NCBI RefSeq assembly: GCF_029338355.1
Contig: NZ_CP119802.1
Span: 1,612,001 to 1,676,000, forward strand
DNA: 64,000 nt
Source of the DNA: Halosegnis marinus
GTDB lineage: Archaea > Halobacteriota > Halobacteria > Halobacteriales > Haloarculaceae
Direction of reading: 5' to 3'
Part shown: positions 1 through 64,000 of the stretch, in pieces
How the letters are laid out: the number at the start of each line of letters is the position of its first letter
Numbering within the stretch: the first letter of the stretch is position 1
Notes under the pieces: model-generated
The model's input: the letters and a program-made list of their open reading frames with translations, nothing else
The model's database searches: none
What the model was told of the DNA's origin: nothing
Made by a program: the position numbers and the translations under genes

Positions 1-1257
1 GCGGACATGACGTTCCCGACCGTCGAGAAGCCGGACGGGAGCGAGGTGCAGGTGACGCAGTCGAACTTCACCTCCCTGCTGAAGAACACGGACCGCGACT
101 TCCGCCAGCGGGTGTACGAGGGGTACATGGACGAGTGGGGCGACTTCCGCAACACCGTCGCCGCCTCGCTGAAGAACAGCGTGAAGGCGGACGTGAAGAC
201 CGCCCGCGCCCGCGACTACGACACCGCCCGCGCGGCGGCGCTCGACGGCCCGAACGTCCCCGTCGAGGTGTACGACACGCTGGTCGAGACGGTCGGCGAC
301 AACCTCGACGTCCTCCAGCGCCACGTCGACCTGAAGGCCGACCGGCTCGGCGTCGACGAGGTGGCGATGTACGACCTCTACGCGCCGCTCACGGCCGACG
401 AGGCCCCGGACATCGAGTACGAGCAGGCGAAGGAGTGGGTCGTCGAGGCCGTCGCCCCGCTGGGCGAGGACTACCAGTCGCGGCTCGCCGAGGGGCTGGA
501 GTCGCGGTGGGTCGACGTGTACGAGAACACGGGCAAGCGCTCGGGCGCGTACTCCGGCGGCACCTACGACAGCCAGCCGTACATCCTGATGAACTACCAG
601 GACGACGCGGCCTCGGTGTTCACGCTCGCGCACGAACTCGGCCACTCGATGCACTCGGAGCTGACGAGCGACGAGCAGCCGTACGTCTACTCGAACTACG
701 AGATATTCACGGCGGAGGTGGCGAGCACGGTGAACGAGGCGCTCCTCACCCACCACCTGCTCGACACCGTGGAGGACGAGACGCTGCGCCGGCACATCCT
801 CGACGAGTACCTCGAACGGTTCCGCTCGACGCTGTTCCGCCAGACGCTGTTCGCGGACTTCGAGCACCGGATTCACGGTATCAGCGAGGAGGGCGGCGCG
901 CTCACCCCGGACACGCTCGACGAGACGTACGGCGACCTGAAGCGGGAGTACTACGCGAACGCCGACGTGGACGAGCGCATCGAGCGCGAGTGGATGCGTA
1001 TCCCCCACTTCTACTACAACTACTACGTCTACCAGTACGCCACCGGCATCTCCGCCGCGAACGCCATCGTCGAGCGCATCCTCGACGAGGGCGAGCCGGC
1101 CGCGACGGACTACCTCGACTTCCTGAAGCAGGGGTCGCGGGAGTACCCGCTCGAACTGCTGCGCGGCGCGGGCGTGGACATGGCGACGCCGGCGCCGGTA
1201 CGGGCCGCCATCGACGCCTACGAGGGCTACGTCGCGGAGTTCGAGGACCTCGCCTGA
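1..1257 (+). CDS. pepF: Oligoendopeptidase F (M3 metallopeptidase), 5' truncated by window edge
   Basis: Cytoplasmic zinc oligopeptidase of the M3B/PepF family, which cleaves short peptides downstream of the proteasome. The reading frame is open from base 1, so the first Met inside the window (base 7) is not the true start; about 418 residues of an expected ~600 are present. The zinc motif HELGHSMH is encoded near 631-654, with the downstream glutamate region (YEIFTAEVAS) that supplies the third ligand in this family. The C-terminal half is complete and shows no break. It ends 80 bases before the proteasome ATPase gene, a sensible neighbour because PepF degrades proteasome products, although that functional link is inference. 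Confidence 0.93.
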   Translation, partial: ADMTFPTVEKPDGSEVQVTQSNFTSLLKNTDRDFRQRVYEGYMDEWGDFRNTVAASLKNSVKADVKTARARDYDTARAAALDGPNVPVEVYDTLVETVGDNLDVLQRHVDLKADRLGVDEVAMYDLYAPLTADEAPDIEYEQAKEWVVEAVAPLGEDYQSRLAEGLESRWVDVYENTGKRSGAYSGGTYDSQPYILMNYQDDAASVFTLAHELGHSMHSELTSDEQPYVYSNYEIFTAEVASTVNEALLTHHLLDTVEDETLRRHILDEYLERFRSTLFRQTLFADFEHRIHGISEEGGALTPDTLDETYGDLKREYYANADVDERIEREWMRIPHFYYNYYVYQYATGISAANAIVERILDEGEPAATDYLDFLKQGSREYPLELLRGAGVDMATPAPVRAAIDAYEGYVAEFEDLA

Positions 1258-1304
1258 GCCGGCGAGCGGCCGGTTCCGGCCGGTCGTGGGACGACCCAAA
1301 GACA

Positions 1305-1312
1305 CATTTACG
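1305..1312 (+). promoter_or_regulatory. TATA-like element of the proteasome ATPase gene
   Basis: CATTTACG in a GC-rich spacer, centred about 29 bases before the ATG at 1338. The spacing fits a leaderless or near-leaderless haloarchaeal promoter. A 7-bp inverted repeat (CGGCCGG-TT-CCGGCCG, 1267-1282) just after the pepF stop may be an mRNA 3'-end structure, but no T-tract follows it. Confidence 0.5.
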
Positions 1313-1337
1313 CACGCTCCTAATCCGAAGTAGCTAG

Positions 1338-2558
1338 ATGTCTCGCAGTCCCTCGCTTCCGGAACGGCCCAAGCTCGATCTCGATCCGGACATGACACAG
1401 TCGGAGCGGCTCGACGCGCTCCGCGACCACTTCGAGGATATCGTGACCGTCCACGACGAGCTGGCGACCCAGCTGGAGGACGCCCGCGAGCAGCAGGACG
1501 AGCTCCGCGAGGAGGTCGACGGGCTCCAGCGGGAGAACGAGGCGCTCAAGACCTCGTCGCTGTACATCGCCACGGTCGAGGAGGTCGGCGACGACGAGGA
1601 GGTCGTCCTCAAGCAGCACGGCAACAACCAGGAGGTCCTGACCGACGTGTCGCCGCGCCTCTCCGACGAGCTGGCGGCCGGCGACCGCGTCGCCATCAAC
1701 GACTCCTTCGCCGTCCAGCGGCTCCTGGACGACGAGACCGACGCCCGGGCGCAGGCGATGCAGGTGACGAAGAAGCCGTCCGTCGAGTACGCCGACATCG
1801 GCGGCATCGACGAGCAGGTCCGGGAGGTGCGCGAGGCCGTCGAGGACCCGCTCGCCAACCCCGAGCAGTTCGAGCAGGTCGGCATCGAGCCGCCGACCGG
1901 CGTCCTGCTCCACGGCCCGCCGGGCACCGGGAAGACGATGCTCGCGAAGGCCGTCGCCAACGAGACCGACGCCACCTTCATCAAGATGGCCGGCTCCGAA
2001 CTCGTCCAGAAGTTCATCGGCGAGGGCGCACGCCTCGTGCGCGACCTCTTCGAGCTCGCGGCCGAACACGAGCCCGCCATCGTCTTCATCGACGAGATAG
2101 ACGCCATCGCCTCGAAGCGCACGGAGTCGAAGACCTCCGGCGACGCCGAGGTCCAGCGGACGATGATGCAGCTGCTCTCGGAGATGGACGGCTTCGAGGA
2201 GCGCGGCGACGTCTCAATCATCGCCGCCACCAACCGCTTCGACATGCTCGACGGGGCCATCCTCCGGCCCGGCCGCTTCGACCGCCTCATCGAGGTGCCC
2301 GAACCCGACGCCGAGGGCCGCGAGCGCATCCTCGAGATCCACACCCGGGAGATGAGCCTCGCCGACGAGGTGGCGTTCGCCGACCTCGCCGAGGAGACCG
2401 AGGGGTTCTCGGGCGCGGAACTGGAGTCGCTGTGTACCGAGGCCGGGATGTTCGCCATCCGCGAGGGCCGCACCGAGGTCCGCACCGAGGACTTCGAGGC
2501 CGCGCTGGAGAAGATCGAGCGCGACGAGGCGACGGGCACGCCGGTCGCGTTCTACTGA
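1338..2558 (+). CDS. pan: Proteasome-activating nucleotidase (PAN)
   Basis: AAA+ ATPase that unfolds proteins and feeds them to the 20S proteasome. The 406-residue length is typical. An N-terminal coiled coil spans about residues 22-75, followed by an OB-like domain to ~140. The AAA+ module carries Walker A GPPGTGKT (193-200), Walker B IVFIDEID (248-255) and the second region of homology with the ATNR/RPGRFD arginines (297-315). The protein ends in AFY; the gate-opening HbYX signature is hydrophobic-Tyr-any, so this tail is one residue short of the canonical form. Haloarchaea often have two PAN paralogues; which one this is cannot be told here. Confidence 0.96.
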
Positions 2559-2659
2559 GGTCCCGTTCTCGGTTCCCCCGCTTTCCCGTCCGAAACGCTC
2601 GCGCTATCCTGACCCTTCCGGCGCAACGCTTAATCCGGATGACTGTGCTATCTCCTCAC

Positions 2660-2794
2660 ATGGCCTGTCGAATCACCTGTGACGGCTGCTCGCTGGACCG
2701 ACGCTTCGAGGACTGCGTGGAGGCCCACGAGCGGGCGTCGGCCCACGAACTCAGCCACGGCGACCACTTCGTCAGCCTGCGGACGCTCGCCTGA
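2660..2794 (+). CDS. Small cysteine/histidine-rich protein, 44 aa
   Basis: A 44-codon ORF starting MACRITCDGC, with three cysteines at positions 3, 7 and 10, another at 19, and four histidines, so a small metal-binding fold is plausible. I chose the ATG at 2660 because 'taatccggatg' at about 2632-2642 lies at a TATA-like distance and the upstream part of the open frame is antisense-like GC-rich sequence. It stops directly against the convergent GDT1 gene (stop at 2795). Function unknown; small Zn-binding proteins of this size are common in haloarchaea. Confidence 0.6.
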   Translation: MACRITCDGCSLDRRFEDCVEAHERASAHELSHGDHFVSLRTLA

Positions 2795-3529
2795 CTACAG
2801 CAGCGCGCCGACCGCCCCGACGAGCGTCTCCCAGACCGAGACGCCCGTGACGAGCGCCTGCAGGGTATCGACGCCGAAGAAGGCGAACAGCGCCGCGCCC
2901 GCGAAGTGGGCCTTCCGCGCGTCGAACCGGTGGCTGAACCGGTAGAAGAACAGCGCGTTGACGATGCTCACCGGAATGATGGCGGCCATCTCCCCGACCC
3001 AGATGGCGGTGCCCTGCGCGTACTGGGCGGCGAGGCCGATGGTGACGAGCTGGGTCTTGTCGCCGAACTCGCCGAACGCCATCAGCGCGAAGATGGGGAG
3101 AAAGCCCCCGAGCGAGTTGGGCACCTGCCAGCCGACGACGGGCACCTGCACGTCGAGTTCCCCGCCGTCGGTGATGCCGGCGCGCTCCACGGCCGACCCG
3201 GACGGCTCGCTCGGCACGTCGTCGCCGACCATCTCGGACGGGTCGCTCCCCGGCGACGGCGCGCTCCGGAACAACAGGAACGCGAAGACGACGAACAGCA
3301 GTCCCGTCGCGGCGTCGAGGTACACGCCGGCGATGGCGCTCTGCAGGTAGCTGCCGAGCAGTATCTCCAGCACGGTCCACCCGGCGAAGGCCGCGCCCGC
3401 CGCGGAGACGACGAGCGCCGGGTGGAACTGCGTCGAGAGCCCGGCGATGATGAACTGGACCTTCTCGCCCGGGAGCACGGTGAGCTGGGCGACGAACGCT
3501 ATCGTGGCTACCTCCAGCCACGGAGCCAC
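2795..3529 (-). CDS. GDT1/TMEM165 (UPF0016) family cation transporter
   Basis: Integral membrane protein of 244 residues with two related three-helix halves. The second half carries the family signature as GEFGDKTQ; in the first half the equivalent motif is degenerate (PGEKVQF), a common asymmetry in prokaryotic members. Family members exchange Ca2+ or Mn2+ for H+ across membranes. A soluble, Ser/Pro/Asp-rich loop (about residues 90-145) joins the halves. The start is a GTG at 3529; no ATG lies in frame nearby. It is divergent from the nuclease gene at 3657. The ion specificity cannot be read from sequence. Confidence 0.85.
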   Translation of the reverse strand: MAPWLEVATIAFVAQLTVLPGEKVQFIIAGLSTQFHPALVVSAAGAAFAGWTVLEILLGSYLQSAIAGVYLDAATGLLFVVFAFLLFRSAPSPGSDPSEMVGDDVPSEPSGSAVERAGITDGGELDVQVPVVGWQVPNSLGGFLPIFALMAFGEFGDKTQLVTIGLAAQYAQGTAIWVGEMAAIIPVSIVNALFFYRFSHRFDARKAHFAGAALFAFFGVDTLQALVTGVSVWETLVGAVGALL

Positions 3530-3656
3530 CCGGCGCTCACCCCCGGCGTCGTGTCGAGCGGATTCATCGGTACTTATCCGAGGATTAGACGAGACTAATT
3601 CATCAAGGTTGGGAAACCGGGAGTGGCGTTATGTCGCCCGCGTCCGTGTGTCGGGT

Positions 3657-4604
3657 ATGCGCCCCCTCGCCGCCTGTGCGCTCGCGCTCGCGCTCGTCGT
3701 CGCCGGCTGTAGCGGCGTCCCCGTGTCGCCGACGGAGGCCGGGGACGCGACGCCGCGCGCCGACGCCCCGTCCGTCCCCGAGGCGGACCTGACGGTCACC
3801 GTCACGCGCGTCGTGGACGGCGACACGGTGGAGATCGAGTACCCGAACGGCACCGCCGACACCGTCCGGCTGGTCGGCGTGGACACGCCCGAGGTCCACG
3901 CGGAGAACAGCCCCGACGAGTTCGAGGGTGTCCCCGAGACCGAGGCCGGGCGCGACTGTCTGCGCCGGTGGGGCGAGGCCGCGAGCGAGCGGATGAAGGA
4001 GCGGCTGACCGGCGCCGAGGTCGGCCTCGCGTTCGACGAGAACCTCGACCGCCGGGGCTACTACGGCCGCCTGCTCGCGTACGTCGTCCACGAGGACCGG
4101 AACGTGAACTACGGCCTCGTCGCGGACGGCTACGCCCGCGTGTACGACTCGTCGTTCTCGCTCGCGGACCCGTTCCGCGCCGCCGAGTCGTCGGCGATGT
4201 CCTCGGGGACGGGGCTGTGGGAGTGCGCGACGGAGTCGCCGCCGACCGCGTCCGCGACGGCGACCGTGACGGCGAGCGCCTCGGGCCTCGCTATCGGCGT
4301 CCACGCCGACGCCGAGGGGAACGACAACGACAACCTCAACGACGAGTACGTCACCCTCACGAACCGCGGCGACGACCCGCTCGACCTGTCGGGGTGGACC
4401 GTCTCGGACGCCGCGGACCACGTCTACGAGTTCGGGACCCTGACGCTGTCGCCCGGCGCGAGCGTCCGGCTCCACACCGGGAGCGGCGAGGACACCGACA
4501 CCGACGTCTACTGGGGGCGGACGGGGGCGGTGTGGAACAACGGGGGCGACACGGTGACGGTGCGGGCGGCGAACGGCACCGTGGTCGCGGAGCGGACGTA
4601 CTGA
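3657..4604 (+). CDS. Secreted thermonuclease-like lipoprotein with C-terminal lamin-tail domain
   Basis: Predicted 315-residue lipoprotein: a hydrophobic signal peptide ends in the lipobox LVVAGC (Cys 16). An SNase/OB-fold nuclease domain follows (about 40-195), with VRLVGVDTPEVH and RRGYYGRLLAYV providing the basic residues expected at the active site of micrococcal nuclease relatives. A Thr/Ala-rich linker leads into an Ig-like lamin-tail domain (about 215-315: EYVTLTNRG, LDLSGWTVSD, WNNGGDTVTV). This combination suggests cell-anchored degradation of extracellular DNA, for nutrition or surface turnover. The ATG at 3657 directly precedes the signal peptide; the longer upstream frame is rejected. 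The stop is one base from the convergent nob1 stop. Confidence 0.88.
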   Translation: MRPLAACALALALVVAGCSGVPVSPTEAGDATPRADAPSVPEADLTVTVTRVVDGDTVEIEYPNGTADTVRLVGVDTPEVHAENSPDEFEGVPETEAGRDCLRRWGEAASERMKERLTGAEVGLAFDENLDRRGYYGRLLAYVVHEDRNVNYGLVADGYARVYDSSFSLADPFRAAESSAMSSGTGLWECATESPPTASATATVTASASGLAIGVHADAEGNDNDNLNDEYVTLTNRGDDPLDLSGWTVSDAADHVYEFGTLTLSPGASVRLHTGSGEDTDTDVYWGRTGAVWNNGGDTVTVRAANGTVVAERTY

Positions 4605-4605
4605 G

Positions 4606-5067
4606 CTACTGCGGGTTCTTGCGTTCGAGGTCAGAGCCGCATATCTCGCAGCGCTCGCGGTGGCCGTCGTAGACCCGGCCGCAGCCCTGACACTGGTAGT
4701 CCCAGTCGCGCTGCTCCTCGATACCCTCCTTCGCCACCGCGTCCACGGACACGTCGAGTTCCTCCGCGACGTTCTGCATCGCGTAGTCGTCGGTGACGAG
4801 CGTCGCGCCGAGTTCGAACGCGGCCGCGAGCAGGCGCAGGTCCACGTCCGAGAGCTCGGTGAAGTCGCCCGTCGTGCGGGCCGCGCGCTCGACCTGTTCG
4901 CGCGGGCCGTCGCCGGGGACGTGGAGGCGCATCCCCGCGCCCTCCAGCGCGTCGAAGCGGTACCCCGAGGAATCGTCGGTGAGCTCCTCGCGGACGCTCG
5001 GGACGGTCACGACCTCGTCGTCGGTCGTGTAGTCGTCGATGAAGGCTGAGGCGTCCAGAACGCGCAT
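4606..5067 (-). CDS. nob1: Nob1 ribosome-maturation endonuclease (PIN + zinc ribbon)
   Basis: PIN-domain nuclease of 153 residues that generates the 3' end of 16S rRNA in archaea. The PIN domain begins MRVLDASAF with the first catalytic Asp at residue 5, and has later acidic residues in SDVDLRLL and VTDDYA. A C-terminal zinc ribbon (CQGCGRVY ... CEICG) completes the Nob1 architecture. It is immediately downstream of a PRC-barrel gene on the same strand with no gap (5067/5068), so the two are probably co-transcribed. Confidence 0.93.
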   Translation of the reverse strand: MRVLDASAFIDDYTTDDEVVTVPSVREELTDDSSGYRFDALEGAGMRLHVPGDGPREQVERAARTTGDFTELSDVDLRLLAAAFELGATLVTDDYAMQNVAEELDVSVDAVAKEGIEEQRDWDYQCQGCGRVYDGHRERCEICGSDLERKNPQ

Positions 5068-5304
5068 CTACCGGGCGACGACGATGTGGTCCTTCACCGC
5101 CTGCACCTCGGAGACGGGGACGTGGTAGCGGCCGCGGTCGTCCATCTCGAAGTCGATGGTGACGCCCTCGGCGGGCTCGACGAGCAGGTGGTTCAGCCGC
5201 CCGCTCTTGTAGTCCATCGTCACGTTGTACAGCATCCCGATCTCGGAGCCGTCGGAGCCGACCACGCGCTTCTCCGAGAGGTTCTCGGCGAGTATCTCGC
5301 TCAT
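5068..5304 (-). CDS. PRC-barrel domain protein
   Basis: A 78-residue protein that is essentially one PRC-barrel: KRVVGSDGSEIGMLYNVTMDYKSG-type N-terminal strands and a PVSEVQAVKDHIVV tail. Archaeal stand-alone PRC-barrels are implicated in RNA processing and, in haloarchaea, the CdpB proteins act in cell division. The start MSEILAEN (ATG at 5304) is preferred over a TTG-like extension eight codons upstream. Adjacent to nob1, which favours an RNA-processing or ribosome link; that is inference. Whether this is a CdpB paralogue needs an alignment. Confidence 0.85.
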   Translation of the reverse strand: MSEILAENLSEKRVVGSDGSEIGMLYNVTMDYKSGRLNHLLVEPAEGVTIDFEMDDRGRYHVPVSEVQAVKDHIVVAR

Positions 5305-5419
5305 GGCGCGCGATACGGGTGCCAACACATAAACGACACGGGCGTCGTCCGACGCGCGTCAGCCGCTTTCGGGCCCGATTCGGGTCAACCGCTTTACGCG
5401 TGGGCTTCGACCCCCGGCC

Positions 5420-6196
5420 ATGGAGAGACGCGCGTTCCTGGGCCGTGTCGCGCCGCTGGGTGTCGTCGCCCTCGCGGGCTGTTCGGGCGGCGACCCGACG
5501 GCCACTGCGACGGACGAACCGACCGCGACCGCCACGGCGACCGCGACCCCGGCCGCGCCGGACGCCGACCTCGTGGTCGAGGTGGGGCCGGGCGGGAGCC
5601 TCGCGTTCGACCCCGCCGAGGCGAGCGTCGACCCCGGCGCGACCGTCGCGTGGGTGTGGCGCTCGGGCGGTCACAGCGTAACGCCCGACGGGGCGTCCGG
5701 CGACTGGCAGGGCACCGGAACGACGCTCCACGACGCCGGCTACGTCCACGAGCACACCTTCGAGGACGAGGGAACGTACGACTACTACTGTGCACCCCAT
5801 CGGGGAGCGGGGATGGTCGGGACGCTGACGGTCGGCGACCCGGCGACGGCGACGGAGACGGCGACGGAGACCGAGACCCCGACCGCCACCGAGGAGCCGA
5901 CGGCGACCCCCGAGGCCGACCTCGTCGTCACCGTCGCGCCGGACGGGGCGCTCCGCTTCGACCCGGCGGAGTTCACCGTGAGCGCGGGCGAGACGGTCCG
6001 CTGGGAGTGGGACGGCGCGGGCCACAACGTCTCGCCCGAGCGCCAGCCGTCGGGCGCCTCGTGGCCCGGGAGGGACGAGACGACCTACGGGAGCGGGACG
6101 ACCCACAGCTACACCTTCGAGGTGCCCGGGGAGTACGCGTACCACTGTGACCCCCACCGGAGCGTGGGGATGACCGGCTCCTTCACCGTCGAGTAG
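5420..6196 (+). CDS. Two-domain halocyanin-like blue copper lipoprotein
   Basis: A 258-residue exported copper protein. The N-terminus has a twin-Arg-like start (MERRAFLG) and a lipobox ending ALAGC (Cys 21). A Thr/Ala-rich linker precedes two plastocyanin-type domains separated by a second Thr-rich linker. Each domain has a His after a Gly (GGHSVT, AGHNVS) and the C-x2-H-x4-M ligand set (CAPHRGAGM and CDPHRSVGM), so both type-1 copper sites look intact. Likely a membrane-tethered electron carrier between respiratory complexes; the cytochrome oxidase genes at 36-42 kb are candidate partners (inference). Confidence 0.92.
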   Translation: MERRAFLGRVAPLGVVALAGCSGGDPTATATDEPTATATATATPAAPDADLVVEVGPGGSLAFDPAEASVDPGATVAWVWRSGGHSVTPDGASGDWQGTGTTLHDAGYVHEHTFEDEGTYDYYCAPHRGAGMVGTLTVGDPATATETATETETPTATEEPTATPEADLVVTVAPDGALRFDPAEFTVSAGETVRWEWDGAGHNVSPERQPSGASWPGRDETTYGSGTTHSYTFEVPGEYAYHCDPHRSVGMTGSFTVE

Positions 6197-6259
6197 CGCC
6201 GGAGCGGGCTTCTGAAAGAGTTATGTGCGGGCGACGGCGAACGCGGGTAAGAACTTCTC

Positions 6260-8074
6260 ATGTCCGACACCGACGCGGCCGGGTCGGCCGAGACGGACGC
6301 GACGGGGCTCCGGACGCCCATCGTCGCCGTCCTCGGTCACGTCGACCACGGCAAGACGACGCTGCTCGACACGGTACGCGGCTCCGCCGTCCAGGAGGGC
6401 GAGGCGGGGGCCATCACCCAACACATCGGCGCGACCGCGGTGCCGCTCGACACCATCGGCGAGATGGCCGGGTCGCTCGTCGACCCCGACGACTTCGACC
6501 TGCCGGGGCTGCTGTTCATCGACACGCCGGGCCACCACTCCTTCTCGACGCTGCGGTCGCGCGGCGGCGCGCTCGCCGACATCGCGGTCCTCGTCGTGGA
6601 CGTGAACGACGGCTTCCAGCCGCAGACGCTGGAGGCGCTCGACATCCTCAAGCGCACGGAGACCCCGTTCGTCGTCGCCGCGAACAAGGTCGATACCGTC
6701 CCCGGCTGGAACCCGCAGGGCCACGTCCCCATCCAGCAGTCCATCGACGCGCAGTCCGACCGCGCCGAGGGCGACCTCAACGACCGGCTGTACGGCATCA
6801 TCGGCGAGATGTCCGACAACGGCTTCTCCTCCGACATGTACTGGCGCGTCCAGGACTTCCGGGCCAACATCGGGGTCGTCCCGGTGTCGGCGAAGACGGG
6901 CGAGGGTATCCCCGACCTGCTCACCGTGCTGATGGGCCTCTCCCAGCGCTACCTCAAGGAGGACATGTCCGTGGACGTGGCCGGCCCCGGCGCGGGGACC
7001 GTCCTCGAGGTGAAGGAGGAGCGCGGCTTCGGCACCACCATCGACATCGTGCTGTACGACGGCACCATCAGCGCCGACGACACCGTCGTCGTCGGGGGGA
7101 AGAACGAACCCATCGTGACCGAGGTGCGCGCGCTGCTCCAGCCGCGCCCGCTCGCGGAGATACGCACGGAGAAACAGTTCGAGAAGGTCGACTCCGTGGC
7201 GGCCGCGACCGGTATCAAGGTCGCCGCGCCGGACCTCGACGACGCGATGGCGGGCGCGCCCGTCCGCGTGGTCCGCGACCGCCCCGTCGAGGAGGTCATC
7301 GAGGCCGTCGAGGCGGAACTGTCCCAGATAGACGTCGAGACGGCTGACAACGGCGTCGTCGTGAAGGCCGACACGCTCGGCTCGCTGGAGGCCATCGCCA
7401 ACGCCCTCGAAGAAGCCGAGGTGCCCATCGTCCGCGCCGAGGTGGGCGACGTGGCCCCGCGCGACGTGGCCGTCGCCTCGACGGCCGACGAGCCGACCCA
7501 CGAGGCCATCCTCGCGTTCAACGTCGAGGTGCTCCCGGACGCGAAACAGCAGGCGAGCGACCAGAACATCCGCGTGTTCTCGGACGACGTCATCTACCAG
7601 CTGGTCGAGGAGTACGAGGAGTACGTGACGGGCATTCAGGAGGCCCAGCAGGAGCAGGTGCTCGACAAGATAGCCCGGCCGTGTCGCTTCCAGATACTGA
7701 AGGACCACACGTTCCGGCAGTCGAACCCGGCCGTGGTCGGCGTCGAGGTCCTCTCGGGCACGCTCAAGCGCAACTCCAACGTCGTGAAGTGGGAGAACGG
7801 CGACGCCCACCGCGTCGGCCAGCTGAAGACGCTCCAGGACGACGGGGAGGACATCGACGAGGCGCGCACCGGCGACCGCGTGGCCGCCTCCATCGACGGG
7901 CCCACCGTGGGCCGGCAGATCGAGGAGGGTGACGAACTGTGGGCCGAGCTCCCCGAGAAGCACGCGAAGATACTCGAACAGGAACTCCGCGAGGAGCTCC
8001 CGACCGACGAGCGCGAGGCGCTCCAGATGTACCTCGACAAGCAGCGCAAGCGGGACCCGTTCTGGGGGAAGTAG
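6260..8074 (+). CDS. infB: Translation initiation factor aIF5B (IF-2 family)
   Basis: A 604-residue GTPase that promotes ribosomal subunit joining. The G domain begins after about 25 residues with GHVDHGKT (G1), DTPGHHSF (G3) and NKVD (G4). The compact archaeal/eukaryotic form lacks the long bacterial N-terminal extension. Domains II-IV follow, including the beta-barrel with VKEERGFGTTID. ATG at 6260 gives a short acidic, Ala-rich N-terminus typical of haloarchaea. It sits 63 bases after the halocyanin gene and probably has its own promoter. Confidence 0.96.
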   Translation: MSDTDAAGSAETDATGLRTPIVAVLGHVDHGKTTLLDTVRGSAVQEGEAGAITQHIGATAVPLDTIGEMAGSLVDPDDFDLPGLLFIDTPGHHSFSTLRSRGGALADIAVLVVDVNDGFQPQTLEALDILKRTETPFVVAANKVDTVPGWNPQGHVPIQQSIDAQSDRAEGDLNDRLYGIIGEMSDNGFSSDMYWRVQDFRANIGVVPVSAKTGEGIPDLLTVLMGLSQRYLKEDMSVDVAGPGAGTVLEVKEERGFGTTIDIVLYDGTISADDTVVVGGKNEPIVTEVRALLQPRPLAEIRTEKQFEKVDSVAAATGIKVAAPDLDDAMAGAPVRVVRDRPVEEVIEAVEAELSQIDVETADNGVVVKADTLGSLEAIANALEEAEVPIVRAEVGDVAPRDVAVASTADEPTHEAILAFNVEVLPDAKQQASDQNIRVFSDDVIYQLVEEYEEYVTGIQEAQQEQVLDKIARPCRFQILKDHTFRQSNPAVVGVEVLSGTLKRNSNVVKWENGDAHRVGQLKTLQDDGEDIDEARTGDRVAASIDGPTVGRQIEEGDELWAELPEKHAKILEQELREELPTDEREALQMYLDKQRKRDPFWGK

Positions 8075-8116
8075 GGGGAGGACAACGGCTATCCCCTCCC
8101 GGTCGGTGTACCGGAC

Positions 8117-9115
8117 ATGACCGACGCGCTGTGTATCGGCGGCACCCGTTTCATCGGCCGCCACACCGTCGAAGAACTGCTCGCACACGACTACTCGGTC
8201 GCGACCTTCTCGCGCGGGGAGTCGGGCGACCCCTTCGCCGACACGGAGAACGTGACGGCCGTGCGCGGCGACCGCAACGAGCGCGCGGACCTCGAAGCCG
8301 CGCGCGACGCCCACGACCCGGACTACGTCTTCGACTTCGTGGGGATGGTGCCAGAGCACGTCGAGACCGCGACGGAGGTGTTCGCCGACTGCGAGGCGTA
8401 CGTGTACGTCTCGTCGGGGTCGTCGTACGCCGAGCAGGACGTGCCGATGCGCGAGGGGGAGACGCCGCTCCACGAGTACGACCGGAGCGAGGACGACGCC
8501 GACCCGATGGAATCGGTCCCCGAACTGTACGGCCCCCGGAAGGCGGCCTGTGACCGGGCGGTGTTCGCCGCCGCGGACGCGGGCGTGAACGCGACGGCCG
8601 TCCGCCCGATGCTCGTCTACGGGCCGCACGACTACACCGAGCGGCTGGACTACTGGATCGCGCGCGTCCTCGCCGACGATCGCGTGTTGGTCCCCGGCGA
8701 CGGCGGGAGCCTCTTCCACCGCGCGTACGTCGGCGACGTGGCGAGCGCGCTCCGTCTCGTCGCCGAGCGCGGCGAGGCCGGCGCGGCGTACAACGTCGCG
8801 GACCGCAACACCCAGTCGCTCCGGGCGTCGCTCGACCGCATCGCGGCGGCGGCCGACACCGAGGTGGAGGTCGTGACGGCGAGCGCGCGCGAACTCGCGG
8901 CCCACGACCTCGACGCGTCGGCGTTCCCGCTCTACTCGCCCGCGCCGCTACTGGCGGCGACCGACGACCTCGCCGCGCTCGGGTGGGACTCCACCGACCC
9001 CGTGGAGGCCTACGCCGCGACCGTCGCCGACCACCGCGCGTCCGACCGCGACGGAAGCGAGGTCGGGCCCGACCCGGAGGCGACCGCCGCGGCGCTCGAC
9101 GCGCTCGGCGAGTAG
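8117..9115 (+). CDS. NAD-dependent epimerase/dehydratase (extended SDR)
   Basis: A 332-residue SDR protein with the NAD(P)-binding motif GGTRFIG (8-14) and a YGPRKAACD motif holding the catalytic-type Tyr-x3-Lys. The GGTRFIG form is that of the CSP41/isoflavone-reductase-like branch rather than classical UDP-glucose epimerases. Substrate unknown. It follows infB by 42 bases on the same strand. No TrmB-type site lies in front of it, unlike two other nucleotide-sugar genes in this window. Confidence 0.85.
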   Translation: MTDALCIGGTRFIGRHTVEELLAHDYSVATFSRGESGDPFADTENVTAVRGDRNERADLEAARDAHDPDYVFDFVGMVPEHVETATEVFADCEAYVYVSSGSSYAEQDVPMREGETPLHEYDRSEDDADPMESVPELYGPRKAACDRAVFAAADAGVNATAVRPMLVYGPHDYTERLDYWIARVLADDRVLVPGDGGSLFHRAYVGDVASALRLVAERGEAGAAYNVADRNTQSLRASLDRIAAAADTEVEVVTASARELAAHDLDASAFPLYSPAPLLAATDDLAALGWDSTDPVEAYAATVADHRASDRDGSEVGPDPEATAAALDALGE

Positions 9116-9130
9116 GCAGCCGGCGCGTGG

Positions 9131-9147
9131 TAATAATATTTAATTAG
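9131..9147 (+). promoter_or_regulatory. AT-rich TATA element before the 57-aa membrane protein gene
   Basis: TAATAATATTTAATTAG is a striking AT island in GC-rich DNA, centred about 30 bases upstream of the GTG at 9169. This supports transcription of the small gene that follows. Confidence 0.6.
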
Positions 9148-9168
9148 GCCGCCGCCGACACGCCTCGT

Positions 9169-9342
9169 GTGCCCGAGGCCGACCGCCACGACGCCGTCCT
9201 CGCCACGATTCCGGTACCGGTAGCCGCGGCGCTGGCGTGGTCGTGGCTCGCGAACGTGACGCTCCCGCTCGCGCTCGGGGCGGGCTCGGTGGCCGCGGTC
9301 GCGCCGCTCGCGTACGCGCTGTTCGTCCGCCCCCCGGCGTAG
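9169..9342 (+). CDS. Small two-helix membrane protein, 57 aa
   Basis: A GTG-initiated 57-codon ORF encoding MPEADRHDAVLATIPVPVAA followed by two hydrophobic segments (about residues 12-30 and 33-52) and an FVRPPA tail. Haloarchaeal genomes carry many such short two-TM proteins of unknown function. Support comes from the AT-rich TATA element placed about 30 bases upstream and from the hydrophobic composition, which neither of the other frames shows. It falls below common ORF-length cut-offs and would be missed by default gene callers. Confidence 0.65.
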   Translation: MPEADRHDAVLATIPVPVAAALAWSWLANVTLPLALGAGSVAAVAPLAYALFVRPPA

Positions 9343-9352
9343 AGACGTAGAA

Positions 9353-9670
9353 TCAGCGCCCGGCGGGCGGGTGTCGGGTGGGGTTGTTCATCGCTTCGAG
9401 CGCCGCGCCCGCGGCGATCTGGCGGGCGAGCGCCTCCTCGTCATCCGGCTCCGCGAGCGCGAAGCCCGCGGAGACGACGGTGCCGCTCGGCGGTCGGACG
9501 GCGATGGTCGCGCGGATGCCGTCGTGGCCCTCCACGAGCTCGGAGCCGACGACGAACCCCTCGGGGAGCAGTTCGCGGGCGCGGGCCGCGACGGCCGTGC
9601 CGCGGGTGCGAAGCCGCCGCCGCTCGTCGCGCGTCAACTCCGGTGTCTCGCCGGGCGTGTTTCCGTGCAT
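9353..9670 (-). CDS. DUF5811-like conserved haloarchaeal protein
   Basis: A 105-residue soluble protein starting MHGNTPGETPEL. A helix-rich N-terminal half (RDERRRLRTRGTAVAARARELLP) is followed by the strand-like GSELVEGHDGIRATIAVRPPSGTVVSAGF and a helical tail. The pattern matches what I remember of DUF5811, a haloarchaea-specific family of unknown function. The start ATG at 9670 is chosen over the open frame extending to 9847, which overlaps the upstream decarboxylase gene. Same strand as, and 65 bases downstream of, the arginine decarboxylase. Confidence 0.75.
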   Translation of the reverse strand: MHGNTPGETPELTRDERRRLRTRGTAVAARARELLPEGFVVGSELVEGHDGIRATIAVRPPSGTVVSAGFALAEPDDEEALARQIAAGAALEAMNNPTRHPPAGR

Positions 9671-9735
9671 TCGGATGGCTCCGCTAGCGGCGGTTGTAGC
9701 AAAACACTGTCGGCTCCCGTGTCGGACGTTACCAC

Positions 9736-10215
9736 TCACAACAGGGGTTCGCTCTCCCCGTAGGCGGCGAGCACCACGGCCGTCGTGTACGCCTCCGGGT
9801 CGCCCGCGGCGGTTTCGAGCCGGTCGTCGCGCGCCTCGAACGCCCACGCGCGGAGGGACTCGCCCGCGGCGAGGCCGTCGCGCACGGCCGCCTCGACGGC
9901 ATCGGGGTCGCGGCCCGACGCCTCGTAGAACAGCCCTTTGCCGTCGGCGGCCTGCGACCAGCCCAGCCCGGCGCAGGCGGTCGCGCGCTCGCCCGGCGGC
10001 ACCGTCTCCCGCGCCTGCACGACCGTCAGCCGCTCGCCCACGGGGCCGAGGTCCGGGGCCGTGCCGGTCGCGGCGACCGTCGCGCCCGCGGGTACCACGG
10101 AGGAGACGTACGCGAGGTTGTAGTTCTCGACGCCCGCGTCGGCGAGGGCGGCGTCGTAGGAGGCCATCTCGGTCGGGGCCGTCCCGGTCCCCCAGACGAC
10201 GCGGATCGGTTCCAT
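9736..10215 (-). CDS. pdaD: Pyruvoyl-dependent arginine decarboxylase
   Basis: Converts arginine to agmatine. The 159-residue proenzyme self-cleaves between two serines to make the pyruvoyl cofactor; here the Ser-Ser pair is residues 38-39 in NYNLAYVSSVVPAG, matching the family motif. The catalytic glutamate region near FYEASG is present. In archaea agmatine is needed for agmatidine in tRNA-Ile2 (TiaS), which explains the gene in polyamine-poor haloarchaea (known biology, not seen here). It has an ATG at 10215 and lies downstream of the convergent-free aceB end with a 61-base gap. Confidence 0.9.
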   Translation of the reverse strand: MEPIRVVWGTGTAPTEMASYDAALADAGVENYNLAYVSSVVPAGATVAATGTAPDLGPVGERLTVVQARETVPPGERATACAGLGWSQAADGKGLFYEASGRDPDAVEAAVRDGLAAGESLRAWAFEARDDRLETAAGDPEAYTTAVVLAAYGESEPLL

Positions 10216-10276
10216 ACCGGCGCTGGGGGAGTCGCGACTAAGCGGATTACGGTTCGCGGAAAGAAGGGCGGCGGTG

Positions 10277-11575
10277 TCAGTTACCGACGTCGGTGGCGCG
10301 CTCGACCACGTCCGCGCCGTACATCTCGGCCAGTTCGTCGTGCTGGTCCGGCCGGTTCTCGTACACGTCCTGGAACAGCGTGATGGGGGTCTGGGCGGCC
10401 TGATACGTCGCCTCGTCCCACATCCGGTCGTTAGCGATGTCCACCTCGACGCCGTCCACGCGCAGGGTCGCGGCGCGCGTGATGGCGATGGCGCCCGTGC
10501 CGGCCTCCTTCGCGGCCTCGAACTCGGCCATCGAGTCCACGATGTCGTCCATGCTCGGGACGTAGGAGGCGAGGTCGAGCAGTTCGGACTGCAGTTCCTC
10601 CTCGTCGAGCGTCTGCGTGTCGCCGCCGACGGTGAGCGTGTACTCGTCGCCGTCCTCCTCGAGGGAGATGCGGTCGCCGTCGTAGACGAAGACGCCGTCC
10701 TCCTCGGTCAGTTCGACCTCGCGGCCGTCGGCGTCGAGGAGCCAGCTGCCGGTCTTCGGCGGGAGCGGGTTCGTGTTGGCCTCGACGACCTGTCCCGGGG
10801 TGAGCGACCAGATGCCGAGCATCCCCTTCGCCTGGTTGTTCTTCATGCGCTCGTTGTACCCCTCGACGTCGCGGATGTCGTCGTACGGGCCGTCCACGGC
10901 GATACAGCCGGCGGCGCTCGCGCCGCGGGAGGTGTTGTGGCGCAGTTCCGGCCACGGCGGGAGGCCGCCGGTCGGCGTGATGGCGCGCATGTCCTTCGTG
11001 TAGTCGACCTCGCCGTCCACGAGCAGGAACATCCGTTCGAGGTTGTTGTCCGGCTTCCCCATCTCGTCGCGGAGCTTCCGCATCGCGAGTTCGGCCGCGC
11101 CGGACTCGATGATGACGGACATGGCGAGGCTCCCCTCGTCGAGGCCGTGCTCGTTCTCGACGATGGTGAAGAACTCGTCGGCCTTCTTCCAGTCGTCGAT
11201 GCCGCCGACCTCGGGAATCACGAACCCGTCGATGTTCTCGACGGCTCCGTTGTCCGGGTCGGCGATGGTGAGCATGTGCTGGAACCCCTGATAGCGCGTC
11301 GTCGGGCTGTCGCGGTGCCAGACGATACGCGGGTGTATCTCGCCGGGGAAGTCGCCCCCCTTCTCGCTCACCACGTCGATGATGTTCTGCGCGCCCTCGT
11401 CGCGCATCGACGGGGCGGTGGCGTCCTCGTTGTCCGGCACCCAGACGTCGGGCGCCTGCATCCCGCGCAGGTCGGCCGCGCGGCGGATCATCTTCGCGGA
11501 GTCGTCCTCCCCCTCGACGGCCGTCGGCGAGGTGAAGAAGGTCCGCACGAACTTGCGTGTGTGTCGTCGTTCCAT
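10277..11575 (-). CDS. aceB: Malate synthase, haloarchaeal type
   Basis: Condenses acetyl-CoA with glyoxylate to malate. At 432 residues it is the short haloarchaeal class, distantly related to the CitE/HpcH lyase superfamily rather than bacterial malate synthase A or G. Recognisable segments are MERRHTRKFVRTFFTSP, VWVPDNEDATAPSMRDEG, PRIVWHRDSP and FVIPEVGG. ATG at 11575 is preceded by a TATA-like TTCTTAG around 11600-11606 (minus sense), so besides any read-through from aceA it may have its own leaderless promoter. Partner of the isocitrate lyase gene 143 bases upstream. Confidence 0.93.
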   Translation of the reverse strand: MERRHTRKFVRTFFTSPTAVEGEDDSAKMIRRAADLRGMQAPDVWVPDNEDATAPSMRDEGAQNIIDVVSEKGGDFPGEIHPRIVWHRDSPTTRYQGFQHMLTIADPDNGAVENIDGFVIPEVGGIDDWKKADEFFTIVENEHGLDEGSLAMSVIIESGAAELAMRKLRDEMGKPDNNLERMFLLVDGEVDYTKDMRAITPTGGLPPWPELRHNTSRGASAAGCIAVDGPYDDIRDVEGYNERMKNNQAKGMLGIWSLTPGQVVEANTNPLPPKTGSWLLDADGREVELTEEDGVFVYDGDRISLEEDGDEYTLTVGGDTQTLDEEELQSELLDLASYVPSMDDIVDSMAEFEAAKEAGTGAIAITRAATLRVDGVEVDIANDRMWDEATYQAAQTPITLFQDVYENRPDQHDELAEMYGADVVERATDVGN

Positions 11576-11718
11576 GTCTATGGTAGTGGCTACGTCCTCG
11601 TTACTAAGAACCGACGGAAGCGGCCAATCCGGCGGCCGGCCGTCGGGGGCGTCCCGTCGCCGGGGCCGGGTCGCCGTCGCGCGACCGCGGGCCCCGTCGT
11701 CCGTGTTCGGCGACTCCG

Positions 11719-12786
11719 TCAGTCGTCGTCCTGCTCGCTGGAGAGCACCGCCTCGCCCTCCTCGGTGAAGCCCGCGGAGGACTCCATCCGGGCCTGCGCC
11801 TCGGGGTCGAACTGCGCCTCGATGTTCTGGAAGCGCGGGACGAACGAGAGCTGGTGGTGGCTCTCCGTCTCGTGGCCCAGGTAGCGGTCCTCGAGGTCGA
11901 ACTGCGCCTCCTCGGCGTTCTCCGCGATGTTCTTCATGTCCTCGTAGACGGCGTGCGCGCCCGAGTGGAGCGCGTACAGCGTGATGAACTGGTACTTGTA
12001 GCCGAGGTCGCCCAGCTCCTGGAACGTGAGGGGGTCCTCCTCCTGGGACCACGCGAAGCTCGACGAGTAGTTGAACGCGAGCTTCAGGTCCGGGTGGGTC
12101 TCGTGGATGGTCTCGGCGTAGTTGACGGCGTCCTCGCGCGAGGGGTCCGGCATCTCGGGCCAGACCAGGTCGACGCCGGCGTCGGCGTAGATGCGGCCGC
12201 GCTCGAGGTGCTCCTCCCAGTCGCCGTTGGCGGAGCCGTACGCGTCCGTGCGGGCGATGATGATGGTGTCCTCGGACTGCTTGGCGTCGACGGCCGCTTC
12301 GAAGCGGGCGCGGGCGTCCTCGCGGGAGACGATCTGCTTGCCGGCGATGTGGCCGCAGCGCTTCGGCGAGGTCTGGTCCTCGATGTGGACGGCGGCGACG
12401 CCGGCCTTCTCGTACTCGCGGACGGCGCGGCGGACGTTGTGGACGCCGCCGTAGCCGGTGTCACAGTCGGCGACGACCGGGAGGCTCGTGGCCTCGACGA
12501 TGCGCTTCGCGTTCTCGACCATCTCGGTCATCGTGACCATCTCCAGGTCCGGGAAGCCGAACTGGCCGAGCACCGTCGAGTAGCCCGACATATACGCCGC
12601 GTCCAGCCCGGCCATCTCGGCCAGCCGGGCGTCCAGCGCGTGGTAGAGACCGGGCGCGAAGACGTAGTCCTGCTCGTTCAGCTTCTCGCGGAGTTCGCGG
12701 GCGGCGGGGTTATCGACGTCTCGAATCATCGTGTCCGTGGTACGGACACCCTCGGCGACGGGGTCGTTGTCCTTGTCGTGTCCCAT
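11719..12786 (-). CDS. aceA: Isocitrate lyase
   Basis: Splits isocitrate into glyoxylate and succinate; with malate synthase it forms the glyoxylate bypass for growth on acetate or fatty acids. The 355-residue chain carries the active-site loop KRCGH (142-146, Cys 144) and the metal-binding [10 protein letters not shown] and HIEDQ segments. Start ATG at 12786. Its upstream region is unusually AT-rich and carries inverted repeats, consistent with carbon-source control. Transcribed in the same direction as aceB. Confidence 0.95.
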
Positions 12787-12917
12787 TGTGTGCGTCCCAT
12801 ACGCAGTGGAGGTGGTACAAGAACGTTATGAACAATAATGATAATATTTCTTAATGCGTAATGGGGCCTCCAATCTCTCATTACCCTTAATATGTAAGAC
12901 ATTACCACACGGCGCGG
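12787..12917 (-). promoter_or_regulatory. AT-rich aceA promoter region with GTAATG/CATTAC inverted repeats
   Basis: 131 bases between the pilus gene end and aceA. An AT-rich core (about 12825-12860) can supply TATA elements for aceA on the minus strand. GTAATG at 12858-12863 and CATTAC at 12879-12884 form an inverted repeat with a 15-base spacer, extended by outer TTAA steps, and another CATTAC occurs at 12900-12905. These could be operator half-sites for an acetate-responsive regulator or a 3' structure of the pilus mRNA. Confidence 0.5.
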
Positions 12918-14993
12918 TCAGACGAAGTAGAAGACGACCAGCGAGAGGGCCACGAGCCCGATGCTGTACTTCAGCCCGGAGAGCACGTGGTTGTCGGTGA
13001 GCTTGCCGGCGATGAGTCCGGTGCCGACGGCCTGCACCACGGCCGAGTGGAAGAAGAGCGCGTGGTAGAGGTCGATGCTCTCGGCGTCGAGGTTGACGGG
13101 GTTCTGCGTGTTCGTCCCGGCGCTCGCCGCCTGCTCGGTGATGGGGCCGAGGAAGCTCTGGTCGAGGACGACCATCACGCCCATGTAGACGAGGAAGCCG
13201 ATGACGACGATGGCGACGTAGGAGTTCAGCTCCTGCTGGCGGTTGCGGTCCAGCCGGAAGCGGTGGCGGGTGTCCTCCGCGGCGATGGACATCACCTTGT
13301 GGAGCTCGCCCGTCGAGCGGGCCCCCTCCGCGAGGATGTTACACGTCCGGGTGAGCTGTGGCACCTCGACGCGGTCGGCCAGCCCCCGCAGCCCGCTCTG
13401 GATGTCGTAGTTCCACTCCATGTCGTTGCGCGTCCGCCGGAGCTCCGTCGACAGCGCCCCGGAGACGTTCTTCGTGACGAGGTCGATACCCTTCACGAGC
13501 GGGACGCCCATCTGGTTCGCGCTCGCGAGGATGTCGAGGGTGTCGGGGAGCTGTTCGGCGATGGCCTCGCGCCGCCGCCGGTCGGCCTCGTAGAACAGCG
13601 ACAGCGGGAACGCGACGACGAAGAACGGCACGACGAGCAGGGCCAGCGTCGCCTCGAACGGCTCCTCCAGCAGGACGCCGCTGCGCAGCGGTACCGACAG
13701 TAGCTCCGCCGACAGCGGGGCCGCGAGGACGGCGAGCGGCACCGTCGCGACGAGGGTGAGCGTCGGCCGCTCGTACAGCGGCTTCAGCGGCGCCCGCAGG
13801 AACGCCCGGGCCCGCGCCCGCAGGCGGAGGCCGCGGAACACGTCGAAGCCCGGCGACGCCCGCAGGTCGGCCGTTACCGGGACCCGCGTCCCGTCGTCGG
13901 GTATCTTCAGGTCGTGGTCCGGCTGTTTGTACGGGTCGGACAGCACGGAGACGATGACCAGGAACGCCGCCATCACGAGCGGGATGACGGCGTAGATGAC
14001 GACCATCAGGTAGGGAACGGTGTTCTCCCCGAGGAAGCTCATCACCATCATGATGACCACGACGAACAGCGGCGCGGCGACGAACAGGACGATGAACACC
14101 TCGGAGAGCAGTTCGAGCGTGTCGAGGAAGCTCTCCTGTTCGTTCTGTGCCCGGTCCATGTACTTCTCCGTCTCCTCGCGGAGGAAGCCGGTCATGTCGC
14201 CTCCCGAGTCGAGCACCGACAGCAGGTCGTCGAGGAACGACTCGAGGTTGTCCGACGGCGTGAGGTTGCGCGCGTTGCGGATGGCGGTGTAGAGGTCCGC
14301 GCCGAACAGCTCCACGTCGCGGATGATCATGTCGAACTCGTCGGAGACGTTGCCGTACGTCTCGTCGGCCCCGGCCGTGCGTTCGAGCACCTCCAGCAGG
14401 TCCATCCCGCCGAACGACAGCGCGTACATGTAGACGATGGCGTGCGGGAGGTTCACGTCGATGTTGCGCCGCCGCGAGTCGATGACGAGCGACGGGTAGT
14501 AGAGCCGTGCCACCCAGACCGTGCCGAAGCCGACGAGCGCCAGCACGAGCGCCAGCGCCGCGCCCCCGACGACCACCTCGTTCTCCGCGACGAACCGCAC
14601 CAGCGCCCCCGTGCCGAAGTTCACCGGTGAGTCGATGCTCCCGAGGACGCCCAGCCGCGTCAACACGACGGTCAGCAGGGCACCCGCGAGCGCGCCCGCG
14701 ATGCCCGCGAACGTCGCGAGCGTCACCGACCGGGTGAGGTAGCGGTCGTACGTCGTCCCCACGCGGGCCTGGTTCAGCCGCCGCTGGAGCCGCCAGTAGC
14801 GGGCGGGCCGCGACCGGAAGAACGCCCGCACGAGGCCGAACTCGCGGCGGAACATCTCGCGGCGGTCCTCCGAGACGGTGCCCGAGGGCAGGTACTGTTC
14901 CGCCTCGTAGCCGGGCACGGGCACGTCGTCCTCGTCGTCGCCGACGAGGTCGCCGAGCGCCGACTCGGCCTCCCCGCGGTCCTCGTTGCTCAC
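12918..14993 (-). CDS. pilC: Type IV pilus/archaellum-like membrane platform protein (PilC/TadC family)
   Basis: A 691-residue polytopic membrane protein with two tandem type II/IV secretion F domains. Each half has a cytoplasmic helical domain followed by membrane helices (for example FVVVIMMVMSFLGENTVPYL in the first half and AIVVIGFLVYMGVMVVLDQS in the second). It anchors the assembly ATPase and passes pilin subunits into the fibre. Its start overlaps the ATPase stop by four bases (ATGA), so the two are translationally coupled. Haloarchaea carry several such pairs; this one belongs with the pilin-like gene at 17222. Confidence 0.9.
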   Translation of the reverse strand: MSNEDRGEAESALGDLVGDDEDDVPVPGYEAEQYLPSGTVSEDRREMFRREFGLVRAFFRSRPARYWRLQRRLNQARVGTTYDRYLTRSVTLATFAGIAGALAGALLTVVLTRLGVLGSIDSPVNFGTGALVRFVAENEVVVGGAALALVLALVGFGTVWVARLYYPSLVIDSRRRNIDVNLPHAIVYMYALSFGGMDLLEVLERTAGADETYGNVSDEFDMIIRDVELFGADLYTAIRNARNLTPSDNLESFLDDLLSVLDSGGDMTGFLREETEKYMDRAQNEQESFLDTLELLSEVFIVLFVAAPLFVVVIMMVMSFLGENTVPYLMVVIYAVIPLVMAAFLVIVSVLSDPYKQPDHDLKIPDDGTRVPVTADLRASPGFDVFRGLRLRARARAFLRAPLKPLYERPTLTLVATVPLAVLAAPLSAELLSVPLRSGVLLEEPFEATLALLVVPFFVVAFPLSLFYEADRRRREAIAEQLPDTLDILASANQMGVPLVKGIDLVTKNVSGALSTELRRTRNDMEWNYDIQSGLRGLADRVEVPQLTRTCNILAEGARSTGELHKVMSIAAEDTRHRFRLDRNRQQELNSYVAIVVIGFLVYMGVMVVLDQSFLGPITEQAASAGTNTQNPVNLDAESIDLYHALFFHSAVVQAVGTGLIAGKLTDNHVLSGLKYSIGLVALSLVVFYFV

Positions 14994-17017
14994 GGGTCAC
15001 CACCGTCGCCGTCGTCGCGCTCGCGGACCGCGGCCGTCGCGTCCGGGAACGGTTCGCCGTCCTCGTCGAGCAGAGGGTCTATCTCCCGGACCGCGGGGAC
15101 GAGGTCCTCGAGTTCCTCCCCGTCACCGTCCGGGTCCGCCGGGGCCGCCGTGTCGGGCGGCGCGGCCCGCTCGTGGGTCGGTGCCGGCGCGAGCGTGAGC
15201 GAGGTGGGGTCGAGCGTGTCGTCCCGAACCCGTTCGAGCACCCGGTCGGGCGACTTCATGAAGCCGTGGATGACGCGCGCGACGTCCTCGTGCCACGTGA
15301 TGTCGTTCTCGACGAGGTACGCCAGCACCTCGCGGCGGTCGCGGAACTCCTCGCGGATGCGGCGGTCGGTCCAGCCGCGGTCCTCCGCGATGTCGTCGAA
15401 CACCGACGAGTCCACGAAGTCGTTGTGCGAGTCCGACTCCGCGTCCCACTCGAAGACGGTGTCGACGAGGATGTCCTGGGTTCCGCCGCCCCCGTCCACT
15501 ATCTCGGTGATGCTGTCGTTGCGGCGGACGCGCTCGCCGTCGAGCATCACCTGCTTCTGGATGGAGACGATGTCGAGTTCCTTTATCATCTGCGTCGGGA
15601 CGGACAGCGGCTCGTTCTCCAGGCGGTTGATGACGCCAGTGACGGACTCCGAGTGAACCGTCGTGTAGGCGGTGTGCCCCGTCGCCATCGCCTGGAAGAA
15701 GGTGAGCGCCACCTCCGACTCCGTGCGTATCTCGCCGACGAGGATGTACTCCGGGCGCTGGCGCAGCGCCGTCTGGAGCTGTTGGTACATCGTCACCGAC
15801 CCCTCGCCGGAGGCGGTGACGGACTCGCGGGTGAGGCTCTGTATCCAGTTCTCGTGGGGGAGCTTCACCTCGGGTGTGTCCTCGATGGAGACGACCTTGC
15901 TCTTCTTCGGGATGAAGAAGGAGACGGCGTTCAGGCTCGTGGTCTTACCCGACCCCGTGCCGCCCGCGAACACGAGCGAGCGGTTGTTCTCGATACAGAG
16001 CCACAGGTACGCCATCTGGTCCAGCGAGAACGTGTCCCAGTTGATGAGGTCGACCGGGGTGTCGGGGACCGCGGAGAACTGCCGGATGGTGAAGTTCGCG
16101 CCCCGGGTGGCGATGTCGCCGCCGAAGCTCAGCTGGATGCGCGACCCGTCCGGCAGCGAGGCGTCCACGAGCGGGTTCGAGACGGAGATGTGTTTGCCCG
16201 CCCGCTGGGCCATCCGCGCGACGAAGGAGTTCAGCTCCTGGCCGTCGAACGAGACGTTCGTGTCGAGGTCGCGGTACTCGCGGTGGTAGACGAACACGGG
16301 GAGGTCCGTCCCGTCACAGGAGATGTCCTCCACGGCCTCGTCGTGCATGATGGGGTCGATGCGGCCGTACTCCACGAAGTCGCGCCGGAGGTAGTAGAGC
16401 AGCTTGTACAGCGACAGCGTCGTCACCGCCGCGGTGTGCTCGCGCACGAGGTCGGCCGCCTTCCGCTCGAACAGCGACGCCCGGTCGCTGCCGTCCGCCA
16501 CGTCGTAGTACATCAGGCTGTTGCGGAGGTGCTTGGTCAGCTCCTCCAGCACGTACCGCTCGAACTCGGAGAGGTACGGCTCCACGACCCGGTAGCGGAG
16601 CTCGTCGGCCCGGAGGTCGCGGACGATGGTCACGTACGCGTACGGCTCGTTCACCCAGTAGCGCTCCACCTCCTCGTGGTCCGCGAGGTACGAGAAGTCG
16701 AAGAAGCGCTTCCGGACGGCCTCGGCGTCCGGTTGGCGGTCGAAGGCGAGGTCCGCGCTCTCGAAGTGGTCGACCACGTCGCCGAGCACCTCGCCGCGCG
16801 TTCGGTGGCCCTCCACCGAGTCCGGGAGCGGCGGCGGCGTGAACGACTCGACGGCGTCCATGTCGCGCCGCTCCTCCACGGGCCGCCGCTCGCTCCCGAG
16901 CAGCCCGCTCAGCGTCGCCCGCGTCCGCGACAGCCGCTCGTTCAGGCGCGCGGAGAGGCCGTCGCTCCCCTCGCTCGCGCCGCTATCCCCCGATGGTCCC
17001 CCGTCATCGACCCCCAT
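14990..17017 (-). CDS. pilB: Type IV pilus assembly ATPase (PilB/GspE family)
   Basis: Secretion-superfamily ATPase of 675 residues. Walker A is GGTGSGKTTS in VFAGGTGSGKTTSLNAVSFF, with VSIEDTPEVKLPHENW and the Asp/His boxes (VGEIRTESEV, ATGHTAYTTVHSES) downstream. A long N-terminal domain (about 270 residues) precedes the core, and the C-terminus is an acidic Pro-rich tail. The ATG at 17017 is preferred over an upstream TTG. A TATA-like CGATAAAAATT (17044-17054, minus sense) lies about 32 bases upstream. Forms an operon with pilC. Confidence 0.92.
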   Translation of the reverse strand: MGVDDGGPSGDSGASEGSDGLSARLNERLSRTRATLSGLLGSERRPVEERRDMDAVESFTPPPLPDSVEGHRTRGEVLGDVVDHFESADLAFDRQPDAEAVRKRFFDFSYLADHEEVERYWVNEPYAYVTIVRDLRADELRYRVVEPYLSEFERYVLEELTKHLRNSLMYYDVADGSDRASLFERKAADLVREHTAAVTTLSLYKLLYYLRRDFVEYGRIDPIMHDEAVEDISCDGTDLPVFVYHREYRDLDTNVSFDGQELNSFVARMAQRAGKHISVSNPLVDASLPDGSRIQLSFGGDIATRGANFTIRQFSAVPDTPVDLINWDTFSLDQMAYLWLCIENNRSLVFAGGTGSGKTTSLNAVSFFIPKKSKVVSIEDTPEVKLPHENWIQSLTRESVTASGEGSVTMYQQLQTALRQRPEYILVGEIRTESEVALTFFQAMATGHTAYTTVHSESVTGVINRLENEPLSVPTQMIKELDIVSIQKQVMLDGERVRRNDSITEIVDGGGGTQDILVDTVFEWDAESDSHNDFVDSSVFDDIAEDRGWTDRRIREEFRDRREVLAYLVENDITWHEDVARVIHGFMKSPDRVLERVRDDTLDPTSLTLAPAPTHERAAPPDTAAPADPDGDGEELEDLVPAVREIDPLLDEDGEPFPDATAAVRERDDGDGGDP

Positions 17018-17221
17018 GTCATTAGAGAACAATACGTCACCACCGATAAAAATTCGGGCGCGTTCTCACGGTGGGAGAACCCCGTGCCGGGCCGCGGTTC
17101 GCCCCCTCGACGGGAGGAAACCGGCGCCTCGGGGCTCGGTGGACAATTACACACTCCTTCGGCCGTCGTTTCCCGATTCGCCCCACAAGGTTTAGTAGGA
17201 ACGTCTCAACTGACGGGTGTG
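17018..17221. promoter_or_regulatory. Divergent pilus promoter region with GTTCTC-N7-GAGAAC inverted repeat
   Basis: 204 bases separate pilB from the divergent pilin-like gene. Two TATA-like elements are visible: CGATAAAAATT at 17044-17054 for pilB and GGTTTAGTAG at about 17190-17199 for the pilin, the latter 27 bases before its ATG. Between them, at 17062-17080, is GTTCTC-N7-GAGAAC, a perfect 6-bp inverted repeat with one helical turn between arms: an operator candidate that could control both directions. Confidence 0.55.
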
Positions 17222-18916
17222 ATGCAGGGGGGAACGGACCGGGGGGTCTCGGAGGTACTGGGCGGGATACTCGTGTTCGCGATACTGGTCAGTGCGCTCG
17301 GCGTCTACCAGTCGGTCGCGGTGCCGAACGCGAACGAGGACGTCGAGCTGGCACACAGCCAGGAGATACAGGGGGACATGGTCGAGCTACGGAACGCGGT
17401 CCGGCGGAGCGCGAGCGCCGGCACCGGCGACACCGTCGGCCTCCGTCTCGGCGTGAACTACCCGCCGCGGACGCTCGGGCTGAACCCCTCCTCCGGGTCG
17501 GGGACCTTCCGAACGACGGGGCCCGCGGCCGTCGTCGTCGCGAACGCGCAGTCCGACGCGGCCGACGTCGGGGACGTCTGGAACGGCACGAACCGGACCT
17601 ACACCACCCGAGCCGTCGCGTTCACCCCCGAGTACAACTACTACCGCGAGGCCGGCACCACGCGCATCGAGGGGACGGTCGCGTACAACGACTTCGGCGA
17701 CGACGGGGCCGTCCCGCTGTCGGGCCAGCGGCTCGTCGACGGGCGCGAGATAACGCTCGTCACGCTGGAGGGCGACCTCGCCACCTCGCAGGCGACCTCG
17801 CTCGCCGTGGACGTGGAACCGGTCAGCGTCTCGCGCTCGACCGTCGGCGTTCGGAACACGTCCGACCCCATCAACGTCACCGTCCCCACACGCGTCCCGG
17901 AGGAGGTCTGGGTGACCGACCTCCTCGCGGGCCAACTCGACGACCCCGGCGCGACCACCTGTGCGGACACCCGAACCGACGACCCCACCGACGACGACAC
18001 GGACGGCGCGTACGTGGCGCAGTGCGTCTACGACGACAGCACCACGCCCGCGAACCTGACGCTGACGCTCGAACCCGGCACGACGTACCGGTTCGACGTC
18101 GCCCGCGTCTCCGTCGGACCCTCGGACGAACCGGAACCGACGCCCGAGTACATCACGGTCGTCAGCGGCGACGGCCAGAGCGTTCCCGAGGGCGGCACAC
18201 GCGAGGTGGTCTTCGAGGTCCGCGACGAGTACGACAACCCCGTGCCCGACGCCGAACTCGACGTCGGACTCAGTCCGATTACACAGGGGAGCGTCTCCGT
18301 CAACGGGAGGGAGAACGCGACCCTGTCCGACGTGACGACGAACGACGACGGCGAACTCGTCGTGACGTACGACGCGCCGGGCGAGATATCCAGCAGTCCC
18401 GTTTCGGTCGATATCCGGACGACGCTCGCGGACGGCTTCGACGGCTACGACGAGTCCGGGCCGGGGAACGCGACCGCGGATATCCGGGTCATCAACGCGA
18501 GCAAGATCAACCGTACCACGACCGCGTTCAATCCCGAGATCGGATTGGTGCTCGAGTCGACCACCTTCGAGAGCGGCACGACGAACCTCGACATCACGTT
18601 CAACAACACCGGCTCCGAGGGACGGGAGATAACCGGTATCCGGTACGCCTTCTTCTTCGGGGAATCGCAGAACAACAACCGAGCGATTTCCCCGTACGCG
18701 GTACTTCAGAGCCCGAACCGAAACCTGACTCTCTCCGGGTCGACGGAGTCGGTCTCGATAGTCGTCCCGCCGGGCGCGAACCGGACGCTCGAGTTCGACG
18801 TCGAGATACGTAACCGCAGTCAGGAGGAGATAGAACAGGGGGATTACTTCGTCTTCTCGGTCCTCATCGACGGCGAGCGTCGCGAGACGTACTTCGTCGC
18901 CCCGACGGCGGAGTAG
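17222..18916 (+). CDS. Large type IV pilin-like surface protein with Ig-like domain
   Basis: A 564-residue protein with a class III signal: a short basic N-terminus (MQGGTDRGVSEVLGG) and one hydrophobic helix (ILVFAILVSALGVYQSV), so it is probably cut by prepilin peptidase before the helix and anchored or assembled in the membrane. The exterior part is Thr/Asn-rich with many N-x-S/T sequons (NGTNRT, NVTVPT, NLTLTL) and a bacterial-Ig-type repeat around residues 320-400 (VPEGGTREVVFEVRDEYDNP). It is far longer than a typical pilin (120-200 aa). Divergent from pilB-pilC, which probably export it. Confidence 0.8.
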   Translation: MQGGTDRGVSEVLGGILVFAILVSALGVYQSVAVPNANEDVELAHSQEIQGDMVELRNAVRRSASAGTGDTVGLRLGVNYPPRTLGLNPSSGSGTFRTTGPAAVVVANAQSDAADVGDVWNGTNRTYTTRAVAFTPEYNYYREAGTTRIEGTVAYNDFGDDGAVPLSGQRLVDGREITLVTLEGDLATSQATSLAVDVEPVSVSRSTVGVRNTSDPINVTVPTRVPEEVWVTDLLAGQLDDPGATTCADTRTDDPTDDDTDGAYVAQCVYDDSTTPANLTLTLEPGTTYRFDVARVSVGPSDEPEPTPEYITVVSGDGQSVPEGGTREVVFEVRDEYDNPVPDAELDVGLSPITQGSVSVNGRENATLSDVTTNDDGELVVTYDAPGEISSSPVSVDIRTTLADGFDGYDESGPGNATADIRVINASKINRTTTAFNPEIGLVLESTTFESGTTNLDITFNNTGSEGREITGIRYAFFFGESQNNNRAISPYAVLQSPNRNLTLSGSTESVSIVVPPGANRTLEFDVEIRNRSQEEIEQGDYFVFSVLIDGERRETYFVAPTAE

Positions 18917-18949
18917 CGACTCCCGTTTTCGGTCGAGAGTGCGGAAAGA

Positions 18950-19020
18950 GCCTAGGCCGGAATTTGAATCCGGGGTCTCGTCCTTACCAAGGACGCGCTT
19001 TACCGCTAAGCTACCCAGGC
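18950..19020 (-). tRNA. tRNA-Thr (anticodon GGT)
   Basis: The minus strand folds as a 71-nt cloverleaf. The acceptor arms are GCCTGGG and CCTAGGC with one G-U pair, the D arm is GCTT...AAGC, the anticodon stem is CGTCC/GGACG around loop TTGGTAA giving anticodon GGT, and the T arm is CCGGA-TTCAAAT-TCCGG. No intron and no encoded CCA. A TATA-like stretch about 30 bases upstream (near 19050, minus sense) overlaps the end of the neighbouring protein gene. Confidence 0.95.
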
Positions 19021-19049
19021 ACGCACTATCGGGTAGCCCGCTGGCGTCT

Positions 19050-19700
19050 TTAGTCGTTTCGATTCAGGGGTCGCCCGCCGCCGGTGACGCCGGCGATTCG
19101 GGTTCGGGCGCCGTCGTCGAACAGCGTCGCGGGTTCGGGGAAGCCGTCGTCGTAGCGGCCGGCGAACTCGCGGGCGAGCGGGCCGGTGTCCCCGGGGGTC
19201 TCCCCGGCGGCCGTGGTGCCGGCGACGAGCGCGAGCGTGAGCACGTCGACTTCGAGTTCGTCGTCGAGCGCGGCCGGGTCGTCGGCGTCGCGGCGTTCGG
19301 TCTGGTCGCGGCCGAACGCGCGGACCACCTCGACGGCCTCGGTGGCGGCGTCGGTGCGCGCGAGCAGGAAGAAGCCGCGCGAGACGAGCACGTCGGCGGC
19401 GAGGATATCGACGTTCGCGCGCTCGCGGGCCTCGCGGGGGGCGTCGCCGCCGTCCCACGGGTCGTCGTTCGCGAGCCGGCGGGTGAGCCGCAGGCCGTCG
19501 TAGATGAGCTGGACGCCGACGGCGCGTTCGGTCAGCGCCGCGGGGTCGGCGCCGGCGCTCTCGGCGGCCAACAGCGTGAGAACGCCGGGGACGGGGGAGC
19601 CGTCGGCGAGGAACGCCTCGATATCGTCCCGGAACTCCTCGGGGACGATGTCGGCGACGGCGTCTCCGGCGGCCCCGCGGACCGCGGCGGCGTAATCCAT
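19050..19700 (-). CDS. Conserved haloarchaeal helical protein (DUF7114-like)
   Basis: A 216-residue soluble, Ala/Asp-rich, mostly helical protein starting MDYAAAVRGAAGDAVADIVP. The layout, with repeated Asp-rich helices such as LIYDGLRLTRRLANDDPW, is vaguely like trans-isoprenyl-synthase helices but lacks a clear DDxxD pair, so I do not call it an enzyme. It resembles a haloarchaea-wide family I remember as DUF7114; the name is unverified. Divergent from the crotonase gene; the 60-base gap holds a CAAAG-AC-CTTTG inverted repeat (19726-19737) about 27 bases from both starts. Confidence 0.7.
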   Translation of the reverse strand: MDYAAAVRGAAGDAVADIVPEEFRDDIEAFLADGSPVPGVLTLLAAESAGADPAALTERAVGVQLIYDGLRLTRRLANDDPWDGGDAPREARERANVDILAADVLVSRGFFLLARTDAATEAVEVVRAFGRDQTERRDADDPAALDDELEVDVLTLALVAGTTAAGETPGDTGPLAREFAGRYDDGFPEPATLFDDGARTRIAGVTGGGRPLNRND

Positions 19701-19760
19701 CGGCCGAAAGTAGGCGAGCGAAGGGCAAAGACCTTTGGAAACCCCCGGCCAGCGTCGCGC

Positions 19761-20468
19761 ATGCTCCGCATCGAGGACGGCGACCGGGTGCGTACGGTGA
19801 CGCTCGACCGGCCCGACGCGCGCAACGCGCTCACGCCCGACGGACTCGACGCGCTCGCCGACGCCGTGACGGAGGCGCCGACGCCCGTGGTCCACCTCCG
19901 CGGGGCGGGCGACGCCTTCTGTGCGGGTGCGGACCTCGCGTCCGTGGCCGCGGCCGCCGAGAGCGAGTCCGCGGGCCGGGCGTTCGTCGCGCGCGGTCAG
20001 CGGACGATGGACGCGATAGAATCGAGCGACGCCGTCGTCGTCGCGGGCGTGAACGGCGCGGCCCGCGGCGGCGGCGTGGAACTCGCGCTCGCGGCCGACG
20101 TGCGTGTCGCGACGCCCGACGCCACCTTCGCGGAGCCCGGGGTCACCTTCGGGCTGTTCGGGGCGTGGGGCGGCACCGTTCGCCTCCCCGAGGCCGTGGG
20201 CGCGAGCCACGCGGCCGACCTGTCGCTGTCCGGCCGGGTCGTCGACGCCGAGGCGGCCCGCGAGGCGGGTCTCGTCTCGCGGGTGGTTCCGGACCCGGCC
20301 GACGTGGCCGCCGAGATAGCCGCCAACGACCCGAGCGCGCTCGCGGCGCTGACGCGGCTGGGTCGCCACCGCGGCACGCGCGCCGAGCGCGAGGCGGCCG
20401 AGGCGGACGCCTTCGTCGCCTTGCTGGACGAACACGCCGACGCGCTGGCGGCGCACCGAAACGGATAG
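19761..20468 (+). CDS. Enoyl-CoA hydratase/isomerase family protein with an atypical active site
   Basis: A 235-residue crotonase-fold protein. The oxyanion-hole segments FCAGADL (53-59) and ARGGGVEL (101-108) are present. The first catalytic Glu of hydratases (rat Glu144) is conserved as Glu107. The second (rat Glu164, in the motif QPE) aligns with Gly127 in FAEPGVTFG, so ordinary hydratase chemistry is doubtful; an isomerase, hydrolase or other crotonase activity is possible. There is no other fatty-acid gene nearby. Confidence 0.85.
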   Translation: MLRIEDGDRVRTVTLDRPDARNALTPDGLDALADAVTEAPTPVVHLRGAGDAFCAGADLASVAAAAESESAGRAFVARGQRTMDAIESSDAVVVAGVNGAARGGGVELALAADVRVATPDATFAEPGVTFGLFGAWGGTVRLPEAVGASHAADLSLSGRVVDAEAAREAGLVSRVVPDPADVAAEIAANDPSALAALTRLGRHRGTRAEREAAEADAFVALLDEHADALAAHRNG

Positions 20469-20494
20469 AAGCGTCCGAGCGACTAGACGGAGCA

Positions 20495-21106
20495 ATGACC
20501 GACTGCGACTACTGCGGGGCCGACTTCGACACGGAGACGGCCTACCTCGAACACCTCGCCGACGAGCACCCCGACGACCTCGGCCCCATCGAACAGCGCC
20601 GGGTCGCGGCGCTCGACGGCGACGACGGGGGTATCGGCGCCGCGCCCGTCGCGCTGGCGCTCGTCCTCGTGGCCGCTGCGGCCGTCGTCGGCTACGTGGT
20701 GTTCTTCTCCGGCGGGGGCTCCGGCACCCCGGACGGCGTCGCGAAGGTGGCCCAGACGCCCACCGACTACCGCGCGGTCCACTACCACGGGACGATGGAG
20801 ATGAGCGTCATGGGCTCCGCGGTGGACTTCTCGCGGGACCGCTACCAGCTCCAGGCGAACGAGTGGCACTTCGAGGCCCGCGACGGCACGGAGTGGCACG
20901 CACACGCCCGCGGCGTCACGCTGGAGTGGGCGATGTACACCCTCGACATCGGCGTCACCGACGACTCCGTGACCTACCGGGGAACGACCTACACCGACGG
21001 GGAGAACGCGAACGTCACCGTCGCGGTGAACGGGGAGGACGTGGACCCGACGCAGTACGTCCTGCAGGAGGGCGATAGCGTCCGCATCGTCGTCGCCGAG
21101 AACTGA
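20495..21106 (+). CDS. C2H2 zinc-finger membrane-anchored protein
   Basis: A 203-residue protein with an N-terminal C2H2-type finger (MTDCDYCGADFDTETAYLEH: Cys 4, Cys 7, His 20, His 25). A single transmembrane helix (about 48-72) follows, then an exterior beta-rich domain of ~125 residues rich in Trp, His and Tyr (EWHFEARDGTEWHAHARG). The finger would be cytoplasmic and the C-terminal domain exterior. Function unknown. It begins 26 bases after the crotonase stop and may be co-transcribed with it. Confidence 0.75.
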   Translation: MTDCDYCGADFDTETAYLEHLADEHPDDLGPIEQRRVAALDGDDGGIGAAPVALALVLVAAAAVVGYVVFFSGGGSGTPDGVAKVAQTPTDYRAVHYHGTMEMSVMGSAVDFSRDRYQLQANEWHFEARDGTEWHAHARGVTLEWAMYTLDIGVTDDSVTYRGTTYTDGENANVTVAVNGEDVDPTQYVLQEGDSVRIVVAEN

Positions 21107-21150
21107 CCCGCGGTCGCGCCGCTTTTGTCCGCGCCGTCCCTACCCCGAGT

Positions 21151-21696
21151 ATGACAGACAGCGCCGCCGACGGCTACGGGGGACTGTTCGGCGCGTTCCC
21201 GTACGCCTTCCGGCGGAGCGACTCGCGGCTGTTCCGGCTGTACGTCGTCGCGGGCGGTCTGCTCGCGGCCCTGCTGGGGCTGGGGTTCGGGCTGGCGTTC
21301 GTCGTCAGCATCGCCCAATCGACGGGCCTCGCGGCCGGGGGAACCTCCTCGTTCGTCCGGACGTTCGTGCTGATGGTCGGCTTCCTCGTCGTGCTCCCCG
21401 TCGTCGGCCCGGTGTTGCTCGTCGCGCGCCACCACCGCCGCGAGGGGTCGGACGCCCGCTACGACCGCGCCGTCGCGGCCGCGGGGCTCGTGTATCTGCT
21501 TTCGCTGTACCTGCTCGTCGTCGCCTCCATCCCGCCGGAGTTCGTCCTCGACGGCGAGCCGACGACCCGGCCCGTTCCCCGCGGCGTCTTCGCGCCCGTC
21601 ATCTCGCTGCTGTACGCCGTGCCCGCGGTCGCCTCGCCGCTGATTCCGGCCGCCGCCGCCGCGCTCGTCTGGCTCGTCCACCGGCGCTACCGGTAG
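21151..21696 (+). CDS. Haloarchaeal four-helix membrane protein of unknown function
   Basis: 181 residues with four hydrophobic segments (about 28-55, 66-90, 108-128 and 140-175) and short charged loops (RHHRREGSDARYDR). No catalytic motif or known family recognised. It lies 44 bases after the zinc-finger membrane protein and is followed by a DUF5812-like gene on the same strand, which suggests a small run of co-oriented, haloarchaea-specific genes. Confidence 0.7.
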   Translation: MTDSAADGYGGLFGAFPYAFRRSDSRLFRLYVVAGGLLAALLGLGFGLAFVVSIAQSTGLAAGGTSSFVRTFVLMVGFLVVLPVVGPVLLVARHHRREGSDARYDRAVAAAGLVYLLSLYLLVVASIPPEFVLDGEPTTRPVPRGVFAPVISLLYAVPAVASPLIPAAAAALVWLVHRRYR

Positions 21697-21737
21697 GGAC
21701 CGACGAGGTGAAACGGCCCGGGGCGCTTTCCTCCCCT

Positions 21738-22223
21738 ATGACCGACGACACCGACGAGACGGAGGGCACCTTCGTCGTCACCCACGCCGAGGCCGACTCC
21801 GCCGTCCTGCGGGACGTGGATTCGAGCCGCGTCCACACGCTGGGCGACAACCCCGGCGTCGAGGCCGGCGACGTGCTGGAGGCGACGCTTGCGCCCGAAC
21901 CGCCGCTGGAGGTGACCCACACCGTGGTCGAGGTGGCCGCGCGCAGAAGCGTCGCCGTCGAGGAGAGCCCCGAACCGCCGACCGCACACGAGCGCGAGGT
22001 CGCCGCCGAGCAGTCGGTGGGCGACCTCACGAAGCGGGAGCGCGCCGGGATGGGCGAGATACACGTGCTCTCGGTGCCGCCCGCGGACACCGACGACGCC
22101 GTCCGCGACGTGGTCGAGGACGACGAGACGCTCGCCCGCGCGGCCCGGATGCCCGACGTGAACCGCGTCGAGGTGCGCTCGGACGCCGACGAGGGTCTCG
22201 TCAGCGTGCGCTACCTTCCCTGA
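21738..22223 (+). CDS. DUF5812-like conserved haloarchaeal protein
   Basis: A 161-residue acidic soluble protein: MTDDTDETEGTFVVTHAEAD, a central PGVEAGDVLEATLAPEPPLEVT segment and a C-terminal ADEGLVSVRYLP. This matches my memory of DUF5812, a haloarchaeal family of unknown function. The start at 21738 is preferred over an ATG ten codons upstream because of the MTDDTD acidic N-terminus. Its last 23 bases overlap the end of the convergent MOSC gene. Confidence 0.75.
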   Translation: MTDDTDETEGTFVVTHAEADSAVLRDVDSSRVHTLGDNPGVEAGDVLEATLAPEPPLEVTHTVVEVAARRSVAVEESPEPPTAHEREVAAEQSVGDLTKRERAGMGEIHVLSVPPADTDDAVRDVVEDDETLARAARMPDVNRVEVRSDADEGLVSVRYLP

Positions 22224-23004
22224 CCGTCCCTCCGACCTCGATTCCGTCCCCGACGGCGACCCGCTCGCCGACCGTTTCCCGCGGCACGCGCGTGTTCACC
22301 ATCAGCCGGAAGTAGTGGTCGTAGCGGCCGCGCGCGGCGAACTCGGGGAGCGTCGCCTCGCGCCGCTCGACGAACCGCTCGCGGAACCCGGGCGTCTCCT
22401 CCCCGGTGTCCGGGTCGCGCGTCGGCACCGCACACCGCTGGCAGGGGTTCACGCCCTCGAAGCGCGTCCCCCCTATCTCGAACGGGACCACCTCGCCCGC
22501 GTCGCCGTAGAGGCGGTCCTCCCAGAACGGCTCCACGCCCGACACCACGAGGTTCGGGCGCAGGCGACGGCACATCCCCGCCGCGTCGACGCCGTCGAAC
22601 CACTCGGCCGTCGCGTCGAGCGTCGCCTCGGCCACCACCGTCGGCCCGGAGAGGTGCGTGTCGTCCGGGAAGCCGCCCGACGCGTCCCGCTCGATACCGA
22701 CCTCGTAGCCGAAGTACGCCGAGAGGAACTCGGCCGCCGCGTCGCGCTCGTCGGGGAGACGGAACGTCTCCCTCGCCCCGTCGCGCGGGCCGACGGTCCA
22801 CGCGCCGCTGTCGGGGTCGAAGTCGCTCGCCAGTCCGTGGACCGCGCGCTCGCGCTTGGCGTTGACGTACTCGCCGTCCGCGTCCACGAGCGCGTACTCG
22901 CGGTCGTGCGAGAGGCCGCCCGCGTCGAGTACCTCGGCGGCGTCGAGCGCGAGCGGGTCCAGCGACTTCACGGGGTAGACGAGCACGCGGGCGAGTTCGG
23001 GCAT
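22201..23004 (-). CDS. MOSC domain protein (YcbX/mARC-like)
   Basis: A 267-residue protein with an N-terminal MOSC_N beta-barrel (ARVLVYPVKSLDPLALDAAEVL) and a C-terminal MOSC domain that includes GVNPCQRCAVPTRDPDTGE, containing the cysteine that binds the molybdenum cofactor in YcbX and mARC. Such proteins reduce N-hydroxylated compounds such as base analogues and amidoximes using Moco. The start ATG at 23004 gives MPELARVLVYP. No partner reductase is fused to it here. Confidence 0.88.
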   Translation of the reverse strand: MPELARVLVYPVKSLDPLALDAAEVLDAGGLSHDREYALVDADGEYVNAKRERAVHGLASDFDPDSGAWTVGPRDGARETFRLPDERDAAAEFLSAYFGYEVGIERDASGGFPDDTHLSGPTVVAEATLDATAEWFDGVDAAGMCRRLRPNLVVSGVEPFWEDRLYGDAGEVVPFEIGGTRFEGVNPCQRCAVPTRDPDTGEETPGFRERFVERREATLPEFAARGRYDHYFRLMVNTRVPRETVGERVAVGDGIEVGGTVREGSAR

Positions 23005-23036
23005 ACCCCCGCTCGGGGCCGGCCGGCCTTGAAGCC

Positions 23037-23261
23037 TCAGGCGAGTTCCGCGAACAACAGCAGGACGCTCGGCGCGACGAGCAGCACCACGCCGGCGAGC
23101 AGCAGCAGCGCCGGCAGGAACAGCAGGCCGGCGTCCGTGAGGAGCCACAGGCCCGCGCCCGCGAGCAGGAGCACCACGCCGAGCAGGCGCAGCGCCCACG
23201 TCACGGCCCCTTCGAGTCCCGAGTCGGCGACCACGTCGACGACTTCGAGCGCCTCGTCCAT
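23037..23261 (-). CDS. Small membrane protein, 74 aa
   Basis: Starts MDEALEVVDVVADSGLEGAV with an acidic amphipathic N-terminus and then two hydrophobic helices (about 22-42 and 45-70), rich in Leu/Val/Ala. No known domain. Same strand as the MOSC gene, 32 bases upstream of it, so possibly in one transcript. Confidence 0.65.
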   Translation of the reverse strand: MDEALEVVDVVADSGLEGAVTWALRLLGVVLLLAGAGLWLLTDAGLLFLPALLLLAGVVLLVAPSVLLLFAELA

Positions 23262-23322
23262 GCCGTCGCGTTCTCACGATGACCACAAAAAAGTCGGCGG
23301 TTCGGGTCGTCGCCGCGAGGTC

Positions 23323-23631
23323 CTATTCCGGCCCGGCGGCGCTCTGGACCCGCCACCCGCCGGCCAGTCCGCAGGCCTCGCGCTCCTCGTAGACGATGTC
23401 GGTCCCGTCCCCGAGTTCGTCGCCGCCCGCCAGCCGCTCGACGCGCAGGGGCACGTCGAGCGAGTCCCCACAACAGCCCACGTCGAGGAACTCCTCCCAC
23501 ACGTCGCCCGGCTCGGGCCGGGGGTAGCGGCGCTTCAGCCACGCCCGGAAGTGGCGGGTGTCCAGTTGGCCGCGCCCCCACCGCGACAGGTCCGCGGGGT
23601 AGGAGACGACGACGCGCTCGGCGACGGTCAT
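23323..23631 (-). CDS. Conserved haloarchaeal protein, 102 aa (DUF7968-like)
   Basis: A soluble protein starting MTVAERVVVSYPADLSRWGR. It has a WLKRRYPRP helix, a paired-cysteine segment VGCCGDSLDVPLRVERL and a C-terminal ACGLAGGWRVQ. The cysteines (Cys-Cys pair plus one later) may bind metal or be redox active, but this is only suggestive. The ATG at 23631 is chosen. It is divergent from secF with a 119-base gap. The family name is recalled, not verified. Confidence 0.65.
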   Translation of the reverse strand: MTVAERVVVSYPADLSRWGRGQLDTRHFRAWLKRRYPRPEPGDVWEEFLDVGCCGDSLDVPLRVERLAGGDELGDGTDIVYEEREACGLAGGWRVQSAAGPE

Positions 23632-23750
23632 GGTCGTGGTAGTCGGTGACGGGGGGGAACGGTTTCGGCCGCCGTCGGCCCCGGTCGGGAGGGGCACCGT
23701 GCCCGTACGTCTTTGAGAAGGCTTATTCGGCGCGTCCGCACAGTCGCCGT

Positions 23751-24608
23751 ATGGTCGAGTTCGACGTACCGGAGGTCGACTACTCCCGGTACTCAAACCG
23801 CCAGCTCGTCGCGGTCCCCCTCGTGTTGCTGGCGCTGGCGCTCGTCGTCATCGCGGGCTTTCTCGTGCTCACGGGCAAGCCCGTCGCCCTCGGCGTCGCC
23901 TTCACGGGCGGCACCGAACTGCGCGTCGGCAACGTCTCCGACCCCGGCTCGCTGGACACCGTCTTCGATACCGAGATAGAGTCCGTCGCGCCGGTGGGAC
24001 AGACCGGCGACCAGTACCTCGTCACCTTCCCGCCGACCGACGAGGACGTGGCGGGCAAGGCCCGCGACGAGGGGTACGCCGTCGAGCAGGCACAGGAACG
24101 GGCGGCCTCCTTCGGGGCCCAGTCACAGCGGCAGGCGCTGTTGGGTATCGGGGTCGCCTTCCTCGGGATGAGCGTGCTCGTGTTCGCGCTGTTCCGCACG
24201 TTCATCCCCTCCATCGCCGTCGTGGCGTCGGCGTTCTCCGACATCGTCATCCCGGTGGCGCTGATGAACCTCCTCGGCATCGAACTCACGCTCGGAACGG
24301 TCGCCGCGCTGCTGATGCTCATCGGTTACAGCGTGGACTCGGACCTCCTGCTCAACAACCACATCCTCAGGCGGCGGGGCGACTTCTACGAGTCCACCTA
24401 CCGGGCGATGCGCACCGGCGTCACGATGACGCTCACCTCCATCGCCGCGATGGCCGTGATGACGCTCACGTCGTCGCTGCTCGGCATTCCGCTGCTGCCC
24501 GAGGTCGGACTCATCCTCGTGTTCGGCCTCTCGGTGGACCTCATGAACACGTACATGCTCAACGTCAGCCTGCTCCGCTACTACAAGTACGAGGCGGTCG
24601 GCTCATGA
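23751..24608 (+). CDS. secF: Protein export membrane protein SecF
   Basis: A 285-residue six-helix RND-type protein that aids Sec-dependent translocation. Helix 1 is LVAVPLVLLALALVVIAGFLVL, followed by the exterior P1-like domain (to ~125) and five more helices containing the conserved LLMLIGYSVDSDLLLNN segment. A TATA-like GGCTTATTC lies about 27 bases before the ATG. The stop overlaps the secD start (ATGA), so the pair is co-translated. The order secF-secD is the reverse of bacteria but usual in haloarchaea. Confidence 0.95.
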   Translation: MVEFDVPEVDYSRYSNRQLVAVPLVLLALALVVIAGFLVLTGKPVALGVAFTGGTELRVGNVSDPGSLDTVFDTEIESVAPVGQTGDQYLVTFPPTDEDVAGKARDEGYAVEQAQERAASFGAQSQRQALLGIGVAFLGMSVLVFALFRTFIPSIAVVASAFSDIVIPVALMNLLGIELTLGTVAALLMLIGYSVDSDLLLNNHILRRRGDFYESTYRAMRTGVTMTLTSIAAMAVMTLTSSLLGIPLLPEVGLILVFGLSVDLMNTYMLNVSLLRYYKYEAVGS

Positions 24609-26182
24609 TCCGGGAGAACTGGCGCATCGTCCTGCTGGTCGTGCTCGTCGTCGCGTCGTCGGCCGCGCTGTTCGGGCCGCTCGGCTCCGGGTCGGCCGCG
24701 GACGGCGGCGACGCGAACGCTACCTCGCCGACGAACCTCCAGTACGGGCTGGAGCTGTCGGGCGGGACGCGCATCCGCGCGCCGCTCGCCGGCCTCCACG
24801 CGACGCCGGACATCGGCGACGCCGACCCGAACCAGCTCCAGCGCGACCTCGCGGCGGAGCTGAACGTCTCGCTCGCGGACGTGGCCGTGCTCAACCCCAC
24901 CCAAGAGCTCCCGAACGGCGCGGTCGAGGTCCGCACCGGGAACGTCACCCGGGCCGAGTTCGCGGCCGCGTTGCGGGCGAACGACATCGACGTGAGCGAG
25001 AACCAGGTCGACCTCGGCGTCACCGAGCGCACCCGCGACCAGACGGTCCGCGTCCTCAACAGCAAGATCAACGAGGGCGGGCTGACCGGCGGCTCCGTGA
25101 CGACCACCCAGACCGAGAACGGGACCTACGTGGTCGTCGAGGTGCCCAACGCGAACCGCTCCGAGGTCATCGGCCTCATCGGCACGCCCGGGCGCGTGCA
25201 GGTCGTCGCGCTCTCGCCCGCGGAGAACGGCACCGGCTTCGAACGCCAGCCGCTGCTCGACCAGAGCGACCTCACCGTCAGCGGCGTCGTGACGCGACAG
25301 ACGCCGGGCGGGGGGACGAGCTACGCCGTCGGCGTCACCGTCTCGAACGACGACGCGGCACAGCGGTTCGCGGACACGATGCGCGAGGAGGGGTTCACCA
25401 GCGAGCAGAACCCCAACGGCATCGGCAACTGCGACTACGAACTCGGCGAGGGGCCGCAGGACGACTCGGAGTACTGCCTGCTCACCGTTCGCGACGGCGA
25501 GACGGTGTACGCCGCGTCGATGGGCGACCTCGCGACCATCATCAACAACGGCGACTTCGTCGCCGACCCCTCCTTCTCCATCGGCGCGCCGAACCAGTCC
25601 ACCGCGCGCCAGCTGGAGCTGGACCTCCGGGCCGGCGCGCTCCCGACGACGCTGAACATCGACGAGGGGACGACCTACTACCTCCAGCCGTCGCTGGCAC
25701 AGGAGTTCAAGACGTTCTCCGTCGTCACCGGCGCGGTCGCGGTGCTCGCCGTCGCGTTCGTCGTCTTCCTCCGCTACCGCGAGGTCGGCGTCGCCGCGCC
25801 GATGGTGCTCACCGCCGCCGCCGAGGTGTATCTCCTCCTCGGCTTCGCGGCGCTCGTCGGGCTGGCGCTCGACCTCTCGCACATCGCCGGCTTCATCGCC
25901 GTCATCGGCACGGGGGTGGACGACCTCGTCATCATCGCCGACGAGATACTGCAGGGCGAGCGCGTCACGACGGGCCGCGTCTTCCAGTCGCGGTTCCGCA
26001 AGGCGTTCTGGGTCATCGGCGCGGCCGCCGCGACGACTATCATCGCGATGAGTCCCCTCGCCGTCCTCTCGCTGGGCGACCTGCAGGGCTTCGCGCTGGT
26101 CACCATCGTCGGCGTCCTGCTCGGCGTCCTCGTCACCCGCCCGGCGTACGGGAACATCCTCCGTAACGTCGTGCTGGACTGA
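24605..26182 (+). CDS. secD: Protein export membrane protein SecD
   Basis: Partner of SecF; 525 residues. Helix 1 (ENWRIVLLVVLVVASSAALF) is followed by the long exterior domain beginning LQYGLELSGGTRIRAPL (the GLDLxGG-type D1 motif), then by five membrane helices after residue ~360, including GTGVDDLVIIADEIL. Many N-x-S/T sequons lie in the exterior part. No operon member follows; the next gene has its own promoter. Confidence 0.95.
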   Translation: MIRENWRIVLLVVLVVASSAALFGPLGSGSAADGGDANATSPTNLQYGLELSGGTRIRAPLAGLHATPDIGDADPNQLQRDLAAELNVSLADVAVLNPTQELPNGAVEVRTGNVTRAEFAAALRANDIDVSENQVDLGVTERTRDQTVRVLNSKINEGGLTGGSVTTTQTENGTYVVVEVPNANRSEVIGLIGTPGRVQVVALSPAENGTGFERQPLLDQSDLTVSGVVTRQTPGGGTSYAVGVTVSNDDAAQRFADTMREEGFTSEQNPNGIGNCDYELGEGPQDDSEYCLLTVRDGETVYAASMGDLATIINNGDFVADPSFSIGAPNQSTARQLELDLRAGALPTTLNIDEGTTYYLQPSLAQEFKTFSVVTGAVAVLAVAFVVFLRYREVGVAAPMVLTAAAEVYLLLGFAALVGLALDLSHIAGFIAVIGTGVDDLVIIADEILQGERVTTGRVFQSRFRKAFWVIGAAAATTIIAMSPLAVLSLGDLQGFALVTIVGVLLGVLVTRPAYGNILRNVVLD

Positions 26183-26249
26183 CGCGCGGGATTTCCTCAC
26201 TTCGTAAGTACTGCCGCGACTAAACCGGCGTTCAGTTTCCGATAGTTTC

Positions 26250-26259
26250 ACAATATCTT
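26250..26259 (+). promoter_or_regulatory. TATA-like element for the subtilase gene
   Basis: CAATATCTTT within an AT-rich stretch (26230-26275), centred about 33 bases before the ATG at 26288. The 105-base gap after secD is otherwise unremarkable. Confidence 0.5.
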
Positions 26260-26287
26260 TCATGGTGTATTCCTCAGCGAAAACGTC

Positions 26288-27607
26288 ATGTCTGACATTA
26301 ACAGGCGGACGCTGCTTCGGGGGATGGGTGCTGCCGGCGCGACGCTAGCCTTCACCGGGCTCGCGTCCGCGTCCGACGGGTCGGCGCAGTATCTCCTCAG
26401 GAGCAACGGAAACAGCATCGAGCGGAGGCTCCGTAACACCGACTTCGCCCTCCGGCACGAACTCGCCGAGGGCGACGTCGCCGTCGTCACCGGTCCGGCC
26501 GACGCGGCGGACGAGCTCGCGGGCGTCCGACAGGTCTCGTCGGTCACCCGGGACGTCACGGTCGAGCTGGAGCTCCCCGAGGTGGACGCCGAACCGTCGT
26601 CGACACCGGGCGAGGACGCGGCGCTTCGCGGGCTTCAGTGGGACAAGGACCTCATGCAGGTCGGCGACGCACACGAGGTCGCGACCGGCGAGGGTGCCCG
26701 CATCGCCATCGTCGACACGGGCATCGACCTGGACCACCCCGACCTCGGGAACGTTAACGCGGACCTCGGGCGGGCGTTCGTGGCGAACGACGACGTACCG
26801 GAAATCGGTCCGGACGACTCCGGCTACCACGGCACCCACTGCGCCGGCATCGCGGCGGCGACCGGCGAGGTCGGCGTCGTCGGGATGGCCCCGGAGGCCG
26901 AACTGGTTCCGATTCGGGTGTTCCCGGCCGACGGGGGCGCGACGTTCGGCGATATCCTCGCGGGCATCGACTACGCGGCCGAGATCGGAGCGGACGCCGC
27001 GAACTTCAGCCTCGGGATTCCGGGCGTCCAACAGCCGGGGGCCGATATCAACAAGCTCCGCGCGAACGTCCAGCGGGTCTTCCAGAGCGCGGTTCGCCGT
27101 GGTACGGTCATCACCGGCTCGGCCGGCAATGACTCCGGAAACCTCCAGCAGGGCGGCGGCCTGACGCTCCCGAATAGCGTTCCGGCCGTCATCACCGTCA
27201 GCGCGACGTCGCCGGCCGACACGCTCTCGTTCTACTCGAACTACGGAACGAGCGACATCGAGGTCGCCGCGCCCGGGGGCTGGTACGAGACGATTCCGCG
27301 GACGCTCGGCGAAACGGGTGAGCCGGGGGACATCCCGTTCCCGCTCAACGGCGTGCTGTCCACGTGGCCCACGACGCTTTCGTCCTCCGTCGGGCTCGCC
27401 GGCTACGACTTCATCTCCGGCACCTCGATGGCCGCGCCGCAGGTCGCGGGGCTCGTCGGCCTCGTCCGGAGCCTCGACCCCTCGCTCAACGCGAACCAGG
27501 TCGAGAGCGTCATCAAGCAGAACGCGGAGGGAACGAACGGTAGCAGCGGGACTGAGTTCGGGGCGGGCCGCATCAACGCGCTGAACACGGTCGAATCGCT
27601 CCGGTAA
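26288..27607 (+). CDS. Tat-exported subtilisin-like serine protease (halolysin-like)
   Basis: A 439-residue S8 protease. The N-terminus NRRTLLRGMGAAGA is a Tat signal with a twin Arg at residues 6-7. An inhibitor-like propeptide spans about 30-115. The catalytic triad is complete: Asp143 (IVDTGIDLDHPDL), His181 (HGTHCAG) and Ser379 (GTSMAAPQVAG), with oxyanion Asn280 (SAGND). Unlike halolysins it ends soon after the catalytic domain and lacks a long C-terminal extension. Probably an extracellular nutritional or regulatory protease. Confidence 0.93.
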   Translation: MSDINRRTLLRGMGAAGATLAFTGLASASDGSAQYLLRSNGNSIERRLRNTDFALRHELAEGDVAVVTGPADAADELAGVRQVSSVTRDVTVELELPEVDAEPSSTPGEDAALRGLQWDKDLMQVGDAHEVATGEGARIAIVDTGIDLDHPDLGNVNADLGRAFVANDDVPEIGPDDSGYHGTHCAGIAAATGEVGVVGMAPEAELVPIRVFPADGGATFGDILAGIDYAAEIGADAANFSLGIPGVQQPGADINKLRANVQRVFQSAVRRGTVITGSAGNDSGNLQQGGGLTLPNSVPAVITVSATSPADTLSFYSNYGTSDIEVAAPGGWYETIPRTLGETGEPGDIPFPLNGVLSTWPTTLSSSVGLAGYDFISGTSMAAPQVAGLVGLVRSLDPSLNANQVESVIKQNAEGTNGSSGTEFGAGRINALNTVESLR

Positions 27608-27640
27608 CGACCGACGTTCCCTGACTCCCTTCGATTTCTT

Positions 27641-28270
27641 TCAGAACTCGTCCAGTCCCGACTGTTCGGCCGCCGCCAGCACGTCCGCGCTCGTGGCCCA
27701 CGACGCTCGCGCACACTCGGGCAGGGTGCCGTGCTCGCGGACGTACTCGCGGAGGAAGTCGCGGGTGGTCGGGTCGCTCGGGTAGCCGCTGCCCACGTCG
27801 CCGTACTCGGCGGCGAGCGCGGCGACGTGGGCGTCGCGGGCGACCTTCGCGACGACCGAGGCGGCGCCGACGAGCGGGTCGTCCTCGTCCGCGCGGTGGC
27901 GCGCCTCGACGGTCACGTCGCGCTCACAGGCGGCCGCGACCCGGCGGGCGAACCGCGCCTCGGAAACGTCGCCCGCGTCGCACAGCCCGGCGTCGCCGTC
28001 CGCCGCGCCCGCATCGACGGCGGCGGCGTGGGCCGCGACGGTGAGGGTGTTCATGTCCTCGTCGCCGTCGATGCGGGTGACGGGTATCTCCGCGACGCCA
28101 ACGTCGAAGCGTTCCCTCACGACGGCGTCGAGTTCCTCGCGACGGGCGGGCGCGAGGCGTTTCGAGTCCGCGACGCCCTCGGGGAGCGTCTCGGGGTCGC
28201 CCCGGACGCAGGCGGCGAACATCGAGCCGAGCACGGGTCCCTTGCCGGCCTCGTCGACGCCGAATCGCAT
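27641..28270 (-). CDS. rnhB: Ribonuclease HII
   Basis: Removes RNA from RNA-DNA hybrids. 209 residues, starting MRFGVDEAGKGPVLGSMF; Asp5 and Glu6 of the GVDEAGKG motif are two catalytic carboxylates and later acidic residues complete the DEDD set. Length and start are standard for archaeal RNase HII. It converges with the subtilase gene and is divergent from the small membrane protein gene at 28347. Confidence 0.94.
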   Translation of the reverse strand: MRFGVDEAGKGPVLGSMFAACVRGDPETLPEGVADSKRLAPARREELDAVVRERFDVGVAEIPVTRIDGDEDMNTLTVAAHAAAVDAGAADGDAGLCDAGDVSEARFARRVAAACERDVTVEARHRADEDDPLVGAASVVAKVARDAHVAALAAEYGDVGSGYPSDPTTRDFLREYVREHGTLPECARASWATSADVLAAAEQSGLDEF

Positions 28271-28346
28271 TGCTCGTCGGTCGGCGAGCGGCGACTAAAG
28301 CGGGTCGGTCGCCGGGGCTTTTACTGCCGGGAGCCGGAGCCCGGCC

Positions 28347-28541
28347 ATGGTCGAGCCCCTCCCGACCGGCACGGTCGCGCTGCTCCTCCTGCTCGTCGTC
28401 CTCCCGGCGTACTTCTTCGCGGCGGGGCCGGTCGGCTACGCCGTTCTCCCCCTGCTCGTCGGCGGCCTGCTCGCCGTTCTCCGCCCGCGCTGGTGGTGGG
28501 AGCCAGTGAAACGGGTCGTGTGGGCGACCGAGAGCCGGTAG
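28347..28541 (+). CDS. Small two-helix membrane protein, 64 aa
   Basis: MVEPLPTGTVALLLLLVVLP opens the first of two hydrophobic helices (about 9-25 and 30-46), ending in a basic/aromatic tail (RPRWWWEPVKRVVWATESR) that suits the cytoplasmic face. A TATA-like GCTTTTACT lies about 26 bases upstream of the ATG, which supports expression. The stop is one base from the convergent pus10 stop. No family recognised. Confidence 0.65.
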   Translation: MVEPLPTGTVALLLLLVVLPAYFFAAGPVGYAVLPLLVGGLLAVLRPRWWWEPVKRVVWATESR

Positions 28542-28542
28542 C

Positions 28543-29856
28543 TCAGGCCGCGCCCTCCTCGCTCTCGCCCTCCGCGTCGCGGAAGAAGTCCGGGTGCTCG
28601 AACGGCTCGTCCTCGCCCTCGACGGCGGTCACGTCGAGCGCGGTGACGACGGCCTCGACGCCGAGCAGGCCCGCGAGCGACGGCTCGGTGCGTCCCTCGT
28701 CGCCCGAGACGAGTTCCTTGATGTAGAGGCCGCCCGCGCCGTGAATCACGAGCGTCGCGTGCGTCTCGTCCGTCGTCGACCCCGAGATGTCGTAGACGGT
28801 GCGCTCGCGCGTGAGGTCCGCCCGGCGGTGGTCGACGCGCTGGGGGGTGCGCTGTTCGACCGTCGTTCCGCGGAGTTCGTCGAGCACCGGCTGGAGGTCG
28901 GCGTCGTCGACTTCCCCGCCGAACTCGACCGTCATCCGGTAGGTCTTCGAGGCGTCGTGTTCCTTCACGCGCTCTATCATGTCGTTCGTCGCGAAGCGCA
29001 GGCCCTCCACCTCGACGGCGTCGCTCGCCTCGTTGATCTCCGCCTCCAGCGCCGAGAGGTCCACGTGGCGGCGGTGGGGCTTCTTCACCTCCAGCACGAA
29101 GGGTCGCCCCCCGCCGAGCATCAGCGCGTCCACGTCCTCGCGGCCCGCGCCGTGGAAGACGCCCGCCTCGCCGCGCAGGGCGGTGACGAGCGTCGGCGCG
29201 ACTTCCTGTTCGACACTCGTCCGGTAGCGGTAGCCGGTGCCGTTGCACTCCGGGCAGGGGCCGACGCCGTAGACGCGGCCCGAGCCGCCGCAGTCCGAGC
29301 AGGGCCACTCCGTCTGGGGCACGTCGCGCTCTATCTTCCGGTAGCGGCCGTAGACGGCCACGGAGTTGACCGTCGCCGTCACCTCGTCGGCGTCGAGGTC
29401 ACAGAGCAGTTGCACGTCCGGGCGCTCGAAGTCCACCTCCTTTTCGAGGCGCGCGCCCAGCCGCCGCCCCACCTCGCGGTTCAGTTCCTTACGGAGTTCC
29501 TCGCCCGCGTCCGGTTCGAGCCCCGCGTCCTCGCGCAGGAGTTCGTCGTTCTCCTCGACCAGCGGCGGGACGCGCGTCCCGACCTGGTACGTGTCGAAGT
29601 CGATGTCCGCGACGGCTGCGGCCGCGCGCTCGGCCAGTTCCTCGAAGCGGCCGCACAGCCCCTCGCAGACCCAGCAGTCCGCGGGGTCGGTCGTCCCGTA
29701 CGGCTCGTCGTCGTCAAGCGCGATGGTCGTGCGGAGCGCCCGGCCGCGCTCGGCGTTCGTCAGCCCGAAGCTCCGCTCGGCGAACGGGCGGCCGAGACAG
29801 GCGTCACACAGCGGCCCGGTCGCGAGCAGCGCGCGGGCGTCGTCGAGGAGCGTCAT
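28543..29856 (-). CDS. pus10: tRNA pseudouridine(54/55) synthase Pus10
   Basis: Modifies U54 and U55 of archaeal tRNAs. 437 residues: an N-terminal cysteine set (CDACLGRPF ... CWVCEGLC) and THUMP-like region, then the pseudouridine synthase core with DVDALMLGGGRPFVLEVKKP, where the Asp of GREDVDALMLG is the catalytic candidate. Around residues 190-215 is an added CSDCGGSG ... CPECNGTG pair, i.e. a DnaJ-type zinc module. The ATG at 29856 is used; the frame nine codons longer starts non-canonically. Confidence 0.92.
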   Translation of the reverse strand: MTLLDDARALLATGPLCDACLGRPFAERSFGLTNAERGRALRTTIALDDDEPYGTTDPADCWVCEGLCGRFEELAERAAAAVADIDFDTYQVGTRVPPLVEENDELLREDAGLEPDAGEELRKELNREVGRRLGARLEKEVDFERPDVQLLCDLDADEVTATVNSVAVYGRYRKIERDVPQTEWPCSDCGGSGRVYGVGPCPECNGTGYRYRTSVEQEVAPTLVTALRGEAGVFHGAGREDVDALMLGGGRPFVLEVKKPHRRHVDLSALEAEINEASDAVEVEGLRFATNDMIERVKEHDASKTYRMTVEFGGEVDDADLQPVLDELRGTTVEQRTPQRVDHRRADLTRERTVYDISGSTTDETHATLVIHGAGGLYIKELVSGDEGRTEPSLAGLLGVEAVVTALDVTAVEGEDEPFEHPDFFRDAEGESEEGAA

Positions 29857-29895
29857 TGTCCGTCCTCGGGCCGCTCGCGGCAAGTGCCCTTCGGG

Positions 29896-31011
29896 TCAGT
29901 CGTCGTCCGCGCCCGCGGCCTCGGGGACCGCCCCGTCCGCCCCGGCCGCCGTCGCGGCCCCCTCGCCGAGCAGGCGCACCTCGCGCTGGGGGAACGGCAC
30001 CGTGATGCCCGCCTCCGCGAACGCGCGGTAGATGCCGACGTTGAGGTCGTGGGTCGCTCTCCCCCTGAGCACGGGGTCGGGAACCCAGCAGAGCAGTTCG
30101 ACCTCTATCGCGCTGTCGCCGAACGACCGCATCCGGACGCGGGCCGAGGGCGCGTCGAGGACGGGCTTCGTCGCCGCCGCCACGCCCAGGAGCGTCTCCT
30201 CCAGCAGGTCGTAGTCGGTGCCGTACGCGACGCCGACCGGGACCCGGATACGGCGCTTGCGCCGCGGGGTGGACTCGTTGACGACCTTCGCGGAGTTGAG
30301 GATGGAGTTCGGCACGGTGACGAGCACGTCGTCGCGCGTGCGGATGACCGTCGAGCGGATGGAGATGTCCTCGACGCGCCCGCGGTCGCCCGATTCGAGG
30401 ACGATCCAGTCGCCGACCTTGTACGTCCCGTCGAAGAACAGCGCGATGGAGCCGAACAGGTTCGCGATGGTGTCGCGGGCGGCGAAGCCGACGACGATGC
30501 CGATGATACCCGCCGAGGCGAGCAGCGGCGTCACGTCGTAGTTCCACAGGCGCAGCAGCGCGAACGCGGTCAGGCCGATGAGCGCCGCCGTCCAGACGTT
30601 CTGGAAGATGGGGACGACGCTCCCCTCGGCCTTCTCCCGGTCGGCGGTGAGCGCCGTCGAGACGCGCCGACCCAGCCGAACGAGCGTGAACGCCCACACG
30701 AAGACGACCGCCGAGAGGACGGTGCGTTCGAGGTTCGTCGTCACCTCGGCGGGAACCGCCACGACGGACAGCGACAGCGGTCCCAGCGCGTAGTAGAGCC
30801 CCGTGAGCGCGATGGTGACGTACAGCGCCGGGTGGAGCGTCCCGAGCACGGCGTCGTCCACGTCCCCCTCGATGCGCTTCGTGACGCGTTTCACGACGCG
30901 GTCGCCGCCCACCTGGACCAGCCGGGCGACGGCGAGCGACCCCCCGACGACGACGAGCAGCGCCGCCCACGGCGGGAGCCCCGCGAGCGCCCCCTCGATA
31001 CCTGCAACCAT
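29896..31011 (-). CDS. Mechanosensitive ion channel, MscS family
   Basis: 371 residues. Four or five membrane helices occupy the first ~185, with the pore-lining TM3 region SAGIIGIVVGFAARDTIANLFGS and the following beta-domain FFDGTYKVGDWIVLESGDRGRVEDISIRST, both diagnostic for MscS. The C-terminal cytoplasmic domain ends in an acidic Ala-rich tail. Opens under membrane tension to release solutes on osmotic downshift. Divergent from uppP. Confidence 0.93.
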   Translation of the reverse strand: MVAGIEGALAGLPPWAALLVVVGGSLAVARLVQVGGDRVVKRVTKRIEGDVDDAVLGTLHPALYVTIALTGLYYALGPLSLSVVAVPAEVTTNLERTVLSAVVFVWAFTLVRLGRRVSTALTADREKAEGSVVPIFQNVWTAALIGLTAFALLRLWNYDVTPLLASAGIIGIVVGFAARDTIANLFGSIALFFDGTYKVGDWIVLESGDRGRVEDISIRSTVIRTRDDVLVTVPNSILNSAKVVNESTPRRKRRIRVPVGVAYGTDYDLLEETLLGVAAATKPVLDAPSARVRMRSFGDSAIEVELLCWVPDPVLRGRATHDLNVGIYRAFAEAGITVPFPQREVRLLGEGAATAAGADGAVPEAAGADDD

Positions 31012-31090
31012 GCACGGTATTCCCGCCGGCCGATATAGCGGTGCCGGCGGGAACCGCCGGCTTCAAGCCGCGCCGTCGCACCCTCAGCGT

Positions 31091-31894
31091 ATGGACCGGC
31101 TGTGGCTCGCCGTCGTCGTCGGCGTCCTCCAGGGGGTGTTCGAGTGGCTCCCCGTCTCCTCGGAGGGGAACATCGCCATCTACCTCACCGCCGTCGAGGG
31201 GTTGCCGCCGAGCGCCGCCACGGAGTTCGCCCTGTTCCTCCACGCCGGCACGGCGATGGCCGCCACGGCCTACTACCGCGACGAGATAGCGGGGCTGCTC
31301 CGACGGCTGCCGGAGTGGCGGCCCTCGGCCCCGAGCGCGACCCCCGAGGTGACGTTCCTGGGGGTCGCGACGCTCGCCTCCGGCGTCGTCGGCATCGCCG
31401 CCTACGCCACCCTCGAAGAGCTGTTCCCCGTCCTCGCGGGCGGCGCGTTCATCGTCCTCATCGGCGTCCTGCTCGTCGCGACGGGACTGCTCCAGCGGCT
31501 CGCGGACGCCCGCCTCGGAAGCCGCGAGGAACCGACGCTCTCGGACGCCGTGCTCGTCGGCGTCCTCCAGGGGCTCGCCATCCTCCCCGGCGTCTCGCGG
31601 TCGGGGACGACGGTGTCGGCGCTCATCCTCCGCGGCTACGACGCCGAGGCCTCCTTCCGGCTCTCCTTCCTGCTCTCGATTCCGGCCGCCGCGGGCGCGG
31701 GGCTGCTCGTGCTCGCGGACGGCGTGCCGACGCTCTCGCCGACGGCCGCGGCCGTCGCCGTCGCCGTCTCGGCCGTCGTCGGCTACCTCACCATCGACGC
31801 GCTGCTGCGCGTCGTGGAGCGCGTCGCCTTCTGGGCGGTGTGTCTCGGGCTCGGGACGCTCGCCGTCGTCGGCGGCCTCCTCACCGCGCTGTGA
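31091..31894 (+). CDS. uppP: UppP-family polyprenyl-diphosphatase
   Basis: A 267-residue polytopic membrane phosphatase. The two family signatures are present: LQGVFEWLPVSSEGN (about 13-27) and PGVSRSGTTVSA (about 162-173). In bacteria UppP/BacA recycles undecaprenyl diphosphate; in haloarchaea the likely substrate is dolichyl diphosphate or another polyprenyl diphosphate from N-glycosylation (inference). The ATG at 31091 is preferred to the long upstream frame. Convergent with the pilin gene, whose stop abuts it. Confidence 0.9.
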   Translation: MDRLWLAVVVGVLQGVFEWLPVSSEGNIAIYLTAVEGLPPSAATEFALFLHAGTAMAATAYYRDEIAGLLRRLPEWRPSAPSATPEVTFLGVATLASGVVGIAAYATLEELFPVLAGGAFIVLIGVLLVATGLLQRLADARLGSREEPTLSDAVLVGVLQGLAILPGVSRSGTTVSALILRGYDAEASFRLSFLLSIPAAAGAGLLVLADGVPTLSPTAAAVAVAVSAVVGYLTIDALLRVVERVAFWAVCLGLGTLAVVGGLLTAL

Positions 31895-32374
31895 CTACGG
31901 CTCCGGCACCGTCCCGGTGCCGAGCGTCGCGGTGGACTCGCCGTCCGACGACTCCCAGATGATGCGGACCTCCTCGCCCGGCGCGAAGTCGCCGTTGCCG
32001 CCGCCGTCGCGCAGTTGCAGCGTCGCGCCCGGTCCCACGTCGCGCGGGAACGGCTCGGCGACGCCACCGCCGTCCGTGGCCAGTTCCGTGAACCGCGTGT
32101 CGCCCACGGTGACGTCGAGGTTCCGCGCGTCGACGCCGTTGCCGCTGTTGTGGACGATTCTGACGACGTCGCCGCCCTCGCCCGCGGCGTACGTCGAGTT
32201 CGGGAAGGTGACCTCGAAGGAGGCCTGCGGCGGGCTCTCCGAACTCGTTCCCCCGAGGTCGAAGGCGTAGGCCCCGACGACGGTCGCGAGAATGAGCGTG
32301 ATGGCGACCAGCACTGTCACGCCGATGACGTTCGATACCCCCGAGTCCGCGCGGAAGAACTCTCGTAGATGCAT
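31895..32374 (-). CDS. Type IV pilin (archaeal pilin N-terminal domain)
   Basis: A 159-residue pilin. The class III signal is MHLREFFRADSGVSNVIGVT, with probable cleavage before the hydrophobic helix; VSNVIGVTVLVAITLILATVV is the assembly helix. A compact beta-rich exterior domain follows (ASFEVTFPNSTYAAGEGGDV ... IWESSDGESTATLG). A clear TATA element (32444-32453) places the mRNA start about 45 bases upstream of the ATG. No pilus assembly genes are adjacent; the PilB-PilC pair at 13-17 kb could serve it. Confidence 0.88.
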   Translation of the reverse strand: MHLREFFRADSGVSNVIGVTVLVAITLILATVVGAYAFDLGGTSSESPPQASFEVTFPNSTYAAGEGGDVVRIVHNSGNGVDARNLDVTVGDTRFTELATDGGGVAEPFPRDVGPGATLQLRDGGGNGDFAPGEEVRIIWESSDGESTATLGTGTVPEP

Positions 32375-32443
32375 TCTGTGTCCCCCGTCCCCCGGTTCGC
32401 CGCCCGCCCCGGGGGGCGTTGTCGGTACTGTCGGCCAACCGGA

Positions 32444-32453
32444 CATAATTATT
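32444..32453 (-). promoter_or_regulatory. TATA element for the type IV pilin gene
   Basis: ATAATTATTG (plus strand) is the only AT-rich stretch in the 159-base spacer. Its position implies a 5' leader of roughly 45 bases, unusual among the mostly leaderless genes here. Confidence 0.5.
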
Positions 32454-32533
32454 GCGTTACCGGTGCCGGCGTCGAGCGATACCCGCGCGTTCGCGACCGG
32501 CGTGCGTAAGACCCCCCGTCCCGAAACCGGGCC

Positions 32534-32758
32534 ATGCAGGACCCCTTCAAGGAGCTCATGTACCGCTCCTTCAAGGACGCGATGGACATCGCCGCCGACT
32601 ACAACGCGTGGGCGGGCGAGGCGTTCGACGAGCCGATGCCCGTCCAGCCGAACGCCGTCCCCCAGATGGCGCTGCTGCTCTACCGGAGCCGCCTCCAGGC
32701 GCGCCTCGGTGAGGGGTCGGTTGACTTCCCCGACCTCGACGAGCGGATGTACGACTGA
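32534..32758 (+). CDS. Conserved small haloarchaeal protein, 74 aa
   Basis: A soluble protein starting MQDPFKELMYRSFKDAMDIA, with two predicted helices, a Pro-rich middle (PMPVQPNAVPQ) and a second helix (MALLLYRSRLQARLGEG) before an acidic tail. No domain recognised. It lies directly upstream (39 bases) of the TrmB-site-controlled nucleotidyltransferase gene but is separated from it by that promoter. Confidence 0.65.
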   Translation: MQDPFKELMYRSFKDAMDIAADYNAWAGEAFDEPMPVQPNAVPQMALLLYRSRLQARLGEGSVDFPDLDERMYD

Positions 32759-32768
32759 CGCCACAGGA

Positions 32769-32789
32769 TTTACTACGCGGGCGAGTAAC
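32769..32789. promoter_or_regulatory. TrmB-type operator overlapping the TATA box of the nucleotidyltransferase-glmS operon
   Basis: TTTACTA-N7-GAGTAAC. The core TACT-N8-GAGTA fits the published Halobacterium TrmB motif TACT-N7-8-GAGTA. The right arm is identical to the copies at 42481 and 48431 and the left arm matches at five of seven bases. The left arm lies inside the probable TATA (ATTTACTA, 27 bases before the ATG at 32798), a position expected to repress. Confidence 0.75.
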
Positions 32790-32797
32790 TACACACC

Positions 32798-33985
32798 ATG
32801 ACCGTGACGACGGGGGTCGTGCTGGCGGCGGGGGAGGGGACGCGGCTCCGCCCGCTGACGCGCAACCGCCCGAAGCCGATGCTCCCCGCCGCGAACCGGC
32901 CCATCCTCGAATACGTCCTCGACGCCCTCCTCGACGCCGGCGTCGAGGAGTTGGTCGTCGTCGTCGGCTACCGGCGCGACCGCGTCCAGGAGCACTTCGG
33001 CTCGACGTACCGCGACGCGCCCGTCACCTACGTCCGCCAGGAGAAACAGCTCGGCAGCGGCCACGCCCTCCTCCAGGCCCGCGAGGCCGTGGACGGCGAC
33101 TTCGTGGCCGTCAACGGCGACCGCGTGGTCGACCCCGACACGGTGGCCGCGACGCTCGACGCCTTCGACGGCTCGGAGCCCGTGATGGCCGTCCGCGACC
33201 ACCCGAACGCCGCACAGTACGGCGCGGTGCGCCTCGACGGCGACCGCGTGACCGACCTCGTCGAGAAGCCGACCGCGGACGAGTACCGGCTCATCAACGC
33301 GGGGGTCTACGCTCTCACGTCCGACTGCTTCGACCGCCTCGTGGCGACCCCCCGCCGGGACGGCTCGCTCATCCTCACCGATGCCCTGCTCCCGCTCGTC
33401 GAGGAGGGGAGCGTCCGCGCCGTCCACACCGACGGGCTGTGGGTGGACGCGACCTACCCGTGGGACCTCCTCGAAGCCGCCCGCCGCCTGCTGGACGAGG
33501 GCTGGGTGACGGAGACGCAACGCTCGCCGGGCGTCCACGTCCACCGCTCCGCGACCGTCCACGAGGACGCGACGCTACAGGGGCCGGTCGTCGTCGGCCC
33601 GGACGCCGAGATCGCCGCCAGCGCCGTCGTCGGCCCGGACGCCGCGCTCGGGCGCAACGTCACCGTCGGCGCGAACGCCACGGTCGAGCGGTCGGTCGTG
33701 GACGCCGACACGCGCGTCTGCGCGGCGAGCGTCATCCGCGACTGCGTCACCGGCTCCGGCGTCGTCGTCGGCCCGGGCGCGACGGTACCCGGGGGTCCCG
33801 CCGACGTGCGCGTCGGCGACCGCGTCTTCCCCGACGAGCGGCTGGGCGCGGTGCTCGCCGACCGTGCCGAGCTCGGCGGCGGCGCGACCTGCGAGCCGGG
33901 CACGCTCGTCGGCGTGAACGCCCGCGTCGGGCCCGGCGCGTTCGCCCGCGACCGCGTCCCCGAGGACGGCGAGGTGGTCCGCTGA
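32798..33985 (+). CDS. glmU: Sugar-1-phosphate nucleotidyltransferase with acyltransferase-like C-terminus (GlmU-like)
   Basis: 395 residues. The N-terminal nucleotidyltransferase domain has the signature LAAGEGTRLRPLTRNRPKPM (residues 8-27) and VNGDRVVD. The C-terminal ~150 residues are a left-handed beta-helix of hexapeptide repeats (VHRSATVHEDATLQGPVVVG). Archaeal relatives are bifunctional: glucosamine-1-phosphate acetyltransferase and UDP-GlcNAc pyrophosphorylase. The overlap with glmS strongly suggests this role, but a glucose-1-phosphate thymidylyltransferase cannot be excluded. The stop overlaps the glmS start by one base (TGATG). Confidence 0.85.
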   Translation: MTVTTGVVLAAGEGTRLRPLTRNRPKPMLPAANRPILEYVLDALLDAGVEELVVVVGYRRDRVQEHFGSTYRDAPVTYVRQEKQLGSGHALLQAREAVDGDFVAVNGDRVVDPDTVAATLDAFDGSEPVMAVRDHPNAAQYGAVRLDGDRVTDLVEKPTADEYRLINAGVYALTSDCFDRLVATPRRDGSLILTDALLPLVEEGSVRAVHTDGLWVDATYPWDLLEAARRLLDEGWVTETQRSPGVHVHRSATVHEDATLQGPVVVGPDAEIAASAVVGPDAALGRNVTVGANATVERSVVDADTRVCAASVIRDCVTGSGVVVGPGATVPGGPADVRVGDRVFPDERLGAVLADRAELGGGATCEPGTLVGVNARVGPGAFARDRVPEDGEVVR

Positions 33986-35775
33986 TGTGCGGCATCGTGG
34001 GCTGTGTCGGCCGCGGCGACGACACCCTCGACACGCTCGTCTCGGGGCTCGACACGCTCGAATACCGCGGCTACGACTCGGCGGGCGTCGCGCTCGCCGG
34101 CCCGGGGCTCGACGTCGTGAAGAAGGTCGGCGAACTCGACGCGCTCCGCGAGGTGCTCGAATCCGAGTCGCCCTCGGGCCGGGTCGGCGTCGGCCACACC
34201 CGCTGGTCCACCCACGGCCCGCCGACGGACGCGAACGCCCACCCGCACACCGACTGCGCGGGCGAGGTCGCCGTCGTCCACAACGGCATCATCGAGAACT
34301 ACCAGTCGCTGCGCGACGAACTCGCCGCCGAGGGGCACGAGTTCGTCTCCGACACGGACACGGAGGTCGTCCCCCACCTCGTCGAGCGGGAACTCGCCGA
34401 GGGGGCAGACCCCGAGGACGCCGTCCGCGCGGCCGTCTCGCGGCTGGAAGGGAGCTTCGCCGTCGCCGTGGTCATCGAGGACGTCGAGGCCGTCTTCGCC
34501 GCCCGGCAGGACTCCCCGCTCGTGCTCGGCGTCGGCGACGGCGCGACCTACCTCGCCTCCGACGTGCCCGCCTTCCGGCGCTACACCGACCGCGTCGTCT
34601 ACCTCGACGACGGGGAGTTCGCCCGCCTCGACGCCGACGGCTACGCCGTCACGAGCCTCGACGGCGAGCCCCGCGAGAAGTCGGTCCACACCGTCGAGTG
34701 GGACGCCGAGGCGACCGGGAAGTCCGGCTACGACCACTTCATGCTCAAGGAGATACACGAACAGCCCCGCGCCCTCCGGCAGTGTCTCCAGGGTCGGGTG
34801 GACGAACTCGGCGGCCGGGTGTCGCTCGACCTCGACCTCGACGTCGAGCGCGTCCAGTTCGTCGCCTGCGGCACCTCGTATCACGCGGCGCTGTACGGCG
34901 CGGCGCTGTTCCGCGCCGCGGGCGTCCCGGCACAGGCCTTCTTCGCCCACGAGTACGCCGTCGCCACGCCGCCCATCGAGGACGACCTCGTCGTCGGGGT
35001 TTCTCAATCGGGGGAGACGGCCGACACCCTCTCCGCGCTCCGCGAGGCGCGGGGCCGCGGGGCGCGGACCCTCGCGGTCACCAACGTCGTCGGCTCCACG
35101 ATGGCCCGCGAGTGCGACGACGCGCTGTACATCCGTTCCGGCCCCGAGATCGGCGTCGCGGCCTCCAAGACGTTCTCCGCGCAGTTGGCGGCGCTCAATC
35201 TGCTGGCGCTCCACACCGTCGGCGCGGGCGACGACGACCGCCGCGAGGTCATCGCCGCCCTGCGCGACCTGCCGGGGGACGTGCAGGCGCTGCTCGACGA
35301 CACCGACGCCGAGGCCGTCGCCCGCGAGTACGTGGACAGCGACGGCTTCTTCTTCATCGGCCGGGACAAGAGCCACCCCGTCGCGCTGGAGGGCGCCCTG
35401 AAGCTCAAGGAGATATCCTACGCCCACGCCGAGGGGTTCCCCGCGGGCGAACTCAAACACGGGACGCTGGCGCTCGTCACGGAGGACACGCCCGTCTTCG
35501 CCGTCGTCACGGGCGACGGCGAGGCGGCGCGCAAGACCATCGGGAACGTGAAGGAGGTGGAGGCGCGCGGCGCGCCCGTCGTCGCCGTCACCGACGGGGA
35601 GAGCGACGTGGCCCGCTACGCCGACCACGTGCTGGAGGTGCCGGAGACGCACGCCCGGACCGCCGCGGTCCTCGCGAACATCCAGCTCCAGCTCGTCGCC
35701 TACCACGTCGCGAACGAACTCGGCCGCTCCATCGACAAGCCGCGCAACCTCGCGAAGAGCGTCACCGTCGAGTGA
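33985..35775 (+). CDS. glmS: Glutamine-fructose-6-phosphate aminotransferase (isomerizing)
   Basis: Makes glucosamine-6-phosphate, the first step to UDP-GlcNAc. 596 residues, standard length. The glutaminase domain starts MCGIVGCVG with the nucleophile Cys at position 2 (Cys1 after Met removal), followed by EYRGYDSAG and VGHTRWSTHG. Two SIS domains follow (CGTSYHAAL, SQSGETADT, EGALKLKEISYAHAEGF) and the C-terminal KPRNLAKSVTVE motif is intact. Co-transcribed and coupled with the preceding nucleotidyltransferase, hence under the same TrmB-type operator. Confidence 0.96.
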   Translation: MCGIVGCVGRGDDTLDTLVSGLDTLEYRGYDSAGVALAGPGLDVVKKVGELDALREVLESESPSGRVGVGHTRWSTHGPPTDANAHPHTDCAGEVAVVHNGIIENYQSLRDELAAEGHEFVSDTDTEVVPHLVERELAEGADPEDAVRAAVSRLEGSFAVAVVIEDVEAVFAARQDSPLVLGVGDGATYLASDVPAFRRYTDRVVYLDDGEFARLDADGYAVTSLDGEPREKSVHTVEWDAEATGKSGYDHFMLKEIHEQPRALRQCLQGRVDELGGRVSLDLDLDVERVQFVACGTSYHAALYGAALFRAAGVPAQAFFAHEYAVATPPIEDDLVVGVSQSGETADTLSALREARGRGARTLAVTNVVGSTMARECDDALYIRSGPEIGVAASKTFSAQLAALNLLALHTVGAGDDDRREVIAALRDLPGDVQALLDDTDAEAVAREYVDSDGFFFIGRDKSHPVALEGALKLKEISYAHAEGFPAGELKHGTLALVTEDTPVFAVVTGDGEAARKTIGNVKEVEARGAPVVAVTDGESDVARYADHVLEVPETHARTAAVLANIQLQLVAYHVANELGRSIDKPRNLAKSVTVE

Positions 35776-36028
35776 CGCCTCGGTCGGCGGTCGCTTCGGG
35801 GGCGGCCGTCCCGTCCGTCGCGTTCCCGTCGTCCAGCGCATCGTCGAGCGCCGCCGCCAGCGCGAACGTCGCGTCCTCGTGGTCGGCCCGCGACGCGCCG
35901 ACGGCGTTGGACCGCACGTCCAGCCGCTCGTAGCCGTCGGCGTCGACCGTCGCGTCGAGTTCGGTCTCCGCGAACGACCGGACCTCGGCGAACAGCGCGT
36001 GGAGGTGGAGCAGTTCCTGTTTGTGCAT
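35762..36028 (-). CDS. UPF0058 family protein
   Basis: 88 residues: MHKQELLHLHALFAEVRSFA is the typical UPF0058 opening, a helical protein conserved in haloarchaea and methanogens. A His/Glu-rich N-terminal helix is followed by VGASRADHEDATFALAAALD. Function unknown. The C-terminus is extended by an Ala/Thr-rich tail whose last 14 bases overlap the end of glmS on the other strand. The ATG at 36028 is chosen over an upstream alternative. Confidence 0.85.
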   Translation of the reverse strand: MHKQELLHLHALFAEVRSFAETELDATVDADGYERLDVRSNAVGASRADHEDATFALAAALDDALDDGNATDGTAAPEATADRGVTRR

Positions 36029-36083
36029 CACATTCGCGCTTCGAACGGAACCCACACGGACCCGCCGCCGAACGTGTTCGGGG

Positions 36084-36863
36084 CTACGCCGTCGCGTTCG
36101 TCGATGTCGCGTTCGCCGTCGGGACGTCGCGGACGTTCCGGCCGTCCTCGTTCGCCGCGAGCCACGCGGCGTACCGCTCGGGGGCGACGGCCGTTGCGTT
36201 GCCCGTCATCCGCGAGTGGCCGACGCCGCACAGCTCCGTACAGTAGAGCCGCACCGTCCCCGCCGCGGTGACGTTCGTCCGGACGTAGGCGCGCCGCGTC
36301 GGGAACACGTCCTGTTTGATGCCCCACCGCGGGACGAACAGCGAGTGGATGACGTCGGCCGAGGACATGTTGAGGTACACCTCCCGGTCGGTCGGGACGA
36401 CGAGTTCGCCCTGCGTCGTGAGGTTCGCGCCGGGGTAGCGAACCTCCCAGCCGTACTGGTAGCCGAGGACGCGTATCTCGACGGCGTCGTCGGGCATCTC
36501 GCCGGCGGTCGTGGGCTGGGCGGCGGCCGTCCCCGTCGCGGACATGTACGGCGACGCGAGGACGGTGAACGCGGCGACGAAGACGAACAGCAGGATGACC
36601 GCCGTCGCGGCGGTCCACGTGATCTCGAGCGCCGGGTCCGACGAGGTGGGCTTCGGGTCGTCGTTGTTCCGGAACCGGACGACGGCGTACACGAGGATTA
36701 TCTCGACGAACGCCGTCAGCGGGAGGGCGACGTACAGCAGTTGACGGTTCAGCCCGTCGAAGAGGTCGCGGTTCGCCGACTGGGCCGCGACCGGCTCCGC
36801 GAGGAGGAGGAGGGCGACGAGCGCGGCCGCCGCGGCGGCGAGCCGACGGGCCGGACGGGACAT
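36084..36863 (-). CDS. coxB: Cytochrome c oxidase subunit II
   Basis: 259 residues: a cleavable signal-like helix (ending PVAAQSA), two membrane helices (about 40-62 and 84-106) and an exterior cupredoxin domain carrying the CuA site. The ligands are visible as VIHSLFVP (first His) and CTELCGVGHSRM (Cys, Glu, Cys, His, Met), all intact. It accepts electrons from a donor such as halocyanin. Divergent from subunit I, with a 115-base spacer. Confidence 0.94.
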   Translation of the reverse strand: MSRPARRLAAAAAALVALLLLAEPVAAQSANRDLFDGLNRQLLYVALPLTAFVEIILVYAVVRFRNNDDPKPTSSDPALEITWTAATAVILLFVFVAAFTVLASPYMSATGTAAAQPTTAGEMPDDAVEIRVLGYQYGWEVRYPGANLTTQGELVVPTDREVYLNMSSADVIHSLFVPRWGIKQDVFPTRRAYVRTNVTAAGTVRLYCTELCGVGHSRMTGNATAVAPERYAAWLAANEDGRNVRDVPTANATSTNATA

Positions 36864-36937
36864 ATCCCACCGTTCTCGCGGGAGGGAAAATAGCTACCGG
36901 GGGCGGTTTTATGTCACACCGTGTCAACCCTCCGACC

Positions 36938-36982
36938 ATGCACGCCCTCCCCCGCGCCGACCCCCGACGGGTGATGCCGTGA
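36938..36982 (+). CDS. Possible 14-codon leader ORF overlapping the coxA start
   Basis: ATG-initiated 14-residue ORF (MHALPRADPRRVMP) whose TGA stop overlaps the coxA GTG start (GTGA). It could be a leader that couples translation to coxA, since haloarchaeal transcripts are usually read from the first start codon. Equally it may be chance or the remains of a longer N-terminus. TATA-like TTTTATG at 36907-36913 lies about 28 bases upstream of this ATG, which fits a leaderless transcript starting here. Confidence 0.35.
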   Translation: MHALPRADPRRVMP

Positions 36983-39270
36983 ACCGCTATCTCGTCACCG
37001 GGGCCGGTCTGCTCGTCCTGCTGGGGTTCGTCTGTGCGCTCGCGGTCGTCGGGAGCCGGCGGTCCGGCGGCGACGAGGGGCGCGTCGCCGCCTCCGACGG
37101 GGGCTACGCGCCGGGCCACCGCGAGGGCATCGACCTCTCCGCCGGGTGGCTGTGGAACGGCCTCGTCCGGTGGACGACGACGACCGACCACAAGGACATC
37201 GGGATCCTGTACATCGTCTTCGGGACGGTCGCGGCGTTCTGGGGCGGCCTCGACGGGATGATGATGCGTCTCGAACTGCTGACGCCCGCCGCCGACGTGT
37301 GGAGCGAGGCGACGTACAACGCCCTCTTCACGACCCACGGGCTGACGATGCTCATCTTCTTCGTCCTCCCCGTGTTCTTCGGCATCGGCAACTACGTCCT
37401 CCCGCTGCTCATCGACGCCGACGACATGGCGTTCCCGCGGGTGAACGCCGTCGGCTTCTGGCTCCTCCCGCCCGCGCTGTTGCTCGTCCGCGCGGGCATC
37501 TTCTTCCAGGTCGGCGGGCAGGTGCTCGGCTTCTTCCTCCCGCCCGAGGAGATAGCCCTCCTGCTGTCGGTCGAGGAGGTCGGCGTCGGCTGGACGCTGT
37601 ACACGCCGCTGTCGGCGACGAGCGAGAACCCGCAGATAACGACCCTCCTCCTGGGGCTCCACCTCTCCGGCGTCGCCACGACCGTCGGCGCCATCAACTT
37701 CATCGCGACCGTCGTCCACGAGCGCGGGCCGGGTATCACCTGGGCGAACCTCGACATCCTCTCGTGGAACCTCCTGACGACGAGCGCCATCGCGCTGTTC
37801 GCCTTCCCCCTCCTCGGGAGCGCGCTCGTCATGCTCATCCTCGACCGGACCTTCGGGACGGCCTTCTTCGCCGTCGGGAACGGCGGGCCGGTCCTCTGGC
37901 AACACCTCTTCTGGTTCTGGGGCCACCCCGAGGTGTACATCATCTTCCTCCCCGCGACGGGGCTGCTCTCGACGATACTGCCGAAGTTCGTCGGCCGGAA
38001 GCTGTTCGGCTTCCGCTTCGTCGTCTACTCGACGCTCGGCATCGCGGTGATGAGCTTCGGCGTCTGGGCCCACCACATGTTCGTCTCCGGCGTGGACCCC
38101 CGTGTGAAGGCCTCCTTCATGGCTATCTCGCTCGCCATCGCCGTTCCGTCCGCGATCAAGACGTTCAACTGGCTCACGACGATGTGGGACGGGAACGTCC
38201 GGCTGACCGCGCCGATGATACTGTGTGTCGGCTCCATCGGCACCTTCGTCGTCGGGGGCGTGACGGGCGTGTTCCTCGCCGCGGTCCCCATCGACGTGGT
38301 GTACCACGGCACCTACTACGTCGTCGGCCACTTCCACCTCATCGTGATGGGCATCATCCCGTACATGATGATGGCCGCGGGCTACTACTGGTACCCCCTG
38401 CTGACGGGGCGCTTCTACGACCGCCGGCTGGCGCGCTTCCAGTCGTGGCTCCTCGTCGTCGGCACGACGGTCACGTTCGGCACGCTCGTCGTCCTCGGCC
38501 TGCTCGAACTGCCGCGCCGCTACGCGAACTACCCCGCCGAGTTCGCCCCGCTCCAGCAGGTCGCCTCTATCGGCGCGTTCCTCATCGGGATGGCCGTCCT
38601 CCTGTGGCTCTACAACATGGTGTGGTCCTACTGGCACGGCGACCCCGTCGAGAGCGGCGACCCGTGGGACCTGAAGGCCACCGACCAGTTCACCCGCGAG
38701 TGGCAGTGGTTCGAGTCGCGGCTCGAATCGCGCTACGGGATGCAGCCGACGACGCCCGACGCGGTCAGGCCCTCCGCGACCGCCGACCCCGACGCCGGGA
38801 GCCCGCAGTTCGCGAAGGGCGTCGGCTCGCTCGCGGAGAACACCGGCCGGACGGTCGCGGGCGGCCTGCTCGCCGGCTTCGTCGGCACGATGTTGATGTC
38901 CGGCGCGCTGTTCGCCGCGGTCGCCATCGGCGTCTTCGACACCGGGAGCTTCGCCGAACTCGCCGCGCTCGCCGGCCTCGGCGACAGCGTCGCGCTCGGC
39001 TACACCGTGTTCCTGCTCGGCGGGACGACGACGTGGGCCCTGCTCTTCCTCGCCCTGCAGGAGTACCTCCCCGGTCGCCTGCGCGTCGGCACCGGCCTCG
39101 CGTACGCGACGGTGATGTCGCTCGGCTTCATGATAGCCTTCTACTCCGGACAGACGGGGCTGGCGCTGGTCGGCTACGTCGGCTTCGCGCTCGTCGCCCA
39201 CTGGCTCTACGGCTTCGGGCTGGCCGTCGTACTGGAGTTCCTCGAACTGCGGCGCACGAGGCGGCTATGA
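36979..39270 (+). CDS. coxA: Cytochrome c oxidase subunit I with a C-terminal membrane extension
   Basis: A 763-residue haem-copper oxidase subunit, GTG start. The catalytic core has FTTHGLTMLIFFVLP (low-spin haem His), WGHPEVYIIFLP (CuB His cross-linked to Tyr, the A-type motif) and YYVVGHFHLIV (haem a3 and haem a His). The core ends near residue 590. After a linker come about four more helices (GGLLAGFVGTMLMSGALFAA to the end) resembling a stand-alone DUF6789-type membrane domain rather than subunit III, which is encoded separately at 41581. The stop overlaps the next start (ATGA). Confidence 0.94.
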   Translation: MNRYLVTGAGLLVLLGFVCALAVVGSRRSGGDEGRVAASDGGYAPGHREGIDLSAGWLWNGLVRWTTTTDHKDIGILYIVFGTVAAFWGGLDGMMMRLELLTPAADVWSEATYNALFTTHGLTMLIFFVLPVFFGIGNYVLPLLIDADDMAFPRVNAVGFWLLPPALLLVRAGIFFQVGGQVLGFFLPPEEIALLLSVEEVGVGWTLYTPLSATSENPQITTLLLGLHLSGVATTVGAINFIATVVHERGPGITWANLDILSWNLLTTSAIALFAFPLLGSALVMLILDRTFGTAFFAVGNGGPVLWQHLFWFWGHPEVYIIFLPATGLLSTILPKFVGRKLFGFRFVVYSTLGIAVMSFGVWAHHMFVSGVDPRVKASFMAISLAIAVPSAIKTFNWLTTMWDGNVRLTAPMILCVGSIGTFVVGGVTGVFLAAVPIDVVYHGTYYVVGHFHLIVMGIIPYMMMAAGYYWYPLLTGRFYDRRLARFQSWLLVVGTTVTFGTLVVLGLLELPRRYANYPAEFAPLQQVASIGAFLIGMAVLLWLYNMVWSYWHGDPVESGDPWDLKATDQFTREWQWFESRLESRYGMQPTTPDAVRPSATADPDAGSPQFAKGVGSLAENTGRTVAGGLLAGFVGTMLMSGALFAAVAIGVFDTGSFAELAALAGLGDSVALGYTVFLLGGTTTWALLFLALQEYLPGRLRVGTGLAYATVMSLGFMIAFYSGQTGLALVGYVGFALVAHWLYGFGLAVVLEFLELRRTRRL

Positions 39271-39776
39271 GCGAGGCCGACGAGCCGTGGGTCGTCACCT
39301 ACGCCGCCCCGCTCGTCGGGGTTCTCCTCGTCGTCGTCGGCATCTCCGCCGGCGTGCTCGGCGGCTACAGCGTCGTCCAGTCGGAACTCGGCCTCTGCGG
39401 CTCGCCGTCCATCCACGTCGCGAGCGAGGAGACCACGGCGGGGTACGTCGGGCCCGACGGCCCGAGCCTCGAACGCCTCCCCGTCGAGAACCTCACCGAC
39501 GCCGAGGCCGCGGCGTTCCGCACCGCCCTCGACGCCCCGACGCGGGAGGCGAGCATCGACGGCGACGTCGAACACCTCGCCGCGTTCCGCGCGGGCGTGC
39601 TGGTCACGTACGACGGCGGCGAGCGGTACGTCACCCTCGCGTCGCTCAACGAGTGCGTCGGCGTCCCGCCGCTGTTGTTCCCGCTCGGCGTGGCCGCCAT
39701 CCTGTTCGGGGCCGGCGGCGTGTTGACCCCGCCGCTGTACCGCCGGCTCGACGCCTTCGAGAACGCAGCGGAGTGA
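39267..39776 (+). CDS. Membrane-anchored haloarchaeal protein (DUF7979-like), coupled to coxA
   Basis: 169 residues: an N-terminal helix (AAPLVGVLLVVVGISAGVLGG), an exterior domain with the recognisable VENLTDAEAAAFRTALD and AFRAGVLVTYDGGERYVTLAS segments, and a C-terminal hydrophobic helix (PLLFPLGVAAILFGAGGVL). The domain looks like a haloarchaeal lipoprotein-associated domain I recall as DUF7979. Four-base overlap with coxA implies co-translation; a role in oxidase assembly is possible but unproven. Confidence 0.7.
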   Translation: MSEADEPWVVTYAAPLVGVLLVVVGISAGVLGGYSVVQSELGLCGSPSIHVASEETTAGYVGPDGPSLERLPVENLTDAEAAAFRTALDAPTREASIDGDVEHLAAFRAGVLVTYDGGERYVTLASLNECVGVPPLLFPLGVAAILFGAGGVLTPPLYRRLDAFENAAE

Positions 39777-39898
39777 ACGTCTCAGAGCCCTCGATAAAAG
39801 TTCTAAACGTCGCTCGACGCCCCGTGAAACGTCGGCCCGGACTCCGTACCGCTCCCCCTCCGGCGTGAATCGACCCGAAACGAAGCCGAGCGTCTGAC

Positions 39899-39906
39899 CG
39901 GTATAT
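39899..39906 (+). promoter_or_regulatory. TATA element for the 84-aa membrane protein gene
   Basis: GGTATATG centred about 32 bases before the ATG at 39935, in an AT-rich stretch that also includes GGATATAG. It indicates a new transcription unit after the coxA operon. Confidence 0.5.
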
Positions 39907-39934
39907 GTGGATAGGGGATATAGAAGGAAGCGAG

Positions 39935-40189
39935 ATGGCCACCGCAGACCCCTCCGCCTCGACCCTGACCGACGCCGTCGAGCCGACGGCGATAGACAGC
40001 CTCACGAACGCGCTCGGCGCGGTCGGCACCGCCGCACAGGGTGCGGCCTTCTGGTCCGGCATCACCCTCGCGTTCGCGCAGGTCCCCCTGCTCGTCGCCG
40101 ACGTGACCGCCTCGCGACCGACCCTCCTCGTCGCCCTGCTCGTCGCCAACGTCGTCGCGATGGCGCTCGGCAGCGGCTACCGCGCCTGA
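39935..40189 (+). CDS. Small membrane protein in the cox locus, 84 aa
   Basis: MATADPSASTLTDAVEPTAI starts an acidic/Thr-rich N-terminus followed by two hydrophobic helices (about 30-52 and 60-80). The ATG at 39935 is preferred over the ATG at 39905, which falls on the TATA element itself. Function unknown; similar small membrane proteins are frequent near haloarchaeal oxidase genes. Confidence 0.65.
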   Translation: MATADPSASTLTDAVEPTAIDSLTNALGAVGTAAQGAAFWSGITLAFAQVPLLVADVTASRPTLLVALLVANVVAMALGSGYRA

Positions 40190-40264
40190 ACACGCCCCCC
40201 GAACGGTCCCCGCCCTCCCCCGGCCGTCGCAACCCTATTGTCCGAACCGACGCTACGTTCGCCG

Positions 40265-41584
40265 ATGGCATCCGAGCGCCGCCCGCCCGGTCCGTCCGGC
40301 CTCCCCGTCGTCGGCAACACCCACCAGTACGCCAGCGACCCGTTCGCGTTCGCGGAACGGCTCCGACGCGAGTACGGCCCGGTCGCGCGCTACGAGGTGC
40401 TCGGCGACGACTTCTACCAGCTGAACGACCCGGCGGACATCGAGCTCGTGCTCGTCCAACACAACGAGAACTACGTGAAGGGCGACCTGTTCCAGTCGGT
40501 GCTCGGTCCGCTCACGGGCGACGGCCTGCTCAACAGCGAGGGGGAGACGTGGCGGACACAGCGTCACCGGATGCAACCCGCCTTCACGCCCGACCGCATC
40601 GCCGGCTACGCCGACACGATGGCCGCGTTCACCGACGAGGCGCTCGACGGGTGGCGCGACGGCGAGGTCCGCGACGTCCACGCCGAGGCGATGGAACTCA
40701 CCCTGCGCATCATCGCGGAGGCGATGTTCGGCATCGAGATGGACCGCGACGTGGAAACCGTCGGCGAGTCGATGGAGGCCGTGATGGCCCAGTCCGAGCG
40801 CGTCTGGCAGGGCTTCATCCCGGACGCCGTCCCCACGCCGGGCCGTCGCCGCTACCGCGAGGCCGTCGAGTCGCTAGACGAGGTGGTGTACCGCATCATC
40901 CGCGAGCGCAAGCGCGACCCGGGCGACGACCTCGTGACGATGCTGCTCGAGGCGACGGACGGGGACGGCGAGACGATGAGCGACCGTCAACTGCGCGACG
41001 AGGTGATCACGATACTGCTCGCGGGCCACGAGACGACGGCGCTGTCGCTCACCTTCACCTTCCACCTGCTCGCGCGCCACCCCGGTATCGAGCGGGAACT
41101 GGTCGCCGAACTCGACGGTATCGAGGGCCGGCCGACGATGGGCGACGTGATGGGGCTGGAGTACCTCGACCGCGTCGTCACGGAGTCGATGCGGCTGTTC
41201 CCGCCGGTCCCGACCATCGTCCGCGAGCCGACCGAGCAGGACACCCTCGGGGGCTACGAGATACCCGCGGGCGCGACGGTCGTGATGCACCAGCGGTCGG
41301 TCCACCGCGACCCGCGCTTCTACGACGACCCGCTCGCGTTCGACCCGGACCGCTGGACCGACGCGATGCGCGACGACCTCCCGCGCTTAGCGTACTTCCC
41401 CTTCGCCGCGGGGCCGCGCCGCTGTATCGGCGACCGGTTCGCGCTGCTGGAGGCGAAACTGGTGCTCGCGGCGACGTACACCCGTTACCACCTCGAACTC
41501 GTCTCCGACCCCGACCTCGACCTCCGGCCCGCGCTCACCGCGCGGCCCCGCAACCCCGTCCGGATGCGCGTCCACGAGCGCTAG
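40265..41584 (+). CDS. Cytochrome P450
   Basis: A 439-residue soluble haem-thiolate monooxygenase. All hallmarks are present: I-helix AGHETT (253-258), K-helix ESMR (307-310), the PDRW meander (361-364) and the haem loop FPFAAGPRRCIG (378-389) with Cys387 as axial ligand. The N-terminus (PPGPSGLPVVGN) lacks a membrane anchor. Haloarchaeal P450s of this CYP174-like type have unknown substrates; the electron donor would be a ferredoxin. It sits between coxA and coxC and overlaps the end of coxC by four bases. Confidence 0.95.
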   Translation: MASERRPPGPSGLPVVGNTHQYASDPFAFAERLRREYGPVARYEVLGDDFYQLNDPADIELVLVQHNENYVKGDLFQSVLGPLTGDGLLNSEGETWRTQRHRMQPAFTPDRIAGYADTMAAFTDEALDGWRDGEVRDVHAEAMELTLRIIAEAMFGIEMDRDVETVGESMEAVMAQSERVWQGFIPDAVPTPGRRRYREAVESLDEVVYRIIRERKRDPGDDLVTMLLEATDGDGETMSDRQLRDEVITILLAGHETTALSLTFTFHLLARHPGIERELVAELDGIEGRPTMGDVMGLEYLDRVVTESMRLFPPVPTIVREPTEQDTLGGYEIPAGATVVMHQRSVHRDPRFYDDPLAFDPDRWTDAMRDDLPRLAYFPFAAGPRRCIGDRFALLEAKLVLAATYTRYHLELVSDPDLDLRPALTARPRNPVRMRVHER

Positions 41585-42366
41585 AGCGTCGCGCCGACGT
41601 ACACCGTCGCGACGAGGAAGAGCCACACGCCGTCCACGAAGTGCCAGTACAGTTCGACGGTCTCCACCGACGTGTCGCGCTCCGGGCCGTAATCGTCGCG
41701 GAGCGCGCGGAACAGCACGATACCGATGAGCAGCGCGCCCAGCGCGACGTGGAGGCCGTGTAACCCCGTCAGCCCGTAGAACACCGCGGCGAACGCGCCG
41801 CCGCCGGGGGCGAACCCCTCGCCGAGCAATTCGACGTACTCGAACGCCTGACCGCCGAGGAAGACGACACCGAGCAGGAGGGTGAGCCCCATCAGCCCGC
41901 GGAAGCGCCGGGCGTTCCCGTCGTCGAGCGCCGACGCCGCGAGGTGGAAGGTGCCGCTCGACGCGACGAGTAACAGCGTGTTCACGGCCACGATGGGTGA
42001 GAGCAGGTGGGGGACCTCCGCGGGCGCCCACGCGGCCAGCCGGAGGTAGAAGTAGACGACGAACCCCGTGGCGAACGTCGCCACGTCCGTGTAGAGGAAC
42101 AGCCGCATCGTCCGCAGGTACAGCGGCTTCCCATCGCCCGTGACGCGCGCCGAGAGGAACGCCTCGTCCAGCCAGCCGAACAGCGCGACGGCCACGACGA
42201 CCGCGCCGACGGCGGCGACGCCGACGGTCGGTATCGCCGGCAGGTAGCCCGTCCCGGCGCCGAGCGCGAACGCGGCGAGGCCGGCGTAGAGCAGGCCGGC
42301 GCCGCCCGCCGCGACGACGGGCCACCGGCTCCGGTGGTCGTGTCCGGCCTCGGCGGGTCCTGTCAT
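41581..42366 (-). CDS. coxC: Cytochrome c oxidase subunit III
   Basis: 261 residues, about seven membrane helices. Signatures include RTMRLFLYTDVATFATGFVV, GTFHLAAS, GGQAFEYVEL, GLTGLHGLHVALGALL and the C-terminal VELYWHFVDGVWLFLVATVY, typical of subunit III. It has no catalytic metals and supports proton uptake and stability of subunit I. Unusually it is encoded alone on the minus strand, facing the P450 gene, and not next to coxA. Confidence 0.93.
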   Translation of the reverse strand: MTGPAEAGHDHRSRWPVVAAGGAGLLYAGLAAFALGAGTGYLPAIPTVGVAAVGAVVVAVALFGWLDEAFLSARVTGDGKPLYLRTMRLFLYTDVATFATGFVVYFYLRLAAWAPAEVPHLLSPIVAVNTLLLVASSGTFHLAASALDDGNARRFRGLMGLTLLLGVVFLGGQAFEYVELLGEGFAPGGGAFAAVFYGLTGLHGLHVALGALLIGIVLFRALRDDYGPERDTSVETVELYWHFVDGVWLFLVATVYVGATL

Positions 42367-42464
42367 CGGTCGGGGTTCTCCCGCCGGGAAGAAAAACCTA
42401 CTCGCGCCCCTCGTCCCCGCGCTCCGCCGGCGGCTCCGGCGGCACCAGCAGCGCCGCGAGTGGG

Positions 42465-42474
42465 AAAGTATTTA
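42465..42474 (+). promoter_or_regulatory. TATA element of the sulfoquinovose-synthase-like gene
   Basis: AAAGTATTTA, centred about 33 bases before the ATG at 42503, immediately upstream of the TrmB-type operator. A start site near 42497-42503 would lie inside or at the end of the operator. Confidence 0.6.
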
Positions 42475-42480
42475 CGCGCA

Positions 42481-42501
42481 GTTACTCACATCGTGAGTAA
42501 C
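42481..42501. promoter_or_regulatory. TrmB-type operator, perfect GTTACTC-N7-GAGTAAC
   Basis: A perfect 7-bp inverted repeat with spacer ACATCGT, ending one base before the ATG at 42503 and beginning just after the TATA box. Contains TACT-N8-GAGTA, the published TrmB consensus. Its position downstream of TATA predicts repression when TrmB is bound (sugar-poor conditions). Confidence 0.8.
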
Positions 42502-42502
42502 C

Positions 42503-43663
42503 ATGTCCATCATCGTCACCGGCGGGGACGGGTACATCGGGTGGCCGACGGCGCTGCGCATCGCGGACCGGACCGACGAGCGCGTCGTCGCGGTCGACAA
42601 CTTCGGGCGACGCGCGTGGGTCGAGGAGGTCGGCGCCGTGAGCGCCACGCCCGTCGCGAGCATCGACGAGCGGCTGGAGGCGGCCCGCGAGGTCCACGGC
42701 CTCTCGAACCTCTCCTTCGTCGAGGGCGACCTCACCGACAAGGCGTTCGTCGAGGAGCTGCTGCAGGTCCACGAGCCCTCCGCGATCGTTCACGCCGCGG
42801 CCCAGCCCTCCGCGCCGTACTCGCAGATCAACGGCGAGCGGGCGAACTTCACCCAGCACAACAACATGGCGGCGACGCGGAACCTCCTGTTCGGCCTCCA
42901 CGAGAACGACCTCGCGGACACGCACTTCATCGAGACGACGACGACCGGCGTCTACGGCGCGCCCGACTTCCCCATCCCCGAGGGCGGCGCGACGATGGAG
43001 CACGAGGGCGAGCGCGACGAGGTGCCGTTCCCGGCGATGGCGGGGAGCTGGTACCACCTCACGAAGAGCCACGACGCCGCGAACATGCGGCTCGCGGCGA
43101 AGCAGTTCGGGGTTCCCATCTCGGACGTGCGCACGGCTATCACCTACGGCACGGAGACCGAGGAGACGCGCGCCGACGACCGGCTGAAGACGCGCTTCGA
43201 CTTCGACTACTACTTCGGCGTCGTCGCCCACCGCTTCGCGGCGCAGGCAGTCGCGGGCTACCCGCTCACCGTCTACGGCAAGGGCGAACAGCGCAAGCCG
43301 TTCGTCTCGCTGGAGGACGCCGTCGAGGGGCTGGCGCGACTCGCGCTCGCCGACGCGCCCGACGAACTCACGGTGTACAACCAGGTGACACGGCCCATCG
43401 CCATCGTGGAGATGGCCGAGACCATCCGGGAGGTCGCGGCGGAGTTCGACCTCGACGTCGAGGTCACCCACGTCGAGAACCCGCGCGACGAGGACGAGGA
43501 ACACCGCATGGAGATCGACAACGACCGCTACATGGACCTCATCGGCGAGCAGCGCGCCACCTTCGCGGACGGCATCGAGGACGTGCTCGCGACGCTGACG
43601 CGCTACGCGGACACCATCGAGGCCCACGAGGACCGCTTCCTGCCCGACGCGCTGCGCGATTAG
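42503..43663 (+). CDS. UDP-sulfoquinovose synthase-like epimerase/dehydratase
   Basis: A 386-residue extended SDR enzyme close to SQD1. It carries TGGDGYIGWPTAL (NAD site with the Trp typical of SQD1), HAAAQPSAPYSQI, ETTTTGVYG, the catalytic-type SWYHLTKSHD and the long SQD1-like substrate segment ISDVRTAITYGTETEET ... YPLTVYGKGEQRKPF. SQD1 converts UDP-glucose and sulfite to UDP-sulfoquinovose; in haloarchaea this would feed sulfated glycans of glycoproteins or glycolipids (inference). Controlled by the TrmB-type site just upstream. Confidence 0.85.
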   Translation: MSIIVTGGDGYIGWPTALRIADRTDERVVAVDNFGRRAWVEEVGAVSATPVASIDERLEAAREVHGLSNLSFVEGDLTDKAFVEELLQVHEPSAIVHAAAQPSAPYSQINGERANFTQHNNMAATRNLLFGLHENDLADTHFIETTTTGVYGAPDFPIPEGGATMEHEGERDEVPFPAMAGSWYHLTKSHDAANMRLAAKQFGVPISDVRTAITYGTETEETRADDRLKTRFDFDYYFGVVAHRFAAQAVAGYPLTVYGKGEQRKPFVSLEDAVEGLARLALADAPDELTVYNQVTRPIAIVEMAETIREVAAEFDLDVEVTHVENPRDEDEEHRMEIDNDRYMDLIGEQRATFADGIEDVLATLTRYADTIEAHEDRFLPDALRD

Positions 43664-44223
43664 ACCTCGCTCGGCAGGTCACCGGTTCCGAGCGACAGCC
43701 GCTCGGAGCGGTAGCGATGGACCAGCCCCGACCCCAACAGGAGGAGCGAACACGCCAGCGCGGTCGGCGCCATCCCGAACAGGACGAACGGGTAGACGCC
43801 GAGCGCGACGGCCGAACACAGTGCCAGACACACCGAGCCCAGGAGCGTGTAGTACGTCCCCCACGAGATCTCCTTCTCGGGGACGATTTCGAGGAACACC
43901 GTCAGCTCCTCCAGCGAGTCGGTCGGCTCGACCGTACCGCGGTCGTGGTCGTAGTCGACGACCGCGTTGTCGTCCATCTTCGGGAGGTGTGACTGCTGGA
44001 GCGCGTTGTACACGCGCCGACGCTGCTGGGCGCTCACCGCCGACGGCTCGGTGTCGTTCTCCCACGCGGCGACCTGCCGGGAGAGCGTCCGGAGGTCCGT
44101 CGCGCCGTCGCGCTGGAGCGAGTGGACCACCATCCGCCGTCGCTCGTTGCTGATGGTCTCGAACATCTCCTGCCGGCTGGGTCCCTCGTCGTCCCCCGAC
44201 GACTCCGCCGCTGCTGCCCCCAT
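43660..44223 (-). CDS. Membrane-anchored winged-helix regulator (DUF7344-type)
   Basis: 187 residues. An N-terminal ArsR-like winged helix (EMFETISNERRRMVVHSLQRD ... RRRVYNALQQSHLPKMDDNAVV) precedes two transmembrane helices (about 123-143 and 147-168). This HTH-plus-TM layout is that of the haloarchaeal DUF7344 group, whose members usually control neighbouring genes. It is divergent from the surface-protein genes at 44461 and 45533, the probable targets. The TATA sits inside a palindrome, CAGATT-A-AATCTG (44248-44260), about 27-30 bases before its ATG, hinting at autoregulation. Confidence 0.85.
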   Translation of the reverse strand: MGAAAAESSGDDEGPSRQEMFETISNERRRMVVHSLQRDGATDLRTLSRQVAAWENDTEPSAVSAQQRRRVYNALQQSHLPKMDDNAVVDYDHDRGTVEPTDSLEELTVFLEIVPEKEISWGTYYTLLGSVCLALCSAVALGVYPFVLFGMAPTALACSLLLLGSGLVHRYRSERLSLGTGDLPSEV

Positions 44224-44247
44224 TTATATCTGCTTTGAGTACCTGTT

Positions 44248-44260
44248 CAGATTAAATCTG
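44248..44260. promoter_or_regulatory. Palindrome CAGATT-A-AATCTG covering the regulator's TATA box
   Basis: Perfect 6-bp inverted repeat with a one-base centre. On the minus strand it contains TTTAAT at the TATA distance from the ATG at 44223. A protein bound here would block TBP. Confidence 0.5.
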
Positions 44261-44432
44261 TTGGCCGGTCGGCGATAGGACGCCGCCGCCTGCCGCCCCG
44301 AAACGGCGTTTAATCGGGAATTAGGCCGACTCCCGATCGGTTCAGGCCGTCCAATCCGTTCCTCTCGCCCACCCTGTGGCCCGTTCTGCTGCCGCTTGTA
44401 GAAGGACCCCTCTCCCCTGGGTGGGGATACGC

Positions 44433-44448
44433 CCCGCCACACGGCGGG
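44433..44448 (+). promoter_or_regulatory. GC-rich stem-loop just upstream of the exported-protein start
   Basis: CCCGCC-ACAC-GGCGGG, a 6-bp stem with a four-base loop, ends 12 bases before the ATG at 44461. No TATA lies at the leaderless distance; the nearest candidate (GTTTAATC, 44310-44317) implies a ~120-base leader containing this hairpin, so translational control is possible. Confidence 0.4.
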
Positions 44449-44460
44449 CACGATTCAACC

Positions 44461-45522
44461 ATGTCCGAAGACGACAGCACGAACGTCAGTCGGCGCAGCG
44501 TACTCGGTGGCATCGCGGGACTCGCGGTCGCGGGGAGCGGCCTCGCGGCGGTCTCCTCAACGGCGAGCGCGAACAGTTCGGTTTCCATCACGTCCGCGGA
44601 CGCCAGCGCGACGCTGGACCGCGGTGAACTCACCAGCCTGACTATCAACCCGACGTTCACGGTGAACTGGACGGGGCTCGACGACGCCGTCGGCAAGGTG
44701 TTCTGGCTCGTCGAGGCGAGCGTCGACGGCGGGGACTTCTACCCGCTGTTCCGCGCGACGCCGTGGCTGACCGCCGACCAGATCGGGACCACCGGCTCGT
44801 ACGCCGTGGAGCCGTCGTTCGAGGAGGCGCTCAACGCGGACGACCGCTTCGACGACGGGAGCGGCCCGGACTACTCCGCCGGTCCGCTGGTCGTGGCCGA
44901 CGAGCAGGGCCGGCCCGACTACGCGAACTACGACTTCGGGAGCATCTCCGGGAACATCACGTACGAGTCGTTCATGAACGGTACGAGCATCGGGGGCGCG
45001 GACGACTACCCCGGCGCGCACGAGGACGGCGGCTGGCAGAACAACTACTGGGACGTCGACGCCGGTTACTACGGCGCCGCGTCCGACACCACGCCGTTCA
45101 ACGAGACGACGGACGGGGAGACGAAGACGACGGACGTCACGCTCCGCTACACCTTCGAGTTCCAGCGCCCGAACCTCTCGCAGCTGAAGTACCGCGTCGA
45201 CTTCGCGAACTACGACGGGCCGGAGGCGGGGGCGACGCAGTTCACCGAGCTCTCCGTCGCCGAGCAGAAGCGCTTCGCCGCGGAACAGATCGACGGGCTG
45301 GAGGAGTCCGACATCGACGACGGGAACTCGAAGCTCGTGATGAACGGCGAGGACGGGTTCCCGGAGTTCGGGACGCCGTCGGGCCTCTCCTACAGCCAGA
45401 TCCGGGACAACGCCGACGCGCACCCCGGTCTACTCTCGGCGACGACGACCTTCACGGTTAGCGTCACCAACAAGGCTTCGAGCAGCGACTCCACCGGAAC
45501 CTCCGGCGCCGAGGCCGAGTAA
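44461..45522 (+). CDS. Tat-exported surface protein of unknown family
   Basis: 353 residues. The N-terminus NVSRRSVLGGIAGLAVAGSG is a Tat signal (twin Arg 11-12) with a probable cut after TASA. The mature part is acidic, aromatic-rich and predicted beta-rich (FWLVEASVDGGDFYPLFRA, DGGWQNNYWDVDAGYYGAAS, VTLRYTFEFQRP), with NGTS, NITY and NETT sequons. It ends in a Ser/Thr/Gly tail. No lipobox or C-terminal anchor is seen, so it may be secreted. It is followed after 10 bases by the surface-protein gene at 45533 and faces the membrane regulator gene. I do not recognise the family. Confidence 0.75.
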   Translation: MSEDDSTNVSRRSVLGGIAGLAVAGSGLAAVSSTASANSSVSITSADASATLDRGELTSLTINPTFTVNWTGLDDAVGKVFWLVEASVDGGDFYPLFRATPWLTADQIGTTGSYAVEPSFEEALNADDRFDDGSGPDYSAGPLVVADEQGRPDYANYDFGSISGNITYESFMNGTSIGGADDYPGAHEDGGWQNNYWDVDAGYYGAASDTTPFNETTDGETKTTDVTLRYTFEFQRPNLSQLKYRVDFANYDGPEAGATQFTELSVAEQKRFAAEQIDGLEESDIDDGNSKLVMNGEDGFPEFGTPSGLSYSQIRDNADAHPGLLSATTTFTVSVTNKASSSDSTGTSGAEAE

Positions 45523-45532
45523 GTAGGCCCGC

Positions 45533-47002
45533 ATGGACGCCAACGGCAGTTCGGGCGGCGACCGCTCCGACGCCGGCAGCGGCGCGCTTCCCGTGACAAA
45601 GCGCACCGCCATCGTCGCGCTGCTCGCCGCTATCGTCGTCCTCGGCGCGGGGGCGGGCATCACGGCCACGCTCACCGAGGACGCGCCCTCCCGCGTGGCG
45701 GCGTCGGACTCGGCCGACGGGGCCGGCGCGTCCCTCTCGCTCCCGGACGGCGGGACGACCACCGTCTCCTTCGCCGGGACGCGCGTCGCCGAGAACGCGA
45801 GCGGCGTGGGACTCGACTCGCTGAACGTCTCCGTCGACGGCGGCGGCGACCTCACGCTGTCCGGCGTCAGGAAGACCGACGGCTCCGCCGTCGACACCGC
45901 CCCGACGAACGCGACGGCGGGCTACCTGAACGTCGGCCACGAGGGGGACGCCGAGATAGACAGCGTCACGTTCCGCTTCACCGTCTCGGCGGCGACGCTC
46001 CGCGACGCCGGTATCGAACCCGGCGACGTGACGCTGTACCGTTACCACGACGGCGAGTGGCGGGCGCTGGAGACGGCGCTCGACGCGGCCTCGGCCGATG
46101 CGTACACCTTCCGGGCGGTCTCGCCCGGGCTCTCCGTGTTCGGCGTCGGCCCCTCGCGGGCGAACGACCGCTCGAACGCGGGCGAAAACGGGAACGGAAA
46201 CGGGAACGGAAACGGCAACGGCGGCGGCCCGCCGCCGGACACTACGCCGACCGCGACCCCGACGCCCACGGAGACGCCAACGGCTACGCCGACGGCTACA
46301 CCCACTGCGGAACCGAACGGAACGGCGACGCCGACCGCCACAGCTACACCGACCGCGACACCGACGCCGGAACCGAACGAAACGGCGACAGCGACTCCGA
46401 CGCCGACCGGGACCGACGACGGCGGCTCGGGGGGTGTCTCTCCGTCGAATCCGCCGCCCGAGAACCCGCCGCCGACGAACGGCGGTGGAGGCGGTGGTGG
46501 CGGTAGTGGCGGCGGTGGTGGCGACGCCCCGCCGGACCGCGGCTTCGACGCGACCGTCCGAGTCGCCGCGCCGAACCCCGAGCCGATACGCTCGGACCGG
46601 GGCGACGTGGACGTCGTCGCCGGCTCGGTCGCGGGCGAGGTGTCGTGGTCCGACGACCGCGCGACCCGTGCCGTGGTCACGGTGACCGTGTCGGGCGACG
46701 GCGACTCCCGGGAGCTCCGCAACGTCACCGTTCCGCTCGACGGCGAGACCTCGCTGTCGCTCGCCGAGGCGCTGACCGACACCCGGCTGCTGTACGCGAC
46801 CGGACCGCGCGCCGACGCGCTGTCGGTGGACGAGGACGGCCGTACCGCGACCTACCGACGGGTCGTGACGGTGGCGGTGACGCTGTACGACGGTGAGGAG
46901 CGCCTGACGACCGCGAGCGACGACGACGGCCTCACGGTCGTCGTCACGAACGTCGAGGCCGCCAGCGAGGGGGACGGGCGTTCCGGCTCCAGCGCCGCGT
47001 AG
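45533..47002 (+). CDS. PGF-pre-PGF-like surface glycoprotein with mucin-like linker
   Basis: 489 residues. A cytoplasmic ~24-residue tail and a signal anchor (TAIVALLAAIVVLGAGAGITA) are followed by a ~145-residue domain with TVSFAGTRVAENASGVGLDS and VTLYRYHDGEWRALETALD, resembling the PGF-pre-PGF domain of archaeal surface proteins. Next come an Asn-Gly repeat, about 75 residues of Thr-Pro/Glu repeats, a Pro run and a poly-Gly run (about residues 215-335), then a second beta-rich domain (FDATVRVAAPNPEPIRSDRG). The Thr-Pro stretch suits dense O-glycosylation. No PGF-CTERM sorting signal is visible. Confidence 0.8.
   Translation: MDANGSSGGDRSDAGSGALPVTKRTAIVALLAAIVVLGAGAGITATLTEDAPSRVAASDSADGAGASLSLPDGGTTTVSFAGTRVAENASGVGLDSLNVSVDGGGDLTLSGVRKTDGSAVDTAPTNATAGYLNVGHEGDAEIDSVTFRFTVSAATLRDAGIEPGDVTLYRYHDGEWRALETALDAASADAYTFRAVSPGLSVFGVGPSRANDRSNAGENGNGNGNGNGNGGGPPPDTTPTATPTPTETPTATPTATPTAEPNGTATPTATATPTATPTPEPNETATATPTPTGTDDGGSGGVSPSNPPPENPPPTNGGGGGGGGSGGGGGDAPPDRGFDATVRVAAPNPEPIRSDRGDVDVVAGSVAGEVSWSDDRATRAVVTVTVSGDGDSRELRNVTVPLDGETSLSLAEALTDTRLLYATGPRADALSVDEDGRTATYRRVVTVAVTLYDGEERLTTASDDDGLTVVVTNVEAASEGDGRSGSSAA
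46186..46530 (+). repeat. Low-complexity repeats encoding (NG)n, (TP)n and (G)n linkers
   Basis: Inside the surface glycoprotein gene: tandem GGGAACGGAAAC units near 46190-46225, then imperfect repeats of ACGCCGACC-like hexamers to about 46410, and GGTGGTGGCGG runs at 46485-46530. Such repeats slip readily, so linker length may vary between strains. Confidence 0.75.
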
Positions 47003-47030
47003 GACGTATCGGGCATCGAAACACGCGGCT

Positions 47031-47040
47031 GCTTTTTATT
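47031..47040 (+). promoter_or_regulatory. T-rich element: terminator of the surface cassette and TATA of the next gene
   Basis: GCTTTTTATT lies 28 bases after the stop at 47002 and is centred about 26 bases before the ATG at 47062. The T5 run can end the upstream transcript, while TTTTTATT is well placed as the TATA box of the small membrane protein gene. Confidence 0.5.
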
Positions 47041-47061
47041 CGAGTCCGGCGTAGTGCCGGT

Positions 47062-47415
47062 ATGACATCCAGTGAACTCCGGCTCCGTGAGGCCGGCTCC
47101 TCGGGGCGGGAGTTCACCCGGCTGTGGCTCGTCGCGCTCGCCACCTACGGGGTCGGCGACGTGGTGACGACGGTCGCGCTCACCCGGTTCGTTCCCCGAT
47201 TGAGCGAGGGGAACCTCCTGCTCGCGGCGCTGCTCAACAGCCACGGCAACCTCGGGCTCATCGGGCTGAAGCTCGCCGTCTTCGCCGGCTGTCTCGCCAT
47301 CAGCCTCTACGGCGCCCGCACCGCCGACCGCTTCGTCTACTACCTCCCGCCGGCCCTGCTCGCCGTCGTCGGGGGGTTCACGACGGCGTACAACCTCCGG
47401 CTCCTGTTCGGGTAG
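47062..47415 (+). CDS. Conserved haloarchaeal membrane protein, 117 aa
   Basis: Three membrane helices (about 22-43, 62-82 and 91-110) after a polar N-terminus (MTSSELRLREAGSSGREFTR). Conserved-looking motifs are YGVGDVVTTVALT in the first helix and LNSHGNLGLIGLKLAVF before the second; charged Asp and Lys residues within helices suggest a function beyond anchoring. No family name recalled with confidence. It precedes an epimerase gene by 41 bases. Confidence 0.7.
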   Translation: MTSSELRLREAGSSGREFTRLWLVALATYGVGDVVTTVALTRFVPRLSEGNLLLAALLNSHGNLGLIGLKLAVFAGCLAISLYGARTADRFVYYLPPALLAVVGGFTTAYNLRLLFG

Positions 47416-47456
47416 GGTAACGAAGGCTATACGGCCGCGCCGGCCGCGCCCCCGAT

Positions 47457-48386
47457 ATGCACGTCCTCGTCACCGGCGGCTGCGGCTACATCGGGAGCGT
47501 CCTCGTCCCCCTGTTGCGCGACGACGACCGCGTGGACCGCGTCACGGTCCTCGACGACTTCTCGGCCTCCTCGCCGCGGGCGCTGTTCGGGCAACTCGGC
47601 GACGACACCGTCCGCTTCCGCCGCGGCGACGTCCGCCAGTACGGCGACGTGGAGTCGGCCGCCCGGGGGGCCGACGCCGTCGTCCACCTCGCGGCCATCA
47701 CGGGCGCGGCGAGCACCCACGACCGCCGCGAGGAGACGTTCGAGACGAACTACGAGGGGACGCGCAACGTGCTCAACGCGGCGGGGAAGGTCGGCGTCGA
47801 CAACGTCGTGCTCGCCTCCTCGTGTAACATCTACGGGCGCGCCCCGACGACGGACATCGACGAGTCGGTCGAGCCGGACCCGATCAACCCCTACGCCGAG
47901 ACGAAGTACGAGTCCGAGTCGCTGTTGCGCGAGGCGCGCGAGGAGTTCGGCTTCGACGGCGTCGCCCTGCGGATGGCGACGAACTACGGGAACGCGCCCG
48001 GCGTCCGCTTCAACCTCGTCGTCAACCACTTCGTGTTCCGGGCGCTGACCGGGCGGGCGCTCACGGTGTACGGCGACGGGTCGAACTGGCGGCCGTTCGT
48101 CCACGTCCGCGACGCCGCCCGCGCGTACAAGCACGCCGCGCTCGCCCCCGACGACTGGGACCGCGAGGTGTACAACGTCGGGTCGAACGACGGCAACTAC
48201 CGCGTCGCGGAGATCGCCGAGGTCGTGAGCGAGGAGGTCGCGCCCGTCGACGTGACCTACCTGGAGGACGAACACCCCGGCCCCTCGTACCACGTGAACT
48301 TCGACCGCCTCGCCCGAACCGGGTTCGGGACGGAGTGGACGCTCCGCGAGGGGGTCCGCGACCTCCGCGACGCCTTCCGCGGGTAG
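47457..48386 (+). CDS. NAD-dependent nucleotide-sugar epimerase/dehydratase
   Basis: A 309-residue extended SDR protein: GGCGYIGS NAD motif at the N-terminus, VHLAAITG, SSCNIYG, the catalytic YAETK and a C-terminal substrate domain with GDGSNWRPFVHVRDAARAY. The start MHVLVTGGCGYIG is standard. A TATA-like GGCTATACG (47425-47433) is about 27 bases upstream, so it is probably transcribed on its own. It has no TrmB-type site, unlike the epimerase gene that follows. Likely substrate UDP- or GDP-linked hexose; unassigned. Confidence 0.87.
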   Translation: MHVLVTGGCGYIGSVLVPLLRDDDRVDRVTVLDDFSASSPRALFGQLGDDTVRFRRGDVRQYGDVESAARGADAVVHLAAITGAASTHDRREETFETNYEGTRNVLNAAGKVGVDNVVLASSCNIYGRAPTTDIDESVEPDPINPYAETKYESESLLREAREEFGFDGVALRMATNYGNAPGVRFNLVVNHFVFRALTGRALTVYGDGSNWRPFVHVRDAARAYKHAALAPDDWDREVYNVGSNDGNYRVAEIAEVVSEEVAPVDVTYLEDEHPGPSYHVNFDRLARTGFGTEWTLREGVRDLRDAFRG

Positions 48387-48430
48387 CCGCGCGGGCGGGG
48401 GAGAGGACAAGAGCCTTACCGGGCGTCTCC

Positions 48431-48451
48431 GTTACTCGGAACATGAGTAAC
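48431..48451. promoter_or_regulatory. TrmB-type operator covering the start codon, perfect GTTACTC-N7-GAGTAAC
   Basis: A perfect 7-bp inverted repeat with spacer GGAACAT. The ATG at 48443 begins inside the spacer and the codons ATG-AGT-AAC form the right arm. A weak TATA (CCTTAC, 48414-48419) is 27 bases before the ATG, so the operator covers the presumed transcription and translation start. Confidence 0.8.
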
Positions 48452-49408
48452 TCGACGCACGTCGCGATAACGGGCGCGGCGGGCTTCATCGGGAGCCGGG
48501 TGGTCGGGCAGTTGCGCCGCGACCACCCCGACTGGGAGCTGACGGCCATCGACAACTTCTATCTCGGCGACGTGCGCGAGGTCGGCGACACGACGGTCGA
48601 GCACGTCGACATCCGCCACCGCGACCAGCTGACCGACGCGCTCGACGGGGCGGACGCGGTGTTGCATCTCGCCGCCATCTCCGGCGTGGACGACTGCGAC
48701 GACAAGCCGGACCTCGCCTACGAGGTCAACGTCGTCGGGACGAACAACGTCGCCTACTTCTGCGAGCGGACGGGCGCCGGGCTCGCGTTCCCGTTCTCGA
48801 TGGCGGTCATCGGCGACCCGACCGACTTCCCAATCACGACCGACATGGCCCGCGACCCGCTGAACTGGTACGGCGAGACGAAGGTGCTCGGCGAGCGGGC
48901 CGTCGAGACGATGGCCGACGGCTCCTTCCCCGCGGTGCAGTTCATGATATCGAACCTCTACGGCGAGCACGCCGTCGGCGACCGCGCCGTCTCGAAGGGG
49001 ACGGTCATCAACTTCTTCGTGAACCGGGCGCTCGCCGGGGAGCCGCTCACGGTGTACGAGCCGGGGACGCAGGCGCGCAACTTCGTCCACGTCCGCGACG
49101 TGGCCGACGCCTTCTGCCGGGCCGCCGAGCGGCTCGTCGCCCGGCGTGCCGCCGGGGAGACGGGGTCGGAGGCGTACGAGGTGGCGAGCGACGAGGACCC
49201 CGGCGTGATGACGGTCGCCGAAACCGTGGCCCGCGTCGCGAGCGAGGAGCGGGGGCTGGACGTGGACATCGAACTCGTGGCGAACCCGCGCAGCGGCGAG
49301 ACGCTCGTGGACTCCTTCGCCGTCGATACGACGGCCATCGAGCGGGACCTCGGGTGGACGCCGACGGAGAGCGTCGAGGCGTCGGTCCGCGACCTGCTGG
49401 CCGAGTAG
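48443..49408 (+). CDS. NAD-dependent epimerase/dehydratase, TrmB-site controlled
   Basis: A 321-residue extended SDR enzyme: GAAGFIGS (NAD site), VLHLAAISGVDDC, FSMAVIGD, the catalytic-type WYGETK and a substrate domain with SNLYGEHAVGDRAVSKG and EPGTQARNFVHVRD. The start MSNSTHVAITGAAG (48443) is fixed by the NAD motif and the leaderless promoter; the longer upstream frame is rejected. It follows the epimerase at 47457 by 56 bases yet carries its own operator-bearing promoter. The substrate is unknown; nucleotide-sugar synthesis for surface glycans is the best guess. Confidence 0.87.
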   Translation: MSNSTHVAITGAAGFIGSRVVGQLRRDHPDWELTAIDNFYLGDVREVGDTTVEHVDIRHRDQLTDALDGADAVLHLAAISGVDDCDDKPDLAYEVNVVGTNNVAYFCERTGAGLAFPFSMAVIGDPTDFPITTDMARDPLNWYGETKVLGERAVETMADGSFPAVQFMISNLYGEHAVGDRAVSKGTVINFFVNRALAGEPLTVYEPGTQARNFVHVRDVADAFCRAAERLVARRAAGETGSEAYEVASDEDPGVMTVAETVARVASEERGLDVDIELVANPRSGETLVDSFAVDTTAIERDLGWTPTESVEASVRDLLAE

Positions 49409-49458
49409 AAACGCGAGGGTGCCCCGACGCCGCGGGGCGGCCGGTCGCCGGTCCGAAC

Positions 49459-49572
49459 CTACCTGATGGCGGTGGAGTCGCACGCGGGACACCGCTCGAC
49501 GGGGTCGGCCCGTCGCGCGAGGTCGTCCCGGCCGCAGTCGAGGCAGATGCGGACCGTCCGAGTCGTCCCCAT
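49459..49572 (-). CDS. Zinc-ribbon micro-protein, 37 aa
   Basis: MGTTRTVRICLDCGRDDLAR continues to a CPACDSTAIR end, giving two CxxC knuckles (Cys10/13 and Cys28/31) spaced like a rubredoxin-type zinc ribbon. Haloarchaea encode many 30-60-residue proteins of this CPxCG-related kind, and some are expressed and functional. Only the short frame from the ATG at 49572 has protein-like composition. Function unknown. Confidence 0.75.
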   Translation of the reverse strand: MGTTRTVRICLDCGRDDLARRADPVERCPACDSTAIR

Positions 49573-49664
49573 CGTTCCGTCCTTCGCCGCCGGTCGGCAT
49601 AGTCGTTCGGGCGTACACCTCCGGAGCGCTCCCGAGGTGTCCGTTCGGCTCCGCCGACCGACGG

Positions 49665-49934
49665 CTACGACTCGGTCGCGGGGCGCACGACCACGTCGTC
49701 CTCGCCGACGGACACGTCGAAACCCTCGTACCCGAACGAGACGTGCACGGCCCGGTCGTTTCCGTCCGCGAAGAGCGCGTCCAGCGCGTCCGTATCGACG
49801 ACTTCTCCCAGCGGTCGGATGGCGGTCGCGTCCCGACCGAGCGCCTCGGCCAGCGCGGTCACGACCCGCATACTCGTCGCTTCGGGTCCGGGCTCCCTGC
49901 TCCCGTCGTTCGCCGATGACGGTCCGTCGTTCAT
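49665..49934 (-). CDS. HalOD1 output-domain protein
   Basis: 89 residues: MNDGPSSANDGSREPGPEAT is a polar N-terminus; the rest matches the haloarchaeal HalOD1 output domain (VVTALAEALGRDATAIRPLG, DALDALFADG, HVSFGYEGFDVSVGEDDVVV). HalOD1 proteins are often linked to signal-transduction genes, but the role of single-domain versions is unknown. The ATG at 49934 is chosen because the upstream frame is Arg-rich and non-coding in character. Confidence 0.8.
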   Translation of the reverse strand: MNDGPSSANDGSREPGPEATSMRVVTALAEALGRDATAIRPLGEVVDTDALDALFADGNDRAVHVSFGYEGFDVSVGEDDVVVRPATES

Positions 49935-50240
49935 CGAGGGGAGGTAGCGCGACGGAGTCGAATAACGCTTCCGTGGGGATGCGGGCGAACAGCGGCGACG
50001 ACGCGGCGTGCGGGTCGCCGTCGGCTCGGAGGCGGCCCGCGACCGTCTCCGCGGGCGGCGCCCGGGAACGGAAGTGTCCGTGCCCGAGTCGGACCGGCTC
50101 ACCCACTCCGGGGGGCTTTCCCGGAGACGGAGATAAGCCGCCCGTTCATGCTCGACGGGGGCCATCCTCCCCACCATCGTCCGCCGACTGATGGCCACCG
50201 GGCTGCTGTTCGACCCGAAGCACGGGGGCAGCGCCCGCGC

Positions 50241-50539
50241 TCAGTAGCCGAACGTATCGACGGTCGTGCCGCCCGCGTCCGTCAGCGTCGCGGTGTCGCC
50301 GCCGTTGTTCCAGACGTTACCCACGCTCCAGTTCCGGCTGTAGTCGGTCGCGGGCGCGGCGCCGCTCGGCGCTGTCGGCCCGCCGTCGCCGGGCGTGAAC
50401 GCCGTGAACAGGTCCGGCTCGTCGGCGAAGTTCGCCGTCGTCGGCACCGACGCGTCACCGTCGAGAACGCCCCCGACCCGAGTGCCGCGCTCGTTCCCGC
50501 CGCCGCGCCGAAACCGATGAGTAAGTTGCGTCGTTTCAT
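50241..50539 (-). pseudogene. Frameshifted exported lamin-tail-domain protein
   Basis: The first part, from ATG 50539, reads MKRRNLLIGFGAAAGTSAAL and on to GSGAFSTV, a classic haloarchaeal signal peptide, and then turns into Arg-rich nonsense. About 50455-50460 the frame shifts, and the next frame encodes ASVPTTANFADEPDLF ... VGNVWNNGGDTATLTDAGG, the C-terminal half of a lamin-tail domain like that in the nuclease at 3657. A single-base deletion explains both halves. Even if repaired it would be only ~98 residues, so the gene may also be internally deleted. A sequencing error is the alternative. Confidence 0.7.
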
Positions 50540-50701
50540 GTATGTCGTCGCGGGCTCCGCCCGCGTACCGCCGAACGCCGTCCCTGGAGGGCCCACCCCG
50601 ACGGCGCTTCGGCCTGCGGAGTGCCCCGACACAGTCCTGTCTATAGACGGAAACCGAAAAAACTGCCTGAAATGGCTTAACGCGGTGCTAGAGGCTGCTG
50701 A

Positions 50702-50719
50702 GTATTTATATCTATATTT
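50702..50719 (+). promoter_or_regulatory. Strong TATA-rich promoter of the pilin-like gene at 50811
   Basis: GTATTTATATCTATATTT, the most AT-rich promoter-like tract in the second half of the window. A start site near 50740 would give a leader of ~70 bases. The spacer also carries GAACGTTC (50793-50800) and CGTTCAT-N8-ATGAACG (50796-50817), which includes the start codon. Confidence 0.6.
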
Positions 50720-50810
50720 CGGATCCGAGAACAACCGTGACGTTGGGTCGGCTTCTCACGCGGTGAAGCCGACCGCGCCGTTCATGTGTCCTGAACGTTC
50801 ATTCACTCGC

Positions 50811-52040
50811 ATGAACGGGGGAACGGAGGGGTCGGGAACGCGTGCGGTGTCGCCGGTCATCGGTGTGGTTCTGCTGGTGGCTATCGTCCTCGCGCTCGGC
50901 GCGGTCACGACGACGCTGGCGCTCGGACTCGCCGACACCGGCGACCCCGCGCCCCAGGTCCGGTTCTCCTTCGCCGTCGCGGACGACGGCACGGTGACCG
51001 TCACCCACGAGGGCGGCGCGACCATCGACGCCGACGCCCTCCGGCTCCACGGCGAGGACCCCGACGGGGCGGTGTCGTTCGGCGCGTGGCCCGCGAGCGG
51101 CACGTTCTCCACGGGCGACTCCGTCGTCGTCCCGAACGCGACCGGCGACGAGACGCTCCGAGTCGTCTGGCGCGGCGGCGACCGCTCGTTCACCCTGAAG
51201 ACGTGGACCGGCCCCGGCGAACCGGCCGGCGCCGCGCTCGCGGTGCCCGAGGACCCCGGCCACGCCTACTACGACCGGAACTTCGACGGCGACTACGACG
51301 CGGGAACGGACCGGGAACTGACCCGGGGAGAACTCGAAGCCGGCGTGAGCGACAGCGGGCGCCTGGTCGTCCCGTCGAGCCTCGGCACCGTGTCGCTGGA
51401 CACGGGCGCGGACTTCGAGGCCGACGGCATCTACCTCGCCGCCGACGTGGTGTATCCGACCTCGTCGTCCCCGAGTCCCGTCGTCCTCGACGCGCGCTCG
51501 GGCGACCTCTTCGTCGACGGCGGGGAACTCGACTTCCGCAAGCAGTCGATGGATATCACGCTCCGTGCCGGCGGCACGGTCGACCTCGCTGGCGAGCGCC
51601 TCACCTCGAACAGTCCGGTCACGATAGACGGCGGCACGGTCGACCTCACGGACGCCGATGTGGACGTGAGCGCGGACCAGCCGCTCACCGTCACGAGCGC
51701 GGGCGCGGTCGAGGCGAGCGGAGCGTCGCTGGTCGCCGAGAACGAGATAGCCGTCACCGCCGACGGCGACCTCACGCTGACGAACGCGGTCGTCCACGCC
51801 GACAAGGACGGGGAGCCGGTTCGGCTCGAATCCACGGGCGGCGATATCGACCTCACGGACGCGACGCTCCGTTCGACCCGCAAGGACAGTCTGACCACGT
51901 TCGCGTCCGGCAACGACCTCTCCGCGACCGTCAACGGCGGGGTCATCGTCGTGGACGGAGCCGCCTTCCTCGACCAAGACAACACGCTGCAGGCGACCGG
52001 CACCACGAGCGGAACCCCGGCCAGCGGGTCCGTGAGCTAG
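50811..52040 (+). CDS. Type IV pilin-like surface protein with a beta-repeat body
   Basis: 409 residues. The archaeal pilin signature is GTRAVSPVIGVVLLVAIVLA with a typical class III cleavage context. An exterior domain shared with small pilins (VRFSFAVADDGTVTVTHEGG) is followed by a linker (YYDRNFDGDYDAGTDRELT). From about residue 240 come short beta-helix-like repeats (GGTVDLAGERLTSNSPVTID, GGTVDLTDADVDVSADQPL). Such repeats suggest a parallel beta-helix on a pilin stem, an uncommon combination. No pilus machinery is adjacent. Confidence 0.8.
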   Translation: MNGGTEGSGTRAVSPVIGVVLLVAIVLALGAVTTTLALGLADTGDPAPQVRFSFAVADDGTVTVTHEGGATIDADALRLHGEDPDGAVSFGAWPASGTFSTGDSVVVPNATGDETLRVVWRGGDRSFTLKTWTGPGEPAGAALAVPEDPGHAYYDRNFDGDYDAGTDRELTRGELEAGVSDSGRLVVPSSLGTVSLDTGADFEADGIYLAADVVYPTSSSPSPVVLDARSGDLFVDGGELDFRKQSMDITLRAGGTVDLAGERLTSNSPVTIDGGTVDLTDADVDVSADQPLTVTSAGAVEASGASLVAENEIAVTADGDLTLTNAVVHADKDGEPVRLESTGGDIDLTDATLRSTRKDSLTTFASGNDLSATVNGGVIVVDGAAFLDQDNTLQATGTTSGTPASGSVS

Positions 52041-52044
52041 CGCC

Positions 52045-52842
52045 CTACTCCCGCCACGGCGACCCCTCGGGGTCGAACTTCCGGTAGCGCCGCTCTATCG
52101 AGTCGATACGCGCGACGTCCTCGTCGTCCAGCACGAGGTCGAGCGCGGCGTAGTTGTCCGCGATGTGGTCGCGCCCGGTCGCCTTCGGGATGGGCTTGCA
52201 GTCCTTCTCGAGCAGCCACGCGAGGATCGTTCGGGCCGGGGAGACGTCGTGCTTCTCGGCGACGGCCGTTACCTCGGGTACGTCGAGCGCCTCGCGCCGG
52301 CAGAAGGGCGCGTACGCGACGAGGTCGACGCCGTGGCGGTCGCACGTCTCCACGAGGTCGTCGCGCGGCGGCAGGAGCGGGTGTATCTCGACCTGGTTGG
52401 CGGCTATCGGCGCGTCGAGCAGGTCGGCGGCCTCCGCCACGAGGTCCGGCGTGAAGTTCGAGACGCCGACGTTTCGCGCCACCCCCTCGTCGTACAGTTC
52501 GTCGAAGGCGGGGAGCGTGTCGGCGGCGTCGTAGGCGGCGATGGGCCAGTGGACGTACAGCAGGTCCACGTACTCCAGCCCGAGGCGGTCGAGGCTCTCC
52601 TCGGCCGTCGCGAGCACGTCGTCGTACGCGAGGTTCTCGGGGTGTACCTTCGTGGCGACGAACAGCTCCTCGCGGGGGACGTCCGCGCGGGCGACCCCCC
52701 GGCCGACCGCGGCCTCGTTGTCGTACATCTGTGCGGTGTCGATGTGGCGATACCCCTCCTCGACGGCCGCCTCGACGCTCGCGGCGCACTGGTCGGGGTC
52801 GTCGTTGCCGGAGGTGCCGAGTCCGATGTCGGGAACGCTCAT
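52045..52842 (-). CDS. Aldo/keto reductase
   Basis: A 265-residue TIM-barrel NADPH oxidoreductase. The catalytic tetrad is visible: Asp and Tyr in HIDTAQMYDNE, Lys in VATKVHPE and His in YVHWPI. The C-terminal nucleotide loop has IPKATGRDHIADN. Closest in style to the prokaryotic 2,5-diketo-gluconate-reductase-like (AKR5) group; the substrate is unknown. The start MSVPDIGLGTSG at 52842 fits the family start; the longer frame is rejected. Confidence 0.93.
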   Translation of the reverse strand: MSVPDIGLGTSGNDDPDQCAASVEAAVEEGYRHIDTAQMYDNEAAVGRGVARADVPREELFVATKVHPENLAYDDVLATAEESLDRLGLEYVDLLYVHWPIAAYDAADTLPAFDELYDEGVARNVGVSNFTPDLVAEAADLLDAPIAANQVEIHPLLPPRDDLVETCDRHGVDLVAYAPFCRREALDVPEVTAVAEKHDVSPARTILAWLLEKDCKPIPKATGRDHIADNYAALDLVLDDEDVARIDSIERRYRKFDPEGSPWRE

Positions 52843-52993
52843 CGATGGAGGGACGGCCGCGCCGTGCAAAAAGCTACGCCGGCCGGCGCCTACGCCGCGG
52901 GCGTGTTCCCCGGCGTCGTCGCGTGAGCACCCCGGCCGACGAGCGTGCGGCACCGGGAGACAGGCTCATACGGGCGGACGGACAAGGGCCGGT

Positions 52994-53281
52994 ATGCCCG
53001 AGGAAGTGCTGTTCGAGTCCGAGTCGATGCGTAGCCGAGCCGAGGTCGCCGCGTACCTCCGTCGGGTCGCCGACAAGCTGGACGGCGGCGAGCCGCTGAC
53101 GCTGAGCGCGGGGAGCCAGTCGGTCACGATGGACCCGCCCGAGCGGGTCGAGTTCGAGGTGAAGGCCGAACGCGAGGGGCCGGCCGACGCGGCCGGGGAG
53201 CTGAGCGTCGAGTTCGAACTGGAGTGGGACGAGAACGCGGGCGCCGACGGCGGCGGCGGCGGCGACCTCTCCATCGAGTAG
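52994..53281 (+). CDS. amphi-Trp domain protein
   Basis: 95 residues: MPEEVLFESESMRSRAEVAA opens an amphi-Trp domain, an amphipathic fold named for a conserved Trp-containing strand (here VEFELEWDE). The segment SAGSQSVTMDPPERVEFEVKAE is typical. Function unknown; widely conserved in haloarchaea. It ends in a Gly-rich tail. Divergent from the aldo/keto reductase gene. Confidence 0.85.
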   Translation: MPEEVLFESESMRSRAEVAAYLRRVADKLDGGEPLTLSAGSQSVTMDPPERVEFEVKAEREGPADAAGELSVEFELEWDENAGADGGGGGDLSIE

Positions 53282-53657
53282 CCGCGCCGCTCGCGGGTGG
53301 TATCGGCAGCCGACCGGTCGTGCGTACCCACACGACCGCGGTCGGCGTGGTGGAATGCCGGCTGTTCCCTCGCGTCGCCGTTCCCGGCGGCACGGCGGGT
53401 CGTCCCCGGCTTCCGGCCCTCCGCGGAGCCGCCGTCGGTACGAACCGAGGACACCGTGAGTTGCGTTGCCGTGGTATTGAATGTACCTTTCAGCACAACG
53501 ATGAGCGATTGTGGGGTTCGGTGCGCCCGTTTCGCTACGGTTTACCGTCAGTCGGGGCTCGCACCAGCGATTCGACTCGTGGTCGGTTCCCCTACGCTAC
53601 GAACGTCCGATTCCCGCGACTCGCCCCGCGCGGTCCGACGGTGGTTCTCGCCGCCGG
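53282..53657. other. 376-base spacer with no convincing gene
   Basis: Between the amphi-Trp gene and the 3' end of the sensor-kinase gene. Open frames exist on both strands but are Arg/Pro-rich and lack starts with promoter support. A slightly AT-richer stretch (53470-53500, ATTGAATGTACCTTTCAGC) could be a promoter or terminator. No tRNA, repeat or mobile element seen. Confidence 0.5.
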
Positions 53658-55148
53658 TTAGCTGTACACCGTCGGCTGGAAGGTGATGCCCGTTACCTCG
53701 AAGCGAGCGCCTCCCCGGTCGCTCTCGGAGACGGCTATCTCCCAGCCGTGGCCGATGACGATCTGATTCACGATGGAGAGGCCGAAGCCGGTGTTGCCCG
53801 TCCGGGTCGTGTAGCCCGACTCGAAGACGCGCTCGCGGTCCTCCTCGTCGATGCCGGGGCCGTCGTCCTCGAAGTAGATGCCCTCGTCGGTCGTCCCGAC
53901 GCGCACGTCGACCTCGCCGCGCGAGTGTTCGACGGCGTTGCGGATGAGGTTCTCCAGCGCCTGCCGGAGCCGGGCCGGGTCCGCCTCCAGTTCCTTCGAG
54001 TCCTCGACGTACAGCGTCGCGTTCTCCGTCGGTACCGTCTCCCACGCCAGCTTCACCACCTGCTTGAACGAGGTCTGTTCGAGGTCGCTCACGGTCGTCT
54101 CGTCGGCCGAGAGCGCGACGACCTGGTCGATGAGGGCGTCCATGCGCTCGGCGGCGTTGTCGATCTTGTCGAGCCACTTCCCCTCGCCCGTCTCGCGGTA
54201 CATCTCCAGGGCGTCGGCCGTCACGCCGATGGGGTTCTTCAGGTCGTGGGAGACGACCTTCCGCATGTCGCGCAGGCGCTCGTTCTGCTGGCGCAGCGCC
54301 TGCTCGCGCTTCTTCTGCTCGGTCACGTCGCGGGCGTTGACGACGAAGCCGTTGACGACCTCGTCGTCGAACAGGTTCGTCCCCCGCGCCTCGACGTGGG
54401 TCCAGCCGCCCTCGGGGTCCTCGAACTGGAACTCGATGACCGGCTTGTAGTCGGGGTTCTCGACCGCGGTGAAGAACTCGTCCATCGCGGTCTGGCGGTC
54501 CGACGGCGGCATGTACTCGAAGGCGGACTCGCCGACGAGTTCGGCCTGCTCGTAGCCGAGCGTGTGTTCGCAGGCGGGCGAGATGTACGTGAAGCGGCCG
54601 CTCGTGTCCACGATACCGATGACGTCGCTGGAGTTGCGGACGACCTTCGAGAACGTCTCCTCCGACCGCTTGAGCGCCCGCGAGGCGTGGTACTGCTCGA
54701 CGGCGTTGCGCACGCGGTTCGCCAGCAGCGAGTACTGGTCGGGGGAGGTCTGCTTCTGGAGGTAGTCGGTCACCCCCTTCGAGATGGCCTCGCTGGCTAT
54801 CTCCTCCGACCCCTTCCCCGTGAACAGCACGAAGGGGAGGTCCGGGTACTCCTCGCGGATGGCGTCGAGCACGTCCAGCCCGTTCATCAGCGGCATGTCG
54901 TAGTCCGAGACGACCGCGTCGAACGACCCCTCCGCGAGTCGGTCCACCACGGCGGTCGGGTCGGTCTCGGTCGTCACGTCGAACGCCTCGCGCTCGCGCT
55001 CGAGGTACGTCGCCGTGAGGTCGAGCTGGTCGATGTCGTCGTCCACGGCCAGCACGTCGATATCCGTCGCCGACGCGTCGGCCCGGAACATCCCCGACTC
55101 CACGCTGGCTTCCTCGCTTTCCTCCTCGTCGTCTACTATCGTTCGCAT
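53658..55148 (-). CDS. Hybrid sensor: response-regulator receiver + PAS + histidine kinase
   Basis: 496 residues. A receiver domain (about 30-150) has the phospho-acceptor Asp82 in VVSDYDMP, Thr110 in FVLFTGKGS and Lys132. A PAS domain (about 165-285) follows, then HisKA with His301 in SHDLKNPIG and a HATPase domain (NLIRNAVEHS, DDGPGIDEED, GFGLSIV). No membrane segment, so a cytoplasmic kinase. This receiver-first order is common in haloarchaea. The ATG at 55148 follows the upstream gene's stop by one base, so both form one operon. Confidence 0.93.
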   Translation of the reverse strand: MRTIVDDEEESEEASVESGMFRADASATDIDVLAVDDDIDQLDLTATYLEREREAFDVTTETDPTAVVDRLAEGSFDAVVSDYDMPLMNGLDVLDAIREEYPDLPFVLFTGKGSEEIASEAISKGVTDYLQKQTSPDQYSLLANRVRNAVEQYHASRALKRSEETFSKVVRNSSDVIGIVDTSGRFTYISPACEHTLGYEQAELVGESAFEYMPPSDRQTAMDEFFTAVENPDYKPVIEFQFEDPEGGWTHVEARGTNLFDDEVVNGFVVNARDVTEQKKREQALRQQNERLRDMRKVVSHDLKNPIGVTADALEMYRETGEGKWLDKIDNAAERMDALIDQVVALSADETTVSDLEQTSFKQVVKLAWETVPTENATLYVEDSKELEADPARLRQALENLIRNAVEHSRGEVDVRVGTTDEGIYFEDDGPGIDEEDRERVFESGYTTRTGNTGFGLSIVNQIVIGHGWEIAVSESDRGGARFEVTGITFQPTVYS

Positions 55149-55149
55149 C

Positions 55150-55779
55150 TCAGTCACTCTCCTCGTGGGCCGCGAGTATCCGCTCGAAGTACGGCACCAT
55201 CACGTCGATGCCCTCCGCCCACCGCTCCGCGGCGTGCATGTCGTGGAGCTCGAACGCGAGGACGTACCGCATCGCCTCCGGGCCCGGTCCCGAGCGCCCG
55301 GCTCGCGGCTTCGCCGGGTAGTCGTCGCCGAATATCGCCCGCAGTTCGTACAGCTGCGAGCGCTGGAACGGGGTCCAGTAGTCGCCGCCGACCTTGTGGC
55401 GGCGCCACGCCTCGGCCTTCGCCGTCGCGTACGCCTCGTCGGCCCCGACGACCGAGGCGCGCTGGCGGAGCTTCTGTCGGACCTGCGCGTAGTCGGCCTC
55501 GCGCAGCGCCGCGGCGTCGAGGTCGCCGTTCCGGAGACAGCCGAACTCGACGCGGTCCTTCGCCCACAGCGCGTCCACGAACGCCCGCGCGGCGTCCTCG
55601 ACGCGGTCGTCGGAGAGCGCCGGGAACTGCGCCCGGTCGATGAACGCGAGCGACTCGACCGCGCGGTCGTAGTCGCCGGCGTCGTGCGCGCGGAACACGG
55701 TCGCGAGCCGCTCGGACAGCTCGCGCGCCGTCGGGCGGACCGCGTCGTCCGCTCCCCGTATCCGCGACTGGCCACCCAT
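55150..55779 (-). CDS. Haloarchaeal protein of unknown function, coupled to the sensor kinase
   Basis: 209 residues, soluble, helical and rich in Ala, Arg and Asp: RELSERLATVFRAHDAGDYD resembles a TPR-like helix-turn-helix repeat, followed by AQVRQKLRQRASVVGADEAY and FQRSQLYELRAIFGDD. No catalytic motif. A TATA element (ATACGTTTTG, plus strand, 55812-55821) sits about 35 bases before the ATG at 55779. One-base spacing to the kinase gene suggests they act together, perhaps as sensor accessory or output. Confidence 0.7.
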   Translation of the reverse strand: MGGQSRIRGADDAVRPTARELSERLATVFRAHDAGDYDRAVESLAFIDRAQFPALSDDRVEDAARAFVDALWAKDRVEFGCLRNGDLDAAALREADYAQVRQKLRQRASVVGADEAYATAKAEAWRRHKVGGDYWTPFQRSQLYELRAIFGDDYPAKPRAGRSGPGPEAMRYVLAFELHDMHAAERWAEGIDVMVPYFERILAAHEESD

Positions 55780-55994
55780 GTGTCGAACTCCCGTAGACAC
55801 CCCATTGTTTTATACGTTTTGTCGGGAGCGGCAATCTAGCCGCCCTCGGCCGGTCGTGTCTGACACGCGGCTGACGCACGGCTGACGAATTCGACCCGGA
55901 CTCCCGGCTCGGCGGCGCTCGTCGGGTCGGCGTTCCGGGCGAAAAAATCGCCGAGCCTGCGGCTGACGGGCCGCGACCGGCGACGCCTCCCGGG

Positions 55995-56666
55995 TCAGGC
56001 CCGGCAGATGTCGCGGAGGTCGTCGAGCCCGTCGATGTCCCACGTGGGCCAGACGTTCAGGTCCCAGTCCTCGCGGTGGGGCCGGCGGATGAACGCCGAG
56101 TCGATGCCGGCGTTCTCGGCGGCCTTGATGTCGGACTCGTTGTCGCCGACGAACAGCGCCGAGTCGCCGTCGAGGTCGGCGAGCGCCCGCTCGATGTAGT
56201 GGGGGTTCGGCTTCCGGAGGTCGAGGCTCTCGAGCGTCGGCGACCGGCCGTACGCGGTGTCGAACAGGTCGCCGATGTCGAAGTGGTCGAGCAGGAAGTC
56301 GACCGTCTCCTGTTGGTTCGAGCTGACGATGCCGAGCGAGGTGTCGAGGTCGGCGAGCGCCGAGAGGTCGTCGTAGGGCGTCTTCCGGCCGTCGCGGGCC
56401 TCGGTCTGCTGAGCGGCCGAGAGCACGCTGTCGCGCTCCTGCCAGAAGTGGTCCGGGTCGAGGCCGTACTGGCGGCAGATACGCGTCACCTGCGTCGGGG
56501 TCGCGCCGATCGTCATCTGGTCTACGTGGTCGGGGTCCGCGTCGGTCACGCCGAACTGCGAGAACGTCTCCGCGGCCGCGTCCTGCAGGACGTCGTAGTG
56601 CGTTCGACCGACGAGGACACCGTCGTTGTCGAACACGACGGTATCGTACGTCACACTAGCCTGCAC
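55995..56666 (-). CDS. HAD-superfamily hydrolase (phosphoglycolate-phosphatase-like)
   Basis: 223 residues. Motif I is VVFDNDGVLV (first Asp is the nucleophile), motif II is in LGIVSSNQQ, motif III Lys is in LRKPNPHYI, and motif IV is FVGDNESDIKAA. The helical cap follows motif I. Family members dephosphorylate small phosphate esters; the substrate is unassigned. No ATG fits, so a GTG at 56664-56666 (Val-Gln-Ala-Ser) is used; a GTG four codons later is an alternative. Confidence 0.9.
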   Translation of the reverse strand: MQASVTYDTVVFDNDGVLVGRTHYDVLQDAAAETFSQFGVTDADPDHVDQMTIGATPTQVTRICRQYGLDPDHFWQERDSVLSAAQQTEARDGRKTPYDDLSALADLDTSLGIVSSNQQETVDFLLDHFDIGDLFDTAYGRSPTLESLDLRKPNPHYIERALADLDGDSALFVGDNESDIKAAENAGIDSAFIRRPHREDWDLNVWPTWDIDGLDDLRDICRA

Positions 56667-56804
56667 GCATCGCGTCGGATAGCGTTTGTGGTTGGCTCGG
56701 CGCCCCGTCGCGACCGCACGGCCGGCCGGAACGGTCACCGCTAAGTGCGTGTCCCCGTTCGTCCGTCACAACGCGGTCGCTTCCGCTTCACCCGCTGGTT
56801 CCAC

Positions 56805-58028
56805 ATGGCTCGCTCGCGCTCCGTCGTGCTCGCCGTCGTCGTCAGTACCTTCTTCGTCGGCTTCGGCGGCGGCGTGGTCTTCCCCGTGCTCCCCAACCTG
56901 GGCGCGGTGCTCGGCATCTCGCCGTTCCTCGTCGGCCTCATCCTCAGCGCGAACCGCTTCACCCGTATCCTCGCGAACGCGCCCGCCGGGTCGCTCATCG
57001 ACCGCATCGGCACCCGGACGCCGCTCATCGGCGGGCTGTTCATCGAGGCCGTCGCGACGTTCTCGTACGCCGTCGCGCTCAACGCGCCGCTCCCCGAGGC
57101 GTGGTTCCTCGCCGCCCGCGTCATCTGGGGCGTGGGGAGCGCGCTCGTCTTCGCCACCGCCTACACCGTCGCCGCGGACGTTTCGACGGGCGGGTCACGC
57201 GGCACGAGCATGGGCGTCGTCCGCGGGGGCATCACGCTCGGCTTCCCCGCGGGGCTCGTCCTCGGCGGCGTCGTGAGCGACCTCTACTCCGTCTCCACGG
57301 CCTTCCTCGTCGCGGGCGGCTTCGCGCTGGTCGCGAGCCTCGTCGCCTACGCGTTCGTCCCCGAGACGCACGTCGAGACCGAGCAGTCGACCGTCCGCCC
57401 GTGGGAGATAGACACGACGCTCCCGACGCTGACGGTGGGCTTCGTCAACTTCGGCCTCTACTTCGCGTACCTCGGCGCGCTGTTCTCGACGCTCGTGCTG
57501 TTCGTCGAGGCGGAGGGCATTCTGGTGTGGGGCTACGGCCCGCAGGGGATGTCCGGCCTCCTCATGGCCGTCACCGTGCTCGCGGCGTCGGGCTTCACCT
57601 TCGCCGGTGGTCGCGTGAGCGACCTGCGCGCCTCCCGCGTCCCGACGCTGTTCGCCTTTCTCGGCGTGTCGCTCGTCGGCTTCCTCCTCCTCGCGACGGC
57701 CCACTCGCTCCCGTGGCTCGTCGCCGCGTGCGTCTTCATCGGCGCGGGACAGGGCGGCACGAGCGGCCCGCTGATGGCGCTGCTCGCGGACCTGACGCCC
57801 GGCGACCGGATGGGCCGGGCGATGGGGACGAACAACATCCTCGGCGACCTCGGCGGCGGCCTCGGGCCGGTCGTGACCCTCCCGCTCGTGGACGCGCTCG
57901 GCTTCGCCCCCATCTACGCCGCGTGTGCGGTCGTGCCCGTCATCGGCGGCGTCACGCTCGCGCTCGGCCTCTACCGACGGACGGGTCGGCTGCTCCCCCG
58001 CACCGCGGGGGTCGGCGGGAACCGGTGA
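56805..58028 (+). CDS. Major facilitator superfamily transporter
   Basis: 407 residues from the ATG at 56805 (MARSRSVVLAVVVSTFFVGF), with 12 predicted membrane helices in two six-helix halves joined by a polar loop (ETHVETEQSTVRPWEID). The loop 2-3 motif is SLIDRIGTRTPLIGG, close to the MFS G-x3-D-R-x-G signature, and the second half has a similar FAGGRVSDLRASR. A multidrug- or sugar-type carrier is possible; no substrate can be assigned. An upstream GTG at 56745 would add 20 basic residues. Confidence 0.9.
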   Translation: MARSRSVVLAVVVSTFFVGFGGGVVFPVLPNLGAVLGISPFLVGLILSANRFTRILANAPAGSLIDRIGTRTPLIGGLFIEAVATFSYAVALNAPLPEAWFLAARVIWGVGSALVFATAYTVAADVSTGGSRGTSMGVVRGGITLGFPAGLVLGGVVSDLYSVSTAFLVAGGFALVASLVAYAFVPETHVETEQSTVRPWEIDTTLPTLTVGFVNFGLYFAYLGALFSTLVLFVEAEGILVWGYGPQGMSGLLMAVTVLAASGFTFAGGRVSDLRASRVPTLFAFLGVSLVGFLLLATAHSLPWLVAACVFIGAGQGGTSGPLMALLADLTPGDRMGRAMGTNNILGDLGGGLGPVVTLPLVDALGFAPIYAACAVVPVIGGVTLALGLYRRTGRLLPRTAGVGGNR

Positions 58029-58070
58029 CAGGTGGTCGGGCGGGCGGTGCGAACAGTCACCGCGGCCCGG

Positions 58071-58514
58071 TCAGTCCTCGCCGTCCTCGATGTCGACTTC
58101 GCGGGCCGCCGCGACGACGACCTTCGGGAGCGTCACCGTCAACACGCCGTTGCGCATCCGCGCGCTCACGCCGTCGGTGTCCACCTCCTCGGGCACCCGT
58201 ATCGACCGTTGGAGCGACGCGTGGCGTCGCTCGTTGCGGATGTACTCGCCGGTCGCCGCCTCGCTCGCCTCGTCGTGGGCCGCCTCGATGCGCAGCGTGT
58301 GGTCGGTGACCCGGACGTCCACCTCGTCGCGCTCGTAGCCCGGCAGGTCGACCGTTACGACGAACGCGTCCCCGTCGTCCAGCAGGTCGACCGCCATCCG
58401 CGCCCCGTGCTCGCCGAGCGGCGCGTCGAACCGCCACCCCGAGTCGTCGAGCTGGCGGCTCAGCTGGTCGAAGAACTGTTCCAACTCCTCGAACGGGTTC
58501 CTCCGCGTGCTCAT
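58071..58514 (-). CDS. Hsp20 small heat-shock protein
   Basis: A 147-residue ATP-independent chaperone. An N-terminal segment (NPFEELEQFFDQLSRQLDDS) precedes the alpha-crystallin domain (about 40-135: DLPGYERDEVDVRVTDHTL, ASLQRSIRVPEEVDTDGVSA, MRNGVLTVTLPK). The C-terminal I-x-I/V oligomer anchor is absent or degenerate (VDIEDGED). Convergent with the MFS gene. Confidence 0.93.
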   Translation of the reverse strand: MSTRRNPFEELEQFFDQLSRQLDDSGWRFDAPLGEHGARMAVDLLDDGDAFVVTVDLPGYERDEVDVRVTDHTLRIEAAHDEASEAATGEYIRNERRHASLQRSIRVPEEVDTDGVSARMRNGVLTVTLPKVVVAAAREVDIEDGED

Positions 58515-58684
58515 CGTTCCGTCCGTGGGTTCGCCGATGGCGGGCAAAGACGGTCGCGTTCGTTCACGCCCGGTAGTCGGGGGTTTCGCGCGCCGCCGCG
58601 GGACGCCGGTCGGTAGGCCCCGGCTATCGTTCGACGGCCGCCGGGTCCCGGACACGGGCCGGACGGTGCCGCTCGTCGCGTCGA

Positions 58685-59350
58685 CTACGCGGCCGCCGCC
58701 CCCGCCTCGAAGCGCCGGCGGTACCGGCGGGCGAGATAGAGGAGCAGCGGCGTGCCGACGACCGTCGGCAACAGCCAGCGGGCGAGCGAGGGGAGGAACG
58801 TCGCGTTCACCGAGGCGAAGGCGGTGACCGTCGCGATGTACCCGCCGCCCATCCGGGTGAGGTGCTCGTAGAACCACGCCCGCGGCTCGGTCGGGCCGGC
58901 CCGGTACGCCCGGAGGTCGCGGAGGCCGAACGTCCCGGCGATGCCGCCGAAGACGAGCATCACCGTCCCGAACCCGACCCCGTCGAGCAGTCGGGCGACG
59001 CCGAAGGCGGTCAGGCCGACGCCGGCGGCGACGAGCAGGCCGGTCGCGGTCCAGTCCACGCGCGTCGGGTCGTCGTCGGGGCGCTTGCGCGAGAGGACGC
59101 GGTACCCCGAGAACACGAAGTAGAAACTGAACACCGCGACGAGCGCGAGGAACTGCCGCGTCGGGTTCGGGTCGAAGCCGAACAGCGCGAGCGCCGACAC
59201 CGAGACGAACGCCATCGACGCGACGTAGACGCGGCCGAACCGACGGTGACGGCGGCCGCCCTTCTCCGTGGCGAACGCGCCGGCGCCGGCGAACAGCGCG
59301 GCGAAGCCGGCCGCGATGTGGGCCCACAGCGTGAGCGTTTCGGCGAGCAT
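58685..59350 (-). CDS. DUF2306-like membrane protein
   Basis: 221 residues with about six to seven membrane helices. The N-terminal LWAHIAAGFAALFAGAGAFA and GGRRHRRFGRVYVASMAFVS are characteristic of the DUF2306 group, whose function is unknown and whose conserved His residues might bind haem. The C-terminus is basic, then Ala-rich. It lies downstream of a TetR gene and a perfect TetR-type operator, so it is a likely TetR target. A 31-codon ORF ends four bases before its ATG. Confidence 0.8.
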   Translation of the reverse strand: MLAETLTLWAHIAAGFAALFAGAGAFATEKGGRRHRRFGRVYVASMAFVSVSALALFGFDPNPTRQFLALVAVFSFYFVFSGYRVLSRKRPDDDPTRVDWTATGLLVAAGVGLTAFGVARLLDGVGFGTVMLVFGGIAGTFGLRDLRAYRAGPTEPRAWFYEHLTRMGGGYIATVTAFASVNATFLPSLARWLLPTVVGTPLLLYLARRYRRRFEAGAAAA

Positions 59351-59353
59351 CGA

Positions 59354-59449
59354 CTACCGCTCCGCGACCGCGTCCGGCCCCGGTCGAGCGGCGTGCGGCT
59401 GGCTCCGTTGCTGTCCGTCCGGCGTCGTCGGCTCCCCCGTCGTGAGCAT
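59354..59449 (-). CDS. Putative leaderless 31-residue ORF upstream of the DUF2306-like gene
   Basis: ATG at 59449 begins a 31-codon ORF (MLTTGEPTTPDGQQRSQPHA and a further 11 polar residues) ending four bases before the next start. A TATA-like element at 59474-59481 lies about 28 bases upstream of this ATG, so a leaderless mRNA would be read from here first and the membrane protein would need re-initiation. It could be a regulatory uORF or a real micro-protein. Confidence 0.45.
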   Translation of the reverse strand: MLTTGEPTTPDGQQRSQPHAARPGPDAVAER

Positions 59450-59473
59450 CGTCCGAGGAGTTCTCGCCCGCCG

Positions 59474-59505
59474 TAATAAATCTACTTAGTGAATACTAAC
59501 TAAGT
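59474..59505 (-). promoter_or_regulatory. TATA box and perfect TetR-type operator ACTTAGT-N8-ACTAAGT
   Basis: A 22-base perfect inverted repeat at 59484-59505 (7-bp arms, 8-base spacer), in an AT-rich island with TAATAAAT (59474-59481, plus strand) as TATA for minus-strand transcription. The palindrome sits directly upstream of TATA, where BRE/TFB would bind. It is downstream of the tetR gene and upstream of the DUF2306-like gene. I saw no second copy in the window. Confidence 0.75.
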
Positions 59506-59558
59506 CACGTAGCCGAGACGCGGCGGCTCGGGACCTGCCGAGAACCTCGGAGGGCCGC

Positions 59559-60146
59559 CTACGCGAGCAGCGAGTCGATGTACGCGTCCACCTGGGCGTG
59601 GAGCGGTTCGCCCACGTCGTCCATCCCCAGCGCGAGGTAGAAGCCGGTCGAGCCGTTCGCCGCCGCGAGGAGAAACGCCGCCACGCCCCGGGCGTCGACC
59701 GGCCGGAAGTCCCCAGCCTCGACGCCCGCCGCGACGATGTCCTCCAGCACGGCGAGGTTGGCGGCCTCCAGTTCGAGCAGCGGGCCCCGGAGCGTCTCGT
59801 TGTGCGGCGCGTGGGCGAGGAGTTCCATCACGGCGATGTTGGTGCCGCGTCGCCGGTCGTCGTCGGCCGCGACGAACAGCCGGTCGCAGGCCTCCCGGAG
59901 CCGGCCCTCGGGGTCCGTCGCCGAGAGCTCCTCCAACTCCCGCTTCAGGTACCCCGTGGCGCCGTCGAGGAAGGCGGCGACCATCTCGTCCTTCGAGTCG
60001 TAGTGGTAGTAGAGCCCCGCCTCGGTCTTCGAGCTCTCGGCGGCGATGGCGGCGGTCGTGAGCCGCGCGTACCCGTGTTCGGCGAGCGCCGCGCGGACCG
60101 CCTCGGCGATCTCCGCCTCGGCCTCGGTGGGAACGGTGTCGGCCAC
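59559..60146 (-). CDS. TetR/AcrR family transcriptional regulator
   Basis: 195 residues. The N-terminal TetR DNA-binding domain (EIAEAVRAALAEHGYARLTT, then IAAESSKTEAGLYYHYDSKD) is a helix-turn-helix with the typical GLYYHY recognition helix. The rest is an all-helical ligand/dimer domain ending in FYLALGMDD. Its probable target is the ACTTAGT-N8-ACTAAGT operator 54 bases beyond its stop. Ligand unknown; TetR regulators of small membrane-protein genes often sense hydrophobic compounds. Confidence 0.92.
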   Translation of the reverse strand: MADTVPTEAEAEIAEAVRAALAEHGYARLTTAAIAAESSKTEAGLYYHYDSKDEMVAAFLDGATGYLKRELEELSATDPEGRLREACDRLFVAADDDRRRGTNIAVMELLAHAPHNETLRGPLLELEAANLAVLEDIVAAGVEAGDFRPVDARGVAAFLLAAANGSTGFYLALGMDDVGEPLHAQVDAYIDSLLA

Positions 60147-60297
60147 GACTACCGTGTGAGCGCTCGCTCGTTTGGCTCTTGCGCTCGTCCCGGGGGACCG
60201 GGCTCGATGCGTGCCCGCCGACTTGCTGGAGCGTGGCGCGACGGCTCCGCCCGTGATACGGCGGAACCATCAAAAGGGAGCCGAACCGGTCGGCCGT

Positions 60298-61143
60298 TCA
60301 GTCGTCGCTCGGCGTCGCGCCCGACACGCCCGTTCCGCTCGTCGCGACGGTGCGCTCGTTGGCCGCGACCCACCGGAGCAGCAGGAACGCGAACAGGTAC
60401 TTCGCGAGCACGTCGAGCGCGGAGTAGCCCCACGAGGTGACGCCGACCGACTCGACGATCGCCAGCCCCTCGACGCCGAGCGCCCACAGGATCGGGTAGC
60501 CCAGCCAGAGGACGACCGTCAGCCCGCGCAGGGTGTCGAATATTTCCGCCGTGCCCGCGGCCCGTGCCGAGACGGACCACTCGCGCAGCAGCGCGCCGAG
60601 CACGACGAGGAAGAAGGCACAGCTGACGCCGTAGAACGCCCACCGGAGCAGGTAGGACGACGTGGTCAGCGCGGCCGCGAGGCCGGTCACACACATCGCG
60701 ACGTCGGCCGCGATGACGGTGAAGAGGCTCCCCCTGTCCACGTCGGCGAGCAGGCCGAGCGCGAGCAGTATCATCGGCGTCGACAGCGTCCACGTGAGAT
60801 ACCGGCCCCACTGGCTGAGCACCTCCTCGCCGCCGAGCGGGTGGCCCGCGGGCAGCTGGATGACGCCGGTCGTGAGCCCCGACAGCAGCGCCAGATAGCT
60901 CGATATCGAGACGAGCGGGACGAACAGCGTCGCCGCGTAGATGAGCTTCGCCCGCGGCTCCGTGACCTGCCGCCCCATGTAGAGGAACAGCAGTATCGAC
61001 AGCCCCGCGAGGGCGACGTTCACCCACAGCGACGAGCTCAACAGCGCGTCGTTCTGTATCTGCGAGTACACGTCGCTTTGTGACATCTGTAGCATTACGC
61101 TCGCCGTTTCAACGAACTTCTCCCCCATAGTACGATTCGACAT
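60298..61143 (-). CDS. hop: Halorhodopsin (light-driven chloride pump)
   Basis: A 281-residue seven-helix retinal protein. Helix C reads WGRYLTWTLSTPMILLALGL: Arg114, Thr117, Ser121 and Ala128 give the T-S-A motif of chloride pumps, replacing the Asp-Thr-Asp of proton pumps. The Schiff-base Lys is Lys248 (LDVLAKYLFAF) with counterion Asp244. Helix F (TVVLWLGYPILWALGVEG) is near-identical to known halorhodopsins. The B-C loop is short (IQLPAGHPLGGEEVLSQ) compared with the Natronomonas protein. The ATG at 61143 is used; MGEKF five codons later is an alternative. Confidence 0.95.
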   Translation of the reverse strand: MSNRTMGEKFVETASVMLQMSQSDVYSQIQNDALLSSSLWVNVALAGLSILLFLYMGRQVTEPRAKLIYAATLFVPLVSISSYLALLSGLTTGVIQLPAGHPLGGEEVLSQWGRYLTWTLSTPMILLALGLLADVDRGSLFTVIAADVAMCVTGLAAALTTSSYLLRWAFYGVSCAFFLVVLGALLREWSVSARAAGTAEIFDTLRGLTVVLWLGYPILWALGVEGLAIVESVGVTSWGYSALDVLAKYLFAFLLLRWVAANERTVATSGTGVSGATPSDD

Positions 61144-61257
61144 TGGGTCCCGTCGGACATAGCCCTATGGGAAGCTGAAAACCGGGGTTCTCACCCGTGG
61201 CCCGACTCGTCCGGATGCCGGACAGTTGGTGCTAACGCCGGCCGGGACGAGCCCGCC

Positions 61258-63522
61258 TCAGCGGCGGCCGAACAGCCGCTCCCACAGCGAGCGGGGGCGC
61301 GGTCGCTCGGCCAGCAGGACGGGCGTCTCCAGCGAGTCCACGATATCGAACGCGAGCGAGTCGCTGACGATGCGCGACAACAGCCCGCGGTCCGTCGCGC
61401 CGATGAGCACGAGGTCGTGGTCCTCGCTCAACCGTCCGATGACGGACTCGACGTCGCCGGTCTCGACGTGCAACTCGGCGTCGGTCAGCCCGTGGTCGGC
61501 CGCCCAGCCGTCGAGGAACTCGCGCCCGGTCGCCTCCTCGCCGTCCTCGACGACGTGCAGGAGGGAGACCCCCGCGCCGACGGTGTCCCGCAGCGCCTTC
61601 GCCACCTCGGCCGACAGGTCCGAGGACCCGCCGCCCGCGGTCGGGACGAGGACGTTCGAGACCGACAGCTCCCGGCCGTCCAACACCAGGAAGTCGCAGG
61701 GCAGGTCGTGGGTCAGTTCGTCGATGGCCGCCTCGATGCGCCCCCCGACGAACCGCGTCCCGCCGTACCCCATGACGACGGTGTCGGCGTCGTGGGTCTC
61801 GGCGGCGTCGAACACCTCCTCCAGCCCGCGGTGCGAGAGGATGGTCCGCGTCTCGACCGGAACGCCGAACCGCTCGGCGTCGGCCTTCGCCGCGTCGAGC
61901 AACGCCTCGGAGCTGTCGTCGATGCGCTCCCTGTTCTCCGCGGCGGCGGCGAGCGAGGTCTGGTCCGGGACGGTGACGACGTGTGTCGCGAGCACCCGGC
62001 CGCCGGCCTGGCTGGCGACCGCGCCGGCGAGCGTCATCAGCGCGCTCTCCGTCCGGGGGTTCGCGACCGCCACCATGACGGTCGGCCCCTCGGTTCCGGT
62101 CGGGGCGACCGCGTCCGTCGCGGTGACGACCTGGTCGGGGAGCGCGTCCTCGCGCTCCCGGATGAGCTGCGAGAGCACGCCGTCCTCCGTGGCTTCGCGC
62201 CGCGCGTACAGGAAGTACCACAGCACCGCGGCGACGACGAACGCGCCCGAGAGGGCGATCTCGATGGCGTCCATGAACGCGACGAGCCCGAGCGACAGCA
62301 CCGCGCCGAGGATGGGGGTCACGGGGTACAGCGGGACGGTGAAATCCGGGTCGTACTCGGGGAGGTCGGCCTCCCGGAAGACGATCAGCGCTGCGTTCAT
62401 CAGCGCGTAGACGATGAGGTGGAGCACGCTGGCCGCCTTCGCGAGCACCTCGATGTCCCGGCCCAGCGCCGCGATGAACACGACGATGAGCCCCCCGGTG
62501 AGGAAGATGGAGCGGTACGGCGTCGAGTAGTCCGGGTGGAGCTCGTTGAGCCAGTTCGTGACGATGCCGTCGCGGCCCATCGCGAAGTTGATGCGGGCCG
62601 ACGCGAGGATGGAGGCGTTCGCGGACGACGCCGTCGCCAACAGCGCGCCGGCGGTCATGACGGCCGCCGCCGCCGCGGCGACGCCACCCACGGGGCCGAT
62701 GGAGGCCGGGAACGACAGCTCGGCGGCCTGTGCCACCGGCGCGTCGAGGCTCAGCTCCGACCACGGCACTACGCCGAGCATCGTCGTCACGAGCACGGCG
62801 TAGATGACGGTCACGATGCCGACGCTGCCGACGATGGCGATGGGGAGGTTCCGCCCGGGGTTCTTCAGCTCCTCCGCGACGGTCGCGATCTTCGCGTAGC
62901 CCAGAAACGAGACGAAGACGACGGCCGTCGCCGGGAGTATCGCGCCGGTGCCGAACGGGGCGAGTCCGCCGTCGCCGGCGAGCGTCGCGTAGTCGAACGA
63001 GAAGAAGCCGGCGACGGCGAACGCGGTCAGGATGGAAAGCAGCACGAAGACGATGACGTTCTGCACGCCGCCGGTCTCCTTGGCGCCGAGGTAGTTGACG
63101 GCCACGAACACGACCCCGGCCACCAGCGCGCCGACCTGAATCGGGTTGAGGAAGGGGAGGTCGGGCAGGGAGACGAACACCGCGAGGTACTGCCCGAAGC
63201 CGATGCAGTAGAACGCCGACGCGAACGCCAGCCCCATCCAGTCGCCCATCCCGGCGACGGAGCCGAACAGCGGCCCGAGCGCCCGGTTGATGTAGTAGTA
63301 GCCGCCGCCGGCCTTCGGCATCGCGGTGCCGAGCTCGGACACCGACAGCGCGTTCACCATCGCGATGATCCCGCCGACGACGAACGAGACGACGACGATC
63401 GGTCCCGCCTCGTTCGCAGCGACGCCGGGAAGGACGAAGATGCCCGCGCCGATCATCGTCCCGATGCCGATGGTCATCGCCGAGACGAGCCCGAGGTCCT
63501 TGGCGAGTTCCGTGTCGCTCAT
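61258..63522 (-). CDS. APC-family amino-acid permease fused to tandem UspA domains
   Basis: 754 residues. The first ~440 form a 12-helix APC transporter (VSAMTIGIGTMIGAGIFVLP, KAGGGYYYINRALGPLFGSV), of the cationic amino-acid transporter type. The C-terminal ~300 residues are two universal-stress-protein domains (TVMVAVANPRTESALMTLAG and SNVLVPTAGGGSSDLSAEV), the second with a nucleotide-loop-like LIGATDRGLLSRI. Such fusions are common in haloarchaea; the USP part probably gates transport by nucleotide binding (inference). Substrate not readable. Confidence 0.92.
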   Translation of the reverse strand: MSDTELAKDLGLVSAMTIGIGTMIGAGIFVLPGVAANEAGPIVVVSFVVGGIIAMVNALSVSELGTAMPKAGGGYYYINRALGPLFGSVAGMGDWMGLAFASAFYCIGFGQYLAVFVSLPDLPFLNPIQVGALVAGVVFVAVNYLGAKETGGVQNVIVFVLLSILTAFAVAGFFSFDYATLAGDGGLAPFGTGAILPATAVVFVSFLGYAKIATVAEELKNPGRNLPIAIVGSVGIVTVIYAVLVTTMLGVVPWSELSLDAPVAQAAELSFPASIGPVGGVAAAAAAVMTAGALLATASSANASILASARINFAMGRDGIVTNWLNELHPDYSTPYRSIFLTGGLIVVFIAALGRDIEVLAKAASVLHLIVYALMNAALIVFREADLPEYDPDFTVPLYPVTPILGAVLSLGLVAFMDAIEIALSGAFVVAAVLWYFLYARREATEDGVLSQLIREREDALPDQVVTATDAVAPTGTEGPTVMVAVANPRTESALMTLAGAVASQAGGRVLATHVVTVPDQTSLAAAAENRERIDDSSEALLDAAKADAERFGVPVETRTILSHRGLEEVFDAAETHDADTVVMGYGGTRFVGGRIEAAIDELTHDLPCDFLVLDGRELSVSNVLVPTAGGGSSDLSAEVAKALRDTVGAGVSLLHVVEDGEEATGREFLDGWAADHGLTDAELHVETGDVESVIGRLSEDHDLVLIGATDRGLLSRIVSDSLAFDIVDSLETPVLLAERPRPRSLWERLFGRR

Positions 63523-63882
63523 TACCCGGTCCCCCCGCGCAGGAGCGCGCGAACCGGACCGCCGGACCGGTCGCTCGACCGCCGCACGCCGGTGACTCGT
63601 CCGTCCCGTCGTCGGGGCCGGGACGCCGCGTCGGGCGTCGTTCCCGTCCCGCGACGGGCCCTCGTCGTTCTCTCGCGTCCGCGCGAGTCGCGTTCGCCCT
63701 CGGTGGGAGTGTTCCTCATGTCCGTGCCCCTCGTGGCGGCGGGATAACGATGCCGGAAGGGGACCGAGGGGTACCCGTGAGACTCCGGGCGCGGCCGCCT
63801 CGGGCGCACAGCGGCGGTCCCGCTCGCGGGTCCCGTCCCCGAGATGGGGAGTTACTTCCTTGCTCGGCCAGTAGGGGCGCGC
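63523..63882. other. 360-base spacer between divergent genes
   Basis: GC-rich, with Arg-rich antisense-like open frames and no gene I can support. On the plus side, GTTACTTCC (63851-63859) lies about 27 bases before the ATG at 63883 and is the probable promoter of that gene. On the minus side CGTTATCC (about 63745) could be a distant promoter for the permease. No repeat or RNA recognised. Confidence 0.5.
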
Positions 63883-64000
63883 ATGTGGTCATCGCTGCTC
63901 GCTCCGCTCCCCGAGGCCAGCCTCCTCCAGTACACCGTGCCCCTCCTCGGCACGGAACTGGCTCAGACGACGGTCACGGCCATCGGCGCCGGACTGATCG
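63883..64000 (+). CDS. Hydrophobic protein, 3' truncated by window edge
   Basis: ATG at 63883 begins MWSSLLAPLPEASLLQYTVP, continuing LLGTELAQTTVTAIGAGLI to the edge. The 39 visible residues show an amphipathic segment and the start of a membrane helix. A TATA-like GTTACTTCC about 27 bases upstream supports the start. Too little remains to name a family; a membrane protein is likely. Confidence 0.55.
   Translation, partial: MWSSLLAPLPEASLLQYTVPLLGTELAQTTVTAIGAGLI

Follow-up and report, generated by a model that had tools for sequence, protein, structure and literature searches.

A candidate TrmB-family regulator and its putative operator at surface-sugar genes of haloarchaea

Canonical TrmB of Halobacterium salinarum and Haloarcula hispanica (family model NF047392) combines a PF01978 domain with a C-terminal sugar-binding domain, and its published targets lie in gluconeogenesis and carbon metabolism. 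A second described relative, TrmBL2 (PDB 5box, 5bpd, 5bpi, 5bqt), is an archaeal chromatin protein according to its depositors. On the side of the target genes, the genome paper of Haloquadratum walsbyi noted an operon of sqdB and two galE genes and suggested sulfolipids; its passage on this operon names no operator or regulator (PMC1544339). In the open-access literature searched, we found neither a transcriptional regulator of aglJ or of the haloarchaeal N-glycosylation pathway to which AglJ belongs nor an earlier description of the regulator and the GTTACTC-N7-GAGTAAC operator presented here.

The DNA analyzed is a stretch of 64 kb (the window) that contains an sqdB-like gene preceded by this palindrome. 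The protein that we consider its candidate reader, REG, is encoded elsewhere in the genome. REG shares PF01978 with canonical TrmB but lacks the C-terminal sugar-binding domain, and the genes at its presumed sites are surface-sugar genes rather than those of gluconeogenesis and carbon metabolism. Its best match is TrmBL2 (phmmer E 2.4e-9; Foldseek E 1.5e-19 for a model of a REG orthologue), which it is predicted to resemble in having a winged helix, a long helix and a PLD-like domain with no C-terminal sugar domain. The likeness to TrmBL2 has limits: identity is ~22%, global superposition is poor (TM ~0.4), and the sharp sites tied to REG number just one to three in each genome. Among the targets, the sqdB-like product aligns end to end with SQD1-type UDP-sulfoquinovose synthase, and the third site of the genome adjoins aglJ.

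Operator copies and target genes

The sequence confirms an earlier observation, made in a sequence-only reading of the window, that a UDP-sulfoquinovose synthase-like gene carries a perfect GTTACTC-N7-GAGTAAC palindrome between its ATG and a TATA-like element (operator 1, Table 1). The palindrome ends one base upstream of this ATG and contains TACT-N8-GAGTA; that reading had also correctly quoted TACT-N(7-8)-GAGTA as the published TrmB motif (PMC3794607). TACT-N8-GAGTA has five matches in the window against 0.09 expected, a number that no shuffle reached, while TACT-N7-GAGTA has none there. Genome-wide, however, the 12 + 10 matches to TACT-N8-GAGTA compare with 4 + 4 for the reversed control, which makes the short motif alone too loose as a genome-scale search pattern, and none of the further matches whose surroundings were inspected was clearly tied to sugar genes. 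For the full palindrome, the expectation under a dinucleotide model built on the window, whose GC content is 70%, is 0.00004 copies in 64 kb and ~0.002 in the genome, whereas two perfect copies occur in the window and exactly three in the 2.81-Mb genome.

Thus the single site noted earlier is real, but a second copy in the same window had been overlooked. This copy, operator 2, overlaps the start codon of SDR2, and its position is matched in another genome (G085, locus L203) by a site with one mismatch. The third perfect copy lies between REG and a tiny ORF that is followed by aglJ; it is 1 nt upstream of the ATG of the tiny ORF and 73 nt from that of REG, which is on the opposite strand. A degenerate copy 8 nt upstream of a GlmU-like gene may be a weak site or a chance match. 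A glmS-like frame comes after the GlmU-like gene.

Table 1. Positions of operators, promoter element and genes discussed in the text (window coordinates unless a locus is named)
Feature	Position	Strand	Description
Operator 1	42481-42501	.	GTTACTCACATCGTGAGTAAC; perfect 7-7-7 inverted repeat, from sequence
TATA-like element of the sqdB promoter	42466-42474	+	AAGTATTTA; from sequence and orthologous promoters
sqdB-like UDP-sulfoquinovose synthase gene	42503-43663	+	386 aa; NF041015, SQD1 homology
SDR1, GalE-like sugar-nucleotide epimerase	47457-48386	+	PF01370, TIGR01179
Operator 2	48431-48451	.	GTTACTCGGAACATGAGTAAC; perfect palindrome
SDR2, second GalE/RmlD-like SDR gene	48443-49408	+	321 aa; family matches
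Possible degenerate site	32769-32789	.	TTTACTACGCGGGCGAGTAAC; 2 mismatches
Archaeal GlmU-like sugar-1-phosphate nucleotidylyltransferase	32798-33985	+	TIGR03992, 280.8 bits, slightly below the 292.1 cut-off
REG, TrmB-family gene	L021:570-1427	minus	~285 aa; PF01978; divergent from tiny ORF and aglJ
Tiny ORF beside aglJ	L021:1523-1684 (own genome C1, ~248.9 kb)		upstream operator

The earlier assignment of the gene behind operator 1 to the SqdB/SQD1 type is borne out by homology. Its product matches nearly the full length of NF041015 (E 1.1e-105) with a score of 353.8 bits, below the equivalog cut-off of 575 bits, and residues 3-373 align to the PDB structure of SQD1 (1qrr; E 1.2e-77). The segments TTTTGVYG and SWYHLTK, which carry a Thr motif and Tyr-x-x-x-Lys, line up with segments of SQD1 that we take to hold its catalytic residues. 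The 386-aa product is thus likely a UDP-sulfoquinovose synthase, an activity assigned from homology. SDR1 lies directly downstream of sqdB in most relatives (loci L104-L183), and carries a perfect site itself in one genome (G138). In the window, ~3.8 kb (43660-47415) splits these two genes, a gap that holds a DUF7344 gene and encodes a secreted-looking protein (44461-45522). The gene beside the third site encodes AglJ (TIGR04182, 441 bits against a cut-off of 325). The tiny ORF between them belongs to a family of ~33-62 aa proteins with a conserved C-terminal D-G-C-G-C-x-E-x-W-E-H, for which a family search gave no matches. Nearly all relatives have it downstream of the aglJ-side operator, and in one genome (G144) the site stays with the tiny ORF although REG sits elsewhere.

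Site conservation and co-occurrence with REG

Perfect copies of the palindrome are present in 96 of 146 genomes of the family. We inspected 60 sites in other genomes: 30 are directly upstream of sqdB, 28 are at the tiny ORF, REG or aglJ, one is upstream of SDR1 in a genome that yielded no sqdB, and one is upstream of an S-layer-glycoprotein-like gene, with two further such cases in the same genus. For the S-layer-like gene product, TIGR04207 indicates a surface-glycoprotein signal, and there is similarity to NF041335. In three genomes of that genus (G054, G056 and G057; loci L234, L235 and L236), perfect operators lie ~320 nt upstream of the S-layer-like ATG, a distance suggesting that the leader is long or that a promoter there is unmapped. 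Since the S-layer candidates of the genome under study have no site with fewer than five mismatches, the S-layer link is limited to this one other genus.

The position at sqdB is tightly kept. In 70 of 80 named sqdB loci, a site with no more than two mismatches ends -1 to 4 nt from the start codon, and in orthologous promoters a TATA-like hexamer usually begins 14-17 nt upstream of the site; the remaining ten loci have no site, and none of them has REG in the locus DNA inspected. The center of the palindrome is variable except for R at position 8 and Y at position 14, which extends the consensus to GTTACTCR-N5-YGAGTAAC. One locus (L251, G184) has two operator cores ~250 bp apart upstream of sqdB. 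On sequence grounds, the palindrome is a real, widely conserved regulator site in haloarchaea.

REG scores 63.2 bits against PF01978 (gathering score, 25.6), and all of 24 REG orthologues match this winged-helix domain. Against NF047392, for which a canonical TrmB is expected to exceed 500 bits, REG scores 37.9 bits over residues 8-83 only, and the PF11495 sugar-binding domain is absent from the 24 orthologues searched. The protein consists of the TrmB winged helix, the long helix and the PLD-like domain without the TrmB C-terminal domain. We sought a phospholipase-type HKD motif in REG and found none, which makes catalysis unlikely. The structure is represented by a model of the orthologue L150 with a mean pLDDT of 85.7 and a pTM of 0.54, so that the domain arrangement is uncertain. 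In REG (IPKARIYGVLDSL) and TrmB (IPQPRVYDTVRSL), the helices presumed to mediate recognition align as related yet distinct sequences, a likeness that is consistent with a half-site common to both proteins.

Site presence follows REG. Among the 146 family genomes, 94 have both site and REG, two the site only, eight REG only and 42 neither (Fisher p 5e-26, a value that overstates independence because the genomes are related). Agreement with the site is found for REG in 136 genomes and for canonical TrmB, which is above cut-off in 101, in 107. Several of the eight REG-containing genomes without a perfect site have one with one or two mismatches upstream of sqdB. Within genera, three Halosegnis-group genomes (g1) without REG keep the sqdB-SDR1-SDR2 order and have no site at three or fewer mismatches in this region, and single genomes in g3, g15 and g20 retain sqdB while REG and the site are both gone. 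Because REG and sqdB strongly co-occur (both are in 100 family genomes), part of the correlation between site and REG reflects shared target presence; only seven genomes, with sqdB and without REG, separate the two, and one of these (G035, 71% complete) carries the site. In G012 (L047), REG is a decaying pseudogene with internal stops beside sqdB, and a perfect operator is retained; a recent loss is possible.

Outside the family, the core site occurs in 50 of 62 genomes with REG and in 14 of 237 without it, and at least two cores are found in 35 REG-containing genomes but in none lacking REG. The exceptions are the 12 REG-containing genomes without a core and the 14 REG-lacking genomes with a single copy; two of the latter sites (L248, L249) have no target genes nearby. 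In a distant family, where REG is 44% identical, sqdB and REG are divergent genes with the site between them (L252). No site at three or fewer mismatches was found near some REG genes or between REG and aglJ where the tiny ORF is missing (L243).

Proposed mechanism and alternatives

These data make it probable that REG is a dedicated TrmB-family transcription factor with the palindrome as its operator at surface-sugar genes. The case for REG itself as the protein that would bind the palindrome consists of co-occurrence, linkage and within-genus losses. A REG dimer would bind GTTACTCR-N5-YGAGTAAC, which at sqdB, SDR2 and the tiny ORF follows shortly after the TATA element, on or touching the expected transcription start, and its binding there would block RNA polymerase. 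Release of REG by some signal would then turn on the sulfosugar, epimerase and aglJ-side genes together. The predicted regulon comprises the sqdB and galE-like genes, the second epimerase gene, the aglJ unit and, in one genus, the S-layer-like gene. Repression is the likeliest mode of action, given a site where short-leader haloarchaeal promoters should initiate. From the operator common to sqdB and the aglJ unit, we infer that SqdB would feed an N-glycan rather than a sulfolipid.

The sequence-only reading had named the glucose-responsive TrmB as the factor that binds the site and couples sulfosugar synthesis to sugar supply. The published TrmB motif does lie within the site, and many family genomes have canonical TrmB. 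However, neither NF047392 nor PF11495 was found in this genome, and the perfect site is present in none of 17 genomes with TrmB and without REG, as opposed to 15 of 18 with REG and without TrmB. Moreover, none of the 15 TrmB ChIP-seq peaks in Har. hispanica is annotated as sqdB or aglJ (PMC10817205), the perfect sqdB sites being known from nine other named Haloarcula species. Because canonical TrmB is missing here, the site follows REG and no listed peak carries either annotation, TrmB is highly improbable as the reader; a reader of the TrmB family is likely, as had been proposed. The suggested link to sugar supply finds no direct support; the genes to which the sites do point are aglJ, those for sugar-nucleotide epimerases and a one-genus S-layer-like gene. 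It is also improbable, if a little less so, that another factor reads the site, with REG a mere companion of the glycosylation genes. Such a factor would fit the joint gain and loss of REG and sqdB, and REG binding is itself a prediction, but the site vanishes in four genera where REG was lost and sqdB kept. In addition, the site sits between REG and the tiny ORF, or between REG and sqdB in distant lineages, as expected of a self-linked regulator, and REG has a TrmB-type winged helix while the half-site resembles the TrmB motif.

A different question is whether REG binds but activates, or changes role with a ligand, instead of acting as a simple repressor. TrmB-family proteins act either way depending on position (PMC10817205), and the ~320-nt distance at two S-layer-like genes (L234, L235) would suit activation; we nevertheless regard this as rather unlikely, since the sqdB site lies between TATA and ATG at the 70 named loci and a dimer bound there should hinder initiation. 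The positional rule invoked earlier, by which sites downstream of TATA repress and upstream sites activate, is stated for TrmBL1/Tgr of Thermococcales (PMC10817205), whereas in Har. hispanica the repressed genes have motifs overlapping the BRE. Finally, perfect 7-7-7 inverted repeats of any sequence number 15 in the window, so that the shape alone is common and could reflect chance or a DNA-structural role without regulation. There is hardly any likelihood of this for the palindrome, whose sequence is kept across genera and families around a variable center, whose position is fixed at the same genes, and whose reversed control is empty in the family (0 of 146 genomes).

Returning to repression by REG, we see about an even chance that a TrmB-like repressor without a sugar-binding domain, acting through GTTACTCR-N5-YGAGTAAC, runs a conserved haloarchaeal glycosylation regulon of the aglJ unit, the UDP-sulfoquinovose and epimerase genes and a one-genus S-layer-like gene, with the 33-62 aa DGCGC-motif protein maybe taking part in control, and that this single local regulator switches the composition of the N-glycan coat. 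A short TrmB-like motif is not assignable to TrmB when a paralogue has the same half-site. Archaea change their surface glycans with conditions, and our findings offer a regulator candidate with an exact operator, a short list of targets and sister species that lost the regulator, which together make this regulation directly testable.

Follow-up and report, generated by a model that had tools for sequence, protein, structure and literature searches.

The closest described relatives of the system predicted here belong to the TrmB family of regulators. Canonical TrmB (VNG1451C in Halobacterium salinarum and HAH_1548 in Haloarcula hispanica) joins a winged helix of the PF01978 family to a sugar-binding domain, PF11495, responds to glucose, and governs gluconeogenesis and central metabolism; its motif in Halobacterium is TACT-N7-8-GAGTA (PMC4158304). 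TrmBL2 of Pyrococcus furiosus (264 amino acids [aa]) lacks the canonical sugar domain and, as an abundant protein of the chromosome, binds coding regions as well. The TrmBL1/Tgr regulon of the Thermococcales, whose targets serve sugar uptake and glycolysis/gluconeogenesis, has an inverted repeat (TATCAC-N5-GTGATA) placed relative to the TATA box, and the position of the site predicts repression or activation. N-glycosylation of the S-layer in Haloferax and Haloarcula is initiated by AglJ; the Har. hispanica homolog is HAH_1214, and the S-layer N-glycan of this species is the sulfoquinovosamine-Glc-Gal trisaccharide 6-sulfo-QuiN-(1,6)-[Glc-(1,2)]-Gal (PMC9943897).

Within the window (the entire 64-kb stretch of DNA analyzed), a 7-7-7 palindrome at nucleotide-sugar genes is very probably the operator of a dedicated TrmB-family paralog that would bind it and repress genes for the precursor of a sulfated S-layer N-glycan, and the same regulator-site pair is found across many related species. 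The paralog shares the PF01978 winged helix with canonical TrmB, and the core of its putative operator fits the Halobacterium motif, but it scores below the PF11495 cut-off, its operator is longer, perfect sites number about 1 to 3 per genome, and its predicted targets are nucleotide-sugar and glycan genes. It is similar in length to TrmBL2 and likewise without the canonical sugar domain, but its specific sites are few. With the TrmBL1/Tgr regulon it has in common the protein family, an inverted repeat placed relative to TATA and a site position from which the direction of control can be predicted, whereas motif and targets differ. As for AglJ-initiated glycosylation, a third operator precedes an aglJ unit.

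Perfect copies of a probable operator at nucleotide-sugar genes

The sequence GTTACTC-GGAACAT-GAGTAAC at 48431-48451 is a perfect inverted repeat without strand assignment, its arms at 48431-48437 and 48445-48451 flanking a spacer at 48438-48444. It lies over the start codon (ATG, 48443-48445, plus strand) of a predicted target gene, an SDR of the NAD-dependent epimerase/dehydratase type (48443-49408, plus strand; PF01370, 142 bits), and its right arm runs through ATG-AGT-AAC, the first three codons. Orthologs of this SDR are present in most Haloarculaceae, and its relatives in the PDB are UDP-glucuronate decarboxylase and UDP-glucose 4-epimerase. The other perfect operator, GTTACTC-ACATCGT-GAGTAAC (42481-42501, likewise unstranded), stands 1 nucleotide (nt) before the ATG of a UDP-sulfoquinovose synthase-like gene of the SQD1 family (42503-43663, plus strand), whose product matches the Arabidopsis SQD1 structures over 371 residues (265 bits, E 1e-77) and scores 353.8 bits against the NCBIfam equivalog NF041015, below the cut-off of 575.

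The sequence-only reading had described the site at 48431 as a second perfect copy with the ATG inside it, which is exact, and had held that two perfect copies within 6 kb, both at nucleotide-sugar genes, are very unlikely to be a product of chance, which the counts bear out. The two copies are 5,950 bp apart, the best other match in the window has two mismatches, and the whole genome (2.81 Mb, approximately 70% G+C) contains three perfect copies, against expectations under a first-order Markov model of 4e-5 per 64 kb and 0.0018 per genome. All three sit at glycan genes or at the regulator/aglJ promoter.

Upstream sequence is available for 94 SQD1 orthologs of the window's family, and 88 of these genes are preceded by an operator with at most two mismatches, in every case at -20 to -25 from the ATG. 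The six without an operator (G021, G083, G084, G086, G115, and G141) all lack the regulator too, and the SQD1 promoter of G115 keeps the right arm only, at the old position. When the genome with a broken regulator (G012) is counted as regulator-negative, SQD1 operator and regulator are associated at a Fisher P of 9e-9. Throughout the SQD1 set, the first base of the spacer is invariably R and the last invariably Y, giving the extended site GTTACTCR-N5-YGAGTAAC.

Two features of the SQD1-like gene lie apart from its promoter. A DUF7344 protein (PF24035, 99 bits) is encoded convergently at 43660-44223 (minus strand), with a 4-base overlap of the SQD1 3' end. The SQD1 orthologs of G133, G145, G069, and G136 come in two halves about 1 kb apart, which in three of these genomes fall within a single open frame of about 740 aa, and the break, near residue 185-190, is a probable intein.

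The start-codon operator and operon history

A second SDR epimerase (47457-48386, plus strand; PF01370, 176 bits) lies just upstream of the SDR gene. It had been read as having no operator, and indeed its best match within 200 nt upstream has 7 mismatches, and no match in the window with three or fewer mismatches lies nearby. SQD1, epimerase, and SDR are consecutive in most relatives, with a single operator heading the operon (this gene order is seen in G085, G067, G083, L293, and L294), and the epimerase at 47457-48386 corresponds to the middle gene of this ancestral operon. SQD1 is split from the epimerase-SDR pair by about 3.8 kb in the window genome and by about 10 kb in Halorarius halobius (G066), and in both genomes a separate operator covers the start codon of the SDR. 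Because G085 and G067 keep the operon intact and nonetheless have the internal start-codon operator, this operator is not the simple outcome of an operon break. The expectation that only one of the two neighboring epimerases responds stands, by position, for the window genome but not for most relatives, in which the SQD1 operator heads an operon containing both genes. The predicted lone response is thus a derived state. The interval between the two operator loci of the window also encodes two secreted-looking proteins (44461-45522 and 45533-47002), the second with long TPTATPT and GNGNGN repeats.

Five genomes, from two genera, have the start-codon operator at precisely -12 to +9. This operator is perfect in the window genome (G000) and otherwise has one (G066, G067, and G085) or two (G087) mismatches, and the start-codon form is confined to these genomes. 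The SDR operator of genus g6 is instead upstream of the ATG, with 2 to 3 mismatches, and at 56 other operon loci no site with three or fewer mismatches was found around the SDR start. Alignment of orthologs, which the sequence-only reading had named as a check on whether the start-codon palindrome is conserved, thus gave a divided answer: the palindrome is kept in two genera, but most SDR orthologs do not have it there, an outcome that the same reading had named as a refutation, because the operator sits once, at the operon head. The five SDR genes with a start-codon operator all use AGT as codon 2, whereas AGT accounts for 4 of the 60 AGY serine codons in ten genes of the window, a bias in keeping with a constraint from the operator on this codon.

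Promoter geometry and probable recognition of the site

Aligning the 88 SQD1 promoters on the operator reveals a BRE/TATA signature, AxAAGATATTTA, 22 to 11 nt upstream of the operator; in the window, the TATA box of the SQD1 promoter is TATTTA at 42469-42474 (plus strand). A matrix built from these promoters, with random window positions as the baseline, identifies a weak BRE/TATA-like box ahead of the window SDR gene (ACAAGAGCCTTAC, 48407-48419, plus strand), which scores 6.8 against a 99th percentile of 5.7. Boxes above the 99th percentile occur in 5 of 5 start-codon SDR promoters, centered 26.5 to 28.5 nt before the ATG (-26.5 in the window gene and -27.5 or -28.5 in its four orthologs). 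This is the spacing expected for transcription starting at the ATG, so the SDR transcript is predicted to be leaderless (a start within 0-5 nt of the start codon), with its start at or near 48443, and the operator would then cover the transcription start. Placement of the operator over a leaderless start, as originally suggested, is therefore probable. Leaderless messages make up 72% of protein-coding transcripts in Haloferax volcanii (PMC4983044).

The bound regulator would block recruitment of RNA polymerase, since the operators sit just downstream of TATA and over the predicted transcription start, and the SDR operator would fall on the start codon and first codons because that transcript is predicted to be leaderless. 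The same positions bear on the opposite sign of control, in which the regulator activates and the operator recruits initiation factors. Haloarchaeal TrmB proteins are able to activate, mostly from sites upstream of promoter elements (PMC10817205), but all examined sites here are downstream of TATA and over the predicted start, which is the repression position in TrmB relatives, and we regard activation as unlikely.

The palindrome could also be read as a 5' mRNA hairpin through which translation is regulated by masking of the start codon. RNA of 48431-48480 does fold, with an 8-bp stem and a minimum free energy of -17.3 kcal/mol (z, -2.2), but the stem requires a transcript from 48431 or upstream, whereas the TATA spacing predicts a start at approximately 48443. 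Moreover, changes in the operator arms were compensated in 0 cases and uncompensated in 9, and the presence of the site follows that of the DNA-binding protein across genomes. The uncompensated changes, along with the fixed R and Y at the spacer ends, favor protein-DNA recognition over a hairpin, which, although the fold is possible, is extremely improbable as the basis of the palindrome.

The TrmB-family paralog and its distribution

The third perfect operator lies outside the window (G000:C1:248869-248889), between a divergent TrmB-family gene and a 53-aa open reading frame (ORF) that is followed by aglJ (TIGR04182, 441 bits; cut-off, 325). The TrmB-family gene, also outside the window (G000:C1:247941-248795, minus strand), encodes a 285-aa protein that matches the PF01978 winged helix over residues 9-74 (63.2 bits; cut-off, 25.6), falls below the cut-off for the PF11495 sugar-binding domain (17.9 versus 22.2 bits), and reaches 37.9 of 500 bits against NF047392. 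By sequence, its closest solved structure is that of TrmBL2 (5bpd; E 1.5e-11, residues 7-180). The AlphaFold2 model (mean pLDDT, 57) is confident in the DNA-binding domain alone, so we draw nothing from it about an effector domain.

This third operator is within the small-ORF promoter, about 94 nt upstream of the regulator start in the window genome, and G085 and G087 have no operator at the regulator/small-ORF promoter; autorepression of the regulator is accordingly unsupported. The microprotein at L001:1523-1684 (G000:C1, outside the window) and its equivalents, 21 distinct sequences over several families, are 35 to 58 aa long and start 0 to 1 nt past the operator. They have the core DGCGCxE(V/I/M)WEHxSExR (with WKH in the window genome), aglJ is the next gene in several genomes, and no Pfam match to the microprotein was found.

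Among 293 Halobacteriales genomes, 101 have an ortholog of the regulator at a threshold of E ≤ 1e-40. Of these 101 genomes, 87 contain a perfect site, against none of the 192 regulator-negative genomes (Fisher P of 4e-60, uncorrected for phylogeny). Fourteen regulator-positive genomes have no perfect site, although one of them, G118, has a site with one mismatch; G012 is discordant in that its regulator is broken while its site is intact. Within the window's genus, regulator and site are both present in G000, G085, and G087 and both missing from G083, G084, and G086, and in genera g25, g44, and g38, sites occur in the few regulator-positive genomes and in no regulator-negative genome. The regulator gene adjoins the SDR gene in several genera (G118, G122, G098, L293, and L294), and the regulator and operator cluster may travel as a unit in some lineages. 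Some of the one-mismatch sites in other genomes may have arisen by chance.

G013, which is presumably Haloarcula hispanica, has one perfect operator at SQD1 and another at the regulator/aglJ promoter. Published ChIP-seq of canonical TrmB in Har. hispanica yielded 15 peaks, none at aglJ (HAH_1214) or the SQD1 operon (PMC10817205). These observations weigh on the view that the site belongs to the metabolic regulon of canonical TrmB and is bound by that protein itself, a view to which the sequence lends some credit, as TACT-CGGAACAT-GAGTA at 48433-48449 (N8) fits TACT-N7-8-GAGTA. Canonical TrmB also influences glucose supply to S-layer glycosylation (PMC10817205). Against it, in addition to the ChIP-seq peaks, PF11495 has zero matches across the window's genome (assembly 96.8% complete), and in genomes where SQD1 remains but the paralog has been lost, the site has gone too. 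On the missing domain and the published peaks we reject canonical TrmB as the binder, a role that we consider very improbable for it. The proposal of TrmB as the binder was thus right as to the family but probably not as to the protein: the binder is likely a different TrmB-family paralog, the one encoded beside the third genomic copy.

A predicted regulon for N-glycan precursors

The 285-aa paralog would bind GTTACTCR-N5-YGAGTAAC, most likely as a dimer, and repress a small regulon made up of the SQD1-epimerase-SDR genes and the microprotein-aglJ unit, with a sugar or nucleotide sugar as its probable effector. The sulfoquinovose synthase-like protein, the two epimerase-like SDRs, and AglJ would fit the supply and the first step of a glycan of the Har. 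hispanica type. Extra operators occur 3 to 4 nt before the starts of two genes in L296 (G047), L287, and L298 (family f5); by eye, the genes are sugar-nucleotidyltransferase-like and alkaline-phosphatase-superfamily phosphodiesterase-like, and they are likely additional members of the regulon.

A more extended and rather doubtful reading is that of a self-contained archaeal N-glycan regulon spanning the order. The TrmB paralog would then sense a nucleotide-sugar or glycan-lipid intermediate, the CGC microprotein would act in feedback, and the start-codon operator would serve as a secondary site, internal to the operon, through which the SDR stayed under control after the operon break.

In the open-access papers searched, we found none that ties aglJ or SQD1 to a regulator of the TrmB family, no description of this regulator or regulon, and no transcription factor described as devoted to N-glycosylation in archaea or to the supply of sulfated surface sugars. 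Judged from sequence, a new regulon under a regulator of a known family is well supported as a prediction. The prediction, which specifies the regulator, the exact operator, and two core targets, is testable in Haloarcula hispanica, a species with a known sulfoquinovosamine N-glycan, and the SDR gene offers a concrete case in which, owing to a leaderless start, a repressor site and the first codons would overlap.
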